From: Ruminococcus sp.
Lineage (GTDB): Bacteria; Bacillota; Clostridia; Oscillospirales; Ruminococcaceae
Length of the DNA: 64,000 nucleotides
Direction: 5' to 3'
Assembly: GCA_017460665.1 (NCBI GenBank)
Contig: JAFUAO010000010.1
Span: 186,001 to 250,000, forward strand
Shown here: in pieces, positions 1-64,000 of the stretch
Numbering within the stretch: the first letter of the stretch is position 1
Layout of the letters: each line of letters starts with the position of its first letter
Position numbers and translations under genes: made by a program
The notes under the pieces: model-generated
Told to the model about the DNA's origin: nothing
Databases searched by the model: none
What the model saw: only the letters and a program-made list of their open reading frames with translations

Positions 1-795
1 CTGCGGATATATAATAGTTCTAGCACTTTGAAAGCCAATCAGATCTGTAAAGTCCGATTTATAAAACTTAATACGGTGCTGAATATCTGACAATACTTTT
101 TCAAGTTCATCATCAGTTGGATCTGAATGAACACGAATGCCTTGAATATCACCTATCAGATATAATAATTCACTGTTAAGGTAAGCATCATCAACATATA
201 TTGGCACTACTTTTCCACCATTAGCTATTGTATATTCGATTTCTGTGGAAACATAGGAGCTTTGCAGTGATTTATCTGTAATAATAAGTATTACAAAGCC
301 ACTATGAATAGAATCGTCAAGAGCTCTATGTAGCTGATCAGACCACAATTCTCCAGGCATTAAATCTTGATCAGTAAAAACCAGAAAATCGTGTTCTGTA
401 AGTTTATCCGATATCTTTTTCATTAAAGAATAATCTTTGCGAGAGTAAGATATAAATACTTGCAATTGCCTTTGTATGTGCTCAATTTGGCTATCAATAT
501 CTTTATGGAGATCAATTACAAATACTTTTTTATCGGGAAATTGTTGTATATAATCTAATTCTGAACGAACCCATACAGATTGTTGTGCGTTTGGACTATC
601 TACATAAATAAACCATTCACGCTCTTTTATTTCTCGCTTTATCAGATCTTCTATTTCATCTGCATCGTTTAAGCATTTTAGATAAAACAGGAGAGGCTCA
701 AATCCTTTTGACTCAAGTGCGTTTCTTATTTTCCTAACAAGATCAATATCAAGATGAGAATGAGAAATGAAGACCCAACCACCGCTTTTTTTCAT
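1..795 (-). CDS. Tandem TIR-domain protein, C-terminus outside window
   Basis: Reading from the ATG at 795 there is an open frame of 265 codons that runs off the window edge, so the gene is partial. Two TIR domains lie in tandem. TIR1 (about residues 6-100) starts WVFISHSH and carries an SVWVRSEL motif with a candidate catalytic Glu at 79. TIR2 (about 112-200) starts VFISYSRKD and has SSYVSTEI with Glu at 185. TIR domains of this bacterial type often hydrolyse NAD+ or make signalling nucleotides in anti-phage or effector systems; that activity is inferred here. The sequence after residue 230 is not recognised. AAAGGATG precedes the ATG as a ribosome site. The gene is more AT-rich than the chromosome and lies on the mobile element marked by the mob and int genes, so it is probably cargo. 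Tandem TIR is clear; function is unproven. Confidence 0.85.
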   Translation of the reverse strand, partial: MKKSGGWVFISHSHLDIDLVRKIRNALESKGFEPLLFYLKCLNDADEIEDLIKREIKEREWFIYVDSPNAQQSVWVRSELDYIQQFPDKKVFVIDLHKDIDSQIEHIQRQLQVFISYSRKDYSLMKKISDKLTEHDFLVFTDQDLMPGELWSDQLHRALDDSIHSGFVILIITDKSLQSSYVSTEIEYTIANGGKVVPIYVDDAYLNSELLYLIGDIQGIRVHSDPTDDELEKVLSDIQHRIKFYKSDFTDLIGFQSARTIIYPQ

Positions 796-830
796 AATTA
801 ACATCCTTTCTGTGAAGTTGTTACAAATTT

Positions 831-859
831 ATTATAGCACAATCGTAATTGTTTGTCAA
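831..859 (-). promoter_or_regulatory. Sigma-A promoter of the TIR gene
   Basis: On the minus strand a perfect TTGACA (859-854) and a perfect TATAAT (836-831) are separated by exactly 17 bp. The -10 lies about 35 bp upstream of the TIR start codon. Confidence 0.85.
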
Positions 860-866
860 ACAATTA
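846..866. promoter_or_regulatory. 21-bp perfect palindrome over the TIR -35 box (operator candidate)
   Basis: The arms TAATTGTTTG and CAAACAATTA are perfect reverse complements around one central base. The palindrome covers the whole -35 hexamer, the position of a classical repressor site. No repressor gene for it is visible in the window. Confidence 0.6.
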
Positions 867-918
867 TATGACCCAGAAAGATAATTCTTATGGATACAAG
901 TATATTTAGCATTACGGT

Positions 919-965
919 CGTGACGATGTTTGTGAGGTCTCAAAAAGACCGTCACCATCGTCACG
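919..965. repeat. Long hairpin in the leader of the mobilization region
   Basis: CGTGACGATG (919-928) pairs with CATCGTCACG (956-965). Inside it, GTGA pairs with TCAC and GGTCT (936-940) pairs with AGACC (946-950) around a CAAAA loop. No T-tract follows, so it is not an obvious terminator. Together with the inverted repeats at 1111-1187 it makes the 866-1357 intergenic stretch rich in secondary structure, as expected of an oriT region upstream of a relaxase. Confidence 0.5.
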
Positions 966-1110
966 GTGATGTCGATTTTGCTGAGATGATACTTCCTAAA
1001 ATATCTGAATCGGCAAATCCGAAAGTCACGATTTTTATAAAATTTACCCACATTTTCGGCTGCTCCGTCAGCCGTTCTCCCGTCAGGGATTACCCCGTAG
1101 GGCGGCATAT

Positions 1111-1187
1111 GTACTTGTGATGTGGGTTTTCCCCGGCGCAAGTACTATGGCGTTACAAGCGGCGCACTCGCCTCTTGTAATCGCCGC
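1111..1187. other. Candidate oriT-region inverted repeats upstream of the relaxase
   Basis: Two nested sets of inverted repeats are visible: GTACTTG (1111-1117) with CAAGTAC (1139-1145), and TTACAAG (1153-1159) with CTTGTAA (1174-1180), the latter flanked by GCGGCG/CGCCGC (1159-1164, 1182-1187). MobV relaxases usually nick in a hairpin-containing origin just upstream of their own gene, so oriT is the natural reading. The nick site was not identified. Confidence 0.4.
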
Positions 1188-1357
1188 TTTGCGGTTTTGG
1201 ATTGCCAATCTCCGTATCGTTGCAAACCAATTGCCCGGCAGGGCTTTGCGATAGCAATTCCTCGTCAGAGGTCATAGAAAGGAGTTGATGCCTATGTGGT
1301 AGAAATTGGATTGAGTAGAAAGAGAGAAGTAAATCCAATAAAAAAGAAAGGCGAACT

Positions 1358-2557
1358 ATGAAAGAAAAACGAATCTCATTCGGTCAGGGACACGGCTCTC
1401 TGACTCACAATAACAGGGAGTTCGTGGCGGCGAATGTTGACCCACTCCGCACTCCCGATAATATCACTTTCGTGTGTCAGCCGATCGGCGAAGCATACGA
1501 TCAGCTCTTTGCCGAGTCAACAGAAAGATACAATGCTCGGCAGACAAGGAATGACCGCAAGGTACACGGCAGTTACTATGAACACCTCTTTGGTGTCAAG
1601 CCTTGCAGCACCGTCCGTACCGCAGCCGATAAGCGTAAGAGCTTCTATGAAGATGTGGTGCAGATCGGTAAAATGGAAGATTCAGGTATTGGCACGGAGG
1701 ATTTTCAGCTTGTGGCTGAATGCCTAAAAGAGTATATGGAGAGCTGGTCTGCCCGAAATCCCAACTTCTACATTTTTAACGCTGTCCTGCATTTGGACGA
1801 GCAAACACCTCATCTGCACATTGATTACATTCCTGTCGGTCATTACAAGCGAGGGCAGGACGTGCAGAACGGTATCGCTCAGGCACTCAAAGAAATGGGT
1901 TACGGCGAGGGTAAAATGGCTATCGCCCGTTGGAGAGCTGCTGAGGTCGAGGTGCTGAATGCGATCTGCCGTGAACACGGTATTGAACCTCTGCCACCGG
2001 ATAAGTCCAGAGGTACGCTCGAAGTGGCTGAGTACAAGGAACAGCGGCACAAGGCTGACGAGTTGGCAGAGCAGAATGCTCAGGCTGATGCGGAGCTTGC
2101 CAAGAAGAAGGCGGCTATCAAGGCTGCTGGGAAGAAAACTGCCAAACTGACCGAGATCGACAGTATCGAAACAGGTAAGACTATGTTCGGCGGTAAGGTG
2201 ACTGTATCGTCAGAGGATTGGGAGAACGTGACCGCCCTCGCTAAGAAAGAGGTCGCATCTCAGAAGCAAACCAAGAAGCTCCGCAAAGAGCGTGATGAAG
2301 CTGTGCAGGAGCGTGACGAGCTGAAAGCAAAGCTGTCGGCGGTTTCCTCGGAGCTTACCGCCTACAAGAAAGCCGAGGAAGAAAAGGGACTGTTCAGCCG
2401 TGAGAAGCTGAAAAAGGAAGCAAAGCGTATCAGCCGAGAGGACGAACTGTCCCGTGAGTTGAAAAAGGCTAAGGCTTTTATTTCAGCCTGCGGACTGAGT
2501 TCCGACTATCAACAATTCAGATACAACAGCACCACAAGAAAGAATGTGCTGGAATAA
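1358..2557 (+). CDS. MobV-family relaxase (plasmid mobilization/recombination Mob/Pre)
   Basis: This 399-residue protein matches the Mob/Pre relaxase family, which nicks DNA at oriT and pilots the strand during mobilization by a helper conjugation system. The diagnostic segment is HLDEQTPHLHIDYIP near residue 148, holding the HxH metal-binding motif of HUH nucleases. The C-terminal half (about 225-380) is charged and Ala/Lys/Glu-rich with predicted coiled coil, as in the family. The ATG at 1358 follows AAAGAAAGGCG at good spacing. An excisionase-like gene and an integrase follow on the same strand, and no conjugation machinery is seen, so the unit looks like an integrative mobilizable element. 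Composition is lower in GC than the chromosome to the right. Confidence 0.88.
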   Translation: MKEKRISFGQGHGSLTHNNREFVAANVDPLRTPDNITFVCQPIGEAYDQLFAESTERYNARQTRNDRKVHGSYYEHLFGVKPCSTVRTAADKRKSFYEDVVQIGKMEDSGIGTEDFQLVAECLKEYMESWSARNPNFYIFNAVLHLDEQTPHLHIDYIPVGHYKRGQDVQNGIAQALKEMGYGEGKMAIARWRAAEVEVLNAICREHGIEPLPPDKSRGTLEVAEYKEQRHKADELAEQNAQADAELAKKKAAIKAAGKKTAKLTEIDSIETGKTMFGGKVTVSSEDWENVTALAKKEVASQKQTKKLRKERDEAVQERDELKAKLSAVSSELTAYKKAEEEKGLFSREKLKKEAKRISREDELSRELKKAKAFISACGLSSDYQQFRYNSTTRKNVLE

Positions 2558-2602
2558 ACAAGAAACAAAGCAGGGGGAGTACCTGCTATAAAGGAGACTA
2601 TT

Positions 2603-2893
2603 ATGACAACAAACAGAAAGAACGAGCTTATCGCTCAGCTCGTAAGTGTTTTGAGCGAACTGATCGAAACCGATGATTCCGACATTACCAACGATTCCCC
2701 CAGTGCCGTGGAAATGCTCACCATTAAGGAGTGTACCGAAGCAGTCAAGGGGCTGTCTGAACACACCGTCCGTAAGCTGATTACGCAGGGCAAGTTGCCG
2801 TATATGCGTACCGGTGAGGGCAAGAACGGCAAAATGCTCATCAACAAGGTGGATTTACTTAACTACTTCAACGGACAGGCAACAGACAGATAA
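2603..2893 (+). CDS. Excisionase-like helix-turn-helix DNA-binding protein
   Basis: The 96-residue protein ends in an HTH_17/MerR-like excisionase fold: TIKECTEAVKGLSEHTVRKL is the helix-turn-helix, followed by LPYMRTGEG and INKVDLLNYF, a typical beta-wing and C-terminal helix. Proteins of this type bend DNA at att sites and favour excision by a tyrosine recombinase, which is encoded next. About 35 N-terminal residues form an acidic helical extension not needed for the fold. AAAGGAG lies upstream of the ATG. The gene sits 45 bp after mob and is probably co-transcribed with it. Confidence 0.75.
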   Translation: MTTNRKNELIAQLVSVLSELIETDDSDITNDSPSAVEMLTIKECTEAVKGLSEHTVRKLITQGKLPYMRTGEGKNGKMLINKVDLLNYFNGQATDR

Positions 2894-2942
2894 GTCTGTA
2901 CGCTGAAAACGGCGATTTTACGCTTTTTAAGTGTCAACAGAC

Positions 2943-3029
2943 ACAAAATCCAAAAAAACCATAGATTTCTGAATTTAGCTATGGCGCACGAAATGCTGTG
3001 CCATAGCAAATTCAAATCTGGGATTTTGT
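2943..3029. repeat. 87-nt imperfect foldback between xis-like gene and integrase
   Basis: Successive blocks on the left arm, ACAAAATCC, AGATTT, TGAATTT and GCTATGGC, are met in reverse order on the right arm by GCCATAGC, AAATTCA, AAATCT and GGATTTTGT. The folded RNA would form one long interrupted stem. No strong T-tract follows. It could be an attenuator, an RNA-processing site or an integrase arm-binding region. Confidence 0.6.
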
Positions 3030-3048
3030 AAAATATTTAAAATAGGTA

Positions 3049-3077
3049 GTGACAAACAAAGCGAATCATGGTATAAT
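3049..3077 (+). promoter_or_regulatory. Promoter for leader peptide and integrase
   Basis: GTGACA (3049-3054) and TATAAT (3072-3077) are 17 bp apart, and TGG directly before the -10 makes it an extended -10 element. Integrase can thus be transcribed separately from mob and the xis-like gene. Confidence 0.65.
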
Positions 3078-3114
3078 AGATGTACGATATATTCGCTGTC
3101 GGAACGGAGGTTAT

Positions 3115-3162
3115 ATGTTTAAGACAGTGAACACCGTGACCGTAAAGGCGGTGGCGGTATGA
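3115..3162 (+). CDS. 15-codon leader peptide coupled to integrase
   Basis: ATG at 3115, preceded by GGAGG at 3106-3110, opens a frame encoding MFKTVNTVTVKAVAV. Its TGA (3160-3162) overlaps the integrase ATG (3159-3161) as ATGA. The integrase has only a modest ribosome site of its own (GGCGGTGGCGGT), so the peptide may serve to feed ribosomes to int by translational coupling. The peptide resembles nothing known to me; its value may lie only in being translated. Confidence 0.5.
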   Translation: MFKTVNTVTVKAVAV

Positions 3163-4352
3163 ATATACAGGAGCGCAGAAACAAGGACGGTAAGATCACA
3201 TCGTACCGTATCAGAGTGTTCGACCACAGGGATTCTCAGACAGGCAAGCAGATTTTCAGAACGTTGTCGGTCAAGTATAATCCCGAAAAGAGTGAAGCGT
3301 GGAATAAGAAAAACGCCGAAAAACAGGGCATTATCTTTGAGAAACAGATTGAGGAACAGACAATCACGGACTCCCACATCACTTTCGATAGTTACTGCGA
3401 ATATGCTATCAGGATAAAGGAGCAGGCTGGACTTTCCCCCTCGACCGTGTACACCTACAACGGTTATCGTCAGCGTGTTTCGCCGTATATCGGGCATATA
3501 CAGCTCAAAAAGCTTACCCCTGCGGCAATCAACAAGGCATATTCCGAAATGCTGAGTAACGGAGTATCTAAGGTGAGTGTGTATCAGTATCACCTGTTCA
3601 TTCACTCTATGCTTGCAATGGCTTTCAAGGAGAACATTATCCCTCGCAACTACGCAAGTGCAGCCACTCCGCCAAAGAAAGAGCAGAAAGAGGTCAACGC
3701 ACTTTCCGAGGACGAGATCAACGCATTTTTCAACGCTCTGTATGCTGACAAGAAGCACTATATGTATCAGGTATTGTTCAGCGTTATGCTTGCAACAGGC
3801 TGCCGTATCGGTGAGATTTGTGCCTTGACTTGGGATAACATCGACTTTGAGAACAACTGTATTCACATCTGCAAGCACTTTATCGTTGACAAGTCGGGTT
3901 CTCATATTCAGGACGGTTGCAAGACGAATGCGGGAGACCGCCTACTCACTATGGACAGCGGTATCATGGATATGCTCAAAGAGTATCGGGAGTATTACAG
4001 CAAGACCGCCGAGCGTTACGGCAGCAAGTGGCACTATGAGGAAAATGCTGTTTTCTTTTCTCAGAAGAAATACGGCACATTTCTGAATCCTGCAACAGCA
4101 AGAAGCTGGCTGAACAGCTTCACCCAAAAGAATGGTCTGCCGAAGATACACCCTCATATGTTCAGGCACACGGCTGTGAGCTTGCAGTTACAGGCAGGTA
4201 TCAGTATTACCGATGCCGCCAAAAGAGCAGGACACGCCCGTCCCGATGTGACTTTGAGGATTTACTCGCACACACTGAAAAAGAATGACTTGCATTGCTG
4301 TGAAGCAGTCACAAAGGCAATGCCAAAAATGCCGAAGCGTGAAACAAGTTAA
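3159..4352 (+). CDS. int: Tyrosine site-specific recombinase (integrase)
   Basis: The 397-residue protein has the three-part layout of Tn916-like integrases: an N-terminal arm-binding domain (about 1-60), a core-binding SAM-like domain (about 70-165) and the catalytic domain (about 175-385). Catalytic residues are recognisable: the first Arg in TGCRIGEI, the HMFRHTA box (HxxR), the His of GHARPDVT and the tyrosine nucleophile in LRIYSHT. The protein should integrate and excise the element that carries the TIR and mob genes. It is the last gene before composition shifts to the host chromosome, as expected for an integrase next to the element end. Start choice rests on the overlap with the leader peptide. 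Confidence 0.93.
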   Translation: MNIQERRNKDGKITSYRIRVFDHRDSQTGKQIFRTLSVKYNPEKSEAWNKKNAEKQGIIFEKQIEEQTITDSHITFDSYCEYAIRIKEQAGLSPSTVYTYNGYRQRVSPYIGHIQLKKLTPAAINKAYSEMLSNGVSKVSVYQYHLFIHSMLAMAFKENIIPRNYASAATPPKKEQKEVNALSEDEINAFFNALYADKKHYMYQVLFSVMLATGCRIGEICALTWDNIDFENNCIHICKHFIVDKSGSHIQDGCKTNAGDRLLTMDSGIMDMLKEYREYYSKTAERYGSKWHYEENAVFFSQKKYGTFLNPATARSWLNSFTQKNGLPKIHPHMFRHTAVSLQLQAGISITDAAKRAGHARPDVTLRIYSHTLKKNDLHCCEAVTKAMPKMPKRETS

Positions 4353-4475
4353 GAGAAGATAAACATTTTCTATCTTGCTGTGGCTTATCGTGGGGCAAAA
4401 GTTGAACTATTGTTGACCAAATTGGCTTTTTGACCGCTGAAACAGTGCGAAAATAGCGTAATTTCGTGGGGTGGG

Positions 4476-4504
4476 TTGCTTTTTCTGTGTTTATATGGTA
4501 TAAT
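4476..4504 (+). promoter_or_regulatory. Probable promoter of the uvrB-NADAR-uvrA operon
   Basis: TTGCTT (4476-4481), a 17-bp spacer and TATAAT (4499-4504) with TGG before the -10. The transcript would have a leader of about 180 nt before the first gene at 4690. A second extended -10 (TGGTATAAT, 4609-4617) lies closer to the gene but lacks a clear -35. Confidence 0.6.
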
Positions 4505-4527
4505 GTTCGTAAACGAACATTATGTTC
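4502..4527. promoter_or_regulatory. SOS-box-like palindromes at the uvr promoter
   Basis: AATGTTCGT-AA-ACGAACATT (4502-4521) is a perfect palindrome, and GAACAT-T-ATGTTC (4515-4527) is a second that overlaps it. Both begin at the -10 box. The Gram-positive LexA box is CGAAC-N4-GTTCG; here the GAAC/GTTC halves are 5 bp apart, or face the other way, so the match is not canonical. The location before uvr genes makes a LexA-like repressor the first candidate. Confidence 0.45.
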
Positions 4528-4689
4528 TATTTTAATGTCCTCGCAGATACGCTGATCTTCGATCTGCTCCCTGCGATCGGACAATTATACCATATCGCTT
4601 CGCTTATATGGTATAATGTTAAAGTGTCACCCATGCGGTGCGCTTTTACCAAAAGATCACGGCTTTTCGCCATTAAGGAGTTGTTTATA

Positions 4690-5064
4690 ATGAACGGAAG
4701 ACAGAGGATCATCATCTTTGCACAGGCTACTGACGAGGCACCTATCTCCTGCTACGCATACGGCCTTCCTACAGCCGAGGAGTGCCCCCTCAAGGACAAC
4801 GGCTACATGAACGGCAGGGACTTAGGATCATGGATCCTTGCCTCCTTCAAGGCCCTTCCCAGATCCTATGAGTACCCCAGAAAGTTCGTCATGTTCGGCA
4901 TTGTCGTAGGCGAGGCCGCTGCGATCAGCCACATCGCCTATATAAACCCTGCCGGGGACAAGTTCACCCTCAGCACCGTGGAGGAGGCCAACGCCGGCAG
5001 CAATGAAAAGACCCTCATGTTCGACATGGATAACGTCAAGCTCACAAAGCAGCTCAGCCTCTGA
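4690..5064 (+). CDS. Uncharacterised 124-residue protein, first gene of the uvr operon
   Basis: I do not recognise a family. The ATG at 4690 is chosen because AAGGAG lies 9 bp upstream; an upstream in-frame start at 4522 would run through the promoter region. The protein is soluble-looking, starts [18 protein letters not shown], and has no signal peptide, membrane segment or obvious metal motif. It ends 14 bp before uvrB, so the two are co-transcribed. Composition agrees with the chromosome, not with the mobile element. A link to DNA repair is suggested only by position. Confidence 0.8.
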
Positions 5065-5078
5065 TCGGAGGGGATCAC

Positions 5079-7040
5079 TTGGACCATTTCGTTCTTCATT
5101 CTGAATATGCCCCTGCCGGCGACCAGCCTCAGGCTATCCAGAAGCTGGCCGACGGCATACTCTCCGGCAAAAAGGAGCAGATCCTGCTGGGAGTGACGGG
5201 CTCCGGCAAGACCTTCACCATGGCCAACGTCATCGCTAAGGTCAACAAGCCCACCCTCGTCCTGGCCCACAACAAGATACTCGCCGCCCAGCTCTGCTCG
5301 GAATTCAAGGAGTTCTTCCCGGAGAACGCCGTGGAGTACTTCGTTTCATACTATGACTACTACCAGCCTGAGGCCTACGTCCCCAGCACTGACAGCTACA
5401 TCGAGAAGGACTCATCTATCAACGATGAGATCGACAAGCTGAGGCACTCCGCCACCACCGCCCTCGCCGAGCGAAGGGACGTGATCATCGTGGCCAGTGT
5501 CTCCTGCATATACTCCCTGGGAAGCCCCGAGGAGTACCGCTCGATGGTGGTGTCGATCCGTCAGGGCATGGAAAAGCCCCGTGAGGAGCTGATCTCTGAG
5601 CTGGTCAGGATCCGCTATGAGCGCAACGACATCGCCTTTGAGCGTAACCGCTTCCGTGTCCGTGGGGACGTGGTGGAGATCTTTCCGGCCATGTCCAGCG
5701 ATACCGCCGTCCGTGTGGAATACTTCGGCGACGAGGTGGACCGGATCTCTGAGATAAACGTGGTCACAGGCGAAGTGAAGGCCGTCGTGTCCCATGCGGC
5801 GATCTTCCCGGCTTCGCACTACGTCGTGGGGGACGACAAGCTGGAGTCCGCCCTTCAGGAGATCGACAGGGAGCTGGCCGAGCGGATCGACTACTTCACC
5901 GCAAACAACAAGCTGATCGAGGCTCAGCGGATCAAGGAGCGCACCCAGTATGACATGGAGATGATCCGTGAGGTGGGATACTGCTCCGGCGTAGAGAACT
6001 ACTCCCGTGTGCTGGCCGGAAGGCCCCCGGAAAGCACTCCTCAGACCCTCATGGACCACTTCCCCGAGGACTTCCTGCTGATCGTGGACGAGAGCCATGT
6101 GACCCTCCCACAGGTAAGGGCCATGTTCGCCGGGGATCGGGCCAGAAAGACCACCCTTATCGACTACGGCTTCCGCCTGCCCAGCGCTCTGGACAACCGG
6201 CCCCTGAACTTCGATGAGTTCAATGCCCATATCCACCAGGCGATCTACGTCAGTGCGACTCCCGGTCAGATTGAGCGTGAGAAGACCGATACCGTCGTCG
6301 AGCAGGTGATCCGTCCTACGGGCCTTGTAGACCCCGAGATCATCGTCAAGCCCACTCAGGGACAGGTGGACGACCTCCTCAGCGAGATCAATACCCGTGC
6401 CGCTAAGAACGAGCGTGTGCTGGTGACTACTCTTACGAAGAAAATGGCAGAGGACCTGACCTCCTACTACGAGCGCCTCGGAGTGAGGGTCAGATACCTA
6501 CACCATGACATAGACACTATCGAGCGCATGGAGATCATCCGTGACCTTAGGAGCGGAGAGTTCGATGTGCTGGTGGGGATAAACCTCCTCCGTGAGGGCC
6601 TTGATATACCGGAGGTCAGCCTTATCGCTATACTGGACGCCGACAAGGAGGGCTTCCTGAGGAGCGAGACCTCTCTGATACAGACCATTGGCCGAGCCGC
6701 ACGAAACGCCTCCGGTCAGGTCATCATGTACGCCGATACAGTTACCGGCTCCATGGAGCGTGCGATCACCGAGACCGAGCGCCGCCGGAGCTTGCAGCTG
6801 GCCTTCAACCGGGAGCACGGAATCGTTCCCAAGACTATCATCAAGGATATCCGTGACGTGCTGGAGATAACCTCAAAGGCCAAGGTGGAGGAGAAGGCAT
6901 CAAAGAAGAAGATGTCCGCAAAGGACAAGCAGGAGCTCATCGAGAAGCTGACTGCCGAGATGAAGAATTCGGCAAAGCTGCTGGAATTCGAGCACGCCGC
7001 ATACCTGCGTGACAAGATAAAGGAGCTTAAAGGAGAATGA
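5079..7040 (+). CDS. uvrB: Excinuclease ABC subunit B
   Basis: UvrB is the damage-verifying helicase-like subunit of nucleotide excision repair; it is loaded by UvrA and later binds UvrC. The 653-residue length is standard. Walker A is GVTGSGKT near residue 40, followed by the beta-hairpin region with [12 protein letters not shown] near 92, Walker B region LIVDESH near 335, helicase motifs GRAARN near 545, and a C-terminal UVR motif ([14 protein letters not shown]). The start is TTG at 5079, five bases after CGGAGGGG; UvrB proteins begin at about this point. Its last four bases overlap the NADAR gene. Confidence 0.97.
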
Positions 7041-7600
7041 GATACGATATCCAGGCTATCCGCCTGAGACATGATCTGGGCGAGAAAATGAAGTTCATCT
7101 TTTTCTGGGGACACAAGCCCATGAGCGGCGGCTCGGTAGGAAAGACCTGCCTGAGCCAGTGGTATGACTGCCGCTTCACCGTGGACGGGACAGAGTTCCA
7201 CACCGCCGAGCAGTACATGATGGCTCAGAAGGCCCTGCTGTTCGGGGACAAAAAGATCTATGCGGAGATCATGGCTGCCTCAGACCCCGGCGCTTACAAG
7301 GATCTGGGAAGAAGGATCTCAGGCTTTGACGAGAAGGTGTGGGAGCAGCACCGCACCGAGATAGTCATTGCCGGGAACATGGCCAAGTTCGGCCAGAACG
7401 AAGAGCTCAGGGACTATCTTCTCGCCACTGAGAAAAGCGTGCTGGTGGAGGCCTCGCCCTACGACAGGATCTGGGGGATAGGCCTTTCCGCCGATACGGA
7501 GGGCATAGAGGACCCCTACATTTGGAAGGGCAGTGACCTGCTGGGCTTCTGCCTAATGGAAGTCAGGGACAGACTAAAGGAGGACCCGGATGCGAGATAA
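7037..7600 (+). CDS. NADAR-family protein within the uvrBA operon
   Basis: The 187-residue protein carries the NADAR/YbiA fold: FFWGHKP near residue 22, [26 protein letters not shown] and late RIWGIGL. Family members cleave N-glycosidic bonds; YbiA acts on riboflavin-pathway intermediates, and the NADAR domain of DarG1-type antitoxins removes ADP-ribose from guanine in DNA. The ATG at 7037 overlaps the uvrB stop (ATGA), but GGAG is unusually close to it; an internal ATG at 7088, just before the conserved core, is a possible alternative start. The 3' end overlaps uvrA by 11 bp. Such tight coupling on both sides suggests a job tied to excision repair, for example reversal of DNA ADP-ribosylation; this is inference. 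Confidence 0.9.
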
Positions 7601-10412
7601 GATCATCATCAAGGGCGCAAGAGCCAACAACCTAAAGAACATAGACCTTGAGCTCCCACGGGACTCGCTGATCGTCATGACCGGACTGTCAGGCTCGGGA
7701 AAATCCTCCCTGGCCTTCGACACGATCTACGCCGACGGCCAGCGCCGCTATGTGGAGAGCCTTTCGTCTTATGCGAGGATGTTCCTCGGTCAAATGGAGA
7801 AGCCTGACGTTGACAGCATCGAGGGGCTCTCCCCTGCTATCTCTATCGACCAGAAGACCACCTCAAAGAACCCACGCTCCACTGTGGGCACCGTCACCGA
7901 GATCTATGACTACCTGAGACTGCTCTACGCAAGGATCGGCGTGCCTCACTGTCCGGTCTGCGGAAGAGTGATCTCTCAGCAGTCGATCGACCAGATAGTG
8001 GATACGATCATGGAGCTCCCCCAAGGCAGCAGGATACAGCTCCTTGCGCCTATCGTCAGGGGAAGGAAGGGACAGTACGTCAAGGAGCTTGACTCCGCAA
8101 GGCGCTCAGGCTTTGTCAGGGTCCGGGCCGACGGGATCATGTATGAGCTCACCGAGGAGATCAAGCTGGACAAGAACAAAAAGCACAACATCGAGATCGT
8201 GGTGGACCGTATCATCGTCAAGGAGGGCATAGAGTCAAGGATCACCGACTCCCTCGAAACGGTGTTCAAGCTGACAGACGGCCTTGCGATCGTTGACGTG
8301 GTGGACGGGGACGAGATCCTCTTCTCCCAGAACTACGCCTGCCCTGAGCACAATATCAGTATAGGCGAGCTGGAGCCGGTGATGTTCTCGTTCAACAACC
8401 CGATCGGAGCCTGCCCTAAGTGTACAGGTCTGGGAGTTTTCCGGCGGATCGACCCGGATCTGATCATCCCCAACAAGGACCTGTCGATCATGGACGGTGC
8501 GATCAAGGCCTCCGGCTGGAACAGCCTTGACGAAACGTCGATCTCCACCATGTACTACAAGGCGATCTCCAAGAAATACGGGATCCCGATCGACGTGCCT
8601 GTAAGAGAGCTCAAAAAGGAACAGCTCGACATATTCCTCTACGGAACAGGCAGCGAGACCCTTGAGCTGAAAAGGCCTAAGTCCCTGGGCGGAGGCAAGT
8701 ACACCACGCCCTTCGAGGGGATCATCAACAACCTTGAGCGCCGCTACCGTGAGACCAGCAGCGAGTACTCCAAGGCAGAGATCGAGGAGTGCATGAGCGA
8801 GGTGGACTGCCCGGAATGTCACGGAAAAAGGCTCCGGGACGAGTACCTTGCTGTCACTGTGGGCGACCGGAACATAAGCTCCCTCACGGACCTTTCCGTA
8901 AAGGGCGCTCTGGACTTTTTCAAGCAGATCAAGCTCACCAAGCAGGAGACCTTCATCGGTGAGCGCATAATAAAGGAGATCAATGAGAGGCTGGAGTTCC
9001 TCAGCAGCGTGGGCCTGGACTACCTGACCCTCTCACGGTCATCAGGGACCCTCTCCGGCGGCGAGAGCCAGCGTATCAGGCTCGCCACTCAGATCGGTTC
9101 CTCCCTTGTGGGAGTGCTGTATATTCTGGACGAGCCCAGCATAGGCCTCCACCAGAGGGACAACGACAAGCTGATCGCCACTCTCAAGCGCCTGCGTGAC
9201 CTTGGGAACACCCTGATCGTGGTGGAGCACGACGACGACACCATGCTTGCGGCGGACTACATCGTGGACATCGGCCCCGGCGCAGGCGTACACGGCGGCG
9301 AGGTGGTGTTCTCCGGCACAGTGGATAAGCTGCTCAAATGCAAGAGCTCCATAACGGGCGCCTATCTCAGCGGCAGGAAGAAGATCCCCGTTCCCAAAAA
9401 GCGCCGTGAGGGCAGCGGTCACTTCCTCACCGTCCACGGGGCATCCGAGCACAACCTGCAAAACATCGACGTTCATATCCCACTTGGGAAATTCATCTGC
9501 GTTACGGGAGTTTCCGGCAGCGGAAAGTCCTCTCTGGTCAACGAGATCCTGTACAAGGAGCTGGCCGGGAAGCTGAACCGTGCCAAGATCCGTCCGGGAA
9601 AATTCGCCTCTATGGAGGGCCTCGAGGAGCTGGACAAGGTGATCTGCATAGACCAGTCCCCTATCGGCAGGACTCCCCGGTCGAACCCGGCCACCTACAC
9701 CGGAGTCTTCTCCGACATCCGTGATCTCTTCGCAAAGACCAACGACGCAAAGGCCCACGGCTACACCAGCGGAAGGTTCTCCTTCAACGTCAAGGGCGGC
9801 CGCTGTGAGGCCTGCGAGGGCGACGGCATGATCAAGATCGAGATGCACTTCCTGCCGGATATCTACGTTCCCTGCGAGGTCTGCAAGGGCCGGCGGTATA
9901 ACCGTGAAACGCTGGAGGTCCACTACAAGGGCAAGTCGATCTACGACGTGCTGGAGATGACGGTGGACGAGGGCGTGGAGTTCTTCGAGCACCTGCCCAA
10001 GATCTCACGGAAGCTGAAAACTCTGCAAAAGGTAGGCCTTGGCTACATCAAGATCGGCCAGCCTGCAACGACCCTCTCCGGCGGCGAGGCCCAGCGTGTG
10101 AAGCTGTCGACGGAGCTCTCAAAGAGAGCAACAGGCCGCACGATCTATATTCTGGACGAGCCCACTACAGGCCTCCATTCAGCCGACGTCCACAAGCTCA
10201 TAGATGTGCTCCAGGAGCTGACCGATCAGGGCAACACCGTGCTGGTCATCGAGCACAACTTGAACGTGATCAAGGTCGCCGACCACATCATCGACTTAGG
10301 TCCAGAGGGCGGCGACGGCGGCGGTACGATCGTGGCACAGGGAACTCCCGAGGAGGTGGCCCAGTGTCCTGAGTCCTACACCGGCCAGTACCTCAAGCCC
10401 TACCTTGGATAA
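7590..10412 (+). CDS. uvrA: Excinuclease ABC subunit A
   Basis: UvrA is the dimeric ABC-type ATPase that finds helix-distorting damage and loads UvrB. At 940 residues it is full length. Visible landmarks are Walker [10 protein letters not shown] near residue 32, zinc site CPVCGR near 118, first signature LSGGESQR, second Walker [10 protein letters not shown] near 640, second zinc module [19 protein letters not shown] near 740, signature LSGGEAQR and Walker [11 protein letters not shown]. The start is the ATG at 7590 after AAGGAGG. It is the last gene of the operon and is followed by a terminator. Confidence 0.97.
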
Positions 10413-10457
10413 AATGAGCCCCGGAGTATAAGAACGGTACTCATACAGAAACATTGA

Positions 10458-10503
10458 GCCATAGTACTTCCGATATAAAGTCAGAAGTGCTATGGCGTTT
10501 TTA
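10458..10503 (+). terminator. Intrinsic terminator after uvrA
   Basis: GCCATAGTACTTC (10458-10470) pairs with GAAGTGCTATGGC (10484-10496) with one wobble, followed by GTTTTTATT. It closes the uvr operon. Confidence 0.8.
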
Positions 10504-10532
10504 TTGACAGTGCAGCAATTTCATGCTATAAT
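10504..10532 (+). promoter_or_regulatory. Promoter of the AT-rich acetyltransferase gene
   Basis: TTGACA (10504-10509) and TATAAT (10527-10532) are 17 bp apart, with TGC extending the -10. The -35 begins directly after the uvrA terminator tail. Confidence 0.8.
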
Positions 10533-10575
10533 TGTTTCTAAGAAAAATCGGAATTTATGATCTTATGGTGATATA

Positions 10576-11085
10576 ATGGAACTAATTACAAACAGGCTGA
10601 CAATTAGAAGTCTATGTCCTGACGATTGGAGAGAAATAAAAGGAATATGGCAAGATCTTGATAGATCTGCTTATGCACAATATGATGTTCCCCATAGCAA
10701 TAATGATACTGAAATACAAAAACTTGTAAAGCATTTTTCTGAAAGCAATGACTTTTTCCTTGTTATACTTTCTGCAACAAAAGAAGTCATTGGCACTGTG
10801 GATCTACATAATACAGGCAACGGATATGATATTGGTTTTTGTTTTCTGTCTGAATTTCAAGGAAACGGATATGCAAAAGAGAGTTGCATTGCCTTAATAG
10901 ATCTATATGCAGAAAATGGTTGCAAACGTTTTACAGCAGGAACTGCATTGAAAAACACACCATCTGTAAAGTTGCTAACAGCATTAGGATTTAGTAGAGT
11001 AGATACTGAACAAGTGACCTTTTACAAAGATGAAATGGGAAATAATATTTATTTTGAAGGAGGTCGATTTGAACTATTGGTATAA
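10576..11085 (+). CDS. GNAT N-acetyltransferase, RimJ/RimL-like
   Basis: The 169-residue protein has the RimJ-type GNAT pattern: N-terminal LITNRLTIRSLCPDDW, the central IGTVDLHNTG strand pair, an acetyl-CoA loop FQGNGYAKES, and NTPSVKLLTALGF near the end. Such enzymes acetylate protein N-termini or small amines; the substrate cannot be told. The gene is strikingly AT-rich and uses A/T-ending codons, unlike uvrA before it and the genes after it, and has its own promoter and flanking terminators. It looks like a recent single-gene acquisition. The ribosome site (GGTGAT) is weak. Confidence 0.9.
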   Translation: MELITNRLTIRSLCPDDWREIKGIWQDLDRSAYAQYDVPHSNNDTEIQKLVKHFSESNDFFLVILSATKEVIGTVDLHNTGNGYDIGFCFLSEFQGNGYAKESCIALIDLYAENGCKRFTAGTALKNTPSVKLLTALGFSRVDTEQVTFYKDEMGNNIYFEGGRFELLV

Positions 11086-11120
11086 ATTCTGATCTATCTC
11101 AGCAGCTGTATAAAAAACAA

Positions 11121-11158
11121 ATGCCCCGAAGCGGTCTGAAACGCTCCGGGGCATTTTT
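11121..11158. terminator. Bidirectional terminator between acetyltransferase and GH3 lipoprotein genes
   Basis: ATGCCCCG-A-AGCG pairs with CGCT-C-CGGGGCAT around an 8-nt loop, followed by TTTTTAT on the plus strand and preceded by an A-run that serves the minus strand. It separates convergent genes. Confidence 0.8.
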
Positions 11159-11185
11159 ATACCGATAGGCACATCCTGCCTTTTC

Positions 11186-12388
11186 TCACAGCAGCCCAAG
11201 GGCTTCCTTTTTTTCAAGGATCCTCAGGACGCTCTCGTCGATCCTTTCCTCGGAAAGGGCCCCGGAGCTGACAGCGTCCTCCACACCGCTGACGGCAGCC
11301 GGAAGATCCGCCGGCATGAGGATAATGTCGATCCCGGCGCTGATGGACATGACGGCAGCCTGTCCCGGCGGATAGACGCCTGCCACGGCTCCCATGGAAT
11401 GAGAGTCGGTGACGGCGATCCCCTCAAAGCCCAGATCTCCTCTGAGCCAGTCGGTCACCACCACCGGCGACATATCTCCCGGGAGCTCCTGTCCGGAGCC
11501 GGTCGTGATCTGGTGGCCCACCATGACGAAGTCCGCTCCGGCAGCGATCCCGCCGCCGAAGGCCGTGAATTCCACTTCCTTTAGCTGCTCGTAGGTCCGG
11601 TCGATCACAACGGTCCCGTAGTGGGTGTTGCCGCTGCCGGCTCCCAGCCCGGGAAAGTGCTTCAGAGTGGCGCAGATCCCGTTTTCGTGGAGGCCCTCCA
11701 CCACCGCAGCAGACATCTCCGCCACGGTATTCGGGTCCTCGCTGAAGATCCGGTTGCCCAGCTCGTTCTCCCAGCTCAAATTCACATCGGCCACCGGAGC
11801 AAAGTCCAGGCTGAACCCCAGCTCGGAAAGATAGCCGCCGATCGTTTCCCCGGCAGCCTTAGCACGCTCAGGATCGCCGCTCTCGCCGATCCACCTCATG
11901 CTGTCGACAGCGGCCGTGCCAAGGCTCTGGCTGACCCTGGCAACGGATCCGCCCTCCTCGTCGACGCCCATGAAAGCGCCGATCCCCTGCTCCATGGCGG
12001 AGCTCTGCATCTCTGAGATCAGGGCGGAGAGCTGCTCCTGAGAGGTCATGTTCTTTGCAAAAAATATAAATCCCCCAACGGGGTATTCGGCGTAGCTGAG
12101 CATATTCTGGTCATCGCTCCAACTAAGCACATCGTGTCCTGCCAGGGCCTCCGGCACGACGATGAACAGCTGGCAGACCTTCTGGTGAAGGCTCATCTGG
12201 CTCAGCCTCAGCTCCGCCTTTGTGGGAGGCTGGGTCGGCGGCTCGGTAGGAGGCTCTGTGGGAGCCTCTGTGGTGGGAGCTTCTGTGGGCTCAGCCATTG
12301 CAGGGACAGCGCTGTCCGCCTGTCCCACCGGATCTGCACAGCCCGTCAGCATCAGCAGGGCGGCTGCCGCAGCAAGGATCCTCCTCAT
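11186..12388 (-). CDS. GH3 family lipoprotein (NagZ-like beta-N-acetylhexosaminidase)
   Basis: A 400-residue lipoprotein: signal peptide with lipobox LTGC (Cys17), a Pro/Thr/Glu linker of APTEPPTEPP type (about 33-55), then a single GH3 TIM-barrel domain. The NagZ hallmarks KHFPGLGAGSGNTH and nucleophile-containing AVTDSHSMGAV are present. NagZ-like enzymes release GlcNAc from muropeptides or chitin-like glycans; being anchored outside, this one probably works on peptidoglycan. The alternative is a wider beta-glycosidase. It overlaps the upstream DUF5662 gene by ATGA and forms an operon with it and the LacI regulator. Confidence 0.9.
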   Translation of the reverse strand: MRRILAAAAALLMLTGCADPVGQADSAVPAMAEPTEAPTTEAPTEPPTEPPTQPPTKAELRLSQMSLHQKVCQLFIVVPEALAGHDVLSWSDDQNMLSYAEYPVGGFIFFAKNMTSQEQLSALISEMQSSAMEQGIGAFMGVDEEGGSVARVSQSLGTAAVDSMRWIGESGDPERAKAAGETIGGYLSELGFSLDFAPVADVNLSWENELGNRIFSEDPNTVAEMSAAVVEGLHENGICATLKHFPGLGAGSGNTHYGTVVIDRTYEQLKEVEFTAFGGGIAAGADFVMVGHQITTGSGQELPGDMSPVVVTDWLRGDLGFEGIAVTDSHSMGAVAGVYPPGQAAVMSISAGIDIILMPADLPAAVSGVEDAVSSGALSEERIDESVLRILEKKEALGLL

Positions 12389-12930
12389 TTGCAGCGCCCC
12401 CTTCTGACCTGCCTTCTGATGAAGCGGAAGGTGTAGTCCTCGCCCTTATCGGCCAGCATCCTCAGCAGATACTCAAGCCTTGCGGCGGTAGTTTTCTCGA
12501 TGATACGGTCGTGCTTTGCACGGAGAAAATACTCCAGCGGGCTCCTGTCAGTGTAGTTCTCCCCCATGTAGATCTTAGATGCGGCGACCCTGTCACAGAA
12601 CATCTCGAAGAGGTACTGGTCCGGCATACGCACAGGCTCCAGACGCTTGGTAACGGTGCTGTAGTCGGTCCAATACTCGAAGTGGTGGCGGTTGCGGCCC
12701 TTGTGGTGCATCCACGCCCGTGAATAGCCCAGCACCTCACGCTCACGCTCGTTGGGGCTGCGGTCCCCCTGATAGTAGAGGACTCCCGGGATGAACTCAG
12801 TAGGCGAGAATTTCGACAGATCGTGAAGAAGGCCTCTGCGGAATATCCCTGCCTTGAAGCAGTGGCGCATGACCGTGTGGCGGTGCCTTGTGACGGTCCG
12901 CAGGTGGCCGAAAAAGTTCCTAAAAAGCAT
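12385..12930 (-). CDS. DUF5662 family protein
   Basis: The 181-residue protein fits DUF5662 of Firmicutes: HCFKAGIFRRGLLHDLSKFSPTEF near residue 24 and WMHHKGRNRHHFEYW near 75. The His/Asp-rich motifs (HD in LHDLSK, HH and HHF) look like a metal site of an HD-type hydrolase, but no activity is known to me. The start is the ATG at 12930, directly after AGGAGG; a GTG 18 bp earlier overlaps that ribosome site. It overlaps the end of the LacI gene by 11 bp and the GH3 gene by 4 bp, so translation is likely coupled. Confidence 0.85.
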   Translation of the reverse strand: MLFRNFFGHLRTVTRHRHTVMRHCFKAGIFRRGLLHDLSKFSPTEFIPGVLYYQGDRSPNEREREVLGYSRAWMHHKGRNRHHFEYWTDYSTVTKRLEPVRMPDQYLFEMFCDRVAASKIYMGENYTDRSPLEYFLRAKHDRIIEKTTAARLEYLLRMLADKGEDYTFRFIRRQVRRGRCK

Positions 12931-13978
12931 TTGTGTCCTCCTGTTCACCGTAGCCTCCGCTCAGGTCGAGAACGCTGTTCTTCTCGATGAGCCGGCCGCT
13001 GATGATGACTCTCCCCACGGAATAGGAGGGGTCCTCCAGCTTCTTCACCATGAGGTCGACGGAAGCCGCTGCCATTTTCCCAAGGTCCACCTCGACTGTA
13101 GTGATCGTCGGTATGCAAATGCTGGAAACGGTGTAGTTGTCATAGCCCACCACCGAGATGTCCTCCGGCACCCTCACGCCCTTTGAGCGCAGGGACGAGA
13201 TCACACGGAAGGCGGTCTCATCGCAGTTGCACACGAAGGCCGTAGGCAGCTCGTCGGGGAATTCGATGTGGTCAAGGAAGACTGCTCTGCCGGAGCGGTC
13301 GTCCAGAGTCCACTCTTTGCGGTACTCCAGGTCGTTCTCCATAAGGCATTTTATGTAGCCGAGGAAGCGGTCGTTGATGCTGCTGGTAGCGTTGACTGTT
13401 CCCACGAATCCGATGTTCCGGTGGCCTCTTTCCACAAGGTAGTCTGTCAGGATATAGCCGCCGTGGAAGCTGTCAGAGTTCACCGAATCCACGTTGAAGC
13501 GATTGTCGTAGAAGTCCACGAAGACCAGCGGCAGATCCACCTGACTGATCCTGCGGATATACTTCCGGCTGACCTGACCGATGATGATCACGCCGTCCAC
13601 CTTGTTCTCGGCGATCATATTCGGAAGGGCCGCCGCCCGCTCGTTTTCGGCGGTTATGCACTCGTACACCGTCATGACGCTCATAGCCGAGAGCTTGTTG
13701 GAGATATTCGCCGTCAGCTCCCAGTAGAAGGTGCCCCTTGCGCCCACGAAGCGCTCAGAGGTCAGGATACCGATGTTCCTGCCCAGCTTCGGCAGAGGCT
13801 CACGGCGCTTCCCGGCCTTGGTATTCGACGGCCTGTAGCCCATTTCCTCGGCTGTCTGACAGATCCTGCTTCGCATCCGAACGCTGACTCCGTCACGGCC
13901 GGCAAGGGCATTTGAGACAGTCACCACGCTGACGCCCAGCTTATTGGCGATGTCGATCATTTTGACTCCGTTTTTCAT
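12920..13978 (-). CDS. LacI/GalR family transcriptional regulator
   Basis: The 352-residue protein has the LacI N-terminal HTH (VKMIDIANKLGVSVVTVSNAL, residues 4-24), the hinge (RICQTAEEMGYRP) and a periplasmic-binding-protein-like effector domain from about 60 on, with TAFVCNCDETAF and DISVVGYDN motifs. It should be a sugar-responsive repressor or activator. It is the first gene of a three-gene operon with DUF5662 and the GH3 lipoprotein, which suggests that it controls its own operon, perhaps in response to an amino sugar. The start follows GAGGTGG. Confidence 0.93.
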   Translation of the reverse strand: MKNGVKMIDIANKLGVSVVTVSNALAGRDGVSVRMRSRICQTAEEMGYRPSNTKAGKRREPLPKLGRNIGILTSERFVGARGTFYWELTANISNKLSAMSVMTVYECITAENERAAALPNMIAENKVDGVIIIGQVSRKYIRRISQVDLPLVFVDFYDNRFNVDSVNSDSFHGGYILTDYLVERGHRNIGFVGTVNATSSINDRFLGYIKCLMENDLEYRKEWTLDDRSGRAVFLDHIEFPDELPTAFVCNCDETAFRVISSLRSKGVRVPEDISVVGYDNYTVSSICIPTITTVEVDLGKMAAASVDLMVKKLEDPSYSVGRVIISGRLIEKNSVLDLSGGYGEQEDTNAF

Positions 13979-14020
13979 AGTCCACCTCTTTGCAAAAATT
14001 AACCGATATTTTCCTTAAAT

Positions 14021-14040
14021 ATTATAGCATAGTTTAACTA
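14021..14040 (-). promoter_or_regulatory. -10 box and small palindrome before the LacI gene
   Basis: TATAAT with an upstream TGC lies at 14026-14021 on the minus strand; the -35 is poor. TAGTT-T-AACTA (14030-14040, plus-strand reading) sits just upstream in the spacer and could be an autoregulatory site, though it is short and lacks the CG centre usual for LacI operators. Confidence 0.4.
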
Positions 14041-14111
14041 AAAGATAAAGGTATTTCTGGATATTCGGCGGATCTGTTAATTTCATGCCGCCTCCCTTGT
14101 TAGATCTGCAC

Positions 14112-14141
14112 AAAGAAAAGGGACTCATCATGAGTCCCTTT
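14112..14141 (-). terminator. Terminator overlapping the end of the 63-residue gene
   Basis: AAAGGGACTC and GAGTCCCTTT form a 10-bp perfect stem over 14117-14141, with TTCTTTG following on the minus strand. The stop codon (14130-14128) lies in the loop. Confidence 0.65.
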
Positions 14142-14319
14142 CGCTTTTAGGCTCCGGCATATAGGGGTAGAGCTCCTGATAGGCGCTCCGCTTTGAGCTG
14201 TCGGAGCTCCCCTCTGGGATCAGGCCCGTCATGTCTCCCCATGAAGCCGCCGGGCAGACGTACTCAAGATCCGGCTTTTCCGGGTCCGGGAGGGGTATGC
14301 CTTTTTTTCTTCTGCTCAT
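14128..14319 (-). CDS. Small hypothetical protein, 63 residues
   Basis: The start is placed at the ATG at 14319 (MSRRKKGIPLP), preceded by CGGGAGATGATCAA; a longer frame to 14364 has no ribosome site. The protein is basic at the N-terminus and rich in Pro, Tyr and Ser, with no signal or membrane segment. I see no family match. The last codons lie inside a strong terminator hairpin. It could be a minor spore or cytoplasmic protein; being single and short it might also be spurious. Confidence 0.5.
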   Translation of the reverse strand: MSRRKKGIPLPDPEKPDLEYVCPAASWGDMTGLIPEGSSDSSKRSAYQELYPYMPEPKSERDS

Positions 14320-14368
14320 TTGATCATCTCCCGGAGCTATTATCCCCGGAACTTTTAAGATCATGCAA

Positions 14369-14394
14369 AAAGCGGAGGATCTCTCCTCCGCTTT
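14369..14394 (-). terminator. Terminator of the dockerin gene
   Basis: AAAGCGGAGGA and TCCTCCGCTTT form an 11-bp perfect stem with a 4-nt loop. It begins about 10 bp after the minus-strand stop codon at 14404. Confidence 0.8.
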
Positions 14395-14403
14395 GATATT
14401 AGA

Positions 14404-17400
14404 TCACATTCTTCCGCCAGGGCCCTGAGACTCGCTTGCCTGTCCGAGAGTCGAACCGCCGGAGATAGTTCCGCCAACTGTTGCGGAATAGCTGCCAGCC
14501 TGCTCAAGTACAGCAGTACCGCCGGAAACGCTTCCGCCGGACTGAGCTGAAGCGGAGGAACCGGATCTGAGGCCGCCGCCGCTGCCGGAGAGGAAGGAGA
14601 TGATAGCCTTGCCGCTGCTGTCAACGAAGGTGTAGCGTGTGTTCAGGCTGGTGTTGCCTGCTGTCATGGAGATGACAGTTCCGCCGTTCATGCTGATAGA
14701 GTTGCCGTTGTCGCCGCAGTCAAGAGGCTCCTGACCGTTAGCGCAGTAATAGCCGCCGTTGACATAAATGTTTGCATTGGAGTCGAATGCGTCGTGGTCG
14801 CCGTTTGCAGAATTTACAACTACTAAGCCGCCGTTGAGGTTCATTGCGATATTCGTGCTTGTAGTAGTTCCCTGGCTCCAGCCGCCGCCGGGACCTCCGG
14901 GATTGCCTGTGCCTGAGCTGTCAGCTCCGCCGCCTGCGTTGTATCCATCGTCCTCAGAGATGATGTAAACTGAACCGCTGTTCTGGTTTATAACGGGAGC
15001 CTCAACGCCCTCGTAGCACTTGGAAACGAAGATCTGGACATCATCAAAGGTGTTTGCCACGGTCTTGCCGATAGTCAAGTTGTGATCAGAGTGGAAGCCG
15101 TCGTCTGCTGAGGCTACCTTGAACACGCCGCCGTAGATGAACATATCGCCGCCGCAGTGTACGCAGTCGTCGGAGGAGTCGATAGTGATCGTTCCGCCGT
15201 TGACAGTCAAGTTGCCCTTGCTCTGCCATGTTGTACCTGCTGCGTCATAAAGGCCAACAGCCTTGATGCCCTTTGCGGAGATGTCGGTCTTGTTGGAGTT
15301 TCCGTCCTGGCCCATACCGAAGCCGGGGCCTCCCCAAGGATTAGTTGAGCCGCTGGAGGAAGAGCCTGAGCCTGTGTAGGAGCTTCCCTGATAGGTGCTG
15401 ATAGTAACATCGCCGCCGTTCATGATGAACTCCTGCTCCGCCTGGATACCGTCAGCATAGGAGCTGATATTTACCGTACCGCCGTTGATAGTTACAACGC
15501 CGTAGGACTTATCTGTAGCTGTGTCAGTTGCCGTGGACTTGATGCCGTCGCCGTACTGAGTCTTTACAGTCACGCTGATGCCGCTGTTGTCGGCAGCAGA
15601 GCCGTCTGACTTAGTAGTATCACCGATAGTGACGCTGTCCTTGCCACGGATACCGTCGTCAACAGCATTTACTGTGAGAGAGCCGTTGTAGATCTTGATG
15701 TCGTTCTTGCAAACGATAGCATCATCGGTGTTGCCGTTTACTGTGAGGGAGCCTGAGCCCTTGAACTTCAGGTCGTCTCTTGAGAAGATAGCGCCCTCGA
15801 CCGTATTTGTGTTGCCGTCGGAGTCTGTGTAGGTCTGGGTGTGAGATGTGCCGTCTGAGATCACGTTCACTGTGTCCTTCTTGGAAACGATCTGTACCTC
15901 ATCGCCGATAGAAGCAACGTAGATCGGAGCAGTCGTGCTGTTGGAGAGCTCAACGCCTGTCAGGTCCAGCTCAACGACGCTGTTGGGATAAGCTGTCTTG
16001 TCAACATCGACTACGATCTGGCCGGAGGTGCTGTTTCCTGTAACAGCGAAGGTGGACTCCTTTGAGATAGTAACTACGCCGTTTGAAACAGTTGCCACGT
16101 CAGAGGGAGCGTTAGTGGAGGCTCCGTTGGAGGCAAATGTGATAGTATAGCCGTCAGTCGTGATCGGGTCAACTGTTACTGTGCCATCCTTGCCGGCGGG
16201 GTTTACTGTATCGAAGGTAGTTACAGAGTTCGTAACTGCGAACGTATCGGCAATATCGTTTGAATGAGTAGCTGTTGCGCCTGTAGAAGCGTTCTTGAGG
16301 GTGTAGGTCTGTCCTGTTGTGATAGAGGGATCAGAGATGAGCACATACTGGTACTTCTTCTGCCACTTGTCAGCCGTAACGCCTGCTGTTGTGAGAGCGT
16401 TGGCCTTCTTCCAGCAGCCGTCTGTGTTGGAGGGGTCTGCAACGCAGTTGAGCAGCATAGCGGCCTGGTTGGTGCTGGTCAGGAGAGCAGCGTCGGTCTG
16501 GTAGTCTGTAGCTGTAGCGATTACAGTTCCGCCGGTGATATTCACGCCGGTAGTAGAGGTGAGGCCTCTATCGCCGCCGGCGATAACAGTTCCGCCGGAG
16601 ATGTCGATAGTCGTACCGGACTGGACAGCGTCTTTGCCGGCCTTGATAGCAACTGTACCGCCGGAGATGTCAACATTGCCCTTGCCGGACTTGATGCCGT
16701 CGCCCTCAGCGTCAACTGTGAGAGTACCGCTCTTCACTGTGAGAGACGTCTTTCCGTTGAGGCCATTGGTGCCGTCAGTTGCATTGAGAGTAGTAACATT
16801 GATGATACCGCCGTTGATCTTAAGATCGTTGTTGCAGACGATACCGTCCTGAGTATTTGCAGTAAGCTCAAGAGTACCTGTGCCAAGGTCGCCTCCCTTG
16901 ATCGTCAGGTCGTCCTTTGCCTCGATAACAGCAGCGCCGAGGAAGTCTCCGGCATAGGCTGTATCGCCGTCAGAGATCGTATTAGTAGTGCCGTCTACCA
17001 GGTTGATAGAGGTGTTCTCAGCGTTGGTAACGAGGATCGCAGGTGAGCTCTTGCCGTAGATAGTTGCGCCGTTGAGGAAGATCTTGACTGTCTCGGGATC
17101 GGCGACTTCGTCAGCGATGTTAACGTTGATCTGGCCGTCGTCAAGAGTTCCGTCAACATAGAAGGTACCGGAGTGGCTGATCGTAACTGTGGAGCCGGAA
17201 ACTGCGGTATAGCCGGAGCTGTCGCCCTCAACTGAGATCGAAGAGCCGTTCAGGTGGATATAAATGATGTCAGTTACAGGATCCACATCGGAGGGCTTGC
17301 CGTTGAGCCATGAGATCGGGAGGGTCTCCTCTGTGGCTGTCTGACCAGCGAAGTCGCCCTCTTCAAGAGTAACGCCTGCATCTACCCACTGGATAGCTAA

Positions 17401-17676
17401 GGCGTCCATACCGGAAACACCGTCGCCTCTCTTGTAAACATCGGCGTTGTTGAGAGCCTCATCTGTGAGGGAGTACTTTGCAGGAAGAGCAGCGTACTGA
17501 AGGATAGCAACAGCGTCGTTGAGGTTTACGTTGTTGTCCAGATTTGCGTCACCGTAGTGAACGTTGACATTGTCGTAGGTGAAGGCCTGAGCTGTGAGAG
17601 TTACAGCCGGGACTGATGCTGCCATAACGCAGATCGATGAGATACCGGCAAGCAGCTTTTTCGCATTCTTCTTCAT
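14404..17676 (-). CDS. Secreted dockerin protein with two carbohydrate-binding beta-helix domains (Cthe_2159-like)
   Basis: A 1090-residue exported protein. Residues 1-32 form a signal peptide ending VTLTAQAFT. A type I dockerin follows directly (about 38-103) with two calcium-loop repeats, GDANLDNNVNLNDAVAIL and NADVYKRGDGVSGMDALAI; dockerins are more often C-terminal. The remainder is an internal duplication of a right-handed beta-helix rich in ISGGT, INGGTVNI and DDGI repeats, roughly 150-450 and 515-1070, matching the Cthe_2159/DUF4353 carbohydrate-binding family known for binding acidic plant polysaccharide. Gly/Ser-rich insertions occur near 770-800, 930-960 and at the C-terminus. It should attach through a cohesin to a cellulosome-like scaffold. 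No catalytic residues are evident. AAAGGAG precedes the ATG. Confidence 0.92.
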   Translation of the reverse strand: MKKNAKKLLAGISSICVMAASVPAVTLTAQAFTYDNVNVHYGDANLDNNVNLNDAVAILQYAALPAKYSLTDEALNNADVYKRGDGVSGMDALAIQWVDAGVTLEEGDFAGQTATEETLPISWLNGKPSDVDPVTDIIYIHLNGSSISVEGDSSGYTAVSGSTVTISHSGTFYVDGTLDDGQINVNIADEVADPETVKIFLNGATIYGKSSPAILVTNAENTSINLVDGTTNTISDGDTAYAGDFLGAAVIEAKDDLTIKGGDLGTGTLELTANTQDGIVCNNDLKINGGIINVTTLNATDGTNGLNGKTSLTVKSGTLTVDAEGDGIKSGKGNVDISGGTVAIKAGKDAVQSGTTIDISGGTVIAGGDRGLTSTTGVNITGGTVIATATDYQTDAALLTSTNQAAMLLNCVADPSNTDGCWKKANALTTAGVTADKWQKKYQYVLISDPSITTGQTYTLKNASTGATATHSNDIADTFAVTNSVTTFDTVNPAGKDGTVTVDPITTDGYTITFASNGASTNAPSDVATVSNGVVTISKESTFAVTGNSTSGQIVVDVDKTAYPNSVVELDLTGVELSNSTTAPIYVASIGDEVQIVSKKDTVNVISDGTSHTQTYTDSDGNTNTVEGAIFSRDDLKFKGSGSLTVNGNTDDAIVCKNDIKIYNGSLTVNAVDDGIRGKDSVTIGDTTKSDGSAADNSGISVTVKTQYGDGIKSTATDTATDKSYGVVTINGGTVNISSYADGIQAEQEFIMNGGDVTISTYQGSSYTGSGSSSSGSTNPWGGPGFGMGQDGNSNKTDISAKGIKAVGLYDAAGTTWQSKGNLTVNGGTITIDSSDDCVHCGGDMFIYGGVFKVASADDGFHSDHNLTIGKTVANTFDDVQIFVSKCYEGVEAPVINQNSGSVYIISEDDGYNAGGGADSSGTGNPGGPGGGWSQGTTTSTNIAMNLNGGLVVVNSANGDHDAFDSNANIYVNGGYYCANGQEPLDCGDNGNSISMNGGTVISMTAGNTSLNTRYTFVDSSGKAIISFLSGSGGGLRSGSSASAQSGGSVSGGTAVLEQAGSYSATVGGTISGGSTLGQASESQGPGGRM

Positions 17677-17745
17677 AATGAAAAACTCCTTTGTCTTTTT
17701 TTGAAAGGCTCGTGCAGATAAGCCTTAACGTTTTCTATAGTCCTG

Positions 17746-17801
17746 ATTATAAAGGCATTTTCTTAAAATAATCTTAATTTAGACTTAATATTTCCTTTAA
17801 T
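17746..17801 (-). promoter_or_regulatory. Promoter with four 11-bp phased repeats before the dockerin gene
   Basis: On the minus strand TATAAT (17751-17746) lacks a normal -35. Instead TTAAG-type elements recur every 11 bp: their plus-strand forms CTTAA start at 17762, 17773 and 17784, and CTTTAA at 17795. Direct repeats at this spacing, ending near the -35 position, are the signature of OmpR/PhoB-family response-regulator sites. No such regulator gene is in the window. Confidence 0.6.
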
Positions 17802-17821
17802 TTTTGGCTATATACCTTATA

Positions 17822-17852
17822 GTATAAGAAAAGCCCCTCTTTTTAGAGGAGC
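17822..17852 (-). terminator. Terminator downstream of the TrmH-family gene
   Basis: Read on the minus strand, AGCTCCTCT-AAAA-AGAGGGGCT (one mismatch) is followed by TTTTCTTAT. It lies about 90 bp after the methyltransferase stop codon. Confidence 0.65.
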
Positions 17853-17943
17853 TCTCTGTAAAAATATTGCGCCGGAAAAGATCAGGCATGAACGTCCCGA
17901 CCGGTATCATTCTCCGATAAAAGCCAAGGCTTTTTTATGGACC

Positions 17944-18765
17944 TCACTTCCGTTTTTTCCTGAGCTGCCAGAAGGCTACTGCGCTGGCTGCGGCCACGTT
18001 CAGCGAGTCCACGCCGTGGGACATGGGGATCTTCACGGTGTAGTCGCTGTCCCGGATCGTTCCCTCCGAAAGGCCCTCCCCTTCCGTGCCAAGGATCACC
18101 GCTAGGCGGTCGGTCTCCCGGAGGAAGGGCTCCTCGATGCTGACGGTATCCTCGCAAAGGGCAAGAGCTGCGGACCGCAGCCCCAGCTCCCTCAAAAGGG
18201 GGACGTAGCCTGTGTCCGAAGGAAGATAGGTCCATGGCACCTGAAAGACCGTCCCCATGCTGACTCTGGTGGAGCGCCGGTACAGCGGATCGCTGCATGA
18301 GGGCGTCAGCAGGACGGCGTCCATGTCCAGAGCCGCTGCTGACCTGAAGATAGCGCCCACATTGGCCGGGTTGACCACGTTCTCCAGCACCGCCACACGT
18401 TCTGCGCCCCTGCAGAGCTCCGCCGCCGGAGGGAGAGCTCGCCTTCGCATGACACAAATGGCGCCACGGATCAGCCGAAAGCCCAGCACCTGTGCGGTGA
18501 TGTCGTCGCTGCCAACATACACAGGGATCTCTCCGCAGCGCCGGATCGCCTCGCCGGTCTCGCCGCCCAGCTCCTCCTCCTGAGAGATCATCATCAAGGG
18601 TCGGTATCCGGCGTCAAGGGCCCTTAGGATCACACGGGGGCTCTCGGCGAAGAAGACTCCCGGCTCCGGCTCGTAGTAGTGGAGGAACGCCGGCTCCGAG
18701 AGGCTGCTCCGGAAAATGCTCAGCTCGGTCATTTGCGTATCGGTTATCCTGATGAGATCAGCCAT
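17944..18765 (-). CDS. TrmH/SpoU family RNA 2'-O-methyltransferase
   Basis: A 273-residue SPOUT methyltransferase. The N-terminal half is a substrate-binding domain; the C-terminal knotted domain shows NVVNPANVGAIFRSAAAL, AVILGTEGEGLS and VKIPMSHGVDSLNVAAASAVA, the three SpoU motifs, with the Arg and Asn needed for catalysis. These enzymes methylate ribose 2'-OH in tRNA or rRNA; the exact target is not deducible. The start is the ATG at 18765 (MADLIRITD) behind GGAGGGC; the frame stays open far upstream, but that part lies across the divergent promoter and neighbouring gene. It is transcribed divergently from the PNPOx-like gene. Confidence 0.92.
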   Translation of the reverse strand: MADLIRITDTQMTELSIFRSSLSEPAFLHYYEPEPGVFFAESPRVILRALDAGYRPLMMISQEEELGGETGEAIRRCGEIPVYVGSDDITAQVLGFRLIRGAICVMRRRALPPAAELCRGAERVAVLENVVNPANVGAIFRSAAALDMDAVLLTPSCSDPLYRRSTRVSMGTVFQVPWTYLPSDTGYVPLLRELGLRSAALALCEDTVSIEEPFLRETDRLAVILGTEGEGLSEGTIRDSDYTVKIPMSHGVDSLNVAAASAVAFWQLRKKRK

Positions 18766-18795
18766 GGTACAGCCCTCCTGACAGTCGTTACAACA

Positions 18796-18834
18796 ATTAT
18801 ACCACTTTCGCTCGGCCTTGGCAAGGCCTTGACA
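18796..18834. promoter_or_regulatory. Back-to-back divergent promoters with a shared palindrome
   Basis: Leftward: TTGCCA (18824-18819), 17 bp, TATAAT (18801-18796). Rightward: TTGACA (18829-18834), 17 bp, TAAGAT (18852-18857). The two -35 boxes are only 4 bp apart. GGCCTTG-G-CAAGGCC (18814-18828) is a perfect palindrome that covers the leftward -35 and abuts the rightward one. Confidence 0.7.
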
Positions 18835-18888
18835 GAGCGCCGGAAAAATGCTAAGATAACGGTATACTATGAATGAGGAGGAGCAGAA

Positions 18889-19365
18889 ATGTTTAGAGAG
18901 GTCGCAAGGAAAAAACAGGCCCTTAGCCGGGAGGAGTGCATAGCTCTGCTGAAAAACGAGCCTCGGGGAGTCCTGTCGGTGCTGGGCGATGACGGCTATC
19001 CCTACGGGCTGCCGATCGACCATTGGTACTGTGAGGAGGACGGGAAGCTCTACTTCCACAGCGGCTCGTCGGGCCATAAGATCGACGCAATGAGGGCCTG
19101 TGACAAGGCATCGTACTGCGTTTACGACAAGGGCTTCCGCAGGGAGGGCGAATGGGCGCTGAATATCCGCAGCGCGGTAGTTTTCGGCCGGATCAGGATC
19201 ATCGAGGATCACCAGGAGGCCATCGAGATCTGCCGGAAGCTGAGCTACAAGTACACCTCCGACAGCGAGTACATCGAGAGCGAGATCATTCGGGCCGGAG
19301 CAAGGGTGCTGGTATTCGCCCTTGAGCCGGAGCACATCACAGGCAAGCTGGTAAATGAATCATAA
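18889..19365 (+). CDS. PNPOx-like flavin-binding protein (NimA-type)
   Basis: A 158-residue pyridoxamine 5'-phosphate oxidase-like split-barrel protein. Hallmarks are RGVLSVLGDDGYPYGLPIDH, KLYFHSGSSGHKIDAM and ASYCVYDKG, close to the family that includes 5-nitroimidazole reductases (Nim). Such proteins bind FMN or F420 and reduce small molecules, but many have no known substrate; drug resistance should not be assumed. The ATG at 18889 follows GAGGAGGAG. The gene is monocistronic, between a divergent promoter and a terminator. Confidence 0.9.
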   Translation: MFREVARKKQALSREECIALLKNEPRGVLSVLGDDGYPYGLPIDHWYCEEDGKLYFHSGSSGHKIDAMRACDKASYCVYDKGFRREGEWALNIRSAVVFGRIRIIEDHQEAIEICRKLSYKYTSDSEYIESEIIRAGARVLVFALEPEHITGKLVNES

Positions 19366-19381
19366 GGCTTATTATGCAAAA

Positions 19382-19426
19382 ACGGGTCTCCAAAGAGATA
19401 TGATCCCTTTTGGAGACCCAATTTTA
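19382..19426. terminator. Bidirectional terminator after the PNPOx-like gene
   Basis: GGGTCTCCAAA (19384-19394) pairs with TTTTGGAGACCC across an imperfect centre, followed by AATTTTATT. It also serves the membrane-protein gene that ends at 19424 on the other strand. Confidence 0.75.
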
Positions 19427-20566
19427 TTGCTTCTTCCTGACGGTGAAAACGATACCGCTCTTGGGATAGATCCACTCCTCCTTGATCGACACGTCAAATA
19501 GCCCGTTTTGCAGCTCATAGGCGCCGTCATTGGCCTCGCTGCCCTTATTGAGGTAGGAGTACATCTTCACGTCCATCTTGCCCGGCATATAGTCGAAGGT
19601 GATCTTCGGCTCACGGGTGGGATCCACCAACGTTACCTCGAAGATAGAGTCCCACAGCTTCGGCATATGGAAGATGATCCGGACAGAGTGCTCGTTGGCG
19701 GAGGTGTCATAGTCCACACGGTATGTAGCTACGATCCCGTCGCTCTTCAGGTCCACCGTTTTCAGCTCCCCCAGCTTGTCGTCGATCTTCAGCACCGCCG
19801 TGAAAAGGTCCTCGTACTTCTTTTTCATCTCCTCCGGAGGAAGGGTCCGCAGATACCTTATGGCCTGAGGTGTTATGTCAAGGTTCTCGTTGAAGATGCA
19901 CCGTGAGAACTCGCTCTCCTCGTCAGTTTCCAGCAGCCCCACGTCAAGGCTCATCTTGTCGAAGGAGAACCCGATTTTCACGTCCTTGGTGCTGAGATTT
20001 TCGTACTTCCCCGAGAGGTACTTCACCTCATAGTTGAGGTTCTCCTGAACGTAGAAATACCTGTCCTCCTCCATTCCGGGGAAGCCCTCATAGTCCGTAG
20101 GGAACTCAGTGGTCAGGGTTATGACGTAGTTGAAATGGTTCCTTATCCGTGAGACCTTAGCGTACTCCATGTACTGGTCCATATGCCCCACGATCATGTC
20201 CACAGCGTCGTCGTCGTTCATCATGGACCGGATCGTTGACACGAGGAAGTTGTGCTTGTCCTCGTTGTCGAAGGCGTCAAGGGTCTCCGGGTCCCCCATA
20301 AGGGTCTTGGTGATCTGCTGGGAAACGTCCCTGGCGTACTCGTCCTGGGTCAGCTTGTTGTAGATTATGTCAAACAGCAGGAAGGCTCCCAGCACGCCGA
20401 TGAGATTTCCCACGATGTTATCTATAAGGTCGTCGAGAGTATAGCCGTTCCTCAGCGACAGGTAGACATATCCGACGAACACCAGCAAAAGCGCTATGAG
20501 GATCAGCACCAGCGTTGCCGGAAGAGTGCTCAGCCTCAGCTTTTTGTCCTTGTCAGGCTTTTTCAT
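19424..20566 (-). CDS. Membrane protein of unknown function with large cytosolic domain
   Basis: The start is the ATG at 20566 (MKKPDKDKK) after GGAGGGAAG. Two membrane helices (about residues 15-36 and 48-67) are followed by some 310 soluble residues with alternating beta-strand-like segments (YFYVQENLNYEVKYLSG, IIFHMPKLWDSIFEVTLV). The basic N-terminus suggests that both ends face the cytosol. I do not recognise the family. It overlaps the end of the dipeptidase gene by 14 bp, so the two are translated from one message and may act together at the envelope, though nothing in the sequence shows how. Confidence 0.85.
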   Translation of the reverse strand: MKKPDKDKKLRLSTLPATLVLILIALLLVFVGYVYLSLRNGYTLDDLIDNIVGNLIGVLGAFLLFDIIYNKLTQDEYARDVSQQITKTLMGDPETLDAFDNEDKHNFLVSTIRSMMNDDDAVDMIVGHMDQYMEYAKVSRIRNHFNYVITLTTEFPTDYEGFPGMEEDRYFYVQENLNYEVKYLSGKYENLSTKDVKIGFSFDKMSLDVGLLETDEESEFSRCIFNENLDITPQAIRYLRTLPPEEMKKKYEDLFTAVLKIDDKLGELKTVDLKSDGIVATYRVDYDTSANEHSVRIIFHMPKLWDSIFEVTLVDPTREPKITFDYMPGKMDVKMYSYLNKGSEANDGAYELQNGLFDVSIKEEWIYPKSGIVFTVRKKQ

Positions 20567-21248
20567 AGATCTCTTCCCTCCGGAAAGCTCCCCGATAGAT
20601 CGCAGGAGCATTATTGTAATAGGCCCAGAAGCGGTCGCCGAAGTCGAAATGCCACCACTCCGTCGGCAGGTTCGTAAAGCCGGCCTCGGTCATGACGTGA
20701 TAAAGGAGCCGCCGGCTGTCCCGGATCCTGCTGTCGCCTGAGCTCTCGAAATAGGCGGTCTCGGTCATTTTGGAGAAGGAATCGAAGCCCGTCCCCATGG
20801 GGAGCTCCCTGCCCTCCGGGTCGATCACCGTCACGTCAACGGCGCCTCCCGTGGTGTGTACCGGAGGGATCTGACGGTCGTCCACAGGCAGAGACACATA
20901 CCCCGAGATCACACGGTCACGCTCCTCCGCACTGAGCCCTTCAAGATGAAGGTCAGCTATGAGCTTCTCCCGGTAGGTGTAGTAGAGCTCCTCCTGCAAG
21001 GCAAAGGGCCGCCATGCGTCCCAGACCTTCAGTTTGTAGCCCTTGGGCAGGAGCTCTGCCGCAGTATTCAGCCTCTGAGCCACCTGCTCTCTCACCAAGC
21101 ACAGGCTCTCGGCATTCTTCATACCCAAAGCCGGGTACTGCATATCTATTGTCAGAAGGGGCGACTCCGTCAGCCGCACGAAGCCCTCCTCTGAAAACTC
21201 CGCCCTCCGGAAGATCTCCGGCGAGGGAGCTGCTGGGATAACTTTCAT
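20553..21248 (-). CDS. D-alanyl-D-alanine dipeptidase (peptidase M15, VanX/DdpX type)
   Basis: A 231-residue zinc peptidase. The M15 zinc site is seen in VHTTGGAVDVTV (His and Asp) and PTEWWHFDFG (catalytic Glu, third zinc His), with the family core LKVWDAWRPFALQEEL. These enzymes hydrolyse D-Ala-D-Ala and are used either in glycopeptide resistance or to recycle cell-wall dipeptides. No vanA/vanH ligase or dehydrogenase and no VanRS pair are nearby, so recycling is the likelier role. No signal peptide is visible, in line with cytoplasmic VanX. The ATG at 21248 (MKVIPAAPS) follows AGAGGCG. Confidence 0.92.
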   Translation of the reverse strand: MKVIPAAPSPEIFRRAEFSEEGFVRLTESPLLTIDMQYPALGMKNAESLCLVREQVAQRLNTAAELLPKGYKLKVWDAWRPFALQEELYYTYREKLIADLHLEGLSAEERDRVISGYVSLPVDDRQIPPVHTTGGAVDVTVIDPEGRELPMGTGFDSFSKMTETAYFESSGDSRIRDSRRLLYHVMTEAGFTNLPTEWWHFDFGDRFWAYYNNAPAIYRGAFRREEIYEKA

Positions 21249-21291
21249 TTTACGCCTCTCTTTTCTGCAATGCGCTGATGCGCTTTTCTCT

Positions 21292-21320
21292 ATTATACTA
21301 CACCCAAGGGAAAATTGCAA
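21292..21320 (-). promoter_or_regulatory. Promoter of the dipeptidase/membrane-protein operon
   Basis: Minus strand TTGCAA (21320-21315), 17-bp spacer, TATAAT (21297-21292). Confidence 0.75.
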
Positions 21321-21323
21321 CAA

Positions 21324-21405
21324 CAAAAAACTCGCTCCCCGAAATTGCCGAGCTTTGCGATCGGGAGCACATAACGAGAAAGCCCCGAGGCCTTGCCCCG
21401 GGGCT
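21324..21405 (-). terminator. Tandem hairpin terminators after the CPBP gene
   Basis: On the minus strand AGCCCCG...CGGGGCT (21405-21381) is followed by TTTCTCGTT. A second stem, GCTCCCGA...TCGGGGAGC (21367-21333), is followed by GAGTTTTTTG. Together they separate the ABC/CPBP operon from the dipeptidase promoter. Confidence 0.65.
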
Positions 21406-21432
21406 GTGCTTTTTTCCTTTTGAGAGCGCAGG

Positions 21433-22329
21433 TCAGGCCGCCTTTTGCTGGGGGACCTCCTGCTTGGTCCGGCGCTTATCGGCCACCATGGAGATCATTA
21501 TCCCCAGGCAGAACACTGCGTAAGGGATCAGGGTCAGGGCCTGCTTGCCCATGGAGCCACTGAAGCCCTCCATGTCCTTGATCCCTGAGATCAGAAGGCT
21601 GCTGGCACCGAAGCCGCCGTTGTTGTTGACAGCGTGGAAGATCGCCGCCGGTATCACCGAGCCGGTCTTCTTCACCAGCCACAGCAGGACGATCCCGTGG
21701 AGAGTGCAGAACAGCGCCATCATCGCAAAGCCTGCATAGGGGTATCCCGGGTAGTCCTTGCCGAAATTATGCCCCTCAACAGTCAGCGGTGCGTGCCACA
21801 GTCCCCAGATGATGCCACCGATGATACAGGTCCCGACGGTGCCTATAAGGGGCTCCATTTTCTGATCCATGTAGGCTCGCCAGCCGAATTCCTCGCCTAT
21901 GGTCTGGAAGGCTGCCACCGGCCCTGCGGTCACTATCGACAGGAAGAAGCCGACCACCATCTTCCAGGAGGCGTTGCTGCGGATCTCAGTGAGATCGAAC
22001 TTCCCGAACATCAGCGTTGCGGAAAGGCCTGTGATCAGCCCGGCCGCAAGAGGTATCACAGCCGCAAGGATATAGTACCTGACGTTCCCACGGAGCCTTA
22101 GGCGCAGATAGGTCTCGCCGAAGCCCTCCTTGGTGATCAGCCGGGTCAGCACGTTGGCGATCGCCGGCGCATAGAGCAGCGGCAGTACGAAGAGGAAATA
22201 TCTGTTGGTCTCGAACCACTCACTGTAGCCGATCTTCTTGTTCATGATCAGTGCCGGGATCCAGGCTATGCCGAAGGCCAGCACCAAAAAGAGCAGCAGC
22301 CTTCCTGCGGTCTTGCCCTTACTTGTCAT
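21433..22329 (-). CDS. CPBP family intramembrane metalloprotease
   Basis: A 298-residue polytopic membrane protein with the three CPBP/Abi motifs: EEFGWRAYM (paired Glu), GLWHAPL (His) and AIFHAVNN (His), which form an intramembrane metal site. Family members process prenylated proteins, mature or resist bacteriocins, or have unknown targets. The start is the ATG at 22329, preceded by AAGGGAG. It overlaps the upstream permease gene by 11 bp and is the last gene of the GntR/ABC operon, so a role in peptide export or self-immunity is plausible but not shown. Confidence 0.92.
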   Translation of the reverse strand: MTSKGKTAGRLLLFLVLAFGIAWIPALIMNKKIGYSEWFETNRYFLFVLPLLYAPAIANVLTRLITKEGFGETYLRLRLRGNVRYYILAAVIPLAAGLITGLSATLMFGKFDLTEIRSNASWKMVVGFFLSIVTAGPVAAFQTIGEEFGWRAYMDQKMEPLIGTVGTCIIGGIIWGLWHAPLTVEGHNFGKDYPGYPYAGFAMMALFCTLHGIVLLWLVKKTGSVIPAAIFHAVNNNGGFGASSLLISGIKDMEGFSGSMGKQALTLIPYAVFCLGIMISMVADKRRTKQEVPQQKAA

Positions 22330-23074
22330 ACTGCTCAACTCCCTTCATGAAAAGTCTGCATGAGATCTTGTAGGAAACGAGATAGGCGATAACTGCCATG
22401 AGCTGGAAAATGCCCATGCCAAGTATCAGCGTGTCGCTGGACTTGCCGGTCTGGAGGCCTGTGACAAAGTCGAAGACCTTGTACAGACCGTCGTCGAAGT
22501 TCTTAGGCAGAGGTCCGAACAAGAGGTAGATGCCTACCACGATGAAGGCTCCCAGGAAAATGAGCATCTTGACCATGCCGCCCCGCTGAGAGCCAAAGCG
22601 GAAATAGAAGGGCAGCTCGATCGCTCTCAAGATGAGCTGGACAAAGAACATGATCATGTAGACCGTTGTGAGATCGGTCATATCCACGCTGTACATTGCG
22701 TAGGCCAAATGGCTGAAGGCCCCTCCGAAAACATAGCACAGAGCGCTCCCCATCAGGATCATCAGGAACACGGTCAGGTACTTGTAATAGACCTGCCCTT
22801 TGACGCCCTTCGGGTGAGAGGCGGTGAAATAGCCCCATTTCTTGGTCTCGTCGCCCCTGAACACATTGGACTGGATCATTCCGGAGATGAGGAAGCCGAA
22901 GAGCATGAACATCGTCTGGATCAGGAACTCTCCCTGGCCGATGTCGCCTGCATCTTCCGAGGAAATGACTGCCAGGCCCGGCATCACCAGAACGGCGATC
23001 AGGAAGGCCCCGATGATCCCAAGGAAGTTGACCCAGTTCATACGCAGCTCTTTGAAAAACAGTCCGGTCATCAT
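22319..23074 (-). CDS. ABC-2 type permease subunit (second)
   Basis: A 251-residue protein with about six hydrophobic helices and an N-terminus (GLFFKELRMNWVNFLGI) typical of ABC-2 permeases driven by stand-alone ATPases. Its start overlaps the stop of the preceding permease gene (ATGA at 23074-23071). With the neighbouring permease it probably forms the heterodimeric membrane part of an exporter. The substrate is unknown. Confidence 0.85.
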   Translation of the reverse strand: MMTGLFFKELRMNWVNFLGIIGAFLIAVLVMPGLAVISSEDAGDIGQGEFLIQTMFMLFGFLISGMIQSNVFRGDETKKWGYFTASHPKGVKGQVYYKYLTVFLMILMGSALCYVFGGAFSHLAYAMYSVDMTDLTTVYMIMFFVQLILRAIELPFYFRFGSQRGGMVKMLIFLGAFIVVGIYLLFGPLPKNFDDGLYKVFDFVTGLQTGKSSDTLILGMGIFQLMAVIAYLVSYKISCRLFMKGVEQYDK

Positions 23075-23862
23075 TTCTCCCTCGCTTTCAGTTGTTTTTC
23101 GGAGATAAAGAACAAGAGCACCAGCTCTAAGATCAGCACAGGCAGAGCGAAGGGCGCCGTCTTGTTAAGGAGAGCAGACAGGTCTCCGGTGAGCTGGGCC
23201 GGGATCATATCTGACATAGACTGGATCTCTGTTTCGTCGCCGGCCATTTCCCGGAAGGCTGATGTGTATCTCTTCATGATCGCCAGAAGGATCATGAGCC
23301 CGAGGATAAAGCCAAAAGCGGCGTTCTGTGCAGTGGCTTTTTTCAGCTCAGGAGCAGTCCTTGCCCGCAGGCAGAAGAACGCCTCGGCCAGCGCTATGAT
23401 CATCACCACGTCGGTCAAAGAGATCAGCGAGGTGAAAAAGCCGGACGGGAAGGACTTGCCGCACATCGCTCCCAGAACGAGCTGGTCCACCGTACAGGCG
23501 ATGATACACATCACGATCCTGATGACGGTCAGGATCACCTTTGCAGCAGCGGCCTCGCTGGGCCTTGATGGAAGGCATACGGAATACCTCGCCCAGCCTG
23601 CGTTCACATCGGCGCTGTGTACGCCTAGGCCTCCGAGGGCAACACTGCACCCGGCATAAGGTATGGTCAGGCGGAAGATGTTGTAAACATCGGTCTTGAC
23701 GTCCTGAAGGCCGGCCCTATGGAGATTTCCGTACAGACAGCTCAGCATGAACAGCCAGCCGATAAGGATCGCTCCCCAGAGCGCCAGGTACGAGATGATC
23801 ATGTATTTTTTGCTCAGTCTCAGTTCCTTCAAAAAAAGAGCATGGATCCTTGACAGCCTCAT
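23071..23862 (-). CDS. ABC-2 type permease subunit (first)
   Basis: A 263-residue membrane protein starting MRLSRIHALFLKELRLSKKY, the amphipathic N-terminal pattern of ABC-2 permeases, followed by about six membrane helices. The start ATG at 23862 overlaps the ATPase stop codon by one base (TGATG); an in-frame ATG nine bases earlier is less likely. It pairs with the next permease and the GntR-linked ATPase. Confidence 0.85.
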   Translation of the reverse strand: MRLSRIHALFLKELRLSKKYMIISYLALWGAILIGWLFMLSCLYGNLHRAGLQDVKTDVYNIFRLTIPYAGCSVALGGLGVHSADVNAGWARYSVCLPSRPSEAAAAKVILTVIRIVMCIIACTVDQLVLGAMCGKSFPSGFFTSLISLTDVVMIIALAEAFFCLRARTAPELKKATAQNAAFGFILGLMILLAIMKRYTSAFREMAGDETEIQSMSDMIPAQLTGDLSALLNKTAPFALPVLILELVLLFFISEKQLKAREK

Positions 23863-24740
23863 CACGACCACTCCTTCTTGCCCTTATTGACGTAATATAC
23901 CAAGATCTCGTCAAGGCTAGCCGGGTCGATCACTGCCCCGGAGTATTTTCTCGCAACAGCGGCACGGTCGCTGACGAGAGCCTCGGCGCCGAAGTCGGTC
24001 AGCCTTGTGCTGATGAAGTCCTCCGGCTCTAAGTCCTTATAGTCCCTCTTGGAGCATTTGAGGATCCCGTGGCTCTCAAGGATCTCGTCCTTATAGCCGG
24101 AGATCAGGATCCTTCCCCTGTCGATGAAGGTGACGCTGTCGGCGATCTTTTCAAGGTCGCTGGTGATATGTGAGGACATGAGGATACTGTGCTCCTCGTC
24201 CTGCAGGAATTCAAGGAAGATGTCCAGGATCTCGCTCCTAACGACGGGATCAAGGCCGGTGGTGGCCTCGTCCATGATCAGGAGCTCCGCATCGTGGGAG
24301 AGTGCGAAGGCGATCTGGAGCTTCATCTTCATGCCCTTCGAGAACTTCCCCAGCTTCTTGTTCATGGGGAGCTGGAAGCGCTCCATGAACTGCCCGAAGG
24401 TCTCATCGCTCCACTTTTGGTACAGGCCCCTGAAGATCCGGGCCATCTCCTTGGCGGTGAAGATGTCGTGGAAGGGCATCTCGTCAAAGACCACAGCGAT
24501 CCTCTCCTTGATCTCCTCCTCGTGCTGGATATGATCCATGCCAAGGAGCGAGATCTTTCCCTCGTCGATCCCGATAATGTTGAGTATGCTGCGGATCGTG
24601 GTGGTCTTTCCGGCACCGTTCTGGCCCACGAAGCCCATGATACTGCCCTTTGGCACGTTAAAGCTGATATCGTCCAGGGTAAAGCCGTCGTACTTTTTTG
24701 TAAGCCCCTGTATCTCAATGGCATTGGTATACTCGCTCAT
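23862..24740 (-). CDS. ABC transporter ATP-binding protein
   Basis: A 292-residue ATPase: Walker A GQNGAGKTTT near residue 40, a signature segment KFSKGMKMKLQIA where the usual LSGGQ is replaced by FSKGM, Walker B LLIMDEATTGLDP and H-loop SSHITSDLE. This signature variant is common in the YtrB/BcrA-like group regulated by YtrA-type GntR proteins. The start is the ATG at 24740 after GGAGGGGAA. It directly follows the GntR gene and energises the two permeases that follow. Confidence 0.93.
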   Translation of the reverse strand: MSEYTNAIEIQGLTKKYDGFTLDDISFNVPKGSIMGFVGQNGAGKTTTIRSILNIIGIDEGKISLLGMDHIQHEEEIKERIAVVFDEMPFHDIFTAKEMARIFRGLYQKWSDETFGQFMERFQLPMNKKLGKFSKGMKMKLQIAFALSHDAELLIMDEATTGLDPVVRSEILDIFLEFLQDEEHSILMSSHITSDLEKIADSVTFIDRGRILISGYKDEILESHGILKCSKRDYKDLEPEDFISTRLTDFGAEALVSDRAAVARKYSGAVIDPASLDEILVYYVNKGKKEWS

Positions 24741-24741
24741 A

Positions 24742-25116
24742 CTATTCCCCTCCGTAAACAAGGCCGAGCATTTCCGTCAGTTCCTCCAGAGAAACGCCGC
24801 AGTGCCGGGCTTTTTCGCCGGCAGCAGTCAGCAGCTCCTCGATCTTTTTGAGCTGCTCCTCACGGTAAAGCTCCTTATTCTGTGCCTTGACGAAGCTGCC
24901 CTTGCCGGTGAAGGACTCAATGAAGCCGTCCCGCTCGAGCTCCTCGTAGGCACGTTTTGTAGTGATGACGCTGATCCTGAGCTGCATAGCCAGGTTCCGC
25001 ATAGAGGGCAGAGGATCGCCCTCGTTAAGTCTTCCGTCGAGGATCATAGTCTTGATCTGGCTTACGATCTGGCTGTAGATCGGCTCGCCGGAAGCGTTGC
25101 TGATGATGATATCCAT
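24742..25116 (-). CDS. GntR family regulator, YtrA subfamily
   Basis: A 124-residue regulator: winged helix with PIYSQIVSQIKTMILDGRL, LPSMRNLAMQLRISVITTKRAYEELERDG and GKGSFV, then a short C-terminal dimerisation segment as in the YtrA subfamily. YtrA-type regulators repress their own ABC-transporter operons and respond to envelope stress or peptide antibiotics. A perfect palindromic operator candidate lies over its promoter, which fits autorepression. First gene of a five-gene operon. Confidence 0.94.
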   Translation of the reverse strand: MDIIISNASGEPIYSQIVSQIKTMILDGRLNEGDPLPSMRNLAMQLRISVITTKRAYEELERDGFIESFTGKGSFVKAQNKELYREEQLKKIEELLTAAGEKARHCGVSLEELTEMLGLVYGGE

Positions 25117-25173
25117 TTGGTGTGCACTCCTTATGGACGGAGGGGAGCCTTCCGGACAGCTCGCCTCCGATAA

Positions 25174-25222
25174 TGTATATATACTATATACACATTATAT
25201 CAACGTATACACATTTTGTCAA
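25174..25222 (-). promoter_or_regulatory. GntR operon promoter and palindromic operator
   Basis: TTGACA (25222-25217), 17 bp, TATAAT (25199-25194). Directly downstream, TGTATATA-TAC-TATATACA (25174-25192) is a perfect 8-3-8 palindrome over the start of transcription. The spacer holds a further GTATACAC half-site (25205-25212). This matches the two-half-site pattern of YtrA-type operators. Confidence 0.75.
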
Positions 25223-25240
25223 GCCCTTTTTTGAATTTTC

Positions 25241-25286
25241 TCAAAAAAATAATGCCCACCGAGAAAAAGCTCTCTCAGTGAGCATT
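25241..25286 (-). terminator. Terminator of the AlkZ-related gene
   Basis: On the minus strand AATGCTCACTGAGA and TCTCGGTGGGCATT form a stem with wobbles, followed by ATTTTTTTGAG. Confidence 0.75.
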
Positions 25287-25301
25287 ACAGCTTTCATGAA
25301 A

Positions 25302-26054
25302 TTATTTCACGAGCCGCAGTATATCGCTCTTTTCCGCCTTTGGGAAGAGCTCCTGCGCCCGGGAGACTATCCTCCGGAGGGACTGCTCCGGATCCTCGCC
25401 GTAGGAGGCCGTCACCGCCTCATAGCCCCATATCGCCTCCGGAGGCGTCAGCACCGACACCGCCATACCGTACTCGCTGCCCTTCTTGTTGCGGCGCCTG
25501 CGAAAATCAGACGTCACCAGATAGAGCTTCATCATCAGGTCCGTGGTGATCCCGGGGAAGTTCTTCTCGCCGCCCTTCCCGAAGCCTGCAAGCTGCTTCA
25601 GCTCCGTGGAGAGGATCTGCTTGTCCGGGAAGATGAGCTCTCCCCCTTCGTCCTTGTCGGTGAGCACGTCCATTATCAGCTTCTCACGGCGTGTGAGCCT
25701 TCCGTCCTCCCATGCGGAGTCCGGATCGTAGCCGTCACGCCGGTAATTGGCGAAGACCGGCAGCCACTCCAGACTTATGAAGCCTGCCTTCTTCCCGAAA
25801 AACTTCCCGTAGGCGGCCTTGTGGCTCGAGGCTATGATCTCACGCCACTCCCAGGGGTCCTCCTCACGGATGCCTGTCCACCAGAAGTCCGGGCAGACCA
25901 TCTCCTCTGCGGAAAAGCCCTCCACCTCTCCGGAAAAAAGGGGCAGGAAGCCCAGCTCGCTGATCCTTTCCGCCAGCTCCTGCCAGGTCTTTATCCGGGA
26001 AGGGTCGCTGCGGCTAAGGCCCTTCATGTACCATGTACCGTTCTCGTTTACCAA
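25302..26054 (-). CDS. AlkZ-related winged-helix protein
   Basis: A 250-residue soluble protein that I match, with moderate confidence, to the AlkZ-related group of Clostridia: FWWTGIREEDPWEWREIIA near residue 57, KAAYGKFFGKKAGFISLEWLP and FANYRRDGYD. AlkZ proteins are HTH_42 DNA glycosylases that unhook crosslinks, but this group lacks their full length and its function is not established. The start is TTG at 26054 behind AAAGGGAG; the first ATG lies nine codons in. It is monocistronic between the GntR operon and alanine dehydrogenase. Confidence 0.7.
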   Translation of the reverse strand: MVNENGTWYMKGLSRSDPSRIKTWQELAERISELGFLPLFSGEVEGFSAEEMVCPDFWWTGIREEDPWEWREIIASSHKAAYGKFFGKKAGFISLEWLPVFANYRRDGYDPDSAWEDGRLTRREKLIMDVLTDKDEGGELIFPDKQILSTELKQLAGFGKGGEKNFPGITTDLMMKLYLVTSDFRRRRNKKGSEYGMAVSVLTPPEAIWGYEAVTASYGEDPEQSLRRIVSRAQELFPKAEKSDILRLVK

Positions 26055-26157
26055 ATGATCACTCCCTTTGAAAGAATTATACTACCTGAGGCTCCCCCTG
26101 TCAAGAGCTCATCTCTCTGCAATATGCACATTTTTTCTCTGATCTCCCTGCCAACTC

Positions 26158-26186
26158 TTGACAGATCCGAGCCCATCTATTATAAT
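26158..26186 (+). promoter_or_regulatory. Promoter of alanine dehydrogenase
   Basis: TTGACA (26158-26163), 17-bp spacer, TATAAT (26181-26186). Confidence 0.8.
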
Positions 26187-26243
26187 TAGTGTATGCCCGT
26201 CTTTTTCGGGACGGTAAATTTTTTTGTTTTAGGAGAAATACTT

Positions 26244-27359
26244 ATGAAGATCGGCTGTGTAAAAGAGATCAAAAACAATGAGTTCAGAGTCGGGCTCACC
26301 CCCGATAACGTTAAGGCCTACATCGCTGCCGGACATCACGTCTACATCGAGCAGGGCGCCGGCATCGGCTCAGGCTTTGCCGACACAGAGTACGTTGAGG
26401 CAGGAGCTTCCGTTCTGGACAACGCCGCAGACATCTGGAACATGGTGGACATGATGGTGAAGGTCAAGGAGCCCCTCCCGGAGGAGTACCCCCTCTTCCA
26501 CGACGGACTTATCCTCTACACCTACCTCCACCTTGCTGCTGATAAGGAGCAGATGGACGCTCTCCTTGCCGGAAAGGTAAAGGGTGCCGCCTATGAGACA
26601 CTCCAGGAGACCGACCGCTCACTTCCCCTTCTCGCTCCCATGAGCCAGATCGCAGGCCGCCTTTCGATCCAGGAGGGCGCTAAGTATCTGGAGAAGAAGT
26701 ACGGCGGCGCAGGTATGCTCCTTGCCGGAGTTCCCGGAACTCCCAAGGCGAACGTCGTGATCCTGGGCGGCGGAACAGTCGGCATGAACGCCTGCAAGAT
26801 CGCAGTAGGTATGGGCGCAAACGTAACTATCCTGGACGTAAATCTAAAGAGACTGGAGGAGCTTGACAATATGTTCGGCGCTCACGTCCAGACCCTTTAC
26901 TCCACCGACAGCAACGTTGAGCGTGCAGTGATAAACGCAGATCTTGTCATCGGCTCGGTACTGATCCCCGGCGGCTCGACACCTAAGCTGTTCAAGGCAA
27001 AGTACCTCCCCGAGATGAAGGACGGAGCAGTTTTCGTTGACGTTGCGATCGATCAGGGCGGCTGCGGAGAGACCTCCCACGTTACCACACACGACGATCC
27101 TGTTTATGTGAAGGACGGCGTGGTCCACTACTGCGTCGGGAATATGCCCGGAGCAGTTCCACGCACCAGCACGATCGCTCTGACCAATGCGACTCTCAAA
27201 TACGGCCTCATGATCGCCGAGAACGGCATTGAGGAGGCCTGCCGCAAGAGCGCAGTCATCGCCAGCAGCGTGAACACCTACGACGGAAAGCTCACCAACA
27301 AGAACGTTGCCGACGCACACGGCTACGACTACACCGACCTGAGCACGCTCATCGGCTAA
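26244..27359 (+). CDS. ald: Alanine dehydrogenase
   Basis: A 371-residue NAD-dependent L-alanine dehydrogenase, which interconverts alanine with pyruvate and ammonia. Family marks are KEIKNNEFRVGLTP at the N-terminus, KVKEPLPEEY, LYTYLHLA, the nucleotide-binding VVILGGGTVGMNACKIAVGMGA near residue 170 and VAIDQGGCGETSH with GNMPGAVPRTST near 290. The ATG at 26244 follows AGGAG; an upstream in-frame ATG at 26193 lacks a ribosome site. It is alone between its promoter and a strong terminator and probably supports nitrogen assimilation together with gdhA further along. Confidence 0.96.
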   Translation: MKIGCVKEIKNNEFRVGLTPDNVKAYIAAGHHVYIEQGAGIGSGFADTEYVEAGASVLDNAADIWNMVDMMVKVKEPLPEEYPLFHDGLILYTYLHLAADKEQMDALLAGKVKGAAYETLQETDRSLPLLAPMSQIAGRLSIQEGAKYLEKKYGGAGMLLAGVPGTPKANVVILGGGTVGMNACKIAVGMGANVTILDVNLKRLEELDNMFGAHVQTLYSTDSNVERAVINADLVIGSVLIPGGSTPKLFKAKYLPEMKDGAVFVDVAIDQGGCGETSHVTTHDDPVYVKDGVVHYCVGNMPGAVPRTSTIALTNATLKYGLMIAENGIEEACRKSAVIASSVNTYDGKLTNKNVADAHGYDYTDLSTLIG

Positions 27360-27363
27360 AACG

Positions 27364-27393
27364 AAACGGAGCCCTTATGGCTCCGTTTTTTTA
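27364..27393. terminator. Bidirectional terminator after ald
   Basis: AAACGGAGCC and GGCTCCGTTT form a 10-bp perfect stem around CTTAT, with a T-run to 27392. On the minus strand the reverse reading is followed by CGTTTT and serves the convergent operon ending at 27391. Confidence 0.85.
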
Positions 27394-27768
27394 TTCGTCC
27401 CTTTTCCCGTAGAACTCCTCACGGGTGATCTCACGGCCGTTGTCGGTCTCCTCACCGGTGATCCCGTTGTAGGTGTAGTCAACGGTGCGGTAGTGTGTTT
27501 CAGAGGTCTTGCCCTCCTTCTTGAAAACGGCCAGCCCTGCCAGCCAAAGCCCGATCAATACTCCTCCGGCGAAGGTCACTGCAGCGCCGGCGATGATAAG
27601 CGAGGCCCTTTTGCCAAGGAGCCCCCAGACCAGTATCGCTCCTCCGGCCGCCATGACAAGGCCAACTGCCCATGTCACCAGCTTCTGCCAGGTGTTCAGC
27701 TCCAGCTTGACGGTGGTGTGGGCGGTCTTGCCCTTCCTGCGCTCATATAGCTGCTTATGATAGCCCAT
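27391..27768 (-). CDS. Small two-helix membrane protein
   Basis: A 125-residue protein with two hydrophobic helices (about residues 31-49 and 56-80) and charged cytosolic tails; no family recognised. The ATG at 27768 follows GAGGGGGAAG. It lies 12 bp after the MutS-like gene and shares its message. Nothing in the sequence hints at a shared function. Confidence 0.8.
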   Translation of the reverse strand: MGYHKQLYERRKGKTAHTTVKLELNTWQKLVTWAVGLVMAAGGAILVWGLLGKRASLIIAGAAVTFAGGVLIGLWLAGLAVFKKEGKTSETHYRTVDYTYNGITGEETDNGREITREEFYGKRDE

Positions 27769-27780
27769 AACTTCCCCCTC

Positions 27781-29511
27781 TCAGCTCTTTGAGCCGGTCA
27801 GCATCTCGTAGGTCACGCCGTATTTCTCAGCAATGTCCCTTGCGTAGGAAGAGCCCTCCGGTGCAGCCAGCGCCACCTTAAAGGAGCGCTTGCCCTCCTC
27901 GGTCCGCATGATCAGCGAGGCAGCTCCTGCGCCGCCGCTCTCACGGCTAAGCTCCTCGGCGTCGGATCCCAGCTTGTGCATATGCGTATTGTACATCGTC
28001 CTAACGCCCTTTGCAAGAAGGGCCTTCACGGAGTCCCTTGCGATGTAGTAGCCCTCCTCGAAGGAGGTGGTGGAGAAGGTCTCGTTCAGCAGCAGCAGGC
28101 TCCTGCCGGTGGCCTGAGAGAAGATCTCCTTGAAGCGGACACATTCCTCGCCCAGCCTTCCCAGATCCATAGTCTTGTCCTCGTCTGCCGGGAAGTGTGT
28201 GTAGATGCAGTCGCAGGGGGCGTAGCGGAAGCTCTCCGCCGGGACGAAAAGTCCTCCCTGTGCCAGAGCGAAAAGCTGGCCGACAGCCTGAGTGACCGTG
28301 GTCTTTCCGCCACGGTTGGCGCCGGTGAGGATATAGACGGTATGCTCCCGGTCGAAGAAGATGTCGTTGGGAACGATCTCCTTCACGTCCTCCACAGTGA
28401 GGGCCAGCTTTAGGTTGTAAAGGCCCTTTGCCTCCATGGAGGCCTCCTCAGACTCCACAGGCTCAGCCTCGCAGAGCACGCAGCCCTTCTCCATGAGGCC
28501 GCCCATGAACTCCGCACACCTTATATAGTACAGGAACTCCGGCACCAGCTCGGAGATATTCACGATCGCAACATTTGCGTATTTGGTCAGGGTGTCTCTC
28601 AGCTTCTTCACCAGTGTCCCCAGCATTTTGTTCAGCACGGTCTCCAGATAGAAGGTGGAGCTGACCGTTGCGTCCCCGGCCATGGCGTTCACGATCGTGG
28701 ACTTGGTCCGTGTATCCGAGGCCACAGAGGACTGCACCGTCAGGAGCCCGGCCTCGTTCTTCATGAAGTCAATGAAGCCGCTCTTCTCCTCCTTGTCGAT
28801 CTGATGATAGTGCATATCGCCGTTCCAGTCGGAGGTGTCCTGGATCTTGTCCTTATTTGCGATAGCGTCGGCGAAATTGCTGACGATGCCGGACTTCTTG
28901 AAGGGCTTGCTGTTGACTGAGACCAGTCCCATGCTGACGGCCTCGAAGCGCTCGTTGACGTTTATGCCCAGAGTGACGCTCTTCACGTCGGAGGCCTTCA
29001 CCTTGAGCTCGGCGATGTCCTTCTTCATGTCCGCAAAGCAGGCGTCCTCGTAGAGCTCATCGATGTACTCTCTCAGGGAGATCAGGCCCTCTGACTTGAT
29101 CCTGTCGTCGGAAAGGCAGTCCCGCATGGCCTCCACGCTCTTGATGTAGCCGTCCAGCTCGTCAAGGCGGTGGAAGAGGTGCCAAAGTCCCAGCTCCTCG
29201 TCGGAGCTTTTGTGCATGGTGGAGAAATTCCGCATGAATTCGATCTTATCGAAAAGCTCCATCATGGTCTTTCGCAGATTCGGGAGCCGGAGTATGTCCC
29301 CGAAGACCTGCTGCCTAAAGAGGGCCGTAGCCGGATCGGGAGAGAGCCGTGAGAGCACGTTCATAATCAGGCGGCGCTCCTTTGGATCGGTGCTGACGGC
29401 CTGACAGAAGGTGTCAAGTCCTATATCGTGGCAGGCCGCCTCCGAGAGCCTGCTGAAGGTCCCGCTCTCTGAGTAGGGATAGAGTATGCTGAAATGGTCG
29501 CTGCGTTTCAT
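27781..29511 (-). CDS. MutS-like ATPase lacking the mismatch-binding domain
   Basis: A 576-residue protein with MutS core helices (about 20-390) and the domain V ATPase at the end: Walker A LTGANRGGKTTVTQA near residue 400, the MutS-specific TTGxx helix region, and a Walker B segment LLLLNETFSTTSFEEG in which the usual Asp-Glu is Asn-Glu. NTHMHKL follows as the H-loop. The N-terminal mismatch-recognition domain and the MutS2 Smr domain are absent. Family members of this type are unassigned; an SMC-like or recombination role is possible. The start follows AGGAGGCG. No mutL is nearby. Confidence 0.9.
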   Translation of the reverse strand: MKRSDHFSILYPYSESGTFSRLSEAACHDIGLDTFCQAVSTDPKERRLIMNVLSRLSPDPATALFRQQVFGDILRLPNLRKTMMELFDKIEFMRNFSTMHKSSDEELGLWHLFHRLDELDGYIKSVEAMRDCLSDDRIKSEGLISLREYIDELYEDACFADMKKDIAELKVKASDVKSVTLGINVNERFEAVSMGLVSVNSKPFKKSGIVSNFADAIANKDKIQDTSDWNGDMHYHQIDKEEKSGFIDFMKNEAGLLTVQSSVASDTRTKSTIVNAMAGDATVSSTFYLETVLNKMLGTLVKKLRDTLTKYANVAIVNISELVPEFLYYIRCAEFMGGLMEKGCVLCEAEPVESEEASMEAKGLYNLKLALTVEDVKEIVPNDIFFDREHTVYILTGANRGGKTTVTQAVGQLFALAQGGLFVPAESFRYAPCDCIYTHFPADEDKTMDLGRLGEECVRFKEIFSQATGRSLLLLNETFSTTSFEEGYYIARDSVKALLAKGVRTMYNTHMHKLGSDAEELSRESGGAGAASLIMRTEEGKRSFKVALAAPEGSSYARDIAEKYGVTYEMLTGSKS

Positions 29512-29549
29512 AGTCGCCTCCTATTGTCATCTGAATATCATGTAAGGAA

Positions 29550-29578
29550 ATTATAGCACAGTTTCCGGTAAAAATCAA
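29550..29578 (-). promoter_or_regulatory. Promoter of the MutS-like gene
   Basis: TTGATT (29578-29573), 17 bp, TATAAT (29555-29550) with TGC before the -10. Confidence 0.7.
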
Positions 29579-29616
29579 TCCTTTGCAGGCGATCTTCTCT
29601 GCACTCTGTTGAGGCC

Positions 29617-29645
29617 TTGACATCGGCCGGAGATCATGCTATAAT
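29617..29645 (+). promoter_or_regulatory. Promoter of the preQ1 operon
   Basis: TTGACA (29617-29622), 17 bp, TATAAT (29640-29645), TGC-extended. Transcription should begin within a few bases of the riboswitch at about 29651. Confidence 0.85.
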
Positions 29646-29650
29646 AAAGT

Positions 29651-29693
29651 CCGACAGTTCGTTTGCGCCATCCTGTCGTTAAACAAAACCAGG
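29651..29693 (+). ncRNA. preQ1-I riboswitch aptamer
   Basis: CGACAG (29652-29657) pairs with CTGTCG (29673-29678) around a loop starting TTCG and containing CGCCATC, followed by the A-rich tail GTTAAACAAAACCAGGG. This is the preQ1-I layout: P1 stem, UUC-start loop, A-rich strand that docks in the P1 groove, and a terminal GG that pairs with loop C residues to form an H-type pseudoknot. The tail closely resembles that of the well-studied Thermoanaerobacter aptamer. The position upstream of preQ1 synthesis genes confirms the assignment. Confidence 0.85.
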
Positions 29694-29769
29694 GCATCTT
29701 GAGATCTGCCGCAGCCTTGCTGCGCAGTTTTGTCATCAGATGCGTCTGCCGGCGGCAGGCGCTTTTTTT
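29694..29769 (+). terminator. Riboswitch expression platform with intrinsic terminator
   Basis: GCGTCTGCC (29742-29750) and GGCAGGCGC (29754-29762) form a hairpin followed by seven T, ending only 3 bp before the queD ribosome site. Upstream, ACAAAAC of the aptamer tail (29683-29689) can instead pair with GTTTTGT (29727-29733), and GCATCT (29694-29699) with AGATGC (29738-29743), offering alternative folds. Ligand-dependent transcription termination is the likely mode. Confidence 0.75.
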
Positions 29770-29780
29770 ATGGAGGTATC

Positions 29781-30200
29781 ATGTACTATCTTAAAACTTC
29801 CGCTGCCTTTGACAGCGCACATTTCCTCGCAGGCTATGAGGGGAAGTGCTCCAATATCCACGGCCACCGCTGGACGATAGAGGTCAAGATCTCCGGAGAG
29901 GAGCTCCAGAGCTCCGGCACGAAGCGTGGTATGCTCATCGACTTCGGCGACCTGAAAAAGGCCGTGAGGAGCCTTGCAGACAGCTTCGACCACGCACTGA
30001 TCTTTGAAAAGGGCAGCCTCCGAAGCACTACCATTGCGGCGCTGGAGGAGGAAGGCTTCCGGCTGATCGAGGTGGAATTCCGCCCCACCGCCGAGAATTT
30101 TTCCCGGCATTTCTATGAGTGCTTAGCCCAGCAGGGGCTCTCCCCTGCCTCGGTGACGGTCTACGAGACCCCCGAGAACTGCGCCGTCTATGAGGTGTGA
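29781..30200 (+). CDS. queD: 6-carboxy-5,6,7,8-tetrahydropterin synthase
   Basis: QueD converts dihydroneopterin triphosphate to 6-carboxytetrahydropterin in queuosine/preQ1 synthesis. The 139-residue protein has zinc ligands His14 (FDSAHFL), His27 and His29 (NIHGHRW), catalytic Cys23 and the late PTAENF motif with a conserved Glu. The ATG at 29781 follows TGGAGG. First gene of the preQ1-regulated operon, immediately after the leader terminator. Confidence 0.95.
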   Translation: MYYLKTSAAFDSAHFLAGYEGKCSNIHGHRWTIEVKISGEELQSSGTKRGMLIDFGDLKKAVRSLADSFDHALIFEKGSLRSTTIAALEEEGFRLIEVEFRPTAENFSRHFYECLAQQGLSPASVTVYETPENCAVYEV

Positions 30201-30201
30201 T

Positions 30202-30885
30202 ATGGAGAAGCTAAGTCTCGCCGAGCACTTCATCAGCATAAACGGCGAGGGCAGGCGTGCAGGAGAGCTGTCACTGTTCCTGCGCTTCACCGGCTGCGAC
30301 CTGAGATGTGACTGGTGCGATACCATGTGGGCCAACGAGAAGGACGCCCCCCATAGGCTGTTGGCGGCGGAGGAGCTGACTGAGCTGGCGGCACAGGCGA
30401 TCGCTGAGTTCGGCATCAGGAACGTCACCCTCACCGGAGGAGAGCCCCTTTTGCAGAGGAGCCTCCCTCAGCTATGTGCAGGGCTTTGCGCCCTTGGCCT
30501 TCATGTGGAGATCGAGACCAACGGCTCCGCTCCCGTAAGGCCCTTTTTGGAGGAGTGCCAAGGGCTGGGAGTTCGTCCCCAGCTCACTATGGACTACAAG
30601 CTGCCCTCCAGCAATATGGAGAGCCGTATGTGCATGGAGAACTTCCGCTTCCTTAGACCTGACGACACGCTGAAGCTGGTGTGCGCCTCCCGTCAGGATC
30701 TGGAGCGTGCCGCACAGCTCATCAGGGAGCTCGCCCCTGAGTGCCAGGTCTATCTCAGCCCTGTGTTCGGGCGGATCGACCCGGCGGAAATGGTGGAGTT
30801 CCTGAAAGAGAAGAAGCTGGGCAGCGTTCGGCTGCAATTACAGCTCCACAAGATCATCTGGGACCCGGAAAGGAGAGGAGTCTAA
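30202..30885 (+). CDS. queE: 7-carboxy-7-deazaguanine synthase (radical SAM)
   Basis: QueE is the radical-SAM enzyme that contracts 6-carboxytetrahydropterin to 7-carboxy-7-deazaguanine. The CX3CX2C cluster motif is Cys32-Cys36-Cys39 in CDLRCDWC, preceded by the family hallmark FISINGEGRRAGELSLFLR, and followed by VTLTGGEPLLQ for SAM binding. The ATG at 30202 has GAGGTG at correct distance; another ATG 12 bp earlier overlaps queD. Length 227 residues. The stop overlaps the folE start as TAATG. Confidence 0.95.
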   Translation: MEKLSLAEHFISINGEGRRAGELSLFLRFTGCDLRCDWCDTMWANEKDAPHRLLAAEELTELAAQAIAEFGIRNVTLTGGEPLLQRSLPQLCAGLCALGLHVEIETNGSAPVRPFLEECQGLGVRPQLTMDYKLPSSNMESRMCMENFRFLRPDDTLKLVCASRQDLERAAQLIRELAPECQVYLSPVFGRIDPAEMVEFLKEKKLGSVRLQLQLHKIIWDPERRGV

Positions 30886-31445
30886 TGGACAGAGAAAAGA
30901 TCGAATACCACATAAGAGGCCTGCTGGAGGCCATCGGCGAGGACCCTGACCGTGAGGGCCTTGTGGAGACTCCTGCAAGAGTCGCCGGCATGATCGAGGA
31001 GGTGCTGGAGGGCACGGCCTATTCCAACCACGAGATCGCCCAAATGTTCGGCAAGACCTTCTCAGCAGAGGGCTCTGACACTGACGAGGCGGTGGTCATG
31101 AAGGACATAACCGTGTTCAGCTACTGCGAGCATCACCTTGCCCTGATGTACGATATGACGGTGAACGTGGCCTATATCCCAAGGGGGAGGGTCCTGGGAC
31201 TGAGCAAGATCGCAAGGATCTGCGATATGGCCGCAAAGAGGCTCCAGCTACAGGAGCGCCTTGGCCGAGACATCGCTGAGATAATTTCCGAGGCCGCCGG
31301 TACTCCCGATGTGGGAGTCAGGATCCTTGGCTCTCATAGCTGCATGACCGCAAGGGGCATAAAAAACGCCTCAGCAAGGACTGAGACACGTACCTACACC
31401 GGACAGTTCAAAACAAGGAAGGACCTTCAGGAGCTGCTGGTGTGA
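30885..31445 (+). CDS. folE: GTP cyclohydrolase I
   Basis: A 186-residue GCYH-I enzyme that opens GTP to dihydroneopterin triphosphate, the first step of both folate and preQ1 synthesis. Zinc ligands are Cys81 and His84 (CEHH) and Cys153 (HSCMTARG), with the GLSKIARI and RLQLQERL motifs. Its place between queE and queC, under the preQ1 riboswitch, indicates that here it feeds the preQ1 branch, though it may also supply folate (folC lies elsewhere in the window). Confidence 0.96.
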   Translation: MDREKIEYHIRGLLEAIGEDPDREGLVETPARVAGMIEEVLEGTAYSNHEIAQMFGKTFSAEGSDTDEAVVMKDITVFSYCEHHLALMYDMTVNVAYIPRGRVLGLSKIARICDMAAKRLQLQERLGRDIAEIISEAAGTPDVGVRILGSHSCMTARGIKNASARTETRTYTGQFKTRKDLQELLV

Positions 31446-31456
31446 AAGGAGAAGAT

Positions 31457-32143
31457 ATGAAAGCATTGGTACTTTTCAGCGGAGGCCTCGACAGCACCAC
31501 CTGCCTTGCCCTCGCTGTGGAAAAATACGGCGCCGGGAACGTCATCGCACTGTCGGTATCCTACGGCCAAAAGCACGATAAGGAGATCCAGGCTGCACGA
31601 AAAATAGCCCAGCATTACGGCGTGGAGCTAAAGTCCCTGGACCTGGCGGCGATCTTCGCCGATTCAGACTGCTCCCTCCTGCAAAAAAACGACGGAGCGA
31701 TCCCGGAGGAGAGCTATGCCGAGCAGCTTGCAAAGACCGGCGGCAAGCCTGTCTCCACCTATGTCCCCTTTAGGAACGGCCTGTTCCTTTCATCTGCGGC
31801 CAGCATAGCGCTGGCCAACGGCTGCTCAGTGATCTACTACGGCGCTCACAGCGACGACGCTGCCGGGAACGCCTATCCGGACTGCTCCGAGAGCTTCAAC
31901 AGAGCCATGAACGAGGCCGTCTTCATCGGCAGCGGCCAGCAGCTCCGCATAGAGGCGCCATTCGTCGAAATGACAAAGGCCGACGTGGTAAGAGAAGGCC
32001 TCAGGCTGAACGTGCCCTTCCAGCTCACATGGAGCTGCTATGAGGGCGGAGACAGACCCTGCGGCGTCTGCGGCACCTGCCGGGACAGAGCCGCTGCCTT
32101 CCTTGCAAACGGCATCACCGACCCCCTTCTGAAAGGAGAATGA
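31457..32143 (+). CDS. queC: 7-cyano-7-deazaguanine synthase
   Basis: QueC turns 7-carboxy-7-deazaguanine into preQ0 with ammonia and ATP. The PP-loop SGGLDST (residues 8-14) and the C-terminal zinc-binding cysteines in [16 protein letters not shown] are present, as are LSVSYGQKH and [10 protein letters not shown]. Length 228 residues. AAAGGAG precedes the ATG at 31457, which is 11 bp after folE. Confidence 0.96.
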
Positions 32144-32144
32144 A

Positions 32145-32642
32145 ATGACCGGAAGAAAAGAAAACGAGAAGGGCGGCATCACCCTTCTCGGCAACCAGAA
32201 TACTAAGTACCCCACGGATTACGCCCCTGAGCTGCTGGAGACCTTCCCCAACAAGCACCCGGACCGGGACTACTTCGTCAAGTTCAACTGCCCTGAGTTC
32301 ACCAGCCTCTGCCCGATCACGGGCCAGCCGGATCTGGCGACGATCTACATCTCCTACGTTCCGGCGGAGCGCATGGTGGAGAGCAAGTCCCTGAAGCTGT
32401 ACCTGTTCAGCTTCCGCAACCACGGAGACTTCCACGAGGACTGCGTGAACATCATCATGAACGACCTGATAAAGCTCATGGAGCCGAAATACATCGAGGT
32501 CTGGGGGAAGTTCCTCCCCCGTGGCGGTATCTCTATCGACCCCTACTGCAACTACGGCCGGCCCGGCACAAGGTGGGAGCAGGTGGCGTGGGACAGGCTC
32601 TCACAGCACGACCTCTACCCTGAGCGTGTGGACAACCGCTGA
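32145..32642 (+). CDS. queF: preQ0 reductase (NADPH-dependent 7-cyano-7-deazaguanine reductase)
   Basis: QueF, of the short type, reduces preQ0 to preQ1 with NADPH. Catalytic Cys56 lies in [12 protein letters not shown] and the substrate-binding Glu in [15 protein letters not shown], followed by HEDCVN. Length 165 residues. It starts one base after queC. The stop codon abuts, without any gap, the stop codon of the convergent gene at 32643. Confidence 0.96.
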
Positions 32643-32852
32643 TCATTTGCGGCTGATGCCGTATCTCTCGTAAAACCTGCTGATGTCCCCGTCAGAGCTC
32701 ACGAGCTCGGCGAACATCAGCATTTTTTTGCTCTTGTCGTAAAATCCGATCGTGCGCTCCCCGGTGCAGGTGCTGGACTCGATCCGCACGTCCCTTTCAG
32801 TGTATGGCTCGGGTATGGGGAGGGCCGGCTTTTTTCTGCGGATCAGCGGCAT
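32643..32852 (-). CDS. Small conserved-looking hypothetical protein
   Basis: A 69-residue basic protein: an Arg/Lys/Pro-rich start (MPLIRRKKPALPIPEP) and an orderly C-terminal part with ESSTCTGERTIGFYD and FAELVSSDGDISRFYERYGI. The start overlaps the end of the nitroreductase gene by 10 bp, so it is probably translated by coupling. I know of no function. Confidence in the gene comes from the overlap and from the sensible composition. Confidence 0.65.
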   Translation of the reverse strand: MPLIRRKKPALPIPEPYTERDVRIESSTCTGERTIGFYDKSKKMLMFAELVSSDGDISRFYERYGISRK

Positions 32853-33505
32853 TTGTGTCCCGAGGCCGCCTCGAAATTGTACTTCACTATACCAAGGTCC
32901 AGCTTGGTGAGGAAGCCCTTCTTGGCAGTGATCTTAGCCTCATCGCCCTCCAGCTCCACGAAGAATTTTTGCTGGTTCACAGCCGTGGGAGCCATCATAG
33001 CTCCGATCATGCCGCTGCGGAACCAGTCCGGCATCTCAGCCTCAGGGACTGCACTGAGCTTGTCGAAGGTCTTGGACTTATGGCGAGATCCGCTGTTCTC
33101 GCCGTAGCCTATAGCGATCACGCACACCAGCTTCTCGTCGCCGTCCAGCTCCGCCTGACACTTGCCCTTGCTGTAGGTCCCGGCCACCCAGCAGGTATTG
33201 AGCCCCATGCACTGGGCCTCTAGGACGATCCTCTGGCCGAAATATCCGCATTTCTCCTCCAGCCCGTTCAGAGAGGAGCTCCCCACCAGGGCGATGTAGC
33301 TGCGGACGTTCCTGAACTTTCCGTAGTGTGCAAGGAAGGACTCGAAGCACCCGGTGTCTCCGCAGATGAGCTGGATATGCAGGCCGCTCTCGGCATTGCA
33401 CCTCCCGATCAGCTCCTCAAGGGCGAGCCTTGTCTCCTCCTCTATAGGTCTGTCCTGATACTGTCTCACGCTGTGTCTTTCACGAATGGCCTCTTTGATA
33501 GTCAT
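32843..33505 (-). CDS. Nitroreductase family protein
   Basis: A 220-residue FMN-dependent nitroreductase-like protein: IKEAIRERHSVRQYQDRPI at the N-terminus (the FMN-phosphate-binding Arg-Ser-Val-Arg), a middle MGLNTCWVAGTY segment and a C-terminal PTAVNQQKFFVEL region. Such oxidoreductases reduce nitro compounds or quinones; the physiological substrate is not known. The ATG at 33505 is chosen because AGGAA lies nine bases upstream; a GTG three codons earlier is too close to it. Divergent from the GH3 gene. Confidence 0.9.
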   Translation of the reverse strand: MTIKEAIRERHSVRQYQDRPIEEETRLALEELIGRCNAESGLHIQLICGDTGCFESFLAHYGKFRNVRSYIALVGSSSLNGLEEKCGYFGQRIVLEAQCMGLNTCWVAGTYSKGKCQAELDGDEKLVCVIAIGYGENSGSRHKSKTFDKLSAVPEAEMPDWFRSGMIGAMMAPTAVNQQKFFVELEGDEAKITAKKGFLTKLDLGIVKYNFEAASGHKCR

Positions 33506-33556
33506 AAAAAGCACTTCCTTTCAGCGGCCGGCTCACCGGCTGCGGTATATACTATG

Positions 33557-33622
33557 ATGATAACACACTTTTGAGAAAATTGCAATAGCTCCGTTGACAG
33601 AGCACTGTCCTTCTGCTATAAT
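33557..33622. promoter_or_regulatory. Divergent promoters of nitroreductase and GH3 genes
   Basis: Leftward: TTGCAA (33585-33580), 17 bp, TATCAT (33562-33557). Rightward: TTGACA (33594-33599), 17 bp, TATAAT (33617-33622) with TGC. The -35 boxes are 8 bp apart; no clear palindrome was seen between them. Confidence 0.75.
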
Positions 33623-33672
33623 AGTGAAAGACTACGCCGCCGGATCCGAGGCGGCAGGATAGGAGCGATATT

Positions 33673-36438
33673 ATGGAAAGACCGAGACTTTTTGCCGACC
33701 CTCTTAGACAAAAAGCTGCTGACCTGACAGGAGCTCTGACGGAGGACGAGAAGCTGCGCCTTCTGTCGACTCACCACGCACCCGTCCCAAGGCTGGGATT
33801 GGAGGAGTTTTTCATAGGCCACGAGGTGGCAAGGGGCTTCGTTGGACGGAGCGAGGAGGACTTCTCCACTGTTTTCCCTCAGCCTATAGGCCTTGCCGGG
33901 ACCTTCGACACACAGCTCATGGAGGAGCTGGGCAGCATCGCCGGAGACGAGTGCCGGGCATACTACAACAGGGACAGGCGTGGCTGCCTCTGCGTTTGGG
34001 GACCCACTGTGGATATGGAGCGTGACCCTCGCTGGGGACGCACCGAGGAGGCCTACGGCGAGGACGTGTGCCTTGCCGGAGAGATGACTGCGGCCTATAC
34101 CCGTGGGCTGGCCGGAGATCATGAGACCTACATGAAGACTATCCCCACGCTGAAGCATTTCTGCGCCAACAACAACGAGCACCACCGTGGGAGCTGCGAC
34201 GCATATCTCCCCCCTCGGCTAAAGTACGAGTACTACTACGCCGCCTTCATGAACGGGATCCGCTTCGGCGGCGCAAGGAGCGTCATGACCGCCTACAACG
34301 AGATCAACGGCCTCCCAGCCATGCTGGAGCCGGAGCTGACCACGGTACTAAAGGAGAAATGGGGCCTTTGGTTCGCAGTAACTGACGGAGGCGACTTCTC
34401 CCAGACCGTCACAGCTCACCGTTTCTTTCAGCGCCACTCCCAGACCCTTGCTGCCGCACTGAAGGCCGGCTGTGACACCATGACCGATGTCAGTGAGCTG
34501 GTGGAGGAGGCCGCAAGGCAGGCGCTTGCAGAAGGCCTCATGACCTGGGAGGACGTTGACCGCTCAGTGGAGAACGTGCTCTACGCCCGGCTGAAGCTGG
34601 GCCACACCGCCAAGGGCTGCCCATGGGACGGCATAACTATGGCCGATGTGAGCACTGAGGCCTCGGAGGAGGTCGGGCTCCGGGCGGCCCGTGAGCAGAT
34701 CGTGCTGCTGAAAAACGACGGCCTGCTGCCTCTCCCGAAGGACGGCGCCAGCATAGCTGTGGTGGGGCCTCTTTGTCAGGAGAATTTGATGGACTGGTAC
34801 ACCGGGCATTTCCGCAGGGCTGTGGATCCTGTCAGCGGGATCAGGGCAGAGTTCCCGGAGGACCAGGTCCTTTGCGACCGCCTGTGGGACCGTGTTGCGG
34901 TGAAGGCTCCCAACGGCAGGTATCTGTCCGTTCACCAGGACGGCACCCTCCACGCAGACGCCGAGGTCCCCGGCGAGAACGAGATCTTCGAGCTCCAGGA
35001 CTGGGGCGAGAACTGGCAGAACTTGTTCTCCGTGAAGCATGAGCGCTACGTCCGCCTTGACGAGAAGGGCGTCCTGAGGCTCCACAAGCGCCGGATCTAT
35101 GACTGGTTCACAAGGGAGACCTTCCGGCTGTTCAAGACCGAGAGCGGCACCCTCATCGAGGAGCTCCTCCACGGGAAAAGGCTCCTGTGCGGCCAAGACG
35201 GAGAGCTGGTATCCAGCGAAAAACGGGCAGTTTGTCCGGAGGTGCTCTTCCAGTTCCAGACCGTGAGCTCCGGCAAAGAGCGGGCTAAAGAGCTGGCAAA
35301 AAAATGCCGCTTTGTGGTCTACTGCACCGGCAACTACCCCGTGCAGGTGGCCAAGGAGTGCTTCGACCGGCAGACCCTTGCCCTAAATATCCAGCCGGAT
35401 ATGGCCCTACTCCTCCAGAGGGAGAACCCTCGGACCGTCATGGCGCTGATCTCAAGCTATCCCTACTCGGTGGTCCGTGAGAGCGAGGCCCTGCCGGCGG
35501 TGATCTACTCCACCCACGCCGGCCCTCATCTGGGGACGGCCTTAGCGGAGGCTCTCTCCGGGAAGCTCTCCCCGGCCGGGCGCCTTGCGATGACATGGTA
35601 CCGTTCGGAGCTGGACCTGCCGAGCATCATGGACTACGACATCGAGAGCTCCGGCACGACGTATATGTACTTCCGTGGAGAGCCCCTGTACCCCTTCGGC
35701 TACGGGCTGTCCTACGCCAAATTCGACTACACCGCCCTGTCAGTCTCCGACAGCGGCGAGGGAATATCCGCACAGGTGACTCTCAGGAACTCCTCATCAG
35801 TCGACAGCGACGAGGTGGTCCAGATCTATTTCAGCCTGCCCGGATCTCAGGTCAGCCGCCCGATCCGCAAGCTGTGCGCCTTTAAGAGGGTCTTCCTGCC
35901 CGCCGGAGAGGAAACGACCGTCACACTGACCGTCCCGGAGCATATCCTTCAGATCTGGGACGTGCGGAGGGGCGAGATGATCACCGAATCCGGGGAGTAC
36001 CTCTTCTCCGCCGGCGGATCCTCCCAGAGCCTTCCCCTTTCCGCAAGGCTCAGCCTTCAGCGCAGCTCCCTCTCACAGCGCAGGAGCAGCTTCAGTGCGG
36101 ACTCCTTCGACACAGGGAATGGCATCCGTATCGGCTGGGACAAGTCGAGACAGCGTCACTTCGTTTATTGCCGGGGCTGGAGCGGCACCCTCGTTTACGG
36201 AGGGCTCCCTGCTGACGGGAAGACCAGCCTGGACCTCACTGTCAGCTCCGTCACCGGACCAAAGACCGTTTACGCAAAGATCGGCGAGACCGAGCTGGAG
36301 CTCCCGGTGAGAGCCTCAGACAGCGCCGACAGCTTCGCTAGGTACAGCGTCCGGCTCCCAGAGGGGCTGAACGATGACAGCGAGCTGGCCCTCACCATCT
36401 CCGAGGGGATAGCCCTTCTGGACATTAGCCTTTCCTAA
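33673..36438 (+). CDS. Cytoplasmic GH3 glycosidase with inserted fascin-like domain
   Basis: A 921-residue family 3 glycoside hydrolase of the beta-xylosidase/beta-glucosidase group. The catalytic barrel (about 15-310) holds GPTVDMERDPRWGRTEEAYGED, KHFCANNNEHHR and the nucleophile Asp238 in AVTDGGD. The second alpha/beta domain begins near 340 (EQIVLLKNDGLLPL) but is split by about 130 residues (405-535) resembling a beta-trefoil/fascin-like domain (VKAPNGRYLSVHQDG). It resumes (FVVYCTGNYP), followed by a fibronectin-III-like domain (about 690-770) and a CBM6-like C-terminus. No signal peptide: it should hydrolyse imported oligosaccharides. Substrate is uncertain. Strong own promoter. Confidence 0.93.
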   Translation: MERPRLFADPLRQKAADLTGALTEDEKLRLLSTHHAPVPRLGLEEFFIGHEVARGFVGRSEEDFSTVFPQPIGLAGTFDTQLMEELGSIAGDECRAYYNRDRRGCLCVWGPTVDMERDPRWGRTEEAYGEDVCLAGEMTAAYTRGLAGDHETYMKTIPTLKHFCANNNEHHRGSCDAYLPPRLKYEYYYAAFMNGIRFGGARSVMTAYNEINGLPAMLEPELTTVLKEKWGLWFAVTDGGDFSQTVTAHRFFQRHSQTLAAALKAGCDTMTDVSELVEEAARQALAEGLMTWEDVDRSVENVLYARLKLGHTAKGCPWDGITMADVSTEASEEVGLRAAREQIVLLKNDGLLPLPKDGASIAVVGPLCQENLMDWYTGHFRRAVDPVSGIRAEFPEDQVLCDRLWDRVAVKAPNGRYLSVHQDGTLHADAEVPGENEIFELQDWGENWQNLFSVKHERYVRLDEKGVLRLHKRRIYDWFTRETFRLFKTESGTLIEELLHGKRLLCGQDGELVSSEKRAVCPEVLFQFQTVSSGKERAKELAKKCRFVVYCTGNYPVQVAKECFDRQTLALNIQPDMALLLQRENPRTVMALISSYPYSVVRESEALPAVIYSTHAGPHLGTALAEALSGKLSPAGRLAMTWYRSELDLPSIMDYDIESSGTTYMYFRGEPLYPFGYGLSYAKFDYTALSVSDSGEGISAQVTLRNSSSVDSDEVVQIYFSLPGSQVSRPIRKLCAFKRVFLPAGEETTVTLTVPEHILQIWDVRRGEMITESGEYLFSAGGSSQSLPLSARLSLQRSSLSQRRSSFSADSFDTGNGIRIGWDKSRQRHFVYCRGWSGTLVYGGLPADGKTSLDLTVSSVTGPKTVYAKIGETELELPVRASDSADSFARYSVRLPEGLNDDSELALTISEGIALLDISLS

Positions 36439-36516
36439 GGACAGGCTCGATCCCTGACCTTCTTCATATAATGACAAGGGGAGCTTCTCCCCGTCAATAT
36501 GAAGGAGGTCTTTTTT

Positions 36517-37419
36517 ATGGCTGCTTTTTACAATCAGGCCACTATCTCCGTCAACGGAAATGTGACCAGTTCAAATATAGTCGCCGGCGAGATCACACAG
36601 GTGCTCTCCGCCGATAAGAACAGCGTTATCGGGACTTATTCCCCTGAAAGCGATACTGTGTTCACCGTCAGCATGGTGAACTCCGGCGATACCGACCTTA
36701 CCGGCGTCACTGTCACCGACGATCTGGGCGAATACACTATCAGTGAGGAAGGCGCTCAGGCCGTTCCCCTGACCTACTCTGAGGGCAGCGCCGCTCTCTA
36801 TGTGAACGGCGTGCTCCAGCCGGCGCCCACTGTCAGCTCGGCCCAGCCCCTTACCGTCAGCGGCATAACTATCCCTGCCGGCGGCAACGCTATGCTGGTA
36901 TACGCCGCCACGGTCAACCAGTACGCTCCTCTCGGCGCAGGAGAGTCCGTCACCAACACCGCCCAGATCACTGGGAACGGCATCGCCTCTCCCGTGCTGG
37001 CCTCGGCAGTGATCACGCCCTCCAGCGCTCCCGACCTTGCGATCAGCAAGTCCCTGACCCCCAGCACTGTCCCTGAGAACGGCAGGCTGACCTACACCTT
37101 CATTATCCAGAATTACGGCAACACAGAGGCCTCAGCTCAGGACAGCGTGATCTTCCGTGACGCCTTCTCGCCTGCTCTGGATAATATCGAGGTCACCTTC
37201 AACGGCGCTCCCTGGACCGCTGCAAACTACACCTACTCCTCCGCAACAGGCATCTTCCAGTCCCTCCCCGGACAGGTGACGGTCCCTGCTGCTGAGTACA
37301 CCCAGGACCCCGACACCGGCGTATGGTCCACCCAGCCCGGCGTCAGCACTCTGGTGATCTCCGGCAATATCATCTCATCTGCCGCAGCCGAGCGCTGCGC
37401 TCAGACCGCCCGGAGGTAA
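36517..37419 (+). CDS. DUF11 repeat protein
   Basis: A 300-residue protein with two DUF11/Ig-like beta domains: FTVSMVNSGDTDLTGVTVTDDLG near residue 50 and TYTFIIQNYGNTEASAQDSVIFRD near 195. There is no signal peptide or sortase motif. Short DUF11 proteins without export signals occur in spore-forming Clostridia, where a spore-surface location has been suspected; here that is only a guess. The ATG at 36517 follows AAGGAGG; an upstream ATG overlaps that ribosome site. The last 15 residues (AAAERCAQTARR) look unlike the rest, so a late frameshift is possible. Confidence 0.85.
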   Translation: MAAFYNQATISVNGNVTSSNIVAGEITQVLSADKNSVIGTYSPESDTVFTVSMVNSGDTDLTGVTVTDDLGEYTISEEGAQAVPLTYSEGSAALYVNGVLQPAPTVSSAQPLTVSGITIPAGGNAMLVYAATVNQYAPLGAGESVTNTAQITGNGIASPVLASAVITPSSAPDLAISKSLTPSTVPENGRLTYTFIIQNYGNTEASAQDSVIFRDAFSPALDNIEVTFNGAPWTAANYTYSSATGIFQSLPGQVTVPAAEYTQDPDTGVWSTQPGVSTLVISGNIISSAAAERCAQTARR

Positions 37420-37445
37420 GCTCACCGTAAGGCGCTCCGCCATAG

Positions 37446-37481
37446 GCCGCAGTATCTCCCTGAGGTGCTGCGGCTTTTTTT
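37446..37481 (+). terminator. Terminator of the DUF11 gene
   Basis: GCCGCAG (37446-37452) and CTGCGGC (37468-37474) with an inner CCT/AGG pairing, followed by seven T. Confidence 0.85.
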
Positions 37482-37541
37482 GATCAAAAGATAGTCGTTC
37501 CACATAAAAAAAGAACAAATTGCGAATTTTTTTCATATTTG

Positions 37542-37570
37542 TTGCATTTTCTCTGGATATGTGGTAAAAT
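37542..37570 (+). promoter_or_regulatory. Promoter of the GGDEF gene
   Basis: TTGCAT (37542-37547), 17-bp spacer, TAAAAT (37565-37570) with TGG before it. Confidence 0.65.
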
Positions 37571-37599
37571 TAAAGTAACTATAGAAGGCAGGTGATATC

Positions 37600-39471
37600 A
37601 TGATCAATGGCCGCAAGATAGTCGCACTTTGTACCTCAAGGCTCAACGACCCGGAAAACAGCAGATTTGTCGCCGAGCTCAACGAGCTCCTCCGGGCAGA
37701 CAAAACGAGCCTGTTCATCTACAACATCAACACCGACCTGTACTGGAACGACGACGACCTTCGGGCCGAGGCCTCGGTCTTCTCTCTTATAGACTTCTCC
37801 GTCACTGATGCCGTTGTCATCATGTACGAAAAGATCAAGAGCGAAAAGATCACTGAGCAGCTCATCAGCCGTGCTGCCGAGAGCGATACTCCCGTTATCG
37901 TGATCGACGCAGAGCGTGAGGGCTGTATCAACATCGGATTTGACTACAAAAAGGGCTTCGAGAAGGTGGTCCGCCACGTCATCGAGGAGCACGGCGCTAA
38001 GAGCGCTGCCATCATCGCCGGTTCACGGAACAACTCCTTCTCTGAGGAGCGTATCGCAGTTTTCAAAAGGGTGATCGAGGAGAACGGCATACCCTTCTCC
38101 GACGAACTTGTATACTACGGCAATTTCTGGGCAAAGCCTGCAAGCGAGGCCGCCGAGCAGCTCATCGCTTCCGGCAATGTCCCTGAGGCTGTGATCTGCG
38201 CCAACGACATCATGGCGATCAACGTATGCAGCGTCTTCCAGGAGCACGGCTACAAAATCCCCGAGGACGTGATCGTTACGGGCTTCGACGGCATCGATGA
38301 GATCAATTACTCCTCACCGAGACTGACCTCCTGCTACTGCGGGAGCGCCGGGCTTTGCAGCGCTGTGTATGACTCGGTGAAGGAGGCCCTCAGCGGCAGG
38401 GCAAAGCCCTCCAGCCGCCTTGTGGAGCCAACTTTGATCCTCAGCGATTCCTGCGGATGTCAGCGCTCCGACGGCACTACCTCGGTCAACCGCCTCAGGA
38501 GCTTCAACGACCGCTTCTACCGCTATCAGGACGACAATATGCTCCTCTCGGACATCTCCGACAGGATCCTTGCCGCTAAGGATATATTCAGCGCCGCCTG
38601 TCTCATGTTCACCGACGTGATCCAGGACCTGTGCGTGATGATAAACAGAACAGTCACCGACCGGACCCACAATTACTTCTCCGGAAAGCCCTATGACTAC
38701 TTCGAGGAGGATATGTTCCTCTTCTTCCAGACAGGTGTCGAGAACTTCCAGCAGCGCCCGGTGAAGCGCAGCATCATCGCTCCCGACATCGAAAAGCTCA
38801 TGGAGCCGGGCTATCCGCTGATCTTCAACGTGATCTCGTTCCTGAACGTGCCGCTGGGCTATATCTGCTTCCATTTCAGCGGCTACGACATCATCAATTA
38901 TACCAAGATCCCCGGCGTAGTTTCTACGGTCAGCGGCGGATTGGGCGGTTTTTTGAATATGCAGTACCAGCACTACCTCACCGCAAGGATCGAGGATATG
39001 TACCGCTTAGACCACCTGACCGGCCTGTACAACCGCCAGAGCTTCAGCCGTGAGTTCGACAAGCAGATGAAGCTCCTCTCCGAGAAGAGCGTCCCTGTTA
39101 CGGTGGTGCTTGCGGACCTTGACGGGCTGAAAGCGATCAACGACCGCTTCGGACACGCCGCCGGAGACAATGCGATCCGGGTGACGGCCTCGGCTCTGAA
39201 GGAGGCCTGTCCCGAGGGCGCCCTCTGCGTAAGGTTCGGCGGAGATGAGATGCTGGCAGTGATCTGTGGGAGCTGCAATGCGGTGGAGATCAAGGCTAAG
39301 ATCAGGAAGTATCTAAACGACTACAACAAGCGCTCCAGCAACGGCTATACCGTTTCCGCAAGCGTTGGCACATACATAACCAACAGCGCCGGAGACGTCA
39401 GCTTCGAGGCGCTGGTCAAGGCCTCCGACTCCGATATGTACATCGAAAAGCAGGCCAAGAAGAACAAATAA
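37600..39471 (+). CDS. Diguanylate cyclase with LacI-type sugar-sensing domain
   Basis: A 623-residue soluble protein. Residues 1-285 form a periplasmic-binding-protein-like domain of the LacI effector type (VFSLIDFSVTDAVVI, CANDIMAINVCSVFQEHG, VIVTGFDGIDEINY) but without a helix-turn-helix. A linker of about 150 residues follows, then a GGDEF domain (about 460-620) with DHLTGLYNRQSF, ADLDGLKAINDRFGHAAGD and intact active site FGGDEM. It should make cyclic di-GMP in response to a cytoplasmic ligand, perhaps a sugar. No inhibitory RxxD site stands before the GGDEF motif. No PilZ or EAL protein is in the window. Confidence 0.92.
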   Translation: MINGRKIVALCTSRLNDPENSRFVAELNELLRADKTSLFIYNINTDLYWNDDDLRAEASVFSLIDFSVTDAVVIMYEKIKSEKITEQLISRAAESDTPVIVIDAEREGCINIGFDYKKGFEKVVRHVIEEHGAKSAAIIAGSRNNSFSEERIAVFKRVIEENGIPFSDELVYYGNFWAKPASEAAEQLIASGNVPEAVICANDIMAINVCSVFQEHGYKIPEDVIVTGFDGIDEINYSSPRLTSCYCGSAGLCSAVYDSVKEALSGRAKPSSRLVEPTLILSDSCGCQRSDGTTSVNRLRSFNDRFYRYQDDNMLLSDISDRILAAKDIFSAACLMFTDVIQDLCVMINRTVTDRTHNYFSGKPYDYFEEDMFLFFQTGVENFQQRPVKRSIIAPDIEKLMEPGYPLIFNVISFLNVPLGYICFHFSGYDIINYTKIPGVVSTVSGGLGGFLNMQYQHYLTARIEDMYRLDHLTGLYNRQSFSREFDKQMKLLSEKSVPVTVVLADLDGLKAINDRFGHAAGDNAIRVTASALKEACPEGALCVRFGGDEMLAVICGSCNAVEIKAKIRKYLNDYNKRSSNGYTVSASVGTYITNSAGDVSFEALVKASDSDMYIEKQAKKNK

Positions 39472-39475
39472 GGAA

Positions 39476-39502
39476 AGCCTCTCCCGGCGGAGAGGCTTTT
39501 TT
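39476..39502 (+). terminator. Terminator of the GGDEF gene
   Basis: AGCCTCTCC and GGAGAGGCT form a 9-bp perfect stem around CGGC, followed by TTTTT. Confidence 0.85.
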
Positions 39503-39542
39503 GTATCCTGTTTTTATGCCGGGAGCCGGCTCTTGCCTTCGC

Positions 39543-40079
39543 TCAGAGCTCCCTGTACAGTATGCTCATCGACCGCCCGTTGACGATGCGGCCGCTGTCG
39601 GAAAAGTCCGGCAGGAACACGCCGTTCTCCTCCCGTGCAAAGACCATGACCCAGTCCCCGTCACCGTGGGCTATGCCCGGACGGTTCCCACGGAGCAGAG
39701 CCCTCTCGCCGTAATCGGTCTCCAGGGTGAACTGCACCTGCTCAGGGATCTGGACCGCCGCATAGACAGTGTCCTGCTCAAGGGTCCTGACCTCCACAGG
39801 CTCAAAGCCCACGTCGGTCCGGCTAATGCCGTACTTTGCAAAGGATCCGCTGCCGATCGGCCAGAGCTCCCCCAAGGCGCCGGTCACGATGAAGCCTCCC
39901 TCAGAGACAGGCTCGTAGGAGTCCTCAAGATAGTTGTACACCACGCCCTTTTTCCCCGGGACGTTATAGATCCGCTCCCGGTCCGAGCGCTGGATCTTGG
40001 CAGTATAGCTCCGGTTGCGGAAGCGGCTCCACAGCTCCGGGCTGTCTAGGATATAGCTGATATTATCGCTGATGATCAT
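39543..40079 (-). CDS. Hypothetical protein with PGDYG-like segment
   Basis: A 178-residue soluble protein. The segment GGFIVTGALGELWPIGSGSFAKYGIS near residue 60 recalls the PGDYG domain, a small ligand-binding-like fold with no assigned activity; the match is by eye. No signal peptide or membrane helix. It overlaps the YbjN-like gene by 4 bp (ATGA), so it is the third gene of the AAA operon and probably part of the same complex or pathway. Confidence 0.75.
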   Translation of the reverse strand: MIISDNISYILDSPELWSRFRNRSYTAKIQRSDRERIYNVPGKKGVVYNYLEDSYEPVSEGGFIVTGALGELWPIGSGSFAKYGISRTDVGFEPVEVRTLEQDTVYAAVQIPEQVQFTLETDYGERALLRGNRPGIAHGDGDWVMVFAREENGVFLPDFSDSGRIVNGRSMSILYREL

Positions 40080-40549
40080 TCTTTTTCAGACTCGATGAAC
40101 TTTTCGAGGGTGATCATGCCCTTGCTGAGCATGAGGAACTTGTCGTTGTAGCGGTCGATAGTCTGGGAGGAGACAAAGAGCATATACTTGAAGAGCTCCT
40201 TGCTGAGTATGCTCTCGATATAGCTGGCAGTCATGCGGAAGGTGATCGCTCCGTCAACGATGTCGTAGTCGAAGCTGCCGTCGATGATGCCGTAATTTGC
40301 GTAAGCCACCGCCAGTGCCAGCTCCGCCCTGCGATCCTCAGAGACCTTGAAGGGCATAGGCGACAGGAGCCTTACAAGGTCCCGGTCGGCACGGACGAAG
40401 AGCCCCATTCGCATGGGAATGTCGTCACCTGTGATAGTCAGAGTGATGTAGAGCTCGTCGTCGTGGCGTTCATAGACGAATTCCAGGTCGTCGCAAAGCG
40501 AACAGATCGACTCATATACGCTCTGAGCCTGAGCGTTATTGTTATCCAT
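40076..40549 (-). CDS. YbjN-like/chaperone-fold protein
   Basis: A 157-residue acidic protein with the YbjN/type III-chaperone-like pattern: LEFVYERHDDELYITLTITGDDIPMRMGLFV, ELALAVAYANYGIIDGSFDYDIVDGAITFRMT and a C-terminal helix pair. Such proteins often bind partner proteins. The start is the ATG at 40549 after GGAGGAATA. It lies 14 bp after the AAA gene and overlaps the next gene, so the three are co-expressed. Confidence 0.75.
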   Translation of the reverse strand: MDNNNAQAQSVYESICSLCDDLEFVYERHDDELYITLTITGDDIPMRMGLFVRADRDLVRLLSPMPFKVSEDRRAELALAVAYANYGIIDGSFDYDIVDGAITFRMTASYIESILSKELFKYMLFVSSQTIDRYNDKFLMLSKGMITLEKFIESEKE

Positions 40550-40563
40550 AGTTATTCCTCCGA

Positions 40564-42597
40564 TCAAATGAAGCCGATAGTGCGGCTCTTTTTCTTATCG
40601 TTTACCAGCTGGAAGTCCTTCTCGCCGCTGGACAGAGAGAAGTCCTCTGCGGTAAGCGTGGTACACGGCACGTCCAGCATCTGACAGCGCAGCGCAGCCT
40701 TTGCCCAGGTGCGCTCAAAGAGATTGCGGACGTAGCGGGCGTTGCTGAAATCCTTGCGGTCCATGAGCTCTGATGAAAGGGAGTCGAAATAGCTCCTTAC
40801 GGCCTCCTCAAAGCCAGCCTCCAGAGTGAAGCTCTTCCTTGCCATAGACAGGAAGATCTCACTGAGCTGATCACGGGTATAGTCAGGGAACTCGACCTTG
40901 TAGGGCATACGGCTGGCAAGGCCGGGGTTGGCCTTCATCAGGTCCTCCATTTCCTGGGGGTAGCCGGCCATGATCACCACAAGGTCGCTGCGGTGGTTCT
41001 CCATTTCAGCGATGAGGGTATCCAGTGCCTCACGGCCGTAATCTGCGTTGGAGAAGCTGTCGTCACGGTAGAGGGAATAGGCCTCGTCGATAAACAGCAC
41101 CGATCCGTAGGCGTCACGGCACATAGCCGCGGTCCGGGGAGCGGTCTCGCCCACGAACCTTCCGCAGAGATCCCGTCCGGAGTGCTCAAGGAAGCTGCCG
41201 TTGCGGAGGATCCCCTTCTCACGGAGGATCTTTCCCACGATACGGGCCACCGTAGTCTTACCAGTGCCGGGGTCTCCCACAAATCTCATATGTATACAGG
41301 GAGCCTCAAGGCTCTCATTGGTGGAGTGTGCCACGATCTGGGCCACGATCTGGAGCACCTGGTCCTTTATGCTGTCCATGCCAACGAGCTGGTCCAGCAT
41401 CTCCATGCCGGAGAGCCCCATAGTGCTCTCGTTCTGAGAGAGCCCTGTGATCTGGTCCTTGGTGATACAGCTCCCGCCGATGCCGGTCTCGGCCTCGCTG
41501 AGCTGCATACGGTAGAGCATCTCCCGGACCACCTTCTTCACGGTCTTGATCCCGTAGAAGCGGCCGTCGTTCTTCTCCTCGGCTATGCGCTCACGGAAGA
41601 TCTCTCTGGCCTCGTCGTCCATTGTGAAGCCGTTCTCGGCCAGGATCTTGTCGGCGAAGAGGTCGATCTCCTCCGGGTCAAAGGGCACAAGTGACAGCGA
41701 GCGGACGAAGACCATATCGTTCAGGTCCTGGCGAAGGTCCTCAAGGACGGTCCTCTCCACGAAGGGCACCCGGAAGAACACCACATGGTGGCCGGCGCTC
41801 CCGGCGCAGAGGGTGAGGAATTTCCGGAAATCTATATCGTCGGCGCCGGTCATCCACTCAGAGATGTCCACGCAGACCACACGGCTCTTGGAATTGACAG
41901 CAAGAGCCTCCTTCACATTTTTCAGTGCCTCGCCCACGCCGTCGCCCTTTTTGGGAGGGAGCCTTACCTCGGCGATCCTGACCTTCGACTCGATACGGAA
42001 GAGCTCCAGCTCCTCCAGAAGGTCGGCATACAGCTCAAGGTAGGTGGAAAGTCCGCAGCCGTCATTGACAGAGATCAGGCAGCATCTGCCGGTGACGGTC
42101 TCAAAGGTGCCGTACTTTCGCACTACGGGAGCGATCTTGACGGTCTCCTCGGCCAGCTCCTTGAAGGCAGAGGCACCGATCAGAGACCTTATGCGTTCGA
42201 TAGCGGAGGTCTTGCCCGGCTTAGGCGGCTGGGCGGGCTCCTCCTTTTTTTGAGGGGAAGCAGATCCTTCTATCGAGGAGGCCGTTTCCCTCTCATCAGC
42301 CGGCGCAGGTCCGTCTGCCTTGACCTCCTCCACAATAACGGAAAAATTCTTGTCGTCTGACAGGGAGTAGAGCTCCCTGACGATATCCTCCAGCCGGTCC
42401 TCCACCAGATCAAGATCCGGGGGAACTACCAGAGTGCCCTGACACTCGGTAAGGCTCTTGGAGGTTATCTTAGCGCCCAGCTCCTTTTCAACGGCTGCGA
42501 TGACACGCTCCACCGGGAGGACGCTGTCGCCTCTTTTAGAAAGCACCCAAGCCGGGTCGAACTTGATCCGGAAGGCTGCATTGATAGTATGATCCAT
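40564..42597 (-). CDS. CbbX/SpoVK-type AAA+ ATPase
   Basis: A 677-residue protein. The C-terminal AAA+ module (about 405-677) is of the CbbX/SpoVK/EccA type: GMDSIKDQV, Walker A GDPGTGKTTVARIVG near 442, SGRDLCGRFVGETAPRT (pore loop region), Walker B VLFIDEAYSLY near 504 and ASRMPYKVEFPDYT. An upstream half (about 170-390) looks like a degenerate P-loop domain lacking a proper Walker A (SVNDGCGLST) but with VVCVDISEWM. The N-terminus (1-100) is a separate small domain. It should remodel a protein partner; candidates are the two small proteins of its operon. The start (MDHTINAAF) follows AAGGAGCC. Confidence 0.88.
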   Translation of the reverse strand: MDHTINAAFRIKFDPAWVLSKRGDSVLPVERVIAAVEKELGAKITSKSLTECQGTLVVPPDLDLVEDRLEDIVRELYSLSDDKNFSVIVEEVKADGPAPADERETASSIEGSASPQKKEEPAQPPKPGKTSAIERIRSLIGASAFKELAEETVKIAPVVRKYGTFETVTGRCCLISVNDGCGLSTYLELYADLLEELELFRIESKVRIAEVRLPPKKGDGVGEALKNVKEALAVNSKSRVVCVDISEWMTGADDIDFRKFLTLCAGSAGHHVVFFRVPFVERTVLEDLRQDLNDMVFVRSLSLVPFDPEEIDLFADKILAENGFTMDDEAREIFRERIAEEKNDGRFYGIKTVKKVVREMLYRMQLSEAETGIGGSCITKDQITGLSQNESTMGLSGMEMLDQLVGMDSIKDQVLQIVAQIVAHSTNESLEAPCIHMRFVGDPGTGKTTVARIVGKILREKGILRNGSFLEHSGRDLCGRFVGETAPRTAAMCRDAYGSVLFIDEAYSLYRDDSFSNADYGREALDTLIAEMENHRSDLVVIMAGYPQEMEDLMKANPGLASRMPYKVEFPDYTRDQLSEIFLSMARKSFTLEAGFEEAVRSYFDSLSSELMDRKDFSNARYVRNLFERTWAKAALRCQMLDVPCTTLTAEDFSLSSGEKDFQLVNDKKKSRTIGFI

Positions 42598-42657
42598 GAT
42601 AGGCTCCTTAAAAAATTTGATCAAAATACCCGAGCTGCAAAGAGCTCTTATGTGGAT

Positions 42658-42686
42658 ATCATACCACAAATTGCTCAAAAAGTCAA
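42658..42686 (-). promoter_or_regulatory. Promoter of the AAA operon
   Basis: TTGACT (42686-42681), 17 bp, TATGAT (42663-42658) with TGG before it. Confidence 0.7.
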
Positions 42687-42736
42687 GGAAAATAATGCAA
42701 GATCACATATGCTCCCCTTTATTTGTCAGCTCCTCC

Positions 42737-42765
42737 TTGCAATTTATGAGCCTTTGTGCTATAAT
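42737..42765 (+). promoter_or_regulatory. Promoter of the DUF1292 gene
   Basis: TTGCAA (42737-42742), 17 bp, TATAAT (42760-42765) with TGC before it. Confidence 0.75.
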
Positions 42766-42795
42766 CATATCATACTATTATTGGAGGTAGCTATC

Positions 42796-43098
42796 ATGAG
42801 CGAGATCATCGACAACAATATCCCCGAGGAGGAAGAGTACGAGCAGTACATCACCATTACCGGCGATAACGGCGAGGAGCTGTCCTTTGAGGTCCTTGGC
42901 ATAACGGAGCATAAGGAGCGCAGCTTCATCGTGCTCCTGCCCTTTGACGAGGAGGACGACGGGATCGTGATCCTTGAGCTGGTGCCCTCTGACGACCCGG
43001 ACATGGACGAGTTCATCCCCGTTGAGGACGAGGAGCTGCTGGGCGAGGTCTTTGAGGAGTTCAAAAAGAACTACGACGGAGAGTATGAGTTTGAGTAA
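42796..43098 (+). CDS. DUF1292 family protein (YrzB-like)
   Basis: A 100-residue, very acidic protein matching DUF1292: ITITGDNGEELSFEVLGITEHKERSFIVLLP and ILELVPSDDPDMDEFIPVEDEELLGEVFEEF. The family is common in Firmicutes and its function is unknown. The ATG at 42796 follows TTGGAGG. Its own promoter and terminator make it monocistronic here; in many genomes it sits near ruvX and alaS, which are not present. Confidence 0.92.
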   Translation: MSEIIDNNIPEEEEYEQYITITGDNGEELSFEVLGITEHKERSFIVLLPFDEEDDGIVILELVPSDDPDMDEFIPVEDEELLGEVFEEFKKNYDGEYEFE

Positions 43099-43105
43099 AA
43101 GAAAG

Positions 43106-43134
43106 GTCCGCAGGATAGCCTGCGGACTTTTTTT
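43106..43134 (+). terminator. Terminator of the DUF1292 gene
   Basis: GTCCGCAGG and CCTGCGGAC, 9-bp perfect stem with ATAG loop, then seven T. Confidence 0.9.
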
Positions 43135-43136
43135 GC

Positions 43137-43172
43137 AAAAAGATCCCCACCCTGTCAGCAAGGGTGGGGATC
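43137..43172 (-). terminator. Terminator of gdhA
   Basis: Minus strand GATCCCCACCCT pairs with AGGGTGGGGATC, followed by TTTTT. It stands back to back with the DUF1292 terminator. Confidence 0.85.
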
Positions 43173-43216
43173 GTATCTACTGCTCTTTCAACTGATGAGT
43201 CACTATCAGTTTTCTA

Positions 43217-44623
<1,407 letters not shown>

Positions 44624-44631
44624 CTAATAAA

Positions 44632-44660
44632 ATTATACCACTCCCGAAAAAATATTTCAA
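44632..44660 (-). promoter_or_regulatory. Promoter of gdhA
   Basis: TTGAAA (44660-44655), 17 bp, TATAAT (44637-44632) with TGG before it. Confidence 0.75.
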
Positions 44661-44748
44661 GAGCAATTTAGCCGGGAGCAACAAAAAAAGCCACTTTCAG
44701 CATTTTGCACAATTCTTTACTTAAATAAAGCTGTGATGTGGTAAAGAA

Positions 44749-45156
44749 TTAGTGATCCTCCTCGGTCTTTCGGCGCCTTTTGTACAGGACGAACACCGTC
44801 CCGTAGAGCGCTAAGGCTCCGCCGATACAGATCTCAAGGATACCGTCCCTTGGAGGATAGTCCGGAGAATAGCTTGTGCCCGGCACTCTCCCGTCATAGA
44901 GGACCTTTATCCTCCTGCCGGCGAAGATCTGGGAAAAGCTCTGGATATACAGCCGGCGGAAGTCTCCCTCAGCCTCGTACTTGACCCAAGCCTTATAGCC
45001 GGTATACCTCCCTCTCTTCTCCACATCGTAGATGATACCTGTGGCAGGCTCTGTGCAGACCTTTTCCAGCTTGTTGAGCTTTACCGCCTCGATCACGCCT
45101 ATGACGATCAGGACTGCCGCAAAGAAGAACGCCGCAGCAGGGCTGCCACGCCTCAT
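44749..45156 (-). CDS. DUF3592-like small membrane protein
   Basis: A 135-residue protein: N-terminal helix (about 7-25), an extracytoplasmic beta-rich middle (YTGYKAWVKYEAEGDFRRLYIQSF, RIKVLYDGRVPGTSY) and a C-terminal helix (about 105-124), the DUF3592 arrangement. Function unknown. It overlaps folC by ATGA and ends the long valS-folC run. The gap of about 165 bp to gdhA holds no further gene. Confidence 0.8.
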   Translation of the reverse strand: MRRGSPAAAFFFAAVLIVIGVIEAVKLNKLEKVCTEPATGIIYDVEKRGRYTGYKAWVKYEAEGDFRRLYIQSFSQIFAGRRIKVLYDGRVPGTSYSPDYPPRDGILEICIGGALALYGTVFVLYKRRRKTEEDH

Positions 45157-46424
45157 TTCCTGTCACCTCTGTACATATCGCTGGACGCAAATTCGCTGAC
45201 CAGATACAGCGATCCGCAGACCACCACCATACCGTTTACGGACCTTGCCATGTCCTGAGCCTTTAGGAAGGCCTCCTCAAGGCTGTCGTAGGGATAGGCA
45301 TCGTCTCCGGCGAGCTGTGCCAGCTCCTCCGCCGGGACAGCATTGGGCGCAAAGTCGTCCACTGTCAGCACAGCGCAGCTGAAGCCGGCGATCCTCTCGA
45401 TGCAGGAATGATAGTCCTTCGACCTGATCATACCGGCCACAGTGATCACCGGGACGTGCCCGTCTGTGTAGAAGTTCAGAGTCCTCTCCAGCGCATCGAC
45501 GCCCTCCATATTATGGCTCCCGTCAAGGATCACATCGGGATCCCCATGGAAATACTCGGTCCTGCCGATCACTCTTGCCCGGCCGACGCCGATAGATATG
45601 TCGTCCTCGGATATGTCGAAGCCTCTCCGCTTAAGTATCTCAAAGACCATGAGCGCAGTGCTGAGGTCTCTCCACGCCGCAACGGAGTTCATTTTAAGGT
45701 GATATGACTTCGATCCGGCCTGGACAGCGATCCCCTGATCGTCATAGTAGGCGAGCTGCTCAAAGAAGGACAGGTACACATCGGCCCCGTAGAAGCCTGC
45801 CACCTTTTTGATGACATCATAGGCCTCTTTAGGTATGCTCAGGGCAGTCACTACATCGCAGCCGGGCTTGATGATCCCGGCCTTCTGGACGGCGATCTCC
45901 TTGATAGTTTTTCCCAGAATATCAGTGTGGTCAAGGGCGACTGAGGTTATGACAGCGACCTCCGGAGAGGGGATCACGTTGGTGCAGTCCAGCAGACCGC
46001 CGATCCCGGCCTCAAGGACAACTATCCCGCAGCGCTTCTCCAGAAAGTACAGCATGGCGATCGCCATAGTGATCTCGAACTGAGAGTAGTCCCTGCGCTC
46101 CCCTACCTTCTCCGCCACCTCAGTGCAGATCCTTGCAAGATCCTCGTCTGAGATCTCTGTGCCGTTGACACGGATCCTGTCGTTATACCGCAGGATATAG
46201 GGCGAGGTGAACTGACCGGTGGTATAGCCGGCCTCCATGAGGACCTCTGAAATGAACTCCACAGTGGTGCCCTTGCCGTTTGTCCCGGCGATGTGTACGA
46301 ACCGCAGCTTCTCCTGGGGATCCCCGACAGATCTCATGAGCTCCTCCGCCCGGGAGAGATCCTTTATGGGCGCACCGGACTTGGTGAACTCGCCGATAAA
46401 GTCCATAGCCTCAAAGTAATTCAT
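45153..46424 (-). CDS. folC: Bifunctional folylpolyglutamate/dihydrofolate synthase
   Basis: A 423-residue Mur-ligase-like enzyme that adds glutamate to folates. Motifs: VHIAGTNGKGTTVEFI (P-loop near residue 44), FTSPYILRYNDRIRVNG, VALDHTDILGKTIKEIA with the Mg-binding region, and LDGSHNMEGVDALERTL. The ATG at 46424 follows GGGAGGAA. It lies 81 bp downstream of the SDR gene and may be in the same message. Confidence 0.95.
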   Translation of the reverse strand: MNYFEAMDFIGEFTKSGAPIKDLSRAEELMRSVGDPQEKLRFVHIAGTNGKGTTVEFISEVLMEAGYTTGQFTSPYILRYNDRIRVNGTEISDEDLARICTEVAEKVGERRDYSQFEITMAIAMLYFLEKRCGIVVLEAGIGGLLDCTNVIPSPEVAVITSVALDHTDILGKTIKEIAVQKAGIIKPGCDVVTALSIPKEAYDVIKKVAGFYGADVYLSFFEQLAYYDDQGIAVQAGSKSYHLKMNSVAAWRDLSTALMVFEILKRRGFDISEDDISIGVGRARVIGRTEYFHGDPDVILDGSHNMEGVDALERTLNFYTDGHVPVITVAGMIRSKDYHSCIERIAGFSCAVLTVDDFAPNAVPAEELAQLAGDDAYPYDSLEEAFLKAQDMARSVNGMVVVCGSLYLVSEFASSDMYRGDRK

Positions 46425-46505
46425 ATGTTTTCCTCCCTAAAAGACCGAAATAATGATCATGGGGTAAAGCTAGGCCTTGCCCCTTTGCTGCAAAAGCCGC
46501 AGCGC

Positions 46506-47249
46506 TCAATAGGTATCCGGATATGTCTCTGCCTTGGCAACGGCCTCCTCCAGCGTCATGCCGGCGAAGTCCTGGGCCGGGAAGATCCTTCCGCTCCTGC
46601 CGTCAGAAACGAAGGCTCCCACGATAACGCCCGGGACAGCGCTCTCAGGGGCATTAGGAGCAGCCGGTCCGCCAAGATCCGTCCTGCACCAGCCGGGGTC
46701 TGCCAGGTTCAGCGTGATGTCAGTGCCCAGGTACTTAGATCCCAAGTCCCTCGTCACCTTGTCCAGAGCCGCCTTGCTTGCGGAATAGCCGGCCTGCTCA
46801 GGCTCAAGGTCTATGCCGCTGGTGGTGTTCACTATCCTGCCGAAGCCCCTCTTTGCCATGGCAGGCAGGAAGTGGTAGCAGATCATCATGGGAGCTATGG
46901 TGTTCACACGGAAGCTGACCTCATAATCCTCTGCCGGAGTCTTCAAAAACTCGCTCCTGTACGCGATCTGGAGCCCTGCGTTGTTGAGGATCACCTCGAC
47001 GGGGACTCCCATTTCGTCGATCTGAGCGCACATCTCCTCCACCTGAGCAAGATCGTTGAGCTCAGCCTGTACTGTCTTTGCCTGGACGCCCAGAGCAGTT
47101 ACCTCCCTGAGAACGTCCTGACAGTGGGCTATGTCTCTGCTGTGGAGGATCAAGTTCACGCCCTGCCGTGCCATCTCCACCGCAGCCAGCCTTCCGATAC
47201 CTCTTGCAGCGCCGGTGATCAGCGCCCATTTTCCTTTAAGATCCGTCAT
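46506..47249 (-). CDS. Short-chain dehydrogenase/reductase
   Basis: A 247-residue classical SDR: TGAARGIGRLAA cofactor loop, LNNAG, catalytic Ser in TTSGIDLE, Tyr-Lys in GYSASKAAL. The Arg following the first glycines and a HSRD motif at the end of beta-2 suggest NADPH. The substrate cannot be told. AAAGGGAGG lies before the ATG. Confidence 0.92.
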   Translation of the reverse strand: MTDLKGKWALITGAARGIGRLAAVEMARQGVNLILHSRDIAHCQDVLREVTALGVQAKTVQAELNDLAQVEEMCAQIDEMGVPVEVILNNAGLQIAYRSEFLKTPAEDYEVSFRVNTIAPMMICYHFLPAMAKRGFGRIVNTTSGIDLEPEQAGYSASKAALDKVTRDLGSKYLGTDITLNLADPGWCRTDLGGPAAPNAPESAVPGVIVGAFVSDGRSGRIFPAQDFAGMTLEEAVAKAETYPDTY

Positions 47250-47273
47250 AGAAATTACCTCCCTTTACTATCC

Positions 47274-47576
47274 TCAATATTCGTAGTCGATGCAGGCACG
47301 CTCTGTCTTTACCGTGCCGATGAACCTCCCAAACTCCACATGAGCCGGGTGTACCTGATATGCGTTAAGGTCGGCTATAGTCTCGAAGTCGCAGATAAGC
47401 GCGATCGTGTAGTTGCTCTCAGGAGCCTCCTTTGAGTTGATCACTACCTCGCCCTTTTTCAGCTCGCTGACGTTGGCGATGACGTTCTCGAAGCGCTTCT
47501 GAGCCTCCAGAGCGTTCTCATACTCGCTCTTTCCGTCAGCCTCCCTCAGCTTGAACATAACGATATGCTTTACCAT
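47274..47576 (-). CDS. Dabb (stress-responsive A/B barrel) protein
   Basis: A 100-residue dimeric alpha/beta-barrel protein: MVKHIVMFKLREADGKSE, SNYTIALICDFETIADLNAYQVHPAH and FGRFIGTV are the usual Dabb marks. Function unknown in bacteria. The start is the ATG at 47576 behind GAGGTGG; the longer open frame upstream belongs to the acetyltransferase region. Confidence 0.9.
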   Translation of the reverse strand: MVKHIVMFKLREADGKSEYENALEAQKRFENVIANVSELKKGEVVINSKEAPESNYTIALICDFETIADLNAYQVHPAHVEFGRFIGTVKTERACIDYEY

Positions 47577-47577
47577 T

Positions 47578-48096
47578 TTATCCACCTCTTTTCCATTCAT
47601 ATTTTTTCGACCTAAAGGTCCTTGTGCCGTCGAAGCTGGAATACTCCCCGAAGGAGGCGAAACTAAGTCCGCACTTCTCCATGACCCTCCCGGAGGCCGG
47701 GTTATCAACAGCGTGCTCGGCAGTTATGCGCTCCGGGTCGTGCTTTTCCCGGATAAACTCTATCATCTTTCCTGTGACCTCGGTGGCATAGCCCTTGTTC
47801 CAGCAGTCATACCGCAAGTTGTACCCAAAGCTCCAGCTCCCGTCGTCGGGGCGGAGCCGCATACCTCCTGAGCCCATGAGCAGCCCGTCGCTCTTCCTCA
47901 CAAAGCCCCACTGGTACTCGTTCTCCAGACTTTTCAGCCATGCCCGGCTGTCATCCGGGGAGCGGTGAGCGTTATAGGGCATGAAGGTGTTCACCCTCTC
48001 GTCCCCTGCCCACTGAAAGACAGCCTCGGCGTCCTCCAGTGTAAGGGGCCGCAGTATGCAGCGCCGGGTCTCCAGTACAGGTGCGGTCAGTATCAT
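47578..48096 (-). CDS. GNAT acetyltransferase, RimJ-like
   Basis: A 172-residue GNAT of the RimJ/RimL group: LETRRCILRPLTLEDAEAVFQWAGD, GSWSFGYNLRYDCWNKGYATEVT and NPASGRVMEKCGLSF. The ATG at 48096 follows GAGGAGGG. The stop lies one base from the Dabb start codon, so the two are coupled. The substrate is unknown. Confidence 0.92.
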   Translation of the reverse strand: MILTAPVLETRRCILRPLTLEDAEAVFQWAGDERVNTFMPYNAHRSPDDSRAWLKSLENEYQWGFVRKSDGLLMGSGGMRLRPDDGSWSFGYNLRYDCWNKGYATEVTGKMIEFIREKHDPERITAEHAVDNPASGRVMEKCGLSFASFGEYSSFDGTRTFRSKKYEWKRGG

Positions 48097-48114
48097 GCTA
48101 TCCCTCCTCAAGGG

Positions 48115-48483
48115 TCACTTTGTCAGCTCATAGCTCTCGTCAAGGAGCGAAAAGATCATCTCCGCCGGGACGCTGCCGTCCAGCAGCAGAGTTATCCACT
48201 TCTCCTTGTTCATGTGGTACGCCGGAAGAGCGCTGCCCTCCCCCACAAGGATCTCCCTTGCAAGGGGCTGGCATTTCAAGTTCAATATGTCGGTCTCGCC
48301 CTCTTTTTCGATGCCGAGGACGCTGTACCTGACCCGCATCAGCAGGCCGTACCACTTCCTGCTGCTTCTGTGGCGGAGCACCTCGTTCCACCGATATTTC
48401 GGCCAAGGCATATCCGGCTGGGTCCCGTAGTTGTCCCCGGCGTAGTCCAAAACTGCCTGACGCAGGCTCTTCTCCTCATTCAC
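48115..48483 (-). CDS. MmcQ/YjbR family DNA-binding-like protein
   Basis: A 122-residue YjbR-type protein: PWPKYRWNEVLRHRSSRKWYGLLMRV, VLGIEKEGETDILNLKCQP and HMNKEKWITLLLDG are characteristic. The CyaY-like fold has been proposed to bind DNA, but the role is not settled. It overlaps the lipoprotein gene by 9 bp. Confidence 0.92.
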   Translation of the reverse strand: MNEEKSLRQAVLDYAGDNYGTQPDMPWPKYRWNEVLRHRSSRKWYGLLMRVRYSVLGIEKEGETDILNLKCQPLAREILVGEGSALPAYHMNKEKWITLLLDGSVPAEMIFSLLDESYELTK

Positions 48484-49231
48484 CGGTCACCAGCTCCTCC
48501 GGCTCGATGCCCATGTTGGCCAGCCACAGCTCCATATCCACCAGCTCGTAGGTTCCGAGCCGGTCTGCCCTGCATATGACCATGTTCCCGTCGAAGGTGG
48601 TCTCCAAGGGCAGAGCCATGTTCAGCTCCTCCACCCATGTGAAGACGTTGAGCCTGCTGATCCCTTGGAGCTCGGCAACATCGGGGTACTTGCCCAAGGA
48701 ATTTGCCAAATGCTCCTCCTTCACCTGAAAGCGCAGCTCCACAGACTCCACGTCAGCGCCGCAGCTAAGCTCGATGATCTGGCCAAGGACAGCCGGGCTG
48801 TCCATGACGTTGGCGTAGCCGCTCCTTTGTACGGAAAGGCTCTCCGCAGCCTCCTTCGAGTCAAGGGCGACCGAGAGCTTCCAAGGGCTGTCGGGAGTAT
48901 TTATGCTGCTGAGCACCGGGCTCTCCGCCGAAACTGTCCACATTCTCCCGGGGCGTTCCTCGGAGCCGTCACCTTGGGCGGCGTTCTCCGTTTCCGGCTC
49001 TGTTGATGCCTCTGTCTCCGGCTCAGTTGGTGCTTCTGTCTCAGGCTCAGTTGGTGCCTCTGTCTCCGGCTCAGTTGGTGCCTCTGTCTCCGGCTCAGTA
49101 GGAGCCTCAGTCACCTCCTCAGTGACAGCGGAGCTCTCCTCACGGGAGGAGGGCTCCTTCTCATCGCCGGTACAGCCCCAGAGGGCCGCCGCTGCTAAAG
49201 CTGTCACCAGGCACAGCGCTTTTTTCATCAT
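48476..49231 (-). CDS. Lipoprotein with EAPTEPET repeats
   Basis: A 251-residue lipoprotein: signal peptide with lipobox ALWGC (Cys20), an extended Thr/Pro/Glu linker made of five near-identical 8-residue repeats (about 42-82), then a globular domain (about 95-245) of unknown family. The linker looks like those of surface proteins of gut Clostridia. The gene overlaps valS by 4 bp (ATGA) and yjbR by 9 bp. Confidence 0.85.
   Translation of the reverse strand: MMKKALCLVTALAAAALWGCTGDEKEPSSREESSAVTEEVTEAPTEPETEAPTEPETEAPTEPETEAPTEPETEASTEPETENAAQGDGSEERPGRMWTVSAESPVLSSINTPDSPWKLSVALDSKEAAESLSVQRSGYANVMDSPAVLGQIIELSCGADVESVELRFQVKEEHLANSLGKYPDVAELQGISRLNVFTWVEELNMALPLETTFDGNMVICRADRLGTYELVDMELWLANMGIEPEELVTGE
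48995..49109. repeat. 24-bp tandem repeat in the lipoprotein gene
   Basis: About five copies of a 24-bp unit (plus-strand GGCTCAGTTGGTGCCTCTGT plus CTCC) with a few substitutions. It encodes the EAPTEPET linker and is a candidate for copy-number variation between strains. Confidence 0.85.
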
Positions 49232-51849
49232 TTACCGAAGGCAGCCAGAGACTGCAGGATCTTGTCCATCTTTTCCTGAGCCTTTGCCAGCTTCGCCTTC
49301 TCAGCCTCGATGAGCTGGGCAGGAGCCTTTGCGATAAAGCCCTGGTTACTGAGCTTTCCGCTTAGGAAGTCGATGTCCTTCTGGACCTTTGCCTTCTCCT
49401 TCTCCAGACGTGCGGTCTCCTTTTCCTTGTCTACCAGCTCGTCCATAGGTATGAAGATACGGGCGGAGTCGGTAACTGCGCTCACGCAGTTCTCGTGGCC
49501 GAAGCTGCTGCCGGCCTCCACAGCGGAAGCAGAAGCCAGCTTCTCGAAGAACACTCCGCAGGACTCAAAGAGAGCCTTGTCCTCGGTCTCGATGAAGAGC
49601 TTGGCCTTTACCGACGGCGGAACGTTCATCTCAGTGCGGACGTTGCGGACAGCCTTGATCGCAGCGATGATCTTCTCGAAATCATGCTCCTCTGCGGAGA
49701 AGTCGACGCTCTCATCGAAGGTGGGGTAGGTCTCAAGGATGATCATGGAGCGGCCGTTCGTCAGCACCTGCCAGATCTCCTCAGTGATGAAGGGCATGAA
49801 GGGGTGCAGGAGCTTCAGCATACCCTCCATTGCCCATACCAGAACGGCCTGAGCCTTCTCCATAGTCTCGCCGCCGGCCTGGATACGGGGCTTTGTCAGC
49901 TCGATGTACCAATCGCAGTAAACGTCCCAGATAAAGTCGTAGATCTTCTGCGAGGCGACGCCCAGCTCGAACTTGTCGAGATTGTCGCCTACCTCCTTGG
50001 CAAGCTGGTTGAACTTGCTCACGAGCCACTTGTCCTCCAGCTCAAGATCTGCCGGGAGGCCCTTAGCCTCGAAGCCCTCAGGCAGGTTCATCATGATGAA
50101 GCGTGAGGCGTTCCACAGCTTGTTTGCGAAATTCCTTGCAGCCTTCACCTTGTCGTCGATATAGCGCATATCGTTTCCGGGGGAGTTTCCTGTAGCCAGC
50201 ATGAAGCGCAGAGCGTCAGCGCCGTACTCGTCTATTACCTCCAGCGGATCTATGCCGTTGCCAAGGGACTTGGACATCTTGCGTCCCTGTGCGTCACGGA
50301 CCAGGCCGTGGATCAGCACGGTGTCGAAGGGAGCCTTGCCCATATTCTCTATGCCGCTGAACATCATCCTGATCACCCAGAAGAAGATGATGTCATAGCC
50401 TGTTACGAGGGTATTCGTGGGGTAGAAATAGTCCAGATCCTGGGTATTTTCCGGCCAGCCCAGAGTCGAGAAGGGCCAGAGGGCAGAGCTGAACCATGTA
50501 TCAAGAGTATCGGGGTCCTGTCTCATGGGCTTTCCGCACTTGGGACAATCACAGCCGTCCTCCTTGGTGACGGTCATCTCGCCGCACTCGTCGCAGTAGA
50601 AGGCCGGGATCTGATGTCCCCACCAGATCTGACGGGAGATACACCAGTCACGGATATTGTCCAGCCAGTGGAAATAGATCTTGTCGAAGCGCTCAGGGAC
50701 GAACCTTGTCTCGCCGTTCTTTACAGCATCGATCGCCGGCTGAGCAAGGGGCTTCATCTTAACGAACCACTGTGTGGAGACCTTGGGCTCGACAGTAGTT
50801 CCGCAGCGGTAGCAGGTGCCGACGTTATGGCTGTAGTCCTCGATCTTCACCAGAGCACCCTCGGCCTCTAAGTCCTCAACGATCTTCTTTCTGGCCTCAT
50901 AGCGGTCCATTCCGGCGTATGCAGGGTAGTCGTCAACGATCGTGGCGTCGTCGTTCATAACGTTGATCACCGGCAGATCGTGGCGCAGGCCTACCTCGAA
51001 GTCGTTGGGGTCGTGGGCAGGAGTGATCTTAACAACGCCTGTTCCGAAGTCCATCTCAACATAGTCATCGGCAACGATCGGGATCTCTCTGTGGACGATC
51101 GGCAGGATAACTGTCTTGCCCACCAGATCCTTGTAGCGCTCGTCCTTGGGGTTTACTGCAACGGCAGTATCGCCCAGCAGGGTCTCCGGACGGGTAGTCG
51201 CCAGCTCCAGATAGCCGTCTGAGTCCTTTATCTTGTAGCGCAGGTGCCAGAAATGTCCGGCCTGATCCTCGTAAGTCACCTCAGCGTCAGAGAGGGAGGT
51301 CCTGCACTTAGGGCACCAGTTGATGATCCTCTCTCCACGGTAGATGAGGCCCTTCTCGTAGTATTTAACGAAGACCTCCTTTACGGCCTTTGAGCAGCCC
51401 TCGTCCATGGTGAAGCGCTCTCTGGACCAATCGCAGGAGGATCCCAGCTTCTTGAGCTGCTCAACGATCCTTCCGCCGTACTGCTTCTTCCACTCCCAGG
51501 CACGCTCCATGAAGCCCTCACGTCCCAGGTCCTCCTTGGTGACGCCCTCCTTGCGCATGGCCTCCACGATCTTTGCCTCGGTAGCGATCGCTGCGTGGTC
51601 AGTTCCCGGGAGCCACAGGGCGCTGTAGCCGCTCATCCTCTTATAGCGGATAAGGATGTCCTGAAGGGTCTCGTCCAGAGCGTGTCCCATGTGGAGCTGT
51701 CCTGTGATGTTGGGAGGAGGGATAACGATAGTGTAGGGGGTCTTCTTCGGGTCGGCCTCCGCCCGGAAGCAGCCCTTGTCGTTCCATTCCTTGTAGATCC
51801 TGTCCTCGAAGGACTTAGGATCATAAGCCTTTGCAAGTTCCTTTGCCAT
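49228..51849 (-). CDS. valS: Valyl-tRNA synthetase
   Basis: An 873-residue class I synthetase that charges tRNA-Val. The HIGH-type motif is HMGHALDET near residue 45, KMSKS is in GRKMSKSLGNG near 525, the editing domain (about 190-340) has the TTRPETLLGDTAVAV motif, and the C-terminal coiled-coil arm typical of ValRS (EKEKAKVQKDIDFLSGKLSN) is present. The start is the ATG at 51849 after AAAGGAG; the frame stays open upstream into the T-box leader. It is the first gene of a long run down to folC. Confidence 0.97.
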   Translation of the reverse strand: MAKELAKAYDPKSFEDRIYKEWNDKGCFRAEADPKKTPYTIVIPPPNITGQLHMGHALDETLQDILIRYKRMSGYSALWLPGTDHAAIATEAKIVEAMRKEGVTKEDLGREGFMERAWEWKKQYGGRIVEQLKKLGSSCDWSRERFTMDEGCSKAVKEVFVKYYEKGLIYRGERIINWCPKCRTSLSDAEVTYEDQAGHFWHLRYKIKDSDGYLELATTRPETLLGDTAVAVNPKDERYKDLVGKTVILPIVHREIPIVADDYVEMDFGTGVVKITPAHDPNDFEVGLRHDLPVINVMNDDATIVDDYPAYAGMDRYEARKKIVEDLEAEGALVKIEDYSHNVGTCYRCGTTVEPKVSTQWFVKMKPLAQPAIDAVKNGETRFVPERFDKIYFHWLDNIRDWCISRQIWWGHQIPAFYCDECGEMTVTKEDGCDCPKCGKPMRQDPDTLDTWFSSALWPFSTLGWPENTQDLDYFYPTNTLVTGYDIIFFWVIRMMFSGIENMGKAPFDTVLIHGLVRDAQGRKMSKSLGNGIDPLEVIDEYGADALRFMLATGNSPGNDMRYIDDKVKAARNFANKLWNASRFIMMNLPEGFEAKGLPADLELEDKWLVSKFNQLAKEVGDNLDKFELGVASQKIYDFIWDVYCDWYIELTKPRIQAGGETMEKAQAVLVWAMEGMLKLLHPFMPFITEEIWQVLTNGRSMIILETYPTFDESVDFSAEEHDFEKIIAAIKAVRNVRTEMNVPPSVKAKLFIETEDKALFESCGVFFEKLASASAVEAGSSFGHENCVSAVTDSARIFIPMDELVDKEKETARLEKEKAKVQKDIDFLSGKLSNQGFIAKAPAQLIEAEKAKLAKAQEKMDKILQSLAAFGK

Positions 51850-51887
51850 TAGTCTTTCTCCTTTTCTGATAAATTCGGTCCGGGTAA

Positions 51888-52133
51888 AAGAAAAGCCCCA
51901 GACCTTTCGGTCCAGGGCGAACATTTGTCCGTGTTACCACCTGAATTCGGAGCATTTCGCTCCGCACTCTGTGAGGCCGCAAAGCCTCTTCCCCTGTAAC
52001 GTGAGGAACACGCCGCCGCTTACTCGCTTTCACCGGCAGGACTCGGAAGCTACTTCCCCGCCTCCCTCACACCGCCTCGCACCGGCCGGCGGCTCTCTGA
52101 GATCAGGACAACAGGTACTCCTCTTCGTCATCG
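51888..52133 (-). ncRNA. T-box riboswitch of valS (valine specifier GUA)
   Basis: On the minus strand the leader begins with GAAGAGGAGTA (about 52120), has an AGAGAG motif at 52097-52092, and a specifier segment GAA-GTA-GCTTCCGAG in which GTA (52053-52051) codes for valine. The T-box sequence AGGTGGTAACACGG spans about 51942-51929, with the NCCA-binding bulge in GGTGGTAA. The terminator GCCCTGGACC-GAAA-GGTCTGGGGC (51917-51894) is followed by TTTTCTTTT. Uncharged tRNA-Val should stabilise the antiterminator and switch on valS and the genes behind it. Confidence 0.93.
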
Positions 52134-52151
52134 TCTTTGTCATATGCTACT

Positions 52152-52180
52152 ATTATACACGATGCTCCGGGGTTTGTCAA
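52152..52180 (-). promoter_or_regulatory. Promoter of the valS T-box leader
   Basis: TTGACA (52180-52175), 17 bp, TATAAT (52157-52152). It lies directly downstream of pyk; no pyk terminator was seen before it, so some read-through into the T-box is possible. Confidence 0.85.
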
Positions 52181-52206
52181 GGGTTTTTGAGCTCTTAGCC
52201 TTTAGC

Positions 52207-53631
52207 TCAGACTCCTATCTTCTCCACCTTCATCAGGTTCGTCGTACCGGAGACTCCCAGAGGAACTCCTGCGGTGATAGCCACCAGGTCTCCGTCCTGG
52301 ACCAGGCGGTGCTCCTCGGCAGCCTCTACCGCTGCGGCAAAGAGCTCGTCTGTAGAGGTCTTCTCGTCGATGATGAAGGGTATCACGCCCCAGCTCATGT
52401 TCATCTGGCGGCATACTGTCTCGCTCATGGTGCAGCTTATGATCGGGCACTCAGGGCGGTACTTCGAGATCAGGCGGGCGGTCTGGCCTCCCAGAGAAAC
52501 AGTGATTATCGCCCTTGCGTCCAGGTCGTGGGCGGTGGTGACAGTTGCATGGGCGATCGCCTCGGCAACGTTGCCGTCGGGGTTGGAGCGTCTCTCAGAG
52601 AACTGTCCCTTATAATCGATGTTCTTCTCGGTGGTCTCCGCAATGAGGGCCATGGTCTTGACGGCCTCCACGGGGAAGGCGCCTGCTGCTGTCTCACCGG
52701 AGAGCATGATAGCGCTGGTTCCGTCGTAGATAGCGTTGGCCACGTCGGTGATCTCCGCACGGGTAGGCCTCGGGTTGGTGATCATGGACTCAAGCATCTG
52801 TGTGGCAGTCACCACCTGCTTGCCGGCGTTGTAGCCCTTGTGGATCAGCTCCTTCTGGATCGCCGGGATCTGCTCGAAGGGGATCTCCACGCCCATATCG
52901 CCTCTGGCCACCATGATACCGTCGGCGGCCTCTAGGATCTCGTCGATGTTCTCGACGCCGTCGGTGTTCTCGATCTTAGCGATGATCCTCACGTCGAACC
53001 AGCCAAGGCTCTGGGTGAATTTTCTCAGGTAGTTTATATCAGCAGCCGACCTTACGAAGCTGGCTGCGATGAAGTCGAAGCCCATTTTTGAGCCGAACTC
53101 CAGGTCGTCCATGTCCCTCTCGCTGAGGTAGGGCATAGAGAGCTGCACTCCCGGCACGTTGATCCCCTTGTTGTTGGAGAGCTTTCCGCCGTGGATGATC
53201 CTACAGACGATCTCGGTCTTAGTGACCTTCTCCGCAAGGAGCTCGATGACGCCGTCGTTTATGAGGATCCTTGTGCCGATGCTCACGTCTCTCGGCAGCT
53301 TCTTGAAGGAAACGCTGCCCACCTCGGCAGTACAGAGCACGTCCTCGGTGGTGAGAGTGTAGGTGTCGCCGTCGTGGATCTCAACAGGCTCATCGTCAAC
53401 GAACCTGCCCAGCCGGATCTCGGGGCCCTTCGTGTCAAGAAGAGTAGCCACAGGCAGGTCCAGCTCCTTTCTCAGGCGCTCCACCTGACGAAAGCGCTTC
53501 TCGTGGGTCTCATATTCACCGTGGGAGAAGTTGAACCTAGCCACGTTCATGCCGGCCAGCATTAGCTCACGCATTATGTTCTCGTCGTCGGTAGCCGGCC
53601 CGATAGTGCAGACGATCTTAGTTTTCCTCAT
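52207..53631 (-). CDS. pyk: Pyruvate kinase
   Basis: A 474-residue pyruvate kinase catalysing PEP + ADP to pyruvate + ATP. Motifs: KIVCTIGPATDDENIM at the start, ARFNFSHGEYETH, LDTKGPEIRLG, and the signature IIAKIENTDGVENIDEI with MVARGDMGVEIP, plus TATQMLESMI. The extra C-terminal PEP-utiliser domain found in some Bacilli is absent. The ATG follows AAGGTGAT, 15 bp after pcrA, so the two genes share a transcript. Confidence 0.97.
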   Translation of the reverse strand: MRKTKIVCTIGPATDDENIMRELMLAGMNVARFNFSHGEYETHEKRFRQVERLRKELDLPVATLLDTKGPEIRLGRFVDDEPVEIHDGDTYTLTTEDVLCTAEVGSVSFKKLPRDVSIGTRILINDGVIELLAEKVTKTEIVCRIIHGGKLSNNKGINVPGVQLSMPYLSERDMDDLEFGSKMGFDFIAASFVRSAADINYLRKFTQSLGWFDVRIIAKIENTDGVENIDEILEAADGIMVARGDMGVEIPFEQIPAIQKELIHKGYNAGKQVVTATQMLESMITNPRPTRAEITDVANAIYDGTSAIMLSGETAAGAFPVEAVKTMALIAETTEKNIDYKGQFSERRSNPDGNVAEAIAHATVTTAHDLDARAIITVSLGGQTARLISKYRPECPIISCTMSETVCRQMNMSWGVIPFIIDEKTSTDELFAAAVEAAEEHRLVQDGDLVAITAGVPLGVSGTTNLMKVEKIGV

Positions 53632-53646
53632 TTATATCACCTTTTC

Positions 53647-56007
53647 TCAGAGTTTTTTCAGCTTGGCGAAATTGGCCATGATCTTCTTGGTGCCCACCTT
53701 CTCGAAGGCGATCTCCAGCATGGCGTCGTTGGACATCTTCTTCACGGAAACGACAGTGCCCTCGCCGAAGATATTGTGGAGAACACGCTCTCCCGGGGCG
53801 AAGTCCGCCGCAGCCTTCTGCTGAGCGCCGGAGTGCATCTTGTTGCGGGCCAGCTGCTGCTGGAGAGTTGCGGAATGTACCTCGGTGACGGACTTGTCGT
53901 TCTCCTCCAGCATGGCACGCATAGCGGCAGCATTGTCGTGCTTTTCGATGAGCTCGCTGCCGATCTCCTTCATGAAGCGTGAGGTAACGTTGCGCTGGGT
54001 CTGGCCGAAGAGCATACGCTGTCTTGCGCTGGTCAGGTAGAGCCTTTTCTTGGCACGGGTCATGGCGACGTAGGCCAGTCTCCGCTCCTCCTCAAGGTCC
54101 TCCTCGCTGTCCAGGGACCTGCTGCTGGGGAAGATCCCCTCCTCCAGTCCGATGACGAACACGTTCCTGAACTCAAGGCCCTTTGCGGAGTGAACGGTCA
54201 AAAGGGTCACCTTGTCCTCTGAGCCGTCGTCACGGTCGGCCTCGGTGTAGAGAGCTACCTCCTCCAAAAATCCGCCCAGAGAAGGCTCCTCCGCCTCGTT
54301 CATATACTGCACGATAGAGGAACGGAGCTCCTCCACGTTCTCGATCTTGGTCTCGGCGTTCTCCAGAGTTTTCAGGTGGTCGAGATACCCCGTCCTATCC
54401 AGGAGGTAGTCAAGGAGCTCGTCAAGGGGGAGCTCCTGAGCCTTCCGGTCAAGGTCTGCGAACATTGCCGCTGCGGACTTCAGAGCCGTCACCTTCTTTG
54501 CCAGAGGAGCAAAGTCCTCGCAGGTGCTTATGACCTCAAAGGGAGTGATCCTCAGGTCACGGCTGATGTCCTCGATAAGGGCAACGGTTGACTCGCCGAT
54601 GCTGCGCTTAGGCTCGTTGATTATCCGGCGGAACCGGAGCATATCGCTGTGGTTGTTGATGAAGCTGAGGTAGGCTGTGACGTCCCGGATCTCCTTCCGG
54701 TCATAGAACCTCATGCCGCCGTATACCCGGTAGGGGATCCCGCAGCGCACCAGCGTCCGCTCAACGGCGTTGGACTGGGCGTTCATGCGGTAGAGCACGG
54801 CGTTCTCGGAATATCTCCCGGTCTTTTTATAGTCAGCAGCAATGGTGTCGGCCACGAATTTAGACTCATCATTCTCGTCTATGGCCTTGTACCAATAGAC
54901 CTTCTCGCCCTTTTCGCCGCTGGTCCAAAGGGTCTTCTCCTTTCGTCCGACATTGTGGGCGATAACGGAGTTTGCGGCGTCAAGGATAGTCTGAGTGGAG
55001 CGGTAGTTCTGCTCAAGGCGGATGACTCTTGCGCCGTTGAACTGGCTCTCGAAGCCGAGGATGTTCTCGATGTTCGCACCACGGAAGCGGTAGATGCTCT
55101 GATCGTCGTCGCCAACTACGCACAAGTTCATGTGCTCCTTTGAAAGAAGGGAAACAAGGCGGAACTGGACATGGTTGGTGTCCTGATACTCGTCCACGAG
55201 GATATAGCGGAACCGCTGGCGGTACTTTGCCAGCACCTCAGGGAACTCCTCGAAGAGCTTCACCGTGAACACCAGTATATCGTCGAAATCAAGGGCGTTC
55301 GCTGCTCTCAGCCTCTCCTGATAGAGGGCATAGAGCTTTGAGATCACCTTCTTGCGGTAGTCCATGCCGGCGTCGGCCCTCATCTCCTCGGGGCTGATCA
55401 TCTTGTCCTTTGCGAAGCTGATCTCAGTGAGGACGGCTCTCGGGGCAAGCTGCTTCTCGGAAACGTCGATCTCGGTCATGATGTTCTTGATCAGGCGCTG
55501 GCTGTCGTCGGAGTCGTAAATGGTGAAGTCGCTGCCGAAGCCAAGGGCTCCGATCTCGCTGCGGAGGATCCTCATACAGGCTGAATGGAAGGTCGAGGCG
55601 TGGATATTCAGAGCCTCCTCCCCCAGCATATCCTGAAGGCGCTCCTTCAGCTCGCCGGCGGCCTTATTGGTAAAGGTGATCGCGAGTATGTTCCAAGGCT
55701 TCACCGGGGAAACGGCCACGATCTCACGGAGGGTCTCGAAGTCGTCGGTGGCTCCCGAGGCGTAGTCCTGCAAAAATCTCAGGTCGGCCTCGTCGCCGAT
55801 ACGGGACTCGTCAAAGAAGGCGTTGCCGAAGTTTATCATGTTGGCGATGCGGTCAACGATAACGGTGGTCTTGCCGCTGCCTGCTCCGGCCAGCACAAGA
55901 ACAGGACCGTTCACAGTGAAGACGGCCTCCTGCTGCATATCGTTCAAACGGCTGAAATACTTTCTCAGCGCCGCCTGTTTGGCGCTGATGAAGGACTTTT
56001 TATCCAT
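53647..56007 (-). CDS. pcrA: UvrD/PcrA-type DNA helicase
   Basis: A 786-residue superfamily 1A 3'-5' helicase. Motifs: LNDMQQEAVFTVNGPVLVLAGAGSGKTTVI (Q motif and Walker A near residue 45), NILAITFTNKAAGELKER, DEYQDTNHVQF (Walker B), DDDQSIYRFRGA, RLEQNYRST, TVHSAKGLEF and VAMTRAKKRLY. The C-terminus ends in a PcrA-type RNA-polymerase-binding, Tudor-like segment (GERVLHNIFGEGTVVSV). It works in repair and in removing stalled RNA polymerase. The ATG at 56007 (MDKKSFIS) with GGAG 11 bp upstream is preferred over a TTG at 56046 with no ribosome site. Confidence 0.95.
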   Translation of the reverse strand: MDKKSFISAKQAALRKYFSRLNDMQQEAVFTVNGPVLVLAGAGSGKTTVIVDRIANMINFGNAFFDESRIGDEADLRFLQDYASGATDDFETLREIVAVSPVKPWNILAITFTNKAAGELKERLQDMLGEEALNIHASTFHSACMRILRSEIGALGFGSDFTIYDSDDSQRLIKNIMTEIDVSEKQLAPRAVLTEISFAKDKMISPEEMRADAGMDYRKKVISKLYALYQERLRAANALDFDDILVFTVKLFEEFPEVLAKYRQRFRYILVDEYQDTNHVQFRLVSLLSKEHMNLCVVGDDDQSIYRFRGANIENILGFESQFNGARVIRLEQNYRSTQTILDAANSVIAHNVGRKEKTLWTSGEKGEKVYWYKAIDENDESKFVADTIAADYKKTGRYSENAVLYRMNAQSNAVERTLVRCGIPYRVYGGMRFYDRKEIRDVTAYLSFINNHSDMLRFRRIINEPKRSIGESTVALIEDISRDLRITPFEVISTCEDFAPLAKKVTALKSAAAMFADLDRKAQELPLDELLDYLLDRTGYLDHLKTLENAETKIENVEELRSSIVQYMNEAEEPSLGGFLEEVALYTEADRDDGSEDKVTLLTVHSAKGLEFRNVFVIGLEEGIFPSSRSLDSEEDLEEERRLAYVAMTRAKKRLYLTSARQRMLFGQTQRNVTSRFMKEIGSELIEKHDNAAAMRAMLEENDKSVTEVHSATLQQQLARNKMHSGAQQKAAADFAPGERVLHNIFGEGTVVSVKKMSNDAMLEIAFEKVGTKKIMANFAKLKKL

Positions 56008-56073
56008 ACAAAGATCTACTCCATCTATAAAATTGGTATGTTGCAAGGCAAATAACGAAACTGTTCTTATACG

Positions 56074-56102
56074 ATTATAACATATCTCAAGAAATAAAGC
56101 AA
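56074..56102 (-). promoter_or_regulatory. Promoter of pcrA-pyk
   Basis: TTGCTT (56102-56097), 17 bp, TATAAT (56079-56074). Confidence 0.65.
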
Positions 56103-56112
56103 GTATCCGCTG

Positions 56113-57393
56113 TCATATCTTTACAAGGCCCGAGCCGATGAGTTCCTGAGCCGCCAGCATCACGCCCAGCTTGCCGGAGGTATAGGTGATCCCGCCCTGC
56201 ATCCAAACGGCATATGGCTCACGGATCGGGGCGTCGGCGGAGAGCTCTATGGAGGCTCCCATGGTGAAGGCTCCTGCGGCCATGATCACCTTGCTGGTGT
56301 AGCCGGGCATATCCCAAGGCTCGGGGGTCACGAAGGAGTCCACGGGAGCTCCCTTCTGGATCCCCCGACAGAAGGCTGTCAGGTGCTCCTCGTCCCCCAG
56401 CTTTATGGCAGTTATGATGTCGCCGCGGGGGTCGGTCTTTCTGGGAGAGCACTCAAAGCCAAGGGCCGAGAAGAGCTCCCCTGCGAAGGCAGAGGTCTTT
56501 AGGGAGGCGCAGACTACGTCGGGAGCGAAGAAAAGTCCCAGCAGGATCTCTCTGTTCATGCCCAGAGTGCAGCCTACCTCCTTGCCCATGCCCACGCAGG
56601 TCAGGCGGTAGGAGCAAAGCTCCACCAGATCCGCTCTTCCGGCGATATATCCCCCTGTCCGAGCGATACCGCCGCCGGCGTTCTTTATCAGTGAGCCGAT
56701 CATCAAGTCAGCTCCCACATCTGAGGGCTCCAGGTCCTCCACGAATTCTCCGTAGCAGTTGTCCACCATGATCACCGCATCGGGGCTGCCCCTGCGGACC
56801 GCCCTGACCATCTCAGCGATGTCCTCCACGGTGAAGGCCCTTCTGAGGGAATACCCCCGTGAGCGCTGGATATAGGCCACCTTAGCGCCCTTGACGGCCT
56901 CGGTGATCTCCTCCAGCTTAGGAGAGCCGTCCTCGTTCAGATCCACCTGAGCGTACTCCACGCCAAAGTCCATAAGAGAGCCGTTACCCTTCTCTCCGGC
57001 CAGACCGATGACCTCCTCCAGAGTGTCGTAGGGCTTGCCGGTGACAGCGACCATTTTGTCCCCTGTGCGGAGGACTCCGAAGAGAGCCACTGACAGGGCG
57101 TGGGTCCCCGAGACGAAATTCGCCCTCACCAGAGCGTCCTCGGTGCCCAGAGCCTGAGCGAAGACCTTGTCGATGACCTCCCTTCCCACGTCGCCGTAGC
57201 CGTAGCCGGTGGAGCCGTAGAAGCACTGCTCGCTGACCCTGTTGTCAGAGAAGGCCTTCAGCACCTTCGCACCGCAGTATCCCGCAGTCTGTTCCATTTT
57301 TTTGAAAGCCTCGGCGCAGTCCGCCTCAGCCCTTTGCGCTATCTCGATCAGCTTCGGATCGAAGCCGTAAATGCTGCCTATCTTGGTGTTCAT
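56113..57393 (-). CDS. PLP-dependent enzyme of the methionine gamma-lyase-like/aluminium-resistance family (YnbB type)
   Basis: A 426-residue fold-type I PLP protein: FYGSTGYGYGDVGREVIDKVFA, VRANFVSGTHALSVALFGVL, IMVDNCYGEFVEDLEP and SLIKNAGGGIARTGGYIAG with the PLP-binding Lys. It belongs to the family labelled aluminium resistance or methionine gamma-lyase-like, usually next to hfq/miaA in Firmicutes; the reaction is unknown. The ATG at 57393 follows AAAGGAAG. It is the last gene of the operon with an acetyltransferase and two M42 peptidases. Confidence 0.92.
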   Translation of the reverse strand: MNTKIGSIYGFDPKLIEIAQRAEADCAEAFKKMEQTAGYCGAKVLKAFSDNRVSEQCFYGSTGYGYGDVGREVIDKVFAQALGTEDALVRANFVSGTHALSVALFGVLRTGDKMVAVTGKPYDTLEEVIGLAGEKGNGSLMDFGVEYAQVDLNEDGSPKLEEITEAVKGAKVAYIQRSRGYSLRRAFTVEDIAEMVRAVRRGSPDAVIMVDNCYGEFVEDLEPSDVGADLMIGSLIKNAGGGIARTGGYIAGRADLVELCSYRLTCVGMGKEVGCTLGMNREILLGLFFAPDVVCASLKTSAFAGELFSALGFECSPRKTDPRGDIITAIKLGDEEHLTAFCRGIQKGAPVDSFVTPEPWDMPGYTSKVIMAAGAFTMGASIELSADAPIREPYAVWMQGGITYTSGKLGVMLAAQELIGSGLVKI

Positions 57394-57419
57394 ATTTCTT
57401 CCTTTCGTTTTTATGCAGA

Positions 57420-58229
57420 TCACATCTCGTCGGCCAGTCTGCCCTTGGAGAGGCTGTCCTTCTCCACGTCTATGCGCTCAAGGACGATCTCCTTGTCCAC
57501 CTCACGGAAGCCGATCTCCTTGTAGAAGCTGACACGGATATCCAGCGCCAGCAGGTAGGCTCGCTTGCCCATATTGTTCAGCCAAAGTGCCAGCCATTTC
57601 AGGAACTCCCTTGCGTAGCCGGCGCCTCTTGCCTCGATCTTCGTGGCCACCTGCCCGATCAGCACCTCTCCGCCGATGTCGAAGACCACCGAGGCCGTGG
57701 TGCTCCCCCGATAGGTGAAGACCCTGCTAATGCCGTGCCTGCACCTGTGAGAGGTATCGGTGTACCACAGGGAAAAGTCCGCAATATTGGGAAATCCCTC
57801 GCTGAGTATAGTGTAAACGTCCGGGAGGTACGGGTCGAAGTCCACGAACTCCTCGGCGAATTTATAGCTGTTCTCGTCCGGGATCAGCTCGAAGATCGTC
57901 CGTCCCAGCTCCTGATAGCGGCTCCCCAAGGTTATCCCCCGGAGGATCCGCTGGTCCCCCTCGATGCGGAAGGGCTCGTTCATGTTTATGAAGATCTGGA
58001 GCTCCTCCGTGGCGCCCAGCCTGCCGTCGCCGCAGATGATCAGGGTGGAGTTTATGATGAACATGAAGCCCTTACCGCCCCGGCCGTACTCGTCCGTGAC
58101 TGTGTAGAACCGGCAGAAATCGTACCCCGGACCATAGGCCTTCATGTAGGCCAGCATCTTCCGCCCGGAGAGGCTCCTCATCAGCAGCTCCCTGTCCAGC
58201 TCGCTGTCGCTTTTCACCAGTTTTATCAT
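57420..58229 (-). CDS. GNAT-fold acetyltransferase, two-domain
   Basis: A 269-residue protein. The C-terminal half is a GNAT domain: GGEVLIGQVATKIEARGAGYAREFLKWLALWLN holds the acetyl-CoA loop (Arg/Gly-x-Gly/Ala), and VSFYKEIGFREVDKE ends it. The N-terminal half (about 1-140) may be a second, degenerate GNAT fold. The substrate is unknown. Overlap with the downstream end of the M42 gene (ATGA) indicates coupling. Confidence 0.85.
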   Translation of the reverse strand: MIKLVKSDSELDRELLMRSLSGRKMLAYMKAYGPGYDFCRFYTVTDEYGRGGKGFMFIINSTLIICGDGRLGATEELQIFINMNEPFRIEGDQRILRGITLGSRYQELGRTIFELIPDENSYKFAEEFVDFDPYLPDVYTILSEGFPNIADFSLWYTDTSHRCRHGISRVFTYRGSTTASVVFDIGGEVLIGQVATKIEARGAGYAREFLKWLALWLNNMGKRAYLLALDIRVSFYKEIGFREVDKEIVLERIDVEKDSLSKGRLADEM

Positions 58230-59242
58230 AGCCCCGGTATCCTTCCTGCAAGCTCACGGACCAGTGCGTAGGTGTTCTCAAGGTCCTCCCGGTCGATCAC
58301 GCAGGCCGGAGAATGAAGGTATCTGCATGGCACGGAGACCGCTAGGGTCCGCACTCCCCTGCCGCTTATATGGATCGCACCGGCATCATTGCCTCCGGCC
58401 ACCGCCGTCTTGGTCTGACAGGGGATCCCCATTTCCTTTGCCGTATCGAAGGCCAGCCGGTAGAGGTCCCTGTCGTAGATCGTGCGGCGATCCATGAAGC
58501 CCACTACAGGGCCTCCGCCCAGGGAGCAGACCTTCTTCTGGCCGGAAACTCCGTCGATGTCCGCAGCGGTAGTCGCCTCCAGCACAAGAGCGAAGTCCGG
58601 GGCTACTGTAAATGCCGAGGCAGCCGAGCCCCTCAGCCCGATCTCCTCCTGAACGTTGAACACGAACCACGTATCATAGGGCAGATCCTCCTGCATAAGG
58701 CGGATCATCATGGCACAGCCTGCACGGTCGTCGATGGCCTTAGACTTGATCCTGCTTCCCATTTCCAGGAACTCGGAGCTGAAATAGGCGCAGTCCCCGG
58801 GAGAAACGTACTTCTCCGCCTCCTCCTTCGAGGAAGCGCCGATGTCGATCGTCATGCCGCTGAATTTCGGAGGAGCCTCACGCTCCTCCTTGGAGAGATT
58901 ATGCACCGCCGGGGATCCGACTACTCCCTCCAGACCAGCCTTCCCCACCTTCACCTGACGGCCGATCACCACGGAGGGGTCTATGCCGCCGACCTCGTCG
59001 AAGGAGAGGGTGCCGTCGGAGTTTATGTGAGTTATGATGAAGCCTACCTCATCCATATGGGCGCAGACCATGAGCTTCTTCCCGGCGCTCCTGCCACTTT
59101 TGAAGGCGATAAGGCTCCCCAAGGGATCGGTGGATAGCTCATCGCAGTGGTCCCTGATCCTTCCGATCACGGCCTCACGGACACGGTCCTCGTCCCCGGA
59201 AACGCCGTTTATCAGGCAAAGTCTCTTCAGAAGCTCAGTCAT
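58226..59242 (-). CDS. M42 family metallopeptidase (first of a pair)
   Basis: A 338-residue M42 aminopeptidase: VCAHMDEVGFIITHINSDG (first zinc His-Asp), KAIDDRAGCAMMI (bridging Asp), FNVQEEIGLRGS (catalytic Glu-Glu), and late GNDAGAIHISGRGV with VPCRYLHSP. Family members form large dodecameric shells that trim peptides in the cytoplasm; some are annotated as cellulases M, wrongly. It overlaps the second M42 gene and the acetyltransferase gene by 4 bp each. Confidence 0.95.
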   Translation of the reverse strand: MTELLKRLCLINGVSGDEDRVREAVIGRIRDHCDELSTDPLGSLIAFKSGRSAGKKLMVCAHMDEVGFIITHINSDGTLSFDEVGGIDPSVVIGRQVKVGKAGLEGVVGSPAVHNLSKEEREAPPKFSGMTIDIGASSKEEAEKYVSPGDCAYFSSEFLEMGSRIKSKAIDDRAGCAMMIRLMQEDLPYDTWFVFNVQEEIGLRGSAASAFTVAPDFALVLEATTAADIDGVSGQKKVCSLGGGPVVGFMDRRTIYDRDLYRLAFDTAKEMGIPCQTKTAVAGGNDAGAIHISGRGVRTLAVSVPCRYLHSPACVIDREDLENTYALVRELAGRIPGL

Positions 59243-60255
59243 TTCTGCTCCTCCTTTATGAACTCCGCCAAAAGCCGGGCGGAGAGTCTAACGTCCTCAA
59301 TGTCGATCACCTCAGCGGGGGTGTGCATATTCCTCAGAGGAATGGACACAGTGCCAGTCTCGGCGCCGCCTCTTTCCACGGAATACCGGTCAGCATTAGT
59401 GCCGGTGGTGCCGTTCATCACCTCATACTGGAAGGGTATCTGAGCCGCCTTTGCGCAGGCGATCAGCTTGTCGGAGACCCTCCTTGAAAGTGAGGGCGAT
59501 ATGCCGATCATTGGGCCCTTCCCCAGCTCGCCGCATTTTTTCGGGTCCTCGCCGGTGTTCATGGCGAAGCTGACGTCCACGGCGATCGCTATGTCCGGGG
59601 ACAGCTCAAAGGCGCCGATCTTTGCGCCGCGCTCGCCCACCTCCTCCTGACAGGAGAAGATCACGGTCACGTTGTATCTCAGCTCGCAGCCCTTTAGGAG
59701 CTCCAGCGCATAGAGGATACAAGCCACTCCGCAGCGGTCGTCCAAGGCGCCGCAGGTGACCCTCTCGCCCAGCAGCCTTTTCAGCTTCACATCGAATTTC
59801 ACGCAGTCTCCCGGCGAGACCAGCTCCTCCAACTCCTCCTTGGGGAGCCCTGTGTCGATAGCGGCCTCAGCGAAGGTCATGACCTTGTTGCCGCCCTGAG
59901 CAAGGTGAGGGGGAAGGGTGGAGAATACCCCCGGGATCTGGCGCTCGCCGTAGATCAGCACCTGCTGAGTTGGCAGGAGCCGCCGGTCGATCCCTCCGAG
60001 GCTGTCCACCTTTACGAAGCCGTCATCGGAGATCCCGGTGACGATCATACCGATCTGGTCGATGTGTGCGTCCAGCACCAGATGAGGCTTGCCCTTTTGG
60101 TGGGTGCCGAACCGTCCGATCACGTTGTTGCCCGAAGCGTGGACTTCGGAGCAATAGCTCTCCAGCATGAACATCGCCAGGTCCCCGGCAGGTCCCTCAC
60201 AGCCGGAGGGCCCCCATGCCTCAGCGAGCTCCTTTATGTCAGTAAAAAGATCCAT
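59239..60255 (-). CDS. M42 family metallopeptidase (second of a pair)
   Basis: A 338-residue paralogue of its neighbour: LVLDAHIDQIGMIVTGISDDG, GALDDRCGVACILYALE, FSCQEEVGERGAKIGAF and TGTNADRYSVERGG with IPLRNMHTPAEVID show the M42 zinc ligands and catalytic Glu pair. The first zinc motif has HID where the neighbour has HMD. Different substrate-pocket residues suggest complementary peptide specificity or a mixed shell. The ATG at 60255 (MDLFTDIKE) follows GGAGG. First gene of the operon. Confidence 0.95.
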   Translation of the reverse strand: MDLFTDIKELAEAWGPSGCEGPAGDLAMFMLESYCSEVHASGNNVIGRFGTHQKGKPHLVLDAHIDQIGMIVTGISDDGFVKVDSLGGIDRRLLPTQQVLIYGERQIPGVFSTLPPHLAQGGNKVMTFAEAAIDTGLPKEELEELVSPGDCVKFDVKLKRLLGERVTCGALDDRCGVACILYALELLKGCELRYNVTVIFSCQEEVGERGAKIGAFELSPDIAIAVDVSFAMNTGEDPKKCGELGKGPMIGISPSLSRRVSDKLIACAKAAQIPFQYEVMNGTTGTNADRYSVERGGAETGTVSIPLRNMHTPAEVIDIEDVRLSARLLAEFIKEEQK

Positions 60256-60272
60256 ATTGGCCTCCATATCAT

Positions 60273-60318
60273 AATGTGTATACATTTTTATTATATCACA
60301 ATACGGAAAATATTGCAA
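60273..60318 (-). promoter_or_regulatory. Promoter of the M42 operon with GTATAC element
   Basis: TTGCAA (60318-60313), 17 bp, TATAAT (60295-60290). Just downstream lies AATGTGTATACATTT (plus-strand reading, 60273-60287) with a TGTATACA core palindrome; AATGTGTATAC also occurs in the GntR operon promoter (25215-25205). Confidence 0.7.
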
Positions 60319-60448
60319 CGGCCACGGGGAATTATTTCCTTTGGCTCTCAGAGAGCCTTAATTGTTACAAAATTATGATCGGATAAGGCTAAATTATTAC
60401 AGAAATAATACAAATTCCGACAAAAATAAAATATCCGCCTTTTTATTG

Positions 60449-60477
60449 TTGACTTTTTTTCCGAATGCTGATAAAAT
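60449..60477 (+). promoter_or_regulatory. Promoter of the PASTA pseudokinase gene
   Basis: TTGACT (60449-60454), 17 bp, TAAAAT (60472-60477). Upstream, AGCCTTA (60354-60360) and TAAGGCT (60384-60390) form a weak inverted repeat. Confidence 0.7.
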
Positions 60478-60526
60478 AGATATGATGCGATCATAGCGTA
60501 TCAATACTTGTAAAGGAGGAACTGCT

Positions 60527-62554
60527 TTGGGAGAGCGCAAATACTGCTATAGATGTATGGAAAAATACGACGCCGGTCTCTCGGTCTGCCCGAGCTGCGG
60601 CTATGACGAGAACACCCCCCACGATCCCCAGTACATCGCTCCGGGTACGATACTCCACGACAGGTATCTCGTAGGTATCCTTCTTGAGTATAACGGAGAG
60701 GGCGCTTCCTACGAAGGCCTTGATATATCCACCGGATGCAGGGTCATGATCAGGGAGTATATGCCCATAAACCTCTGCACACGTGTCAAGAACAAAGCTG
60801 TCATCAGTGTAAATTACAACAACCTTGCCAAGTATAAGGCATTCATGGCCGAATATACCGAGCTGAACAAGTCCCTTGCAAGGCTCAGGAACAACTCGAA
60901 CATCACCCCCGTTCTCGATATGTTCGCCGAGAACAATACTACATATACCGTCTTTGAGCACATCGAAGGCGTGAAGATGCTGGACTACCTGAAGGACAAC
61001 GCCGGCGAGCTGAGCTGGGAGCAGGTCTCGAAGATCTTCCCTCCTCTGTTCACCACGATCGGTATCCTCCACAACGCCGGCATGATCCACAGGGCGATCA
61101 GCCCCGATACGGTCTATATCACCTCTAAGGGCGAGCTGAAGCTGTCAGGCTTCTGCGTTTCTGCCGTCAGGACCGCTAACGCCGGCCTTGAGTACGAGCT
61201 CTTCAAGGGATATGCCGCCCCTGAGCAGTATTCCGCCAGCAGCAGCAGCCGTCAGGGCTCTTGGACCGATGTTTACGGTGTATGCGCCCTGCTCTACAGA
61301 GCTCTCACAGGCTGTATGCCGGTGGACTCCATGAGCCGCCTAAAGCACGACGACCTCTGCGAGCCTGCCGTTCTCAATACAAAGATCCCTCAGCACGTCT
61401 CACGGGTCATCATGGAGGGCATGAACCTTGCCGGAAGAGACAGGATCCAGACCATCACTGAGCTGGTGACACGGCTCTTTGAGGCTCCGTCTACTCCCAT
61501 GAAGAGCACCTTTACCAGCCCCATGCCTGTGCCTCCCCAGAACGAAGCTCCTCAGCAGGATCCCTACGGCGGCGGCTATCAGGATCCCGGCCAGCAGCAG
61601 TACGCTCCTCCGCCGGTGCAGCCCTACTATCAGGACCCTGCCCCCTATCCTCAGTACGACGATGTGGGCGATTATGACGACTATCGCTACGAAAAGGTCA
61701 ATACCGTTGACAGGATCAAGGTGCCGATCATCATCGGCGTCCTCCTTCTGGCGATCCTCATGATAATCGCCGTGGTCATCATGCAGATGATCATTCCCAA
61801 GGACAGCGGCACGTCCAGCTCCTCAAGCTCCTCCTCTGTCTCAGACAACGTGGTGACAGGCACCTCCGAGGACCCCACCGAGCCCACTACTCTCAAGGCC
61901 GACACTGAGATGCCTGACCTTGTGAACAAGTTCTATGAGCTCACCGAGGAGAAGTACAGGGATTTCTTCAAATTTGAGGCTATCTACGAATATAACGACA
62001 GCTACGAGGCTGATATGATCTTTGAGCAGAGCATCGAGCCCGGCACTCAGGTGGCCCAGGGCAGCGTCGTCAAGGTCAAGGTCAGCAAGGGCAAGGAGTC
62101 CGCTATGATCCCGGATCACAGCGGCCTGACAGTTTCTCAGTACGAGAACAGGCTGAAGGAGGCCGGTATCTCCAACTATTCACTGATCGCTTCAAATTCC
62201 GGTTACGGCACTCCCAACACGATCTCGTCCCTCCAGATCGACGGCAAGACCGTCAGCCCAGGAAGCTATTTCAGCAACAAGGAGGGCAAGAAGCTGATCG
62301 TTTACTATACTCCTGCGGACGCTGTGGTCCAGACTCCGGCTGAGAGCTCATACTACCAGGAGCCTGCCTCCAGTCAGGAATACGTTCCTGAGTCGAGCTA
62401 CGTCAGCGAGTCATCTGTCGTTCAGGAAACTCCCGTTGAAACTCCGGTGGATACGCCGGTAGATACACCGGTGGACACTCCCGTGGATACGCCGGTAGAT
62501 ACGCCCGTTGACACTCCTCCCATGGACGGAGGCGGCGAGGGCAACGTCGGATAA
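60527..62554 (+). CDS. Zinc-ribbon/pseudokinase/PASTA membrane protein
   Basis: A 675-residue protein. An N-terminal zinc ribbon uses Cys7, Cys10, Cys21 and Cys24. A protein-kinase fold (about 40-325) follows, but the residues needed for catalysis are changed: the VAIK Lys is Arg76 (MIREYMP), HRD is HRA (Ala190), the catalytic-loop Asn is Thr195, and DFG is GFC (208-210). A Pro/Gln/Tyr-rich linker leads to one membrane helix (about 401-430), two PASTA-like domains (about 460-595) and a C-terminal PVDT repeat tail outside. Kinase-PASTA proteins sense muropeptides; this one is probably a non-catalytic receptor or scaffold. TTG start after AAAGGAGG. Confidence 0.88.
   Translation: MGERKYCYRCMEKYDAGLSVCPSCGYDENTPHDPQYIAPGTILHDRYLVGILLEYNGEGASYEGLDISTGCRVMIREYMPINLCTRVKNKAVISVNYNNLAKYKAFMAEYTELNKSLARLRNNSNITPVLDMFAENNTTYTVFEHIEGVKMLDYLKDNAGELSWEQVSKIFPPLFTTIGILHNAGMIHRAISPDTVYITSKGELKLSGFCVSAVRTANAGLEYELFKGYAAPEQYSASSSSRQGSWTDVYGVCALLYRALTGCMPVDSMSRLKHDDLCEPAVLNTKIPQHVSRVIMEGMNLAGRDRIQTITELVTRLFEAPSTPMKSTFTSPMPVPPQNEAPQQDPYGGGYQDPGQQQYAPPPVQPYYQDPAPYPQYDDVGDYDDYRYEKVNTVDRIKVPIIIGVLLLAILMIIAVVIMQMIIPKDSGTSSSSSSSSVSDNVVTGTSEDPTEPTTLKADTEMPDLVNKFYELTEEKYRDFFKFEAIYEYNDSYEADMIFEQSIEPGTQVAQGSVVKVKVSKGKESAMIPDHSGLTVSQYENRLKEAGISNYSLIASNSGYGTPNTISSLQIDGKTVSPGSYFSNKEGKKLIVYYTPADAVVQTPAESSYYQEPASSQEYVPESSYVSESSVVQETPVETPVDTPVDTPVDTPVDTPVDTPVDTPPMDGGGEGNVG
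62443..62521 (+). repeat. 12-bp tandem repeat encoding the PVDT tail
   Basis: Six to seven copies of a 12-bp unit (consensus CCGGTGGATACG) encode Pro-Val-Asp-Thr repeats near the C-terminus of the PASTA protein. Third bases vary, so the repeat is older than the lipoprotein one or is under protein-level selection. Confidence 0.85.
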
Positions 62555-62558
62555 TAAG

Positions 62559-62588
62559 AAAAGGTGTGGTCAAGGCCACACCTTTTTT
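62559..62588 (+). terminator. Terminator of the pseudokinase gene
   Basis: AAAAGGTGTGG and CCACACCTTTT form an 11-bp perfect stem around TCAAGG, with a T-run. Confidence 0.9.
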
Positions 62589-62604
62589 GTTGGAACGTGT
62601 TTTT

Positions 62605-62820
62605 CGGAGAAGCGGGAGGCTTTTTCTGGAGCTCTCTCCGAGAAAGCCTTCCTCAGATCTCTTTCATGGCTCTATTTCAAGCTCCCTATGCTGTCCCCTG
62701 AGAAATGTTCCGCCTTAGAACTTCTCACAATGGGGACAGCATAGGGAGCTTGCAGTTAAAAGTCTTTGGGAAGGGGGTCCGGGGGAAAGCCCTTTCCTCA
62801 GAAAGGGTGTCCCCCGGAGA
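62605..62820. repeat. Cluster of three palindromic intergenic repeats
   Basis: Three hairpins follow each other. (1) AGGCTTT...AAAGCCT, about 62618-62650. (2) A 21-bp perfect inverted repeat, CAAGCTCCCTATGCTGTCCC... (62678-62698) against 62732-62752, with TGAGAA/TTCTCA and GTTC/GAAC paired inside the 33-nt centre. (3) CCGGGGG...CCCCCGG with inner CCCTTTC/GAAAGGG, about 62779-62817. No gene lies here. The layout resembles REP/BOX-type or small MITE-like elements. Confidence 0.7.
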
Positions 62821-62823
62821 AGG

Positions 62824-63081
62824 TCACGACGAGGAGTACACCGACTCCAGCCAGGCGATCATGGCGTCGAAGCCCTCCTGGGTGCGGTCGAACTCTTTTT
62901 CCTGCTCGATCTGAGCTTTTTCGGAGCACAGGCGGCCGTGCCAGGTCTTGCAGACCAGCTTTTCGCCGGTGCAGACCTTATAGGCGAAGCTGCCTAGGCT
63001 CCCGGAGTAGTCGTTGCCGCTGTTGAAGTAATAGAACTTAGGTATCTCAAAGATCTTGGAAACGCTGGTCTTTCCGGGCAT
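62824..63081 (-). CDS. Small hypothetical protein, 85 residues
   Basis: The start is the ATG at 63081 (MPGKTSVSKIFEIPKFYYF) after GGGAGGATC. The protein has two cysteines (VCTGEKLVCKTWHGRLC region holds three in all) and an acidic helical C-terminus (EFDRTQEGFDAMIAWLES). No family recognised. It begins one base after the HAD gene stop, so it belongs to the glgA-HAD message. Confidence 0.75.
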   Translation of the reverse strand: MPGKTSVSKIFEIPKFYYFNSGNDYSGSLGSFAYKVCTGEKLVCKTWHGRLCSEKAQIEQEKEFDRTQEGFDAMIAWLESVYSSS

Positions 63082-63082
63082 T

Positions 63083-63748
63083 TCAGATCCTCCCTTCAAA
63101 GAATTCCCGGGCCTGCCAGAGGTCGGGGTAGACTGCGCTGAGGAGGGGGATGATCTCCTCCTCGGGCGGTGTAAGATCGGGTATCATGATGGCCTCACAG
63201 CCGGCTGCATGGGCGGCACGGATCCCATTGGGAGAGTCCTCGAAGGCGGCGCACTCCTGAGGGGCCAGCCCCAGAGCCTTTGCCGCTGTCAGGTAGATCT
63301 CGGGATCGGGCTTGCCGGAGGAGACCATATCTCCGCAGATCACGGCGTCGAAGAGCTCTCCGGCGCCGATCTTCCCCAGATAGCGCTCTGTACGGTCACG
63401 GGCGGTCGAAGTCGCCACTGCGGTGCGGACTCCCCTTTCCCGGAGGTAGCCCATGAGCTCTCTCATGCCCTTTTTCACGGTTATGCCGTTGCGCTCGATG
63501 TCCGCATCTATAAGCTCAGTGCGCCTTGCCCTAATCTCCTCTGTGGGGAGGTCCTCCCCGAAAAAGCTCTTCAGCTTGGGGATAGAGAACTTTCGTGCAA
63601 GGCTCCGGATAGCGAAGACGTGCTCGTCCTTCATTTCGTAGCCGAAGTCGGCCGCAGCCTGCTTCCAATATTTCAGGTACAGCTTTTCAGTGTCTATGAG
63701 GAGCCCGTCCATGTCGAAGACAGCTCCCCTGATCATCGGTCTTTCCAT
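63083..63748 (-). CDS. HAD-superfamily phosphatase/phosphoglucomutase-like
   Basis: A 221-residue HAD hydrolase: GAVFDMDGLLIDTEKLY (nucleophile Asp and acid/base Asp), ATSTARDRTERYL, GKPDPEIYLTAAKALG and FEDSPNGIRAAHAAG. The layout matches the beta-phosphoglucomutase/sugar-phosphatase subgroup with a helical cap. The neighbourhood of glycogen synthase hints at sugar-phosphate metabolism. The ATG at 63748 (MERPMIRGA) follows GGAGGAAT. Confidence 0.92.
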   Translation of the reverse strand: MERPMIRGAVFDMDGLLIDTEKLYLKYWKQAAADFGYEMKDEHVFAIRSLARKFSIPKLKSFFGEDLPTEEIRARRTELIDADIERNGITVKKGMRELMGYLRERGVRTAVATSTARDRTERYLGKIGAGELFDAVICGDMVSSGKPDPEIYLTAAKALGLAPQECAAFEDSPNGIRAAHAAGCEAIMIPDLTPPEEEIIPLLSAVYPDLWQAREFFEGRI

Positions 63749-63766
63749 ATTCCTCCAAAGATAGGA

Positions 63767-63790
63767 GCAGCGGCGCAAACGCACCGCTGC
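63767..63790 (-). terminator. Weak hairpin between glgA and the HAD gene
   Basis: GCAGCGG and CCGCTGC pair around a 10-nt loop. On the minus strand it is followed by TCCTATCTTT, a poor T-tract, so it may attenuate rather than stop transcription. Confidence 0.4.
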
Positions 63791-63799
63791 ATCGCTTGC

Positions 63800-64000
63800 T
63801 CACCAATTGATCATCCAGCTATACATACCCTCATACTGGCGGGCGGAGCTGTTCCATGAGAAGTCAGACTCCATGCCACGCTGGACCATCTTGTCCCACT
63901 GATCACGGTGGTTATAGTAGATATGCTTCGAGTAATTGATAACGCCCAGCATCTCGTCGCCGTTGTAGTTGGCGAAGGAGAAGCCTGTGCCTGTGCCGTC
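63800..64000 (-). CDS. glgA: Glycogen synthase, C-terminal end (partial)
   Basis: The frame from base 64000 to the TGA at 63802-63800 encodes 66 residues beginning DGTGTGFSFANYNGDEMLG and ending MYSWMINW. GTGFSF plus DEMLGVINYSKHIYYNHRDQW and DFSWNSSARQYEGMY is the C-terminal pattern of ADP-glucose-type glycogen synthases. The rest of the gene lies outside the window. Glycogen storage is in keeping with a carbohydrate-fermenting gut bacterium. Confidence 0.85.
   Translation of the reverse strand, partial: DGTGTGFSFANYNGDEMLGVINYSKHIYYNHRDQWDKMVQRGMESDFSWNSSARQYEGMYSWMINW

Follow-up and report, generated by a model that had tools for sequence, protein, structure and literature searches.

The window, the 64,000-nucleotide stretch of DNA analysed here, is part of contig 59 of genome G000 (92.9% complete) and carries a gene for a NADAR-domain protein wedged between uvrB and uvrA (Table 1). 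Its ATG (7037–7039) and the TGA of uvrB (7038–7040) share 4 bp, and the uvrA ATG at 7590 falls within its final codons, sharing 11 bp up to the NADAR stop codon (7598–7600). Both overlaps had been claimed in an earlier sequence-only reading of this DNA and are confirmed from the sequence. The NADAR start at 7037 is favoured over an internal ATG before KFIFF; M1 and Y3 are invariant in a 20-row alignment that includes the window, and relatives carry an N-terminal ‘MKYxxxxI...’ segment ahead of the FFWGH motif. The short open reading frame (ORF) 5' of uvrB is possibly the first gene of the uvrB transcript. A similar frame was seen 5' of uvrB in locus L102.

Table 1 Features of the uvrB–NADAR–uvrA locus (positions in the window)
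Feature	Position	Strand	Evidence
Short ORF immediately 5' of uvrB	4690..5064	+	larger ORF 4522-5064 without Pfam/NCBIfam match
uvrB, TTG start, upstream partner	5079..7040	+	NF003673 UvrB, 1081.8 bits
NADAR-domain protein, 187 aa, Glu-type (E138)	7037..7600	+	PF08719, 183 bits; alignment to 8bau_A
ATGA overlap of NADAR start codon and uvrB stop codon	7037..7040	+	sequence, junction table
AAAGGAGG, Shine-Dalgarno-like site for uvrA within the NADAR gene	7576..7583	+	sequence
11-bp overlap, uvrA start within NADAR 3' end	7590..7600	+	sequence, junction table
uvrA, downstream partner	7590..10412	+	NF001503 UvrA, 1554.7 bits

The NADAR protein matches PF08719 far above its cut-off (35.1 bits) and along the whole profile (1–163 of 163), and it also matches TIGR02464, ‘riboflavin biosynthesis intermediates N-glycosidase’, with 169 bits (cut-off 73.7). 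Among solved structures, the stand-alone NADAR of Phytophthora nicotianae (8bau) is the best match with 88.7 bits, versus 48.5 bits for E. coli YbiA (2b3w). The available part of the P. nicotianae study names E43, K50, R79, W89, R93, E125, D130 and W133 as ADP-ribose contacts (PMC11543638). In the 8bau alignment, where we infer that the PDB chain numbering is offset by 2 residues, all eight have identical counterparts in the window protein (E58, K65, R92, W102, R106, E138, D143 and W146). Seven of the eight are invariant in the 20 rows, R106 being the one that varies, and R92 varies too in 31 more diverse rows; E138 is invariant in both alignments. E138 is the YbiA-type catalytic glutamate and not the aspartate of DarT1-linked NADARs, so at the catalytic position the protein is not DarG1-like. 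Judged by these residues, it is most likely a catalytically competent stand-alone enzyme of the Glu type, a type that it shares with the P. nicotianae protein. The latter differs in being eukaryotic and in having a longer insert ahead of the last helix, and we know of no repair operon that contains it.

We then considered how far the gene order extends. A NADAR match was found in 54 of 125 genomes of the genus (53 above cut-off), with 64 matches in all, and the flanks of every match were inspected (approximately 1.5 kb per side for the first 30, and some 3–4 kb for the other 34 unless the contig ended sooner). The order uvrB–NADAR–uvrA, with both neighbours present, occurs in 24 of the 125 genomes (L001–L018, L020–L024 and L026). 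Two further uvr-linked loci stop at a contig end (L025 and L250), and a very divergent NADAR occupies the slot in genome G066 (L238), which brings the total with NADAR at uvrB/uvrA to 27 of 125. When one genome for each of 84,980 species was scanned with a pattern-based method, 120 relatives came up, the best 80 of which were kept as named loci; 23 of these 80 have the order with both neighbours and 2 end with the contig, a count that is not independent of the genus search because the assemblies are largely the same. We also searched for uvrB in 30 genus genomes without an ordinary uvr-linked NADAR (G066 among them). In 14 of them uvrA follows uvrB after 4–525 nt, 11 of these NADAR-less pairs being spaced within 110 nt, and in 15 no uvrA was found in the roughly 1.5 kb 3' of uvrB.

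At the family level, 43 of 396 genomes gave a profile match; outside the genus, 38 of 43 matches were examined, and one (G226) adjoins uvrA. At the phylum level, NADAR was found in 16 of 398 genomes at E values up to 1e-10, the window's genome included, and in the other 15 it was never beside uvrA or uvrB. In locus L277, a sequence about 3 kb from NADAR resembles the ABC part of UvrA weakly (28%) and is most likely another ABC protein. Between the window and locus L106, the order has been kept despite saturated synonymous sites (pS 0.88–0.95). The sequence-only reading had proposed a search for the order in other genomes and had named a tight grouping with YbiA, together with an order limited to one strain, as the outcome that would speak against it; instead, the order is kept in some two dozen genomes, part of one genus, and YbiA is the more distant of the two solved relatives compared. 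NADAR is a known family, and what is new is its arrangement in uvrBA. Our literature search, which covered papers outside subscription, found none on a NADAR in a uvr operon; ‘uvr’ is absent from the text of PMC11125620, PMC9503650 and PMC11833690, and ‘uvrA/uvrB’ from that of PMC11543638.

The junctions are tight in most loci. Across the window and the 23 other loci with both neighbours, NADAR begins −4 to +3 nt from the end of uvrB in 22 of 24 (11 nt in L102 and about 106 nt in L131) and, at its 3' end, runs 1 to 11 nt into uvrA in 21 of 24, the remaining three loci having gaps of 9, 10 and 12 nt. The exact 4-bp overlap with uvrB is found in two of the 24, the window and L106, and in 19 the 16 nt preceding the uvrA start contain a GGAGG. 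Such tight junctions and GGAGG sites fit coupled translation. Only one base separates AGGAG from the NADAR ATG in the window, which makes re-initiation likelier than an ordinary start there. On the strength of this layout, NADAR probably shares a transcript with both uvrB and uvrA, and its translation is probably coupled to theirs.

In a codon comparison of 16 pairs of loci, several of which have dS above 1 and are near saturation, omega was 0.053–0.186 for NADAR (13 of 16 pairs computable), 0.031–0.078 for uvrB and 0.032–0.098 for uvrA (15 pairs each). The values indicate that NADAR is under purifying selection, yet mostly evolves faster than its neighbours. The nearest named locus among the best 80 of 120 relatives is that of the Ruminococcus flavefaciens assembly RUG10602 (L102), which is 97.1% identical to the window in uvrB and 95.5% in uvrA and only 66.3% in NADAR. 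Because dS is 1.41 in NADAR and 0.54 in each of the flanking genes, the occupant of the slot has probably been swapped for another allele between the two. The divergent NADAR of G066 has an open frame that starts and ends as in its kin, with Ala aligned at E58, Gln at K65 and Asp at E138; by these substitutions, seen in one assembly only, it is probably an inactive remnant or pseudoenzyme.

Relatives of the protein occupy several other settings. Because the setting classes were named after inspection, we give counts alone: the best 80 of 120 comprise 25 uvrBA loci, 1 NADAR–uvrA, 3 recN, 19 glyA–prs–rarA, 12 gltX/glnS and 20 other loci. Here glyA, prs, rarA and recN were called by tblastn with annotated proteins, the gltX/glnS class (one or both of these genes) was defined by protein clustering, with Pfam for two of its loci, L127 and L162, and the 20 other loci, annotated in part, include some with a NUDIX-NrtR neighbour and others whose NADAR is fused to a CTP_transf-NADAR protein or stands in tandem with one. 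The genes of the NADAR–uvrA locus (L168, the G226 region) are 23 nt apart. The recN–NADAR loci among the best 80 of 120 are L147, L159 and L163, and in the L147 region (also L065) recN, which matches TIGR00634 with 497.5 bits, overlaps NADAR by 4 bp. Among the same 80 of 120, the relatives behind recN (3 of 80) or before uvrA (1 of 80) have 54–58% identity. In several loci glyA is only a few nt from NADAR, and in several of the glyA–NADAR–prs–rarA loci some 0.8–0.9 kb separate NADAR from prs. rarA is a replication-repair gene, and prs lies between it and NADAR. NADAR relatives are thus found beside non-repair housekeeping genes as well as beside core repair genes. For the latter, uvr and recN are two clearly distinct settings, and uvrA alone in another genus is perhaps a third.

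Setting labels were fixed before trees were built. In a quick 125-row tree (43 of 122 forks weak), the recN, glyA–prs–rarA and gltX/glnS rows form one group each, the glyA–prs–rarA rows nest among uvrBA and the uvrBA location, with 26 rows, takes 3 changes; in a careful 60-row tree, the rows of which were selected after seeing the first, the uvrBA location needs 4. A single origin of the uvrBA location was unsupported, one clade being marginally rejected (p-AU 0.036, or 0.048 with the uvrA-only row). L068 and L168, being one and the same region, share a row, and the divergent G066 protein stands outside the trees. The 125-row tree was rooted on E. coli YbiA, a very long branch (3.94) and the sole YbiA-type reference, with DarT1-linked references absent.

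Other NADARs of the same genus, family and order, distinct from the uvr-linked proteins, are fused to further domains. PARG_cat_microb, ADP_ribosyl_GH and NADAR stand in a single 844-aa protein in G519, Macro is fused to NADAR in L088, L090 and L096, and Macro, NADAR and ADP_ribosyl_GH are joined in L098. NAD synthase is fused to divergent NADARs (30–34% identity) in L239, L242 and L245. These fusions tie the superfamily, in these genomes, to ADP-ribose and NAD chemistry. Among the named loci, a CTP_transf_like (nucleotidyltransferase) domain is fused to NADAR in L169, L172, L178 and L179.

The sequence-only reading had noted that no DarT-like toxin is adjacent. This holds beyond the immediate neighbours: a profile search for DarT (PF14487) found none in the 92.9% complete genome G000. 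DarT was found in 3 of 125 genus genomes and in 0 of the 27 with a uvr-linked NADAR. A toxin–antitoxin pairing is not seen at the locus, the operon neighbours being uvrB and uvrA.

A shared SOS operator was not demonstrated in motif scans upstream of uvrB. The LexA consensus GAACnnnnGTTC was used as a lead, and all 10 genomes tested gave a LexA family match, a weak one in two cases. The palindrome TGTTCGTAAACGAACA (4504–4519, 5' of uvrB) was rejected as a uvr-specific LexA operator, since its five perfect sites in the genome all lie in interspersed-repeat copies. Among 48 congener loci, the window not included, 18 carry the exact box GAAAANNTGTTC 5' of uvrB (8 of the 21 with NADAR and 10 of the 27 without), and it was found zero times in mononucleotide shuffles, the motif having been picked from the same data. 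The box was missing from the 220 nt preceding lexA in 8 genomes; in these, lexA may be an internal gene of an operon. In three genomes GAAMATATGTTC occurs at 20 loci, with uvrB once per genome, and the other frames 3' of it, judged by eye, include no recognisable SOS genes.

The explanation that we favour, and to which we give about half of our belief, is that a stand-alone NADAR, probably coupled with uvrB and uvrA, acts as a direct-reversal enzyme beside nucleotide excision repair (NER). It would split ADP-ribose from guanine in DNA, possibly in RNA too, by hydrolysing the N-glycosidic bond, in parallel with NER, which would otherwise excise the same bulky adduct. With no DarT found, the adduct could stem from foreign ADP-ribosyltransferases (of competitors or phages), from an unrecognised transferase of the cell itself or from NAD-related chemistry. 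As far as the available parts of the sources go, the P. nicotianae enzyme hydrolyses guanine-ADP-ribose (PMC11543638), four E. coli and phage NADAR subtypes including YbiA cleave ADP-ribose off guanosine in vitro (PMC11125620), and NADARs also act on guanosine in RNA (PMC11833690). E. coli without uvrA survives DNA ADP-ribosylation less well, and UvrB is recruited, according to the part of PMC7003065 available to us, where the transferase is of the thymidine-modifying DarT2 type and the lesion is not on guanine. If our favoured explanation holds, the reaction class is shared with the NADAR antitoxin linked to DarT1 (DarG1 of DarTG1), a member of the same superfamily that differs in its Asp and in being encoded with DarT1. 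The stand-alone NADAR of the E. coli sigma70 operon (rpsU–dnaG–rpoD), likened here by its description in the available part of PMC11125620, also has 187 aa and lies in a core housekeeping operon, which is a different one.

The proposal of the sequence-only reading, a base-repair enzyme working beside excision repair, stands in part. It is backed by the conserved order, the binding and catalytic residues, purifying selection, the lack of DarT, the recN and uvrA neighbours and the fusions to other ADP-ribose erasers. What does not stand is exclusivity: relatives occupy other housekeeping operons, glyA–prs–rarA and gltX/glnS, as well as NAD-related settings, so an exclusive role in NER is unlikely. 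‘Beside excision repair’ is best taken to mean joint expression with uvrBA in that genus, not a factor dedicated to NER.

The fold does not reveal the cellular substrate, since YbiA and phage NADARs are active in vitro and yet did not protect cells from DarT1 in the available part of PMC11125620. The alternative that survives best, although we hold it to be rather unlikely, is riboflavin damage control, in which a YbiA-type N-glycosidase would destroy reactive early riboflavin intermediates and be a passenger in the uvrBA transcript. The TIGR02464 match (169 bits against 73.7) and the YbiA-type Glu are what it would predict, and it could not be ruled out by absence of the pathway, given that G000 has RibA, as do 110 of 125 genus genomes. 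However, RibA occurs in 22 of the 27 genomes with a uvr-linked NADAR versus 88 of the 98 others (several genomes being incomplete), a co-occurrence that does not favour it. A close relative in G124 (59% identity) does lie approximately 1.5 kb from ribBA, but on the opposite strand and with a HAD gene between them, and ribBA is near 1 of the best 80 of 120 named loci, with flanks of unequal length and ribBA as the sole rib probe. E. coli K-12 YbiA itself (L182), annotated for riboflavin intermediates, shares the NADAR family and the catalytic Glu with the window protein, yet is the more distant solved relative (48.5 versus 88.7 bits), with no match to the first 46 residues, a shorter segment ahead of the last helix and a place outside any uvr operon. 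Its gene adjoins the DNA-damage gene dinG on the divergent strand, and is described in the available part of PMC11125620 as lying in a LexA-controlled operon.

A second alternative, which we regard as quite unlikely, is that the enzyme cleans up soluble NAD or ADP-ribose derivatives, as metabolic housekeeping or against a signal, and does not act on DNA. The fusions to NAD synthase and CTP_transf_like domains point this way, as do the NUDIX-NrtR neighbours (by Pfam in L157 and by clustering in L128, L172 and L181), and small ADP-ribose derivatives are the favoured substrates of phage NADARs in the available part of PMC9503650. However, the NAD synthase fusions are divergent, and placement beside uvrA/uvrB and recN is left unexplained; the alternative keeps some weight because the NADAR of the L172 CTP_transf fusion is fairly close (53% identity).

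It is improbable that NADAR is merely a mobile housekeeping gene of packed operons, for which uvrBA is a meaningless landing site, perhaps kept through dependence of uvrA translation on it: the several unrelated landing sites with tight junctions (4 bp of overlap with recN, a few nt from glyA, and uvr), the uvrA ribosome site within NADAR, the probably inactive copy that persists in one species (G066) and the apparent swap of occupant between the window and L102 are as expected of such a gene, but the catalytic residues are kept and omega is well below 1 in loci other than G066, uvrA follows uvrB independently of NADAR in 14 of 30 congeners, and NADAR has uvrA or recN for a neighbour in two other genera as well (G226; G503 and G471). 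An extension of our favoured explanation, in which UvrAB hands damage to NADAR as a third partner that erases ADP-ribosyl-guanine in place, a direct-reversal branch of NER, and in which guanine ADP-ribosylation is routine in gut and rumen communities, strikes us as decidedly improbable.

The roles of stand-alone NADARs outside DarT operons are called unclear in the available part of PMC11125620. With a NADAR between uvrB and uvrA, and relatives beside recN and uvrA, the role of a stand-alone NADAR becomes directly testable. If direct reversal runs beside NER, as favoured here, ADP-ribosylated bases should be a genuine DNA lesion in bacteria without a DarT match, and the functions that reverse and excise them should be co-expressed. 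A NADAR gene that is under selection and has no adjacent toxin, as read from these genomes, suggests a DNA-cleaning role in some gut and rumen Ruminococcus.

In G066, a congener of the window genome, the NADAR gene between uvrB and uvrA has an open frame, and its catalytic residues are lost. Between the window and L102, the nearest named locus found (Ruminococcus flavefaciens RUG10602), dS is 1.41 for NADAR against 0.54 for each of the flanking uvrB and uvrA, as though the NADAR allele had been swapped in place.

Upstream of uvrB, the box GAAAANNTGTTC is found exactly in 18 of 48 congener loci, both NADAR-bearing and NADAR-free, mostly at −74 to −119 relative to uvrB (L107, L112, L113, L115–L118, L143, L209, L210, L223 and others). 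A separate perfect palindrome has five sites in the window genome, all inside copies or part-copies of an interspersed repeat. The stretch just 5′ of the uvr operon is, from our reading of its translations, a putative integrated mobile element.

NADAR also follows recN in three retrieved loci, L147 (the L065 region), L159 (the L067 region) and L163, with a 4-bp overlap in L147 and L159, where tlyA and nadK are also present 5′. Elsewhere the domain is fused, to NAD synthase in three congeners or, in the L204 and L098 proteins, in combinations of three ADP-ribose eraser domains per polypeptide.

Locations of the features in the window and in retrieved loci (L, own coordinates)
Feature	Location	Strand	Remark
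Relaxase-like, small HTH-like and tyrosine-integrase-like ORFs	window 1358-4352		from reading the translations
Interspersed repeat with perfect palindrome	window about 4490-4625; also L183-L187		roughly 125 bp, by eye
NADAR	window 7037-7600	+	
DUF5662 protein	window 12385-12948	-	Pfam match PF18907, 135.7 bits
NADAR	L102:4743-5303		
NADAR, G066	L238:3577-4161	-	
PARG + ADP-ribosylglycohydrolase + NADAR	L204:3593-6124	+	one protein
Macro + NADAR + ADP-ribosylglycohydrolase	L098:4339-6501	-	one protein
NADAR-NAD synthase fusion	L239:2921-4063	-	congener
NADAR-NAD synthase fusion	L242:271-1428	-	congener
NADAR-NAD synthase fusion	L245:2459-3601	-	congener
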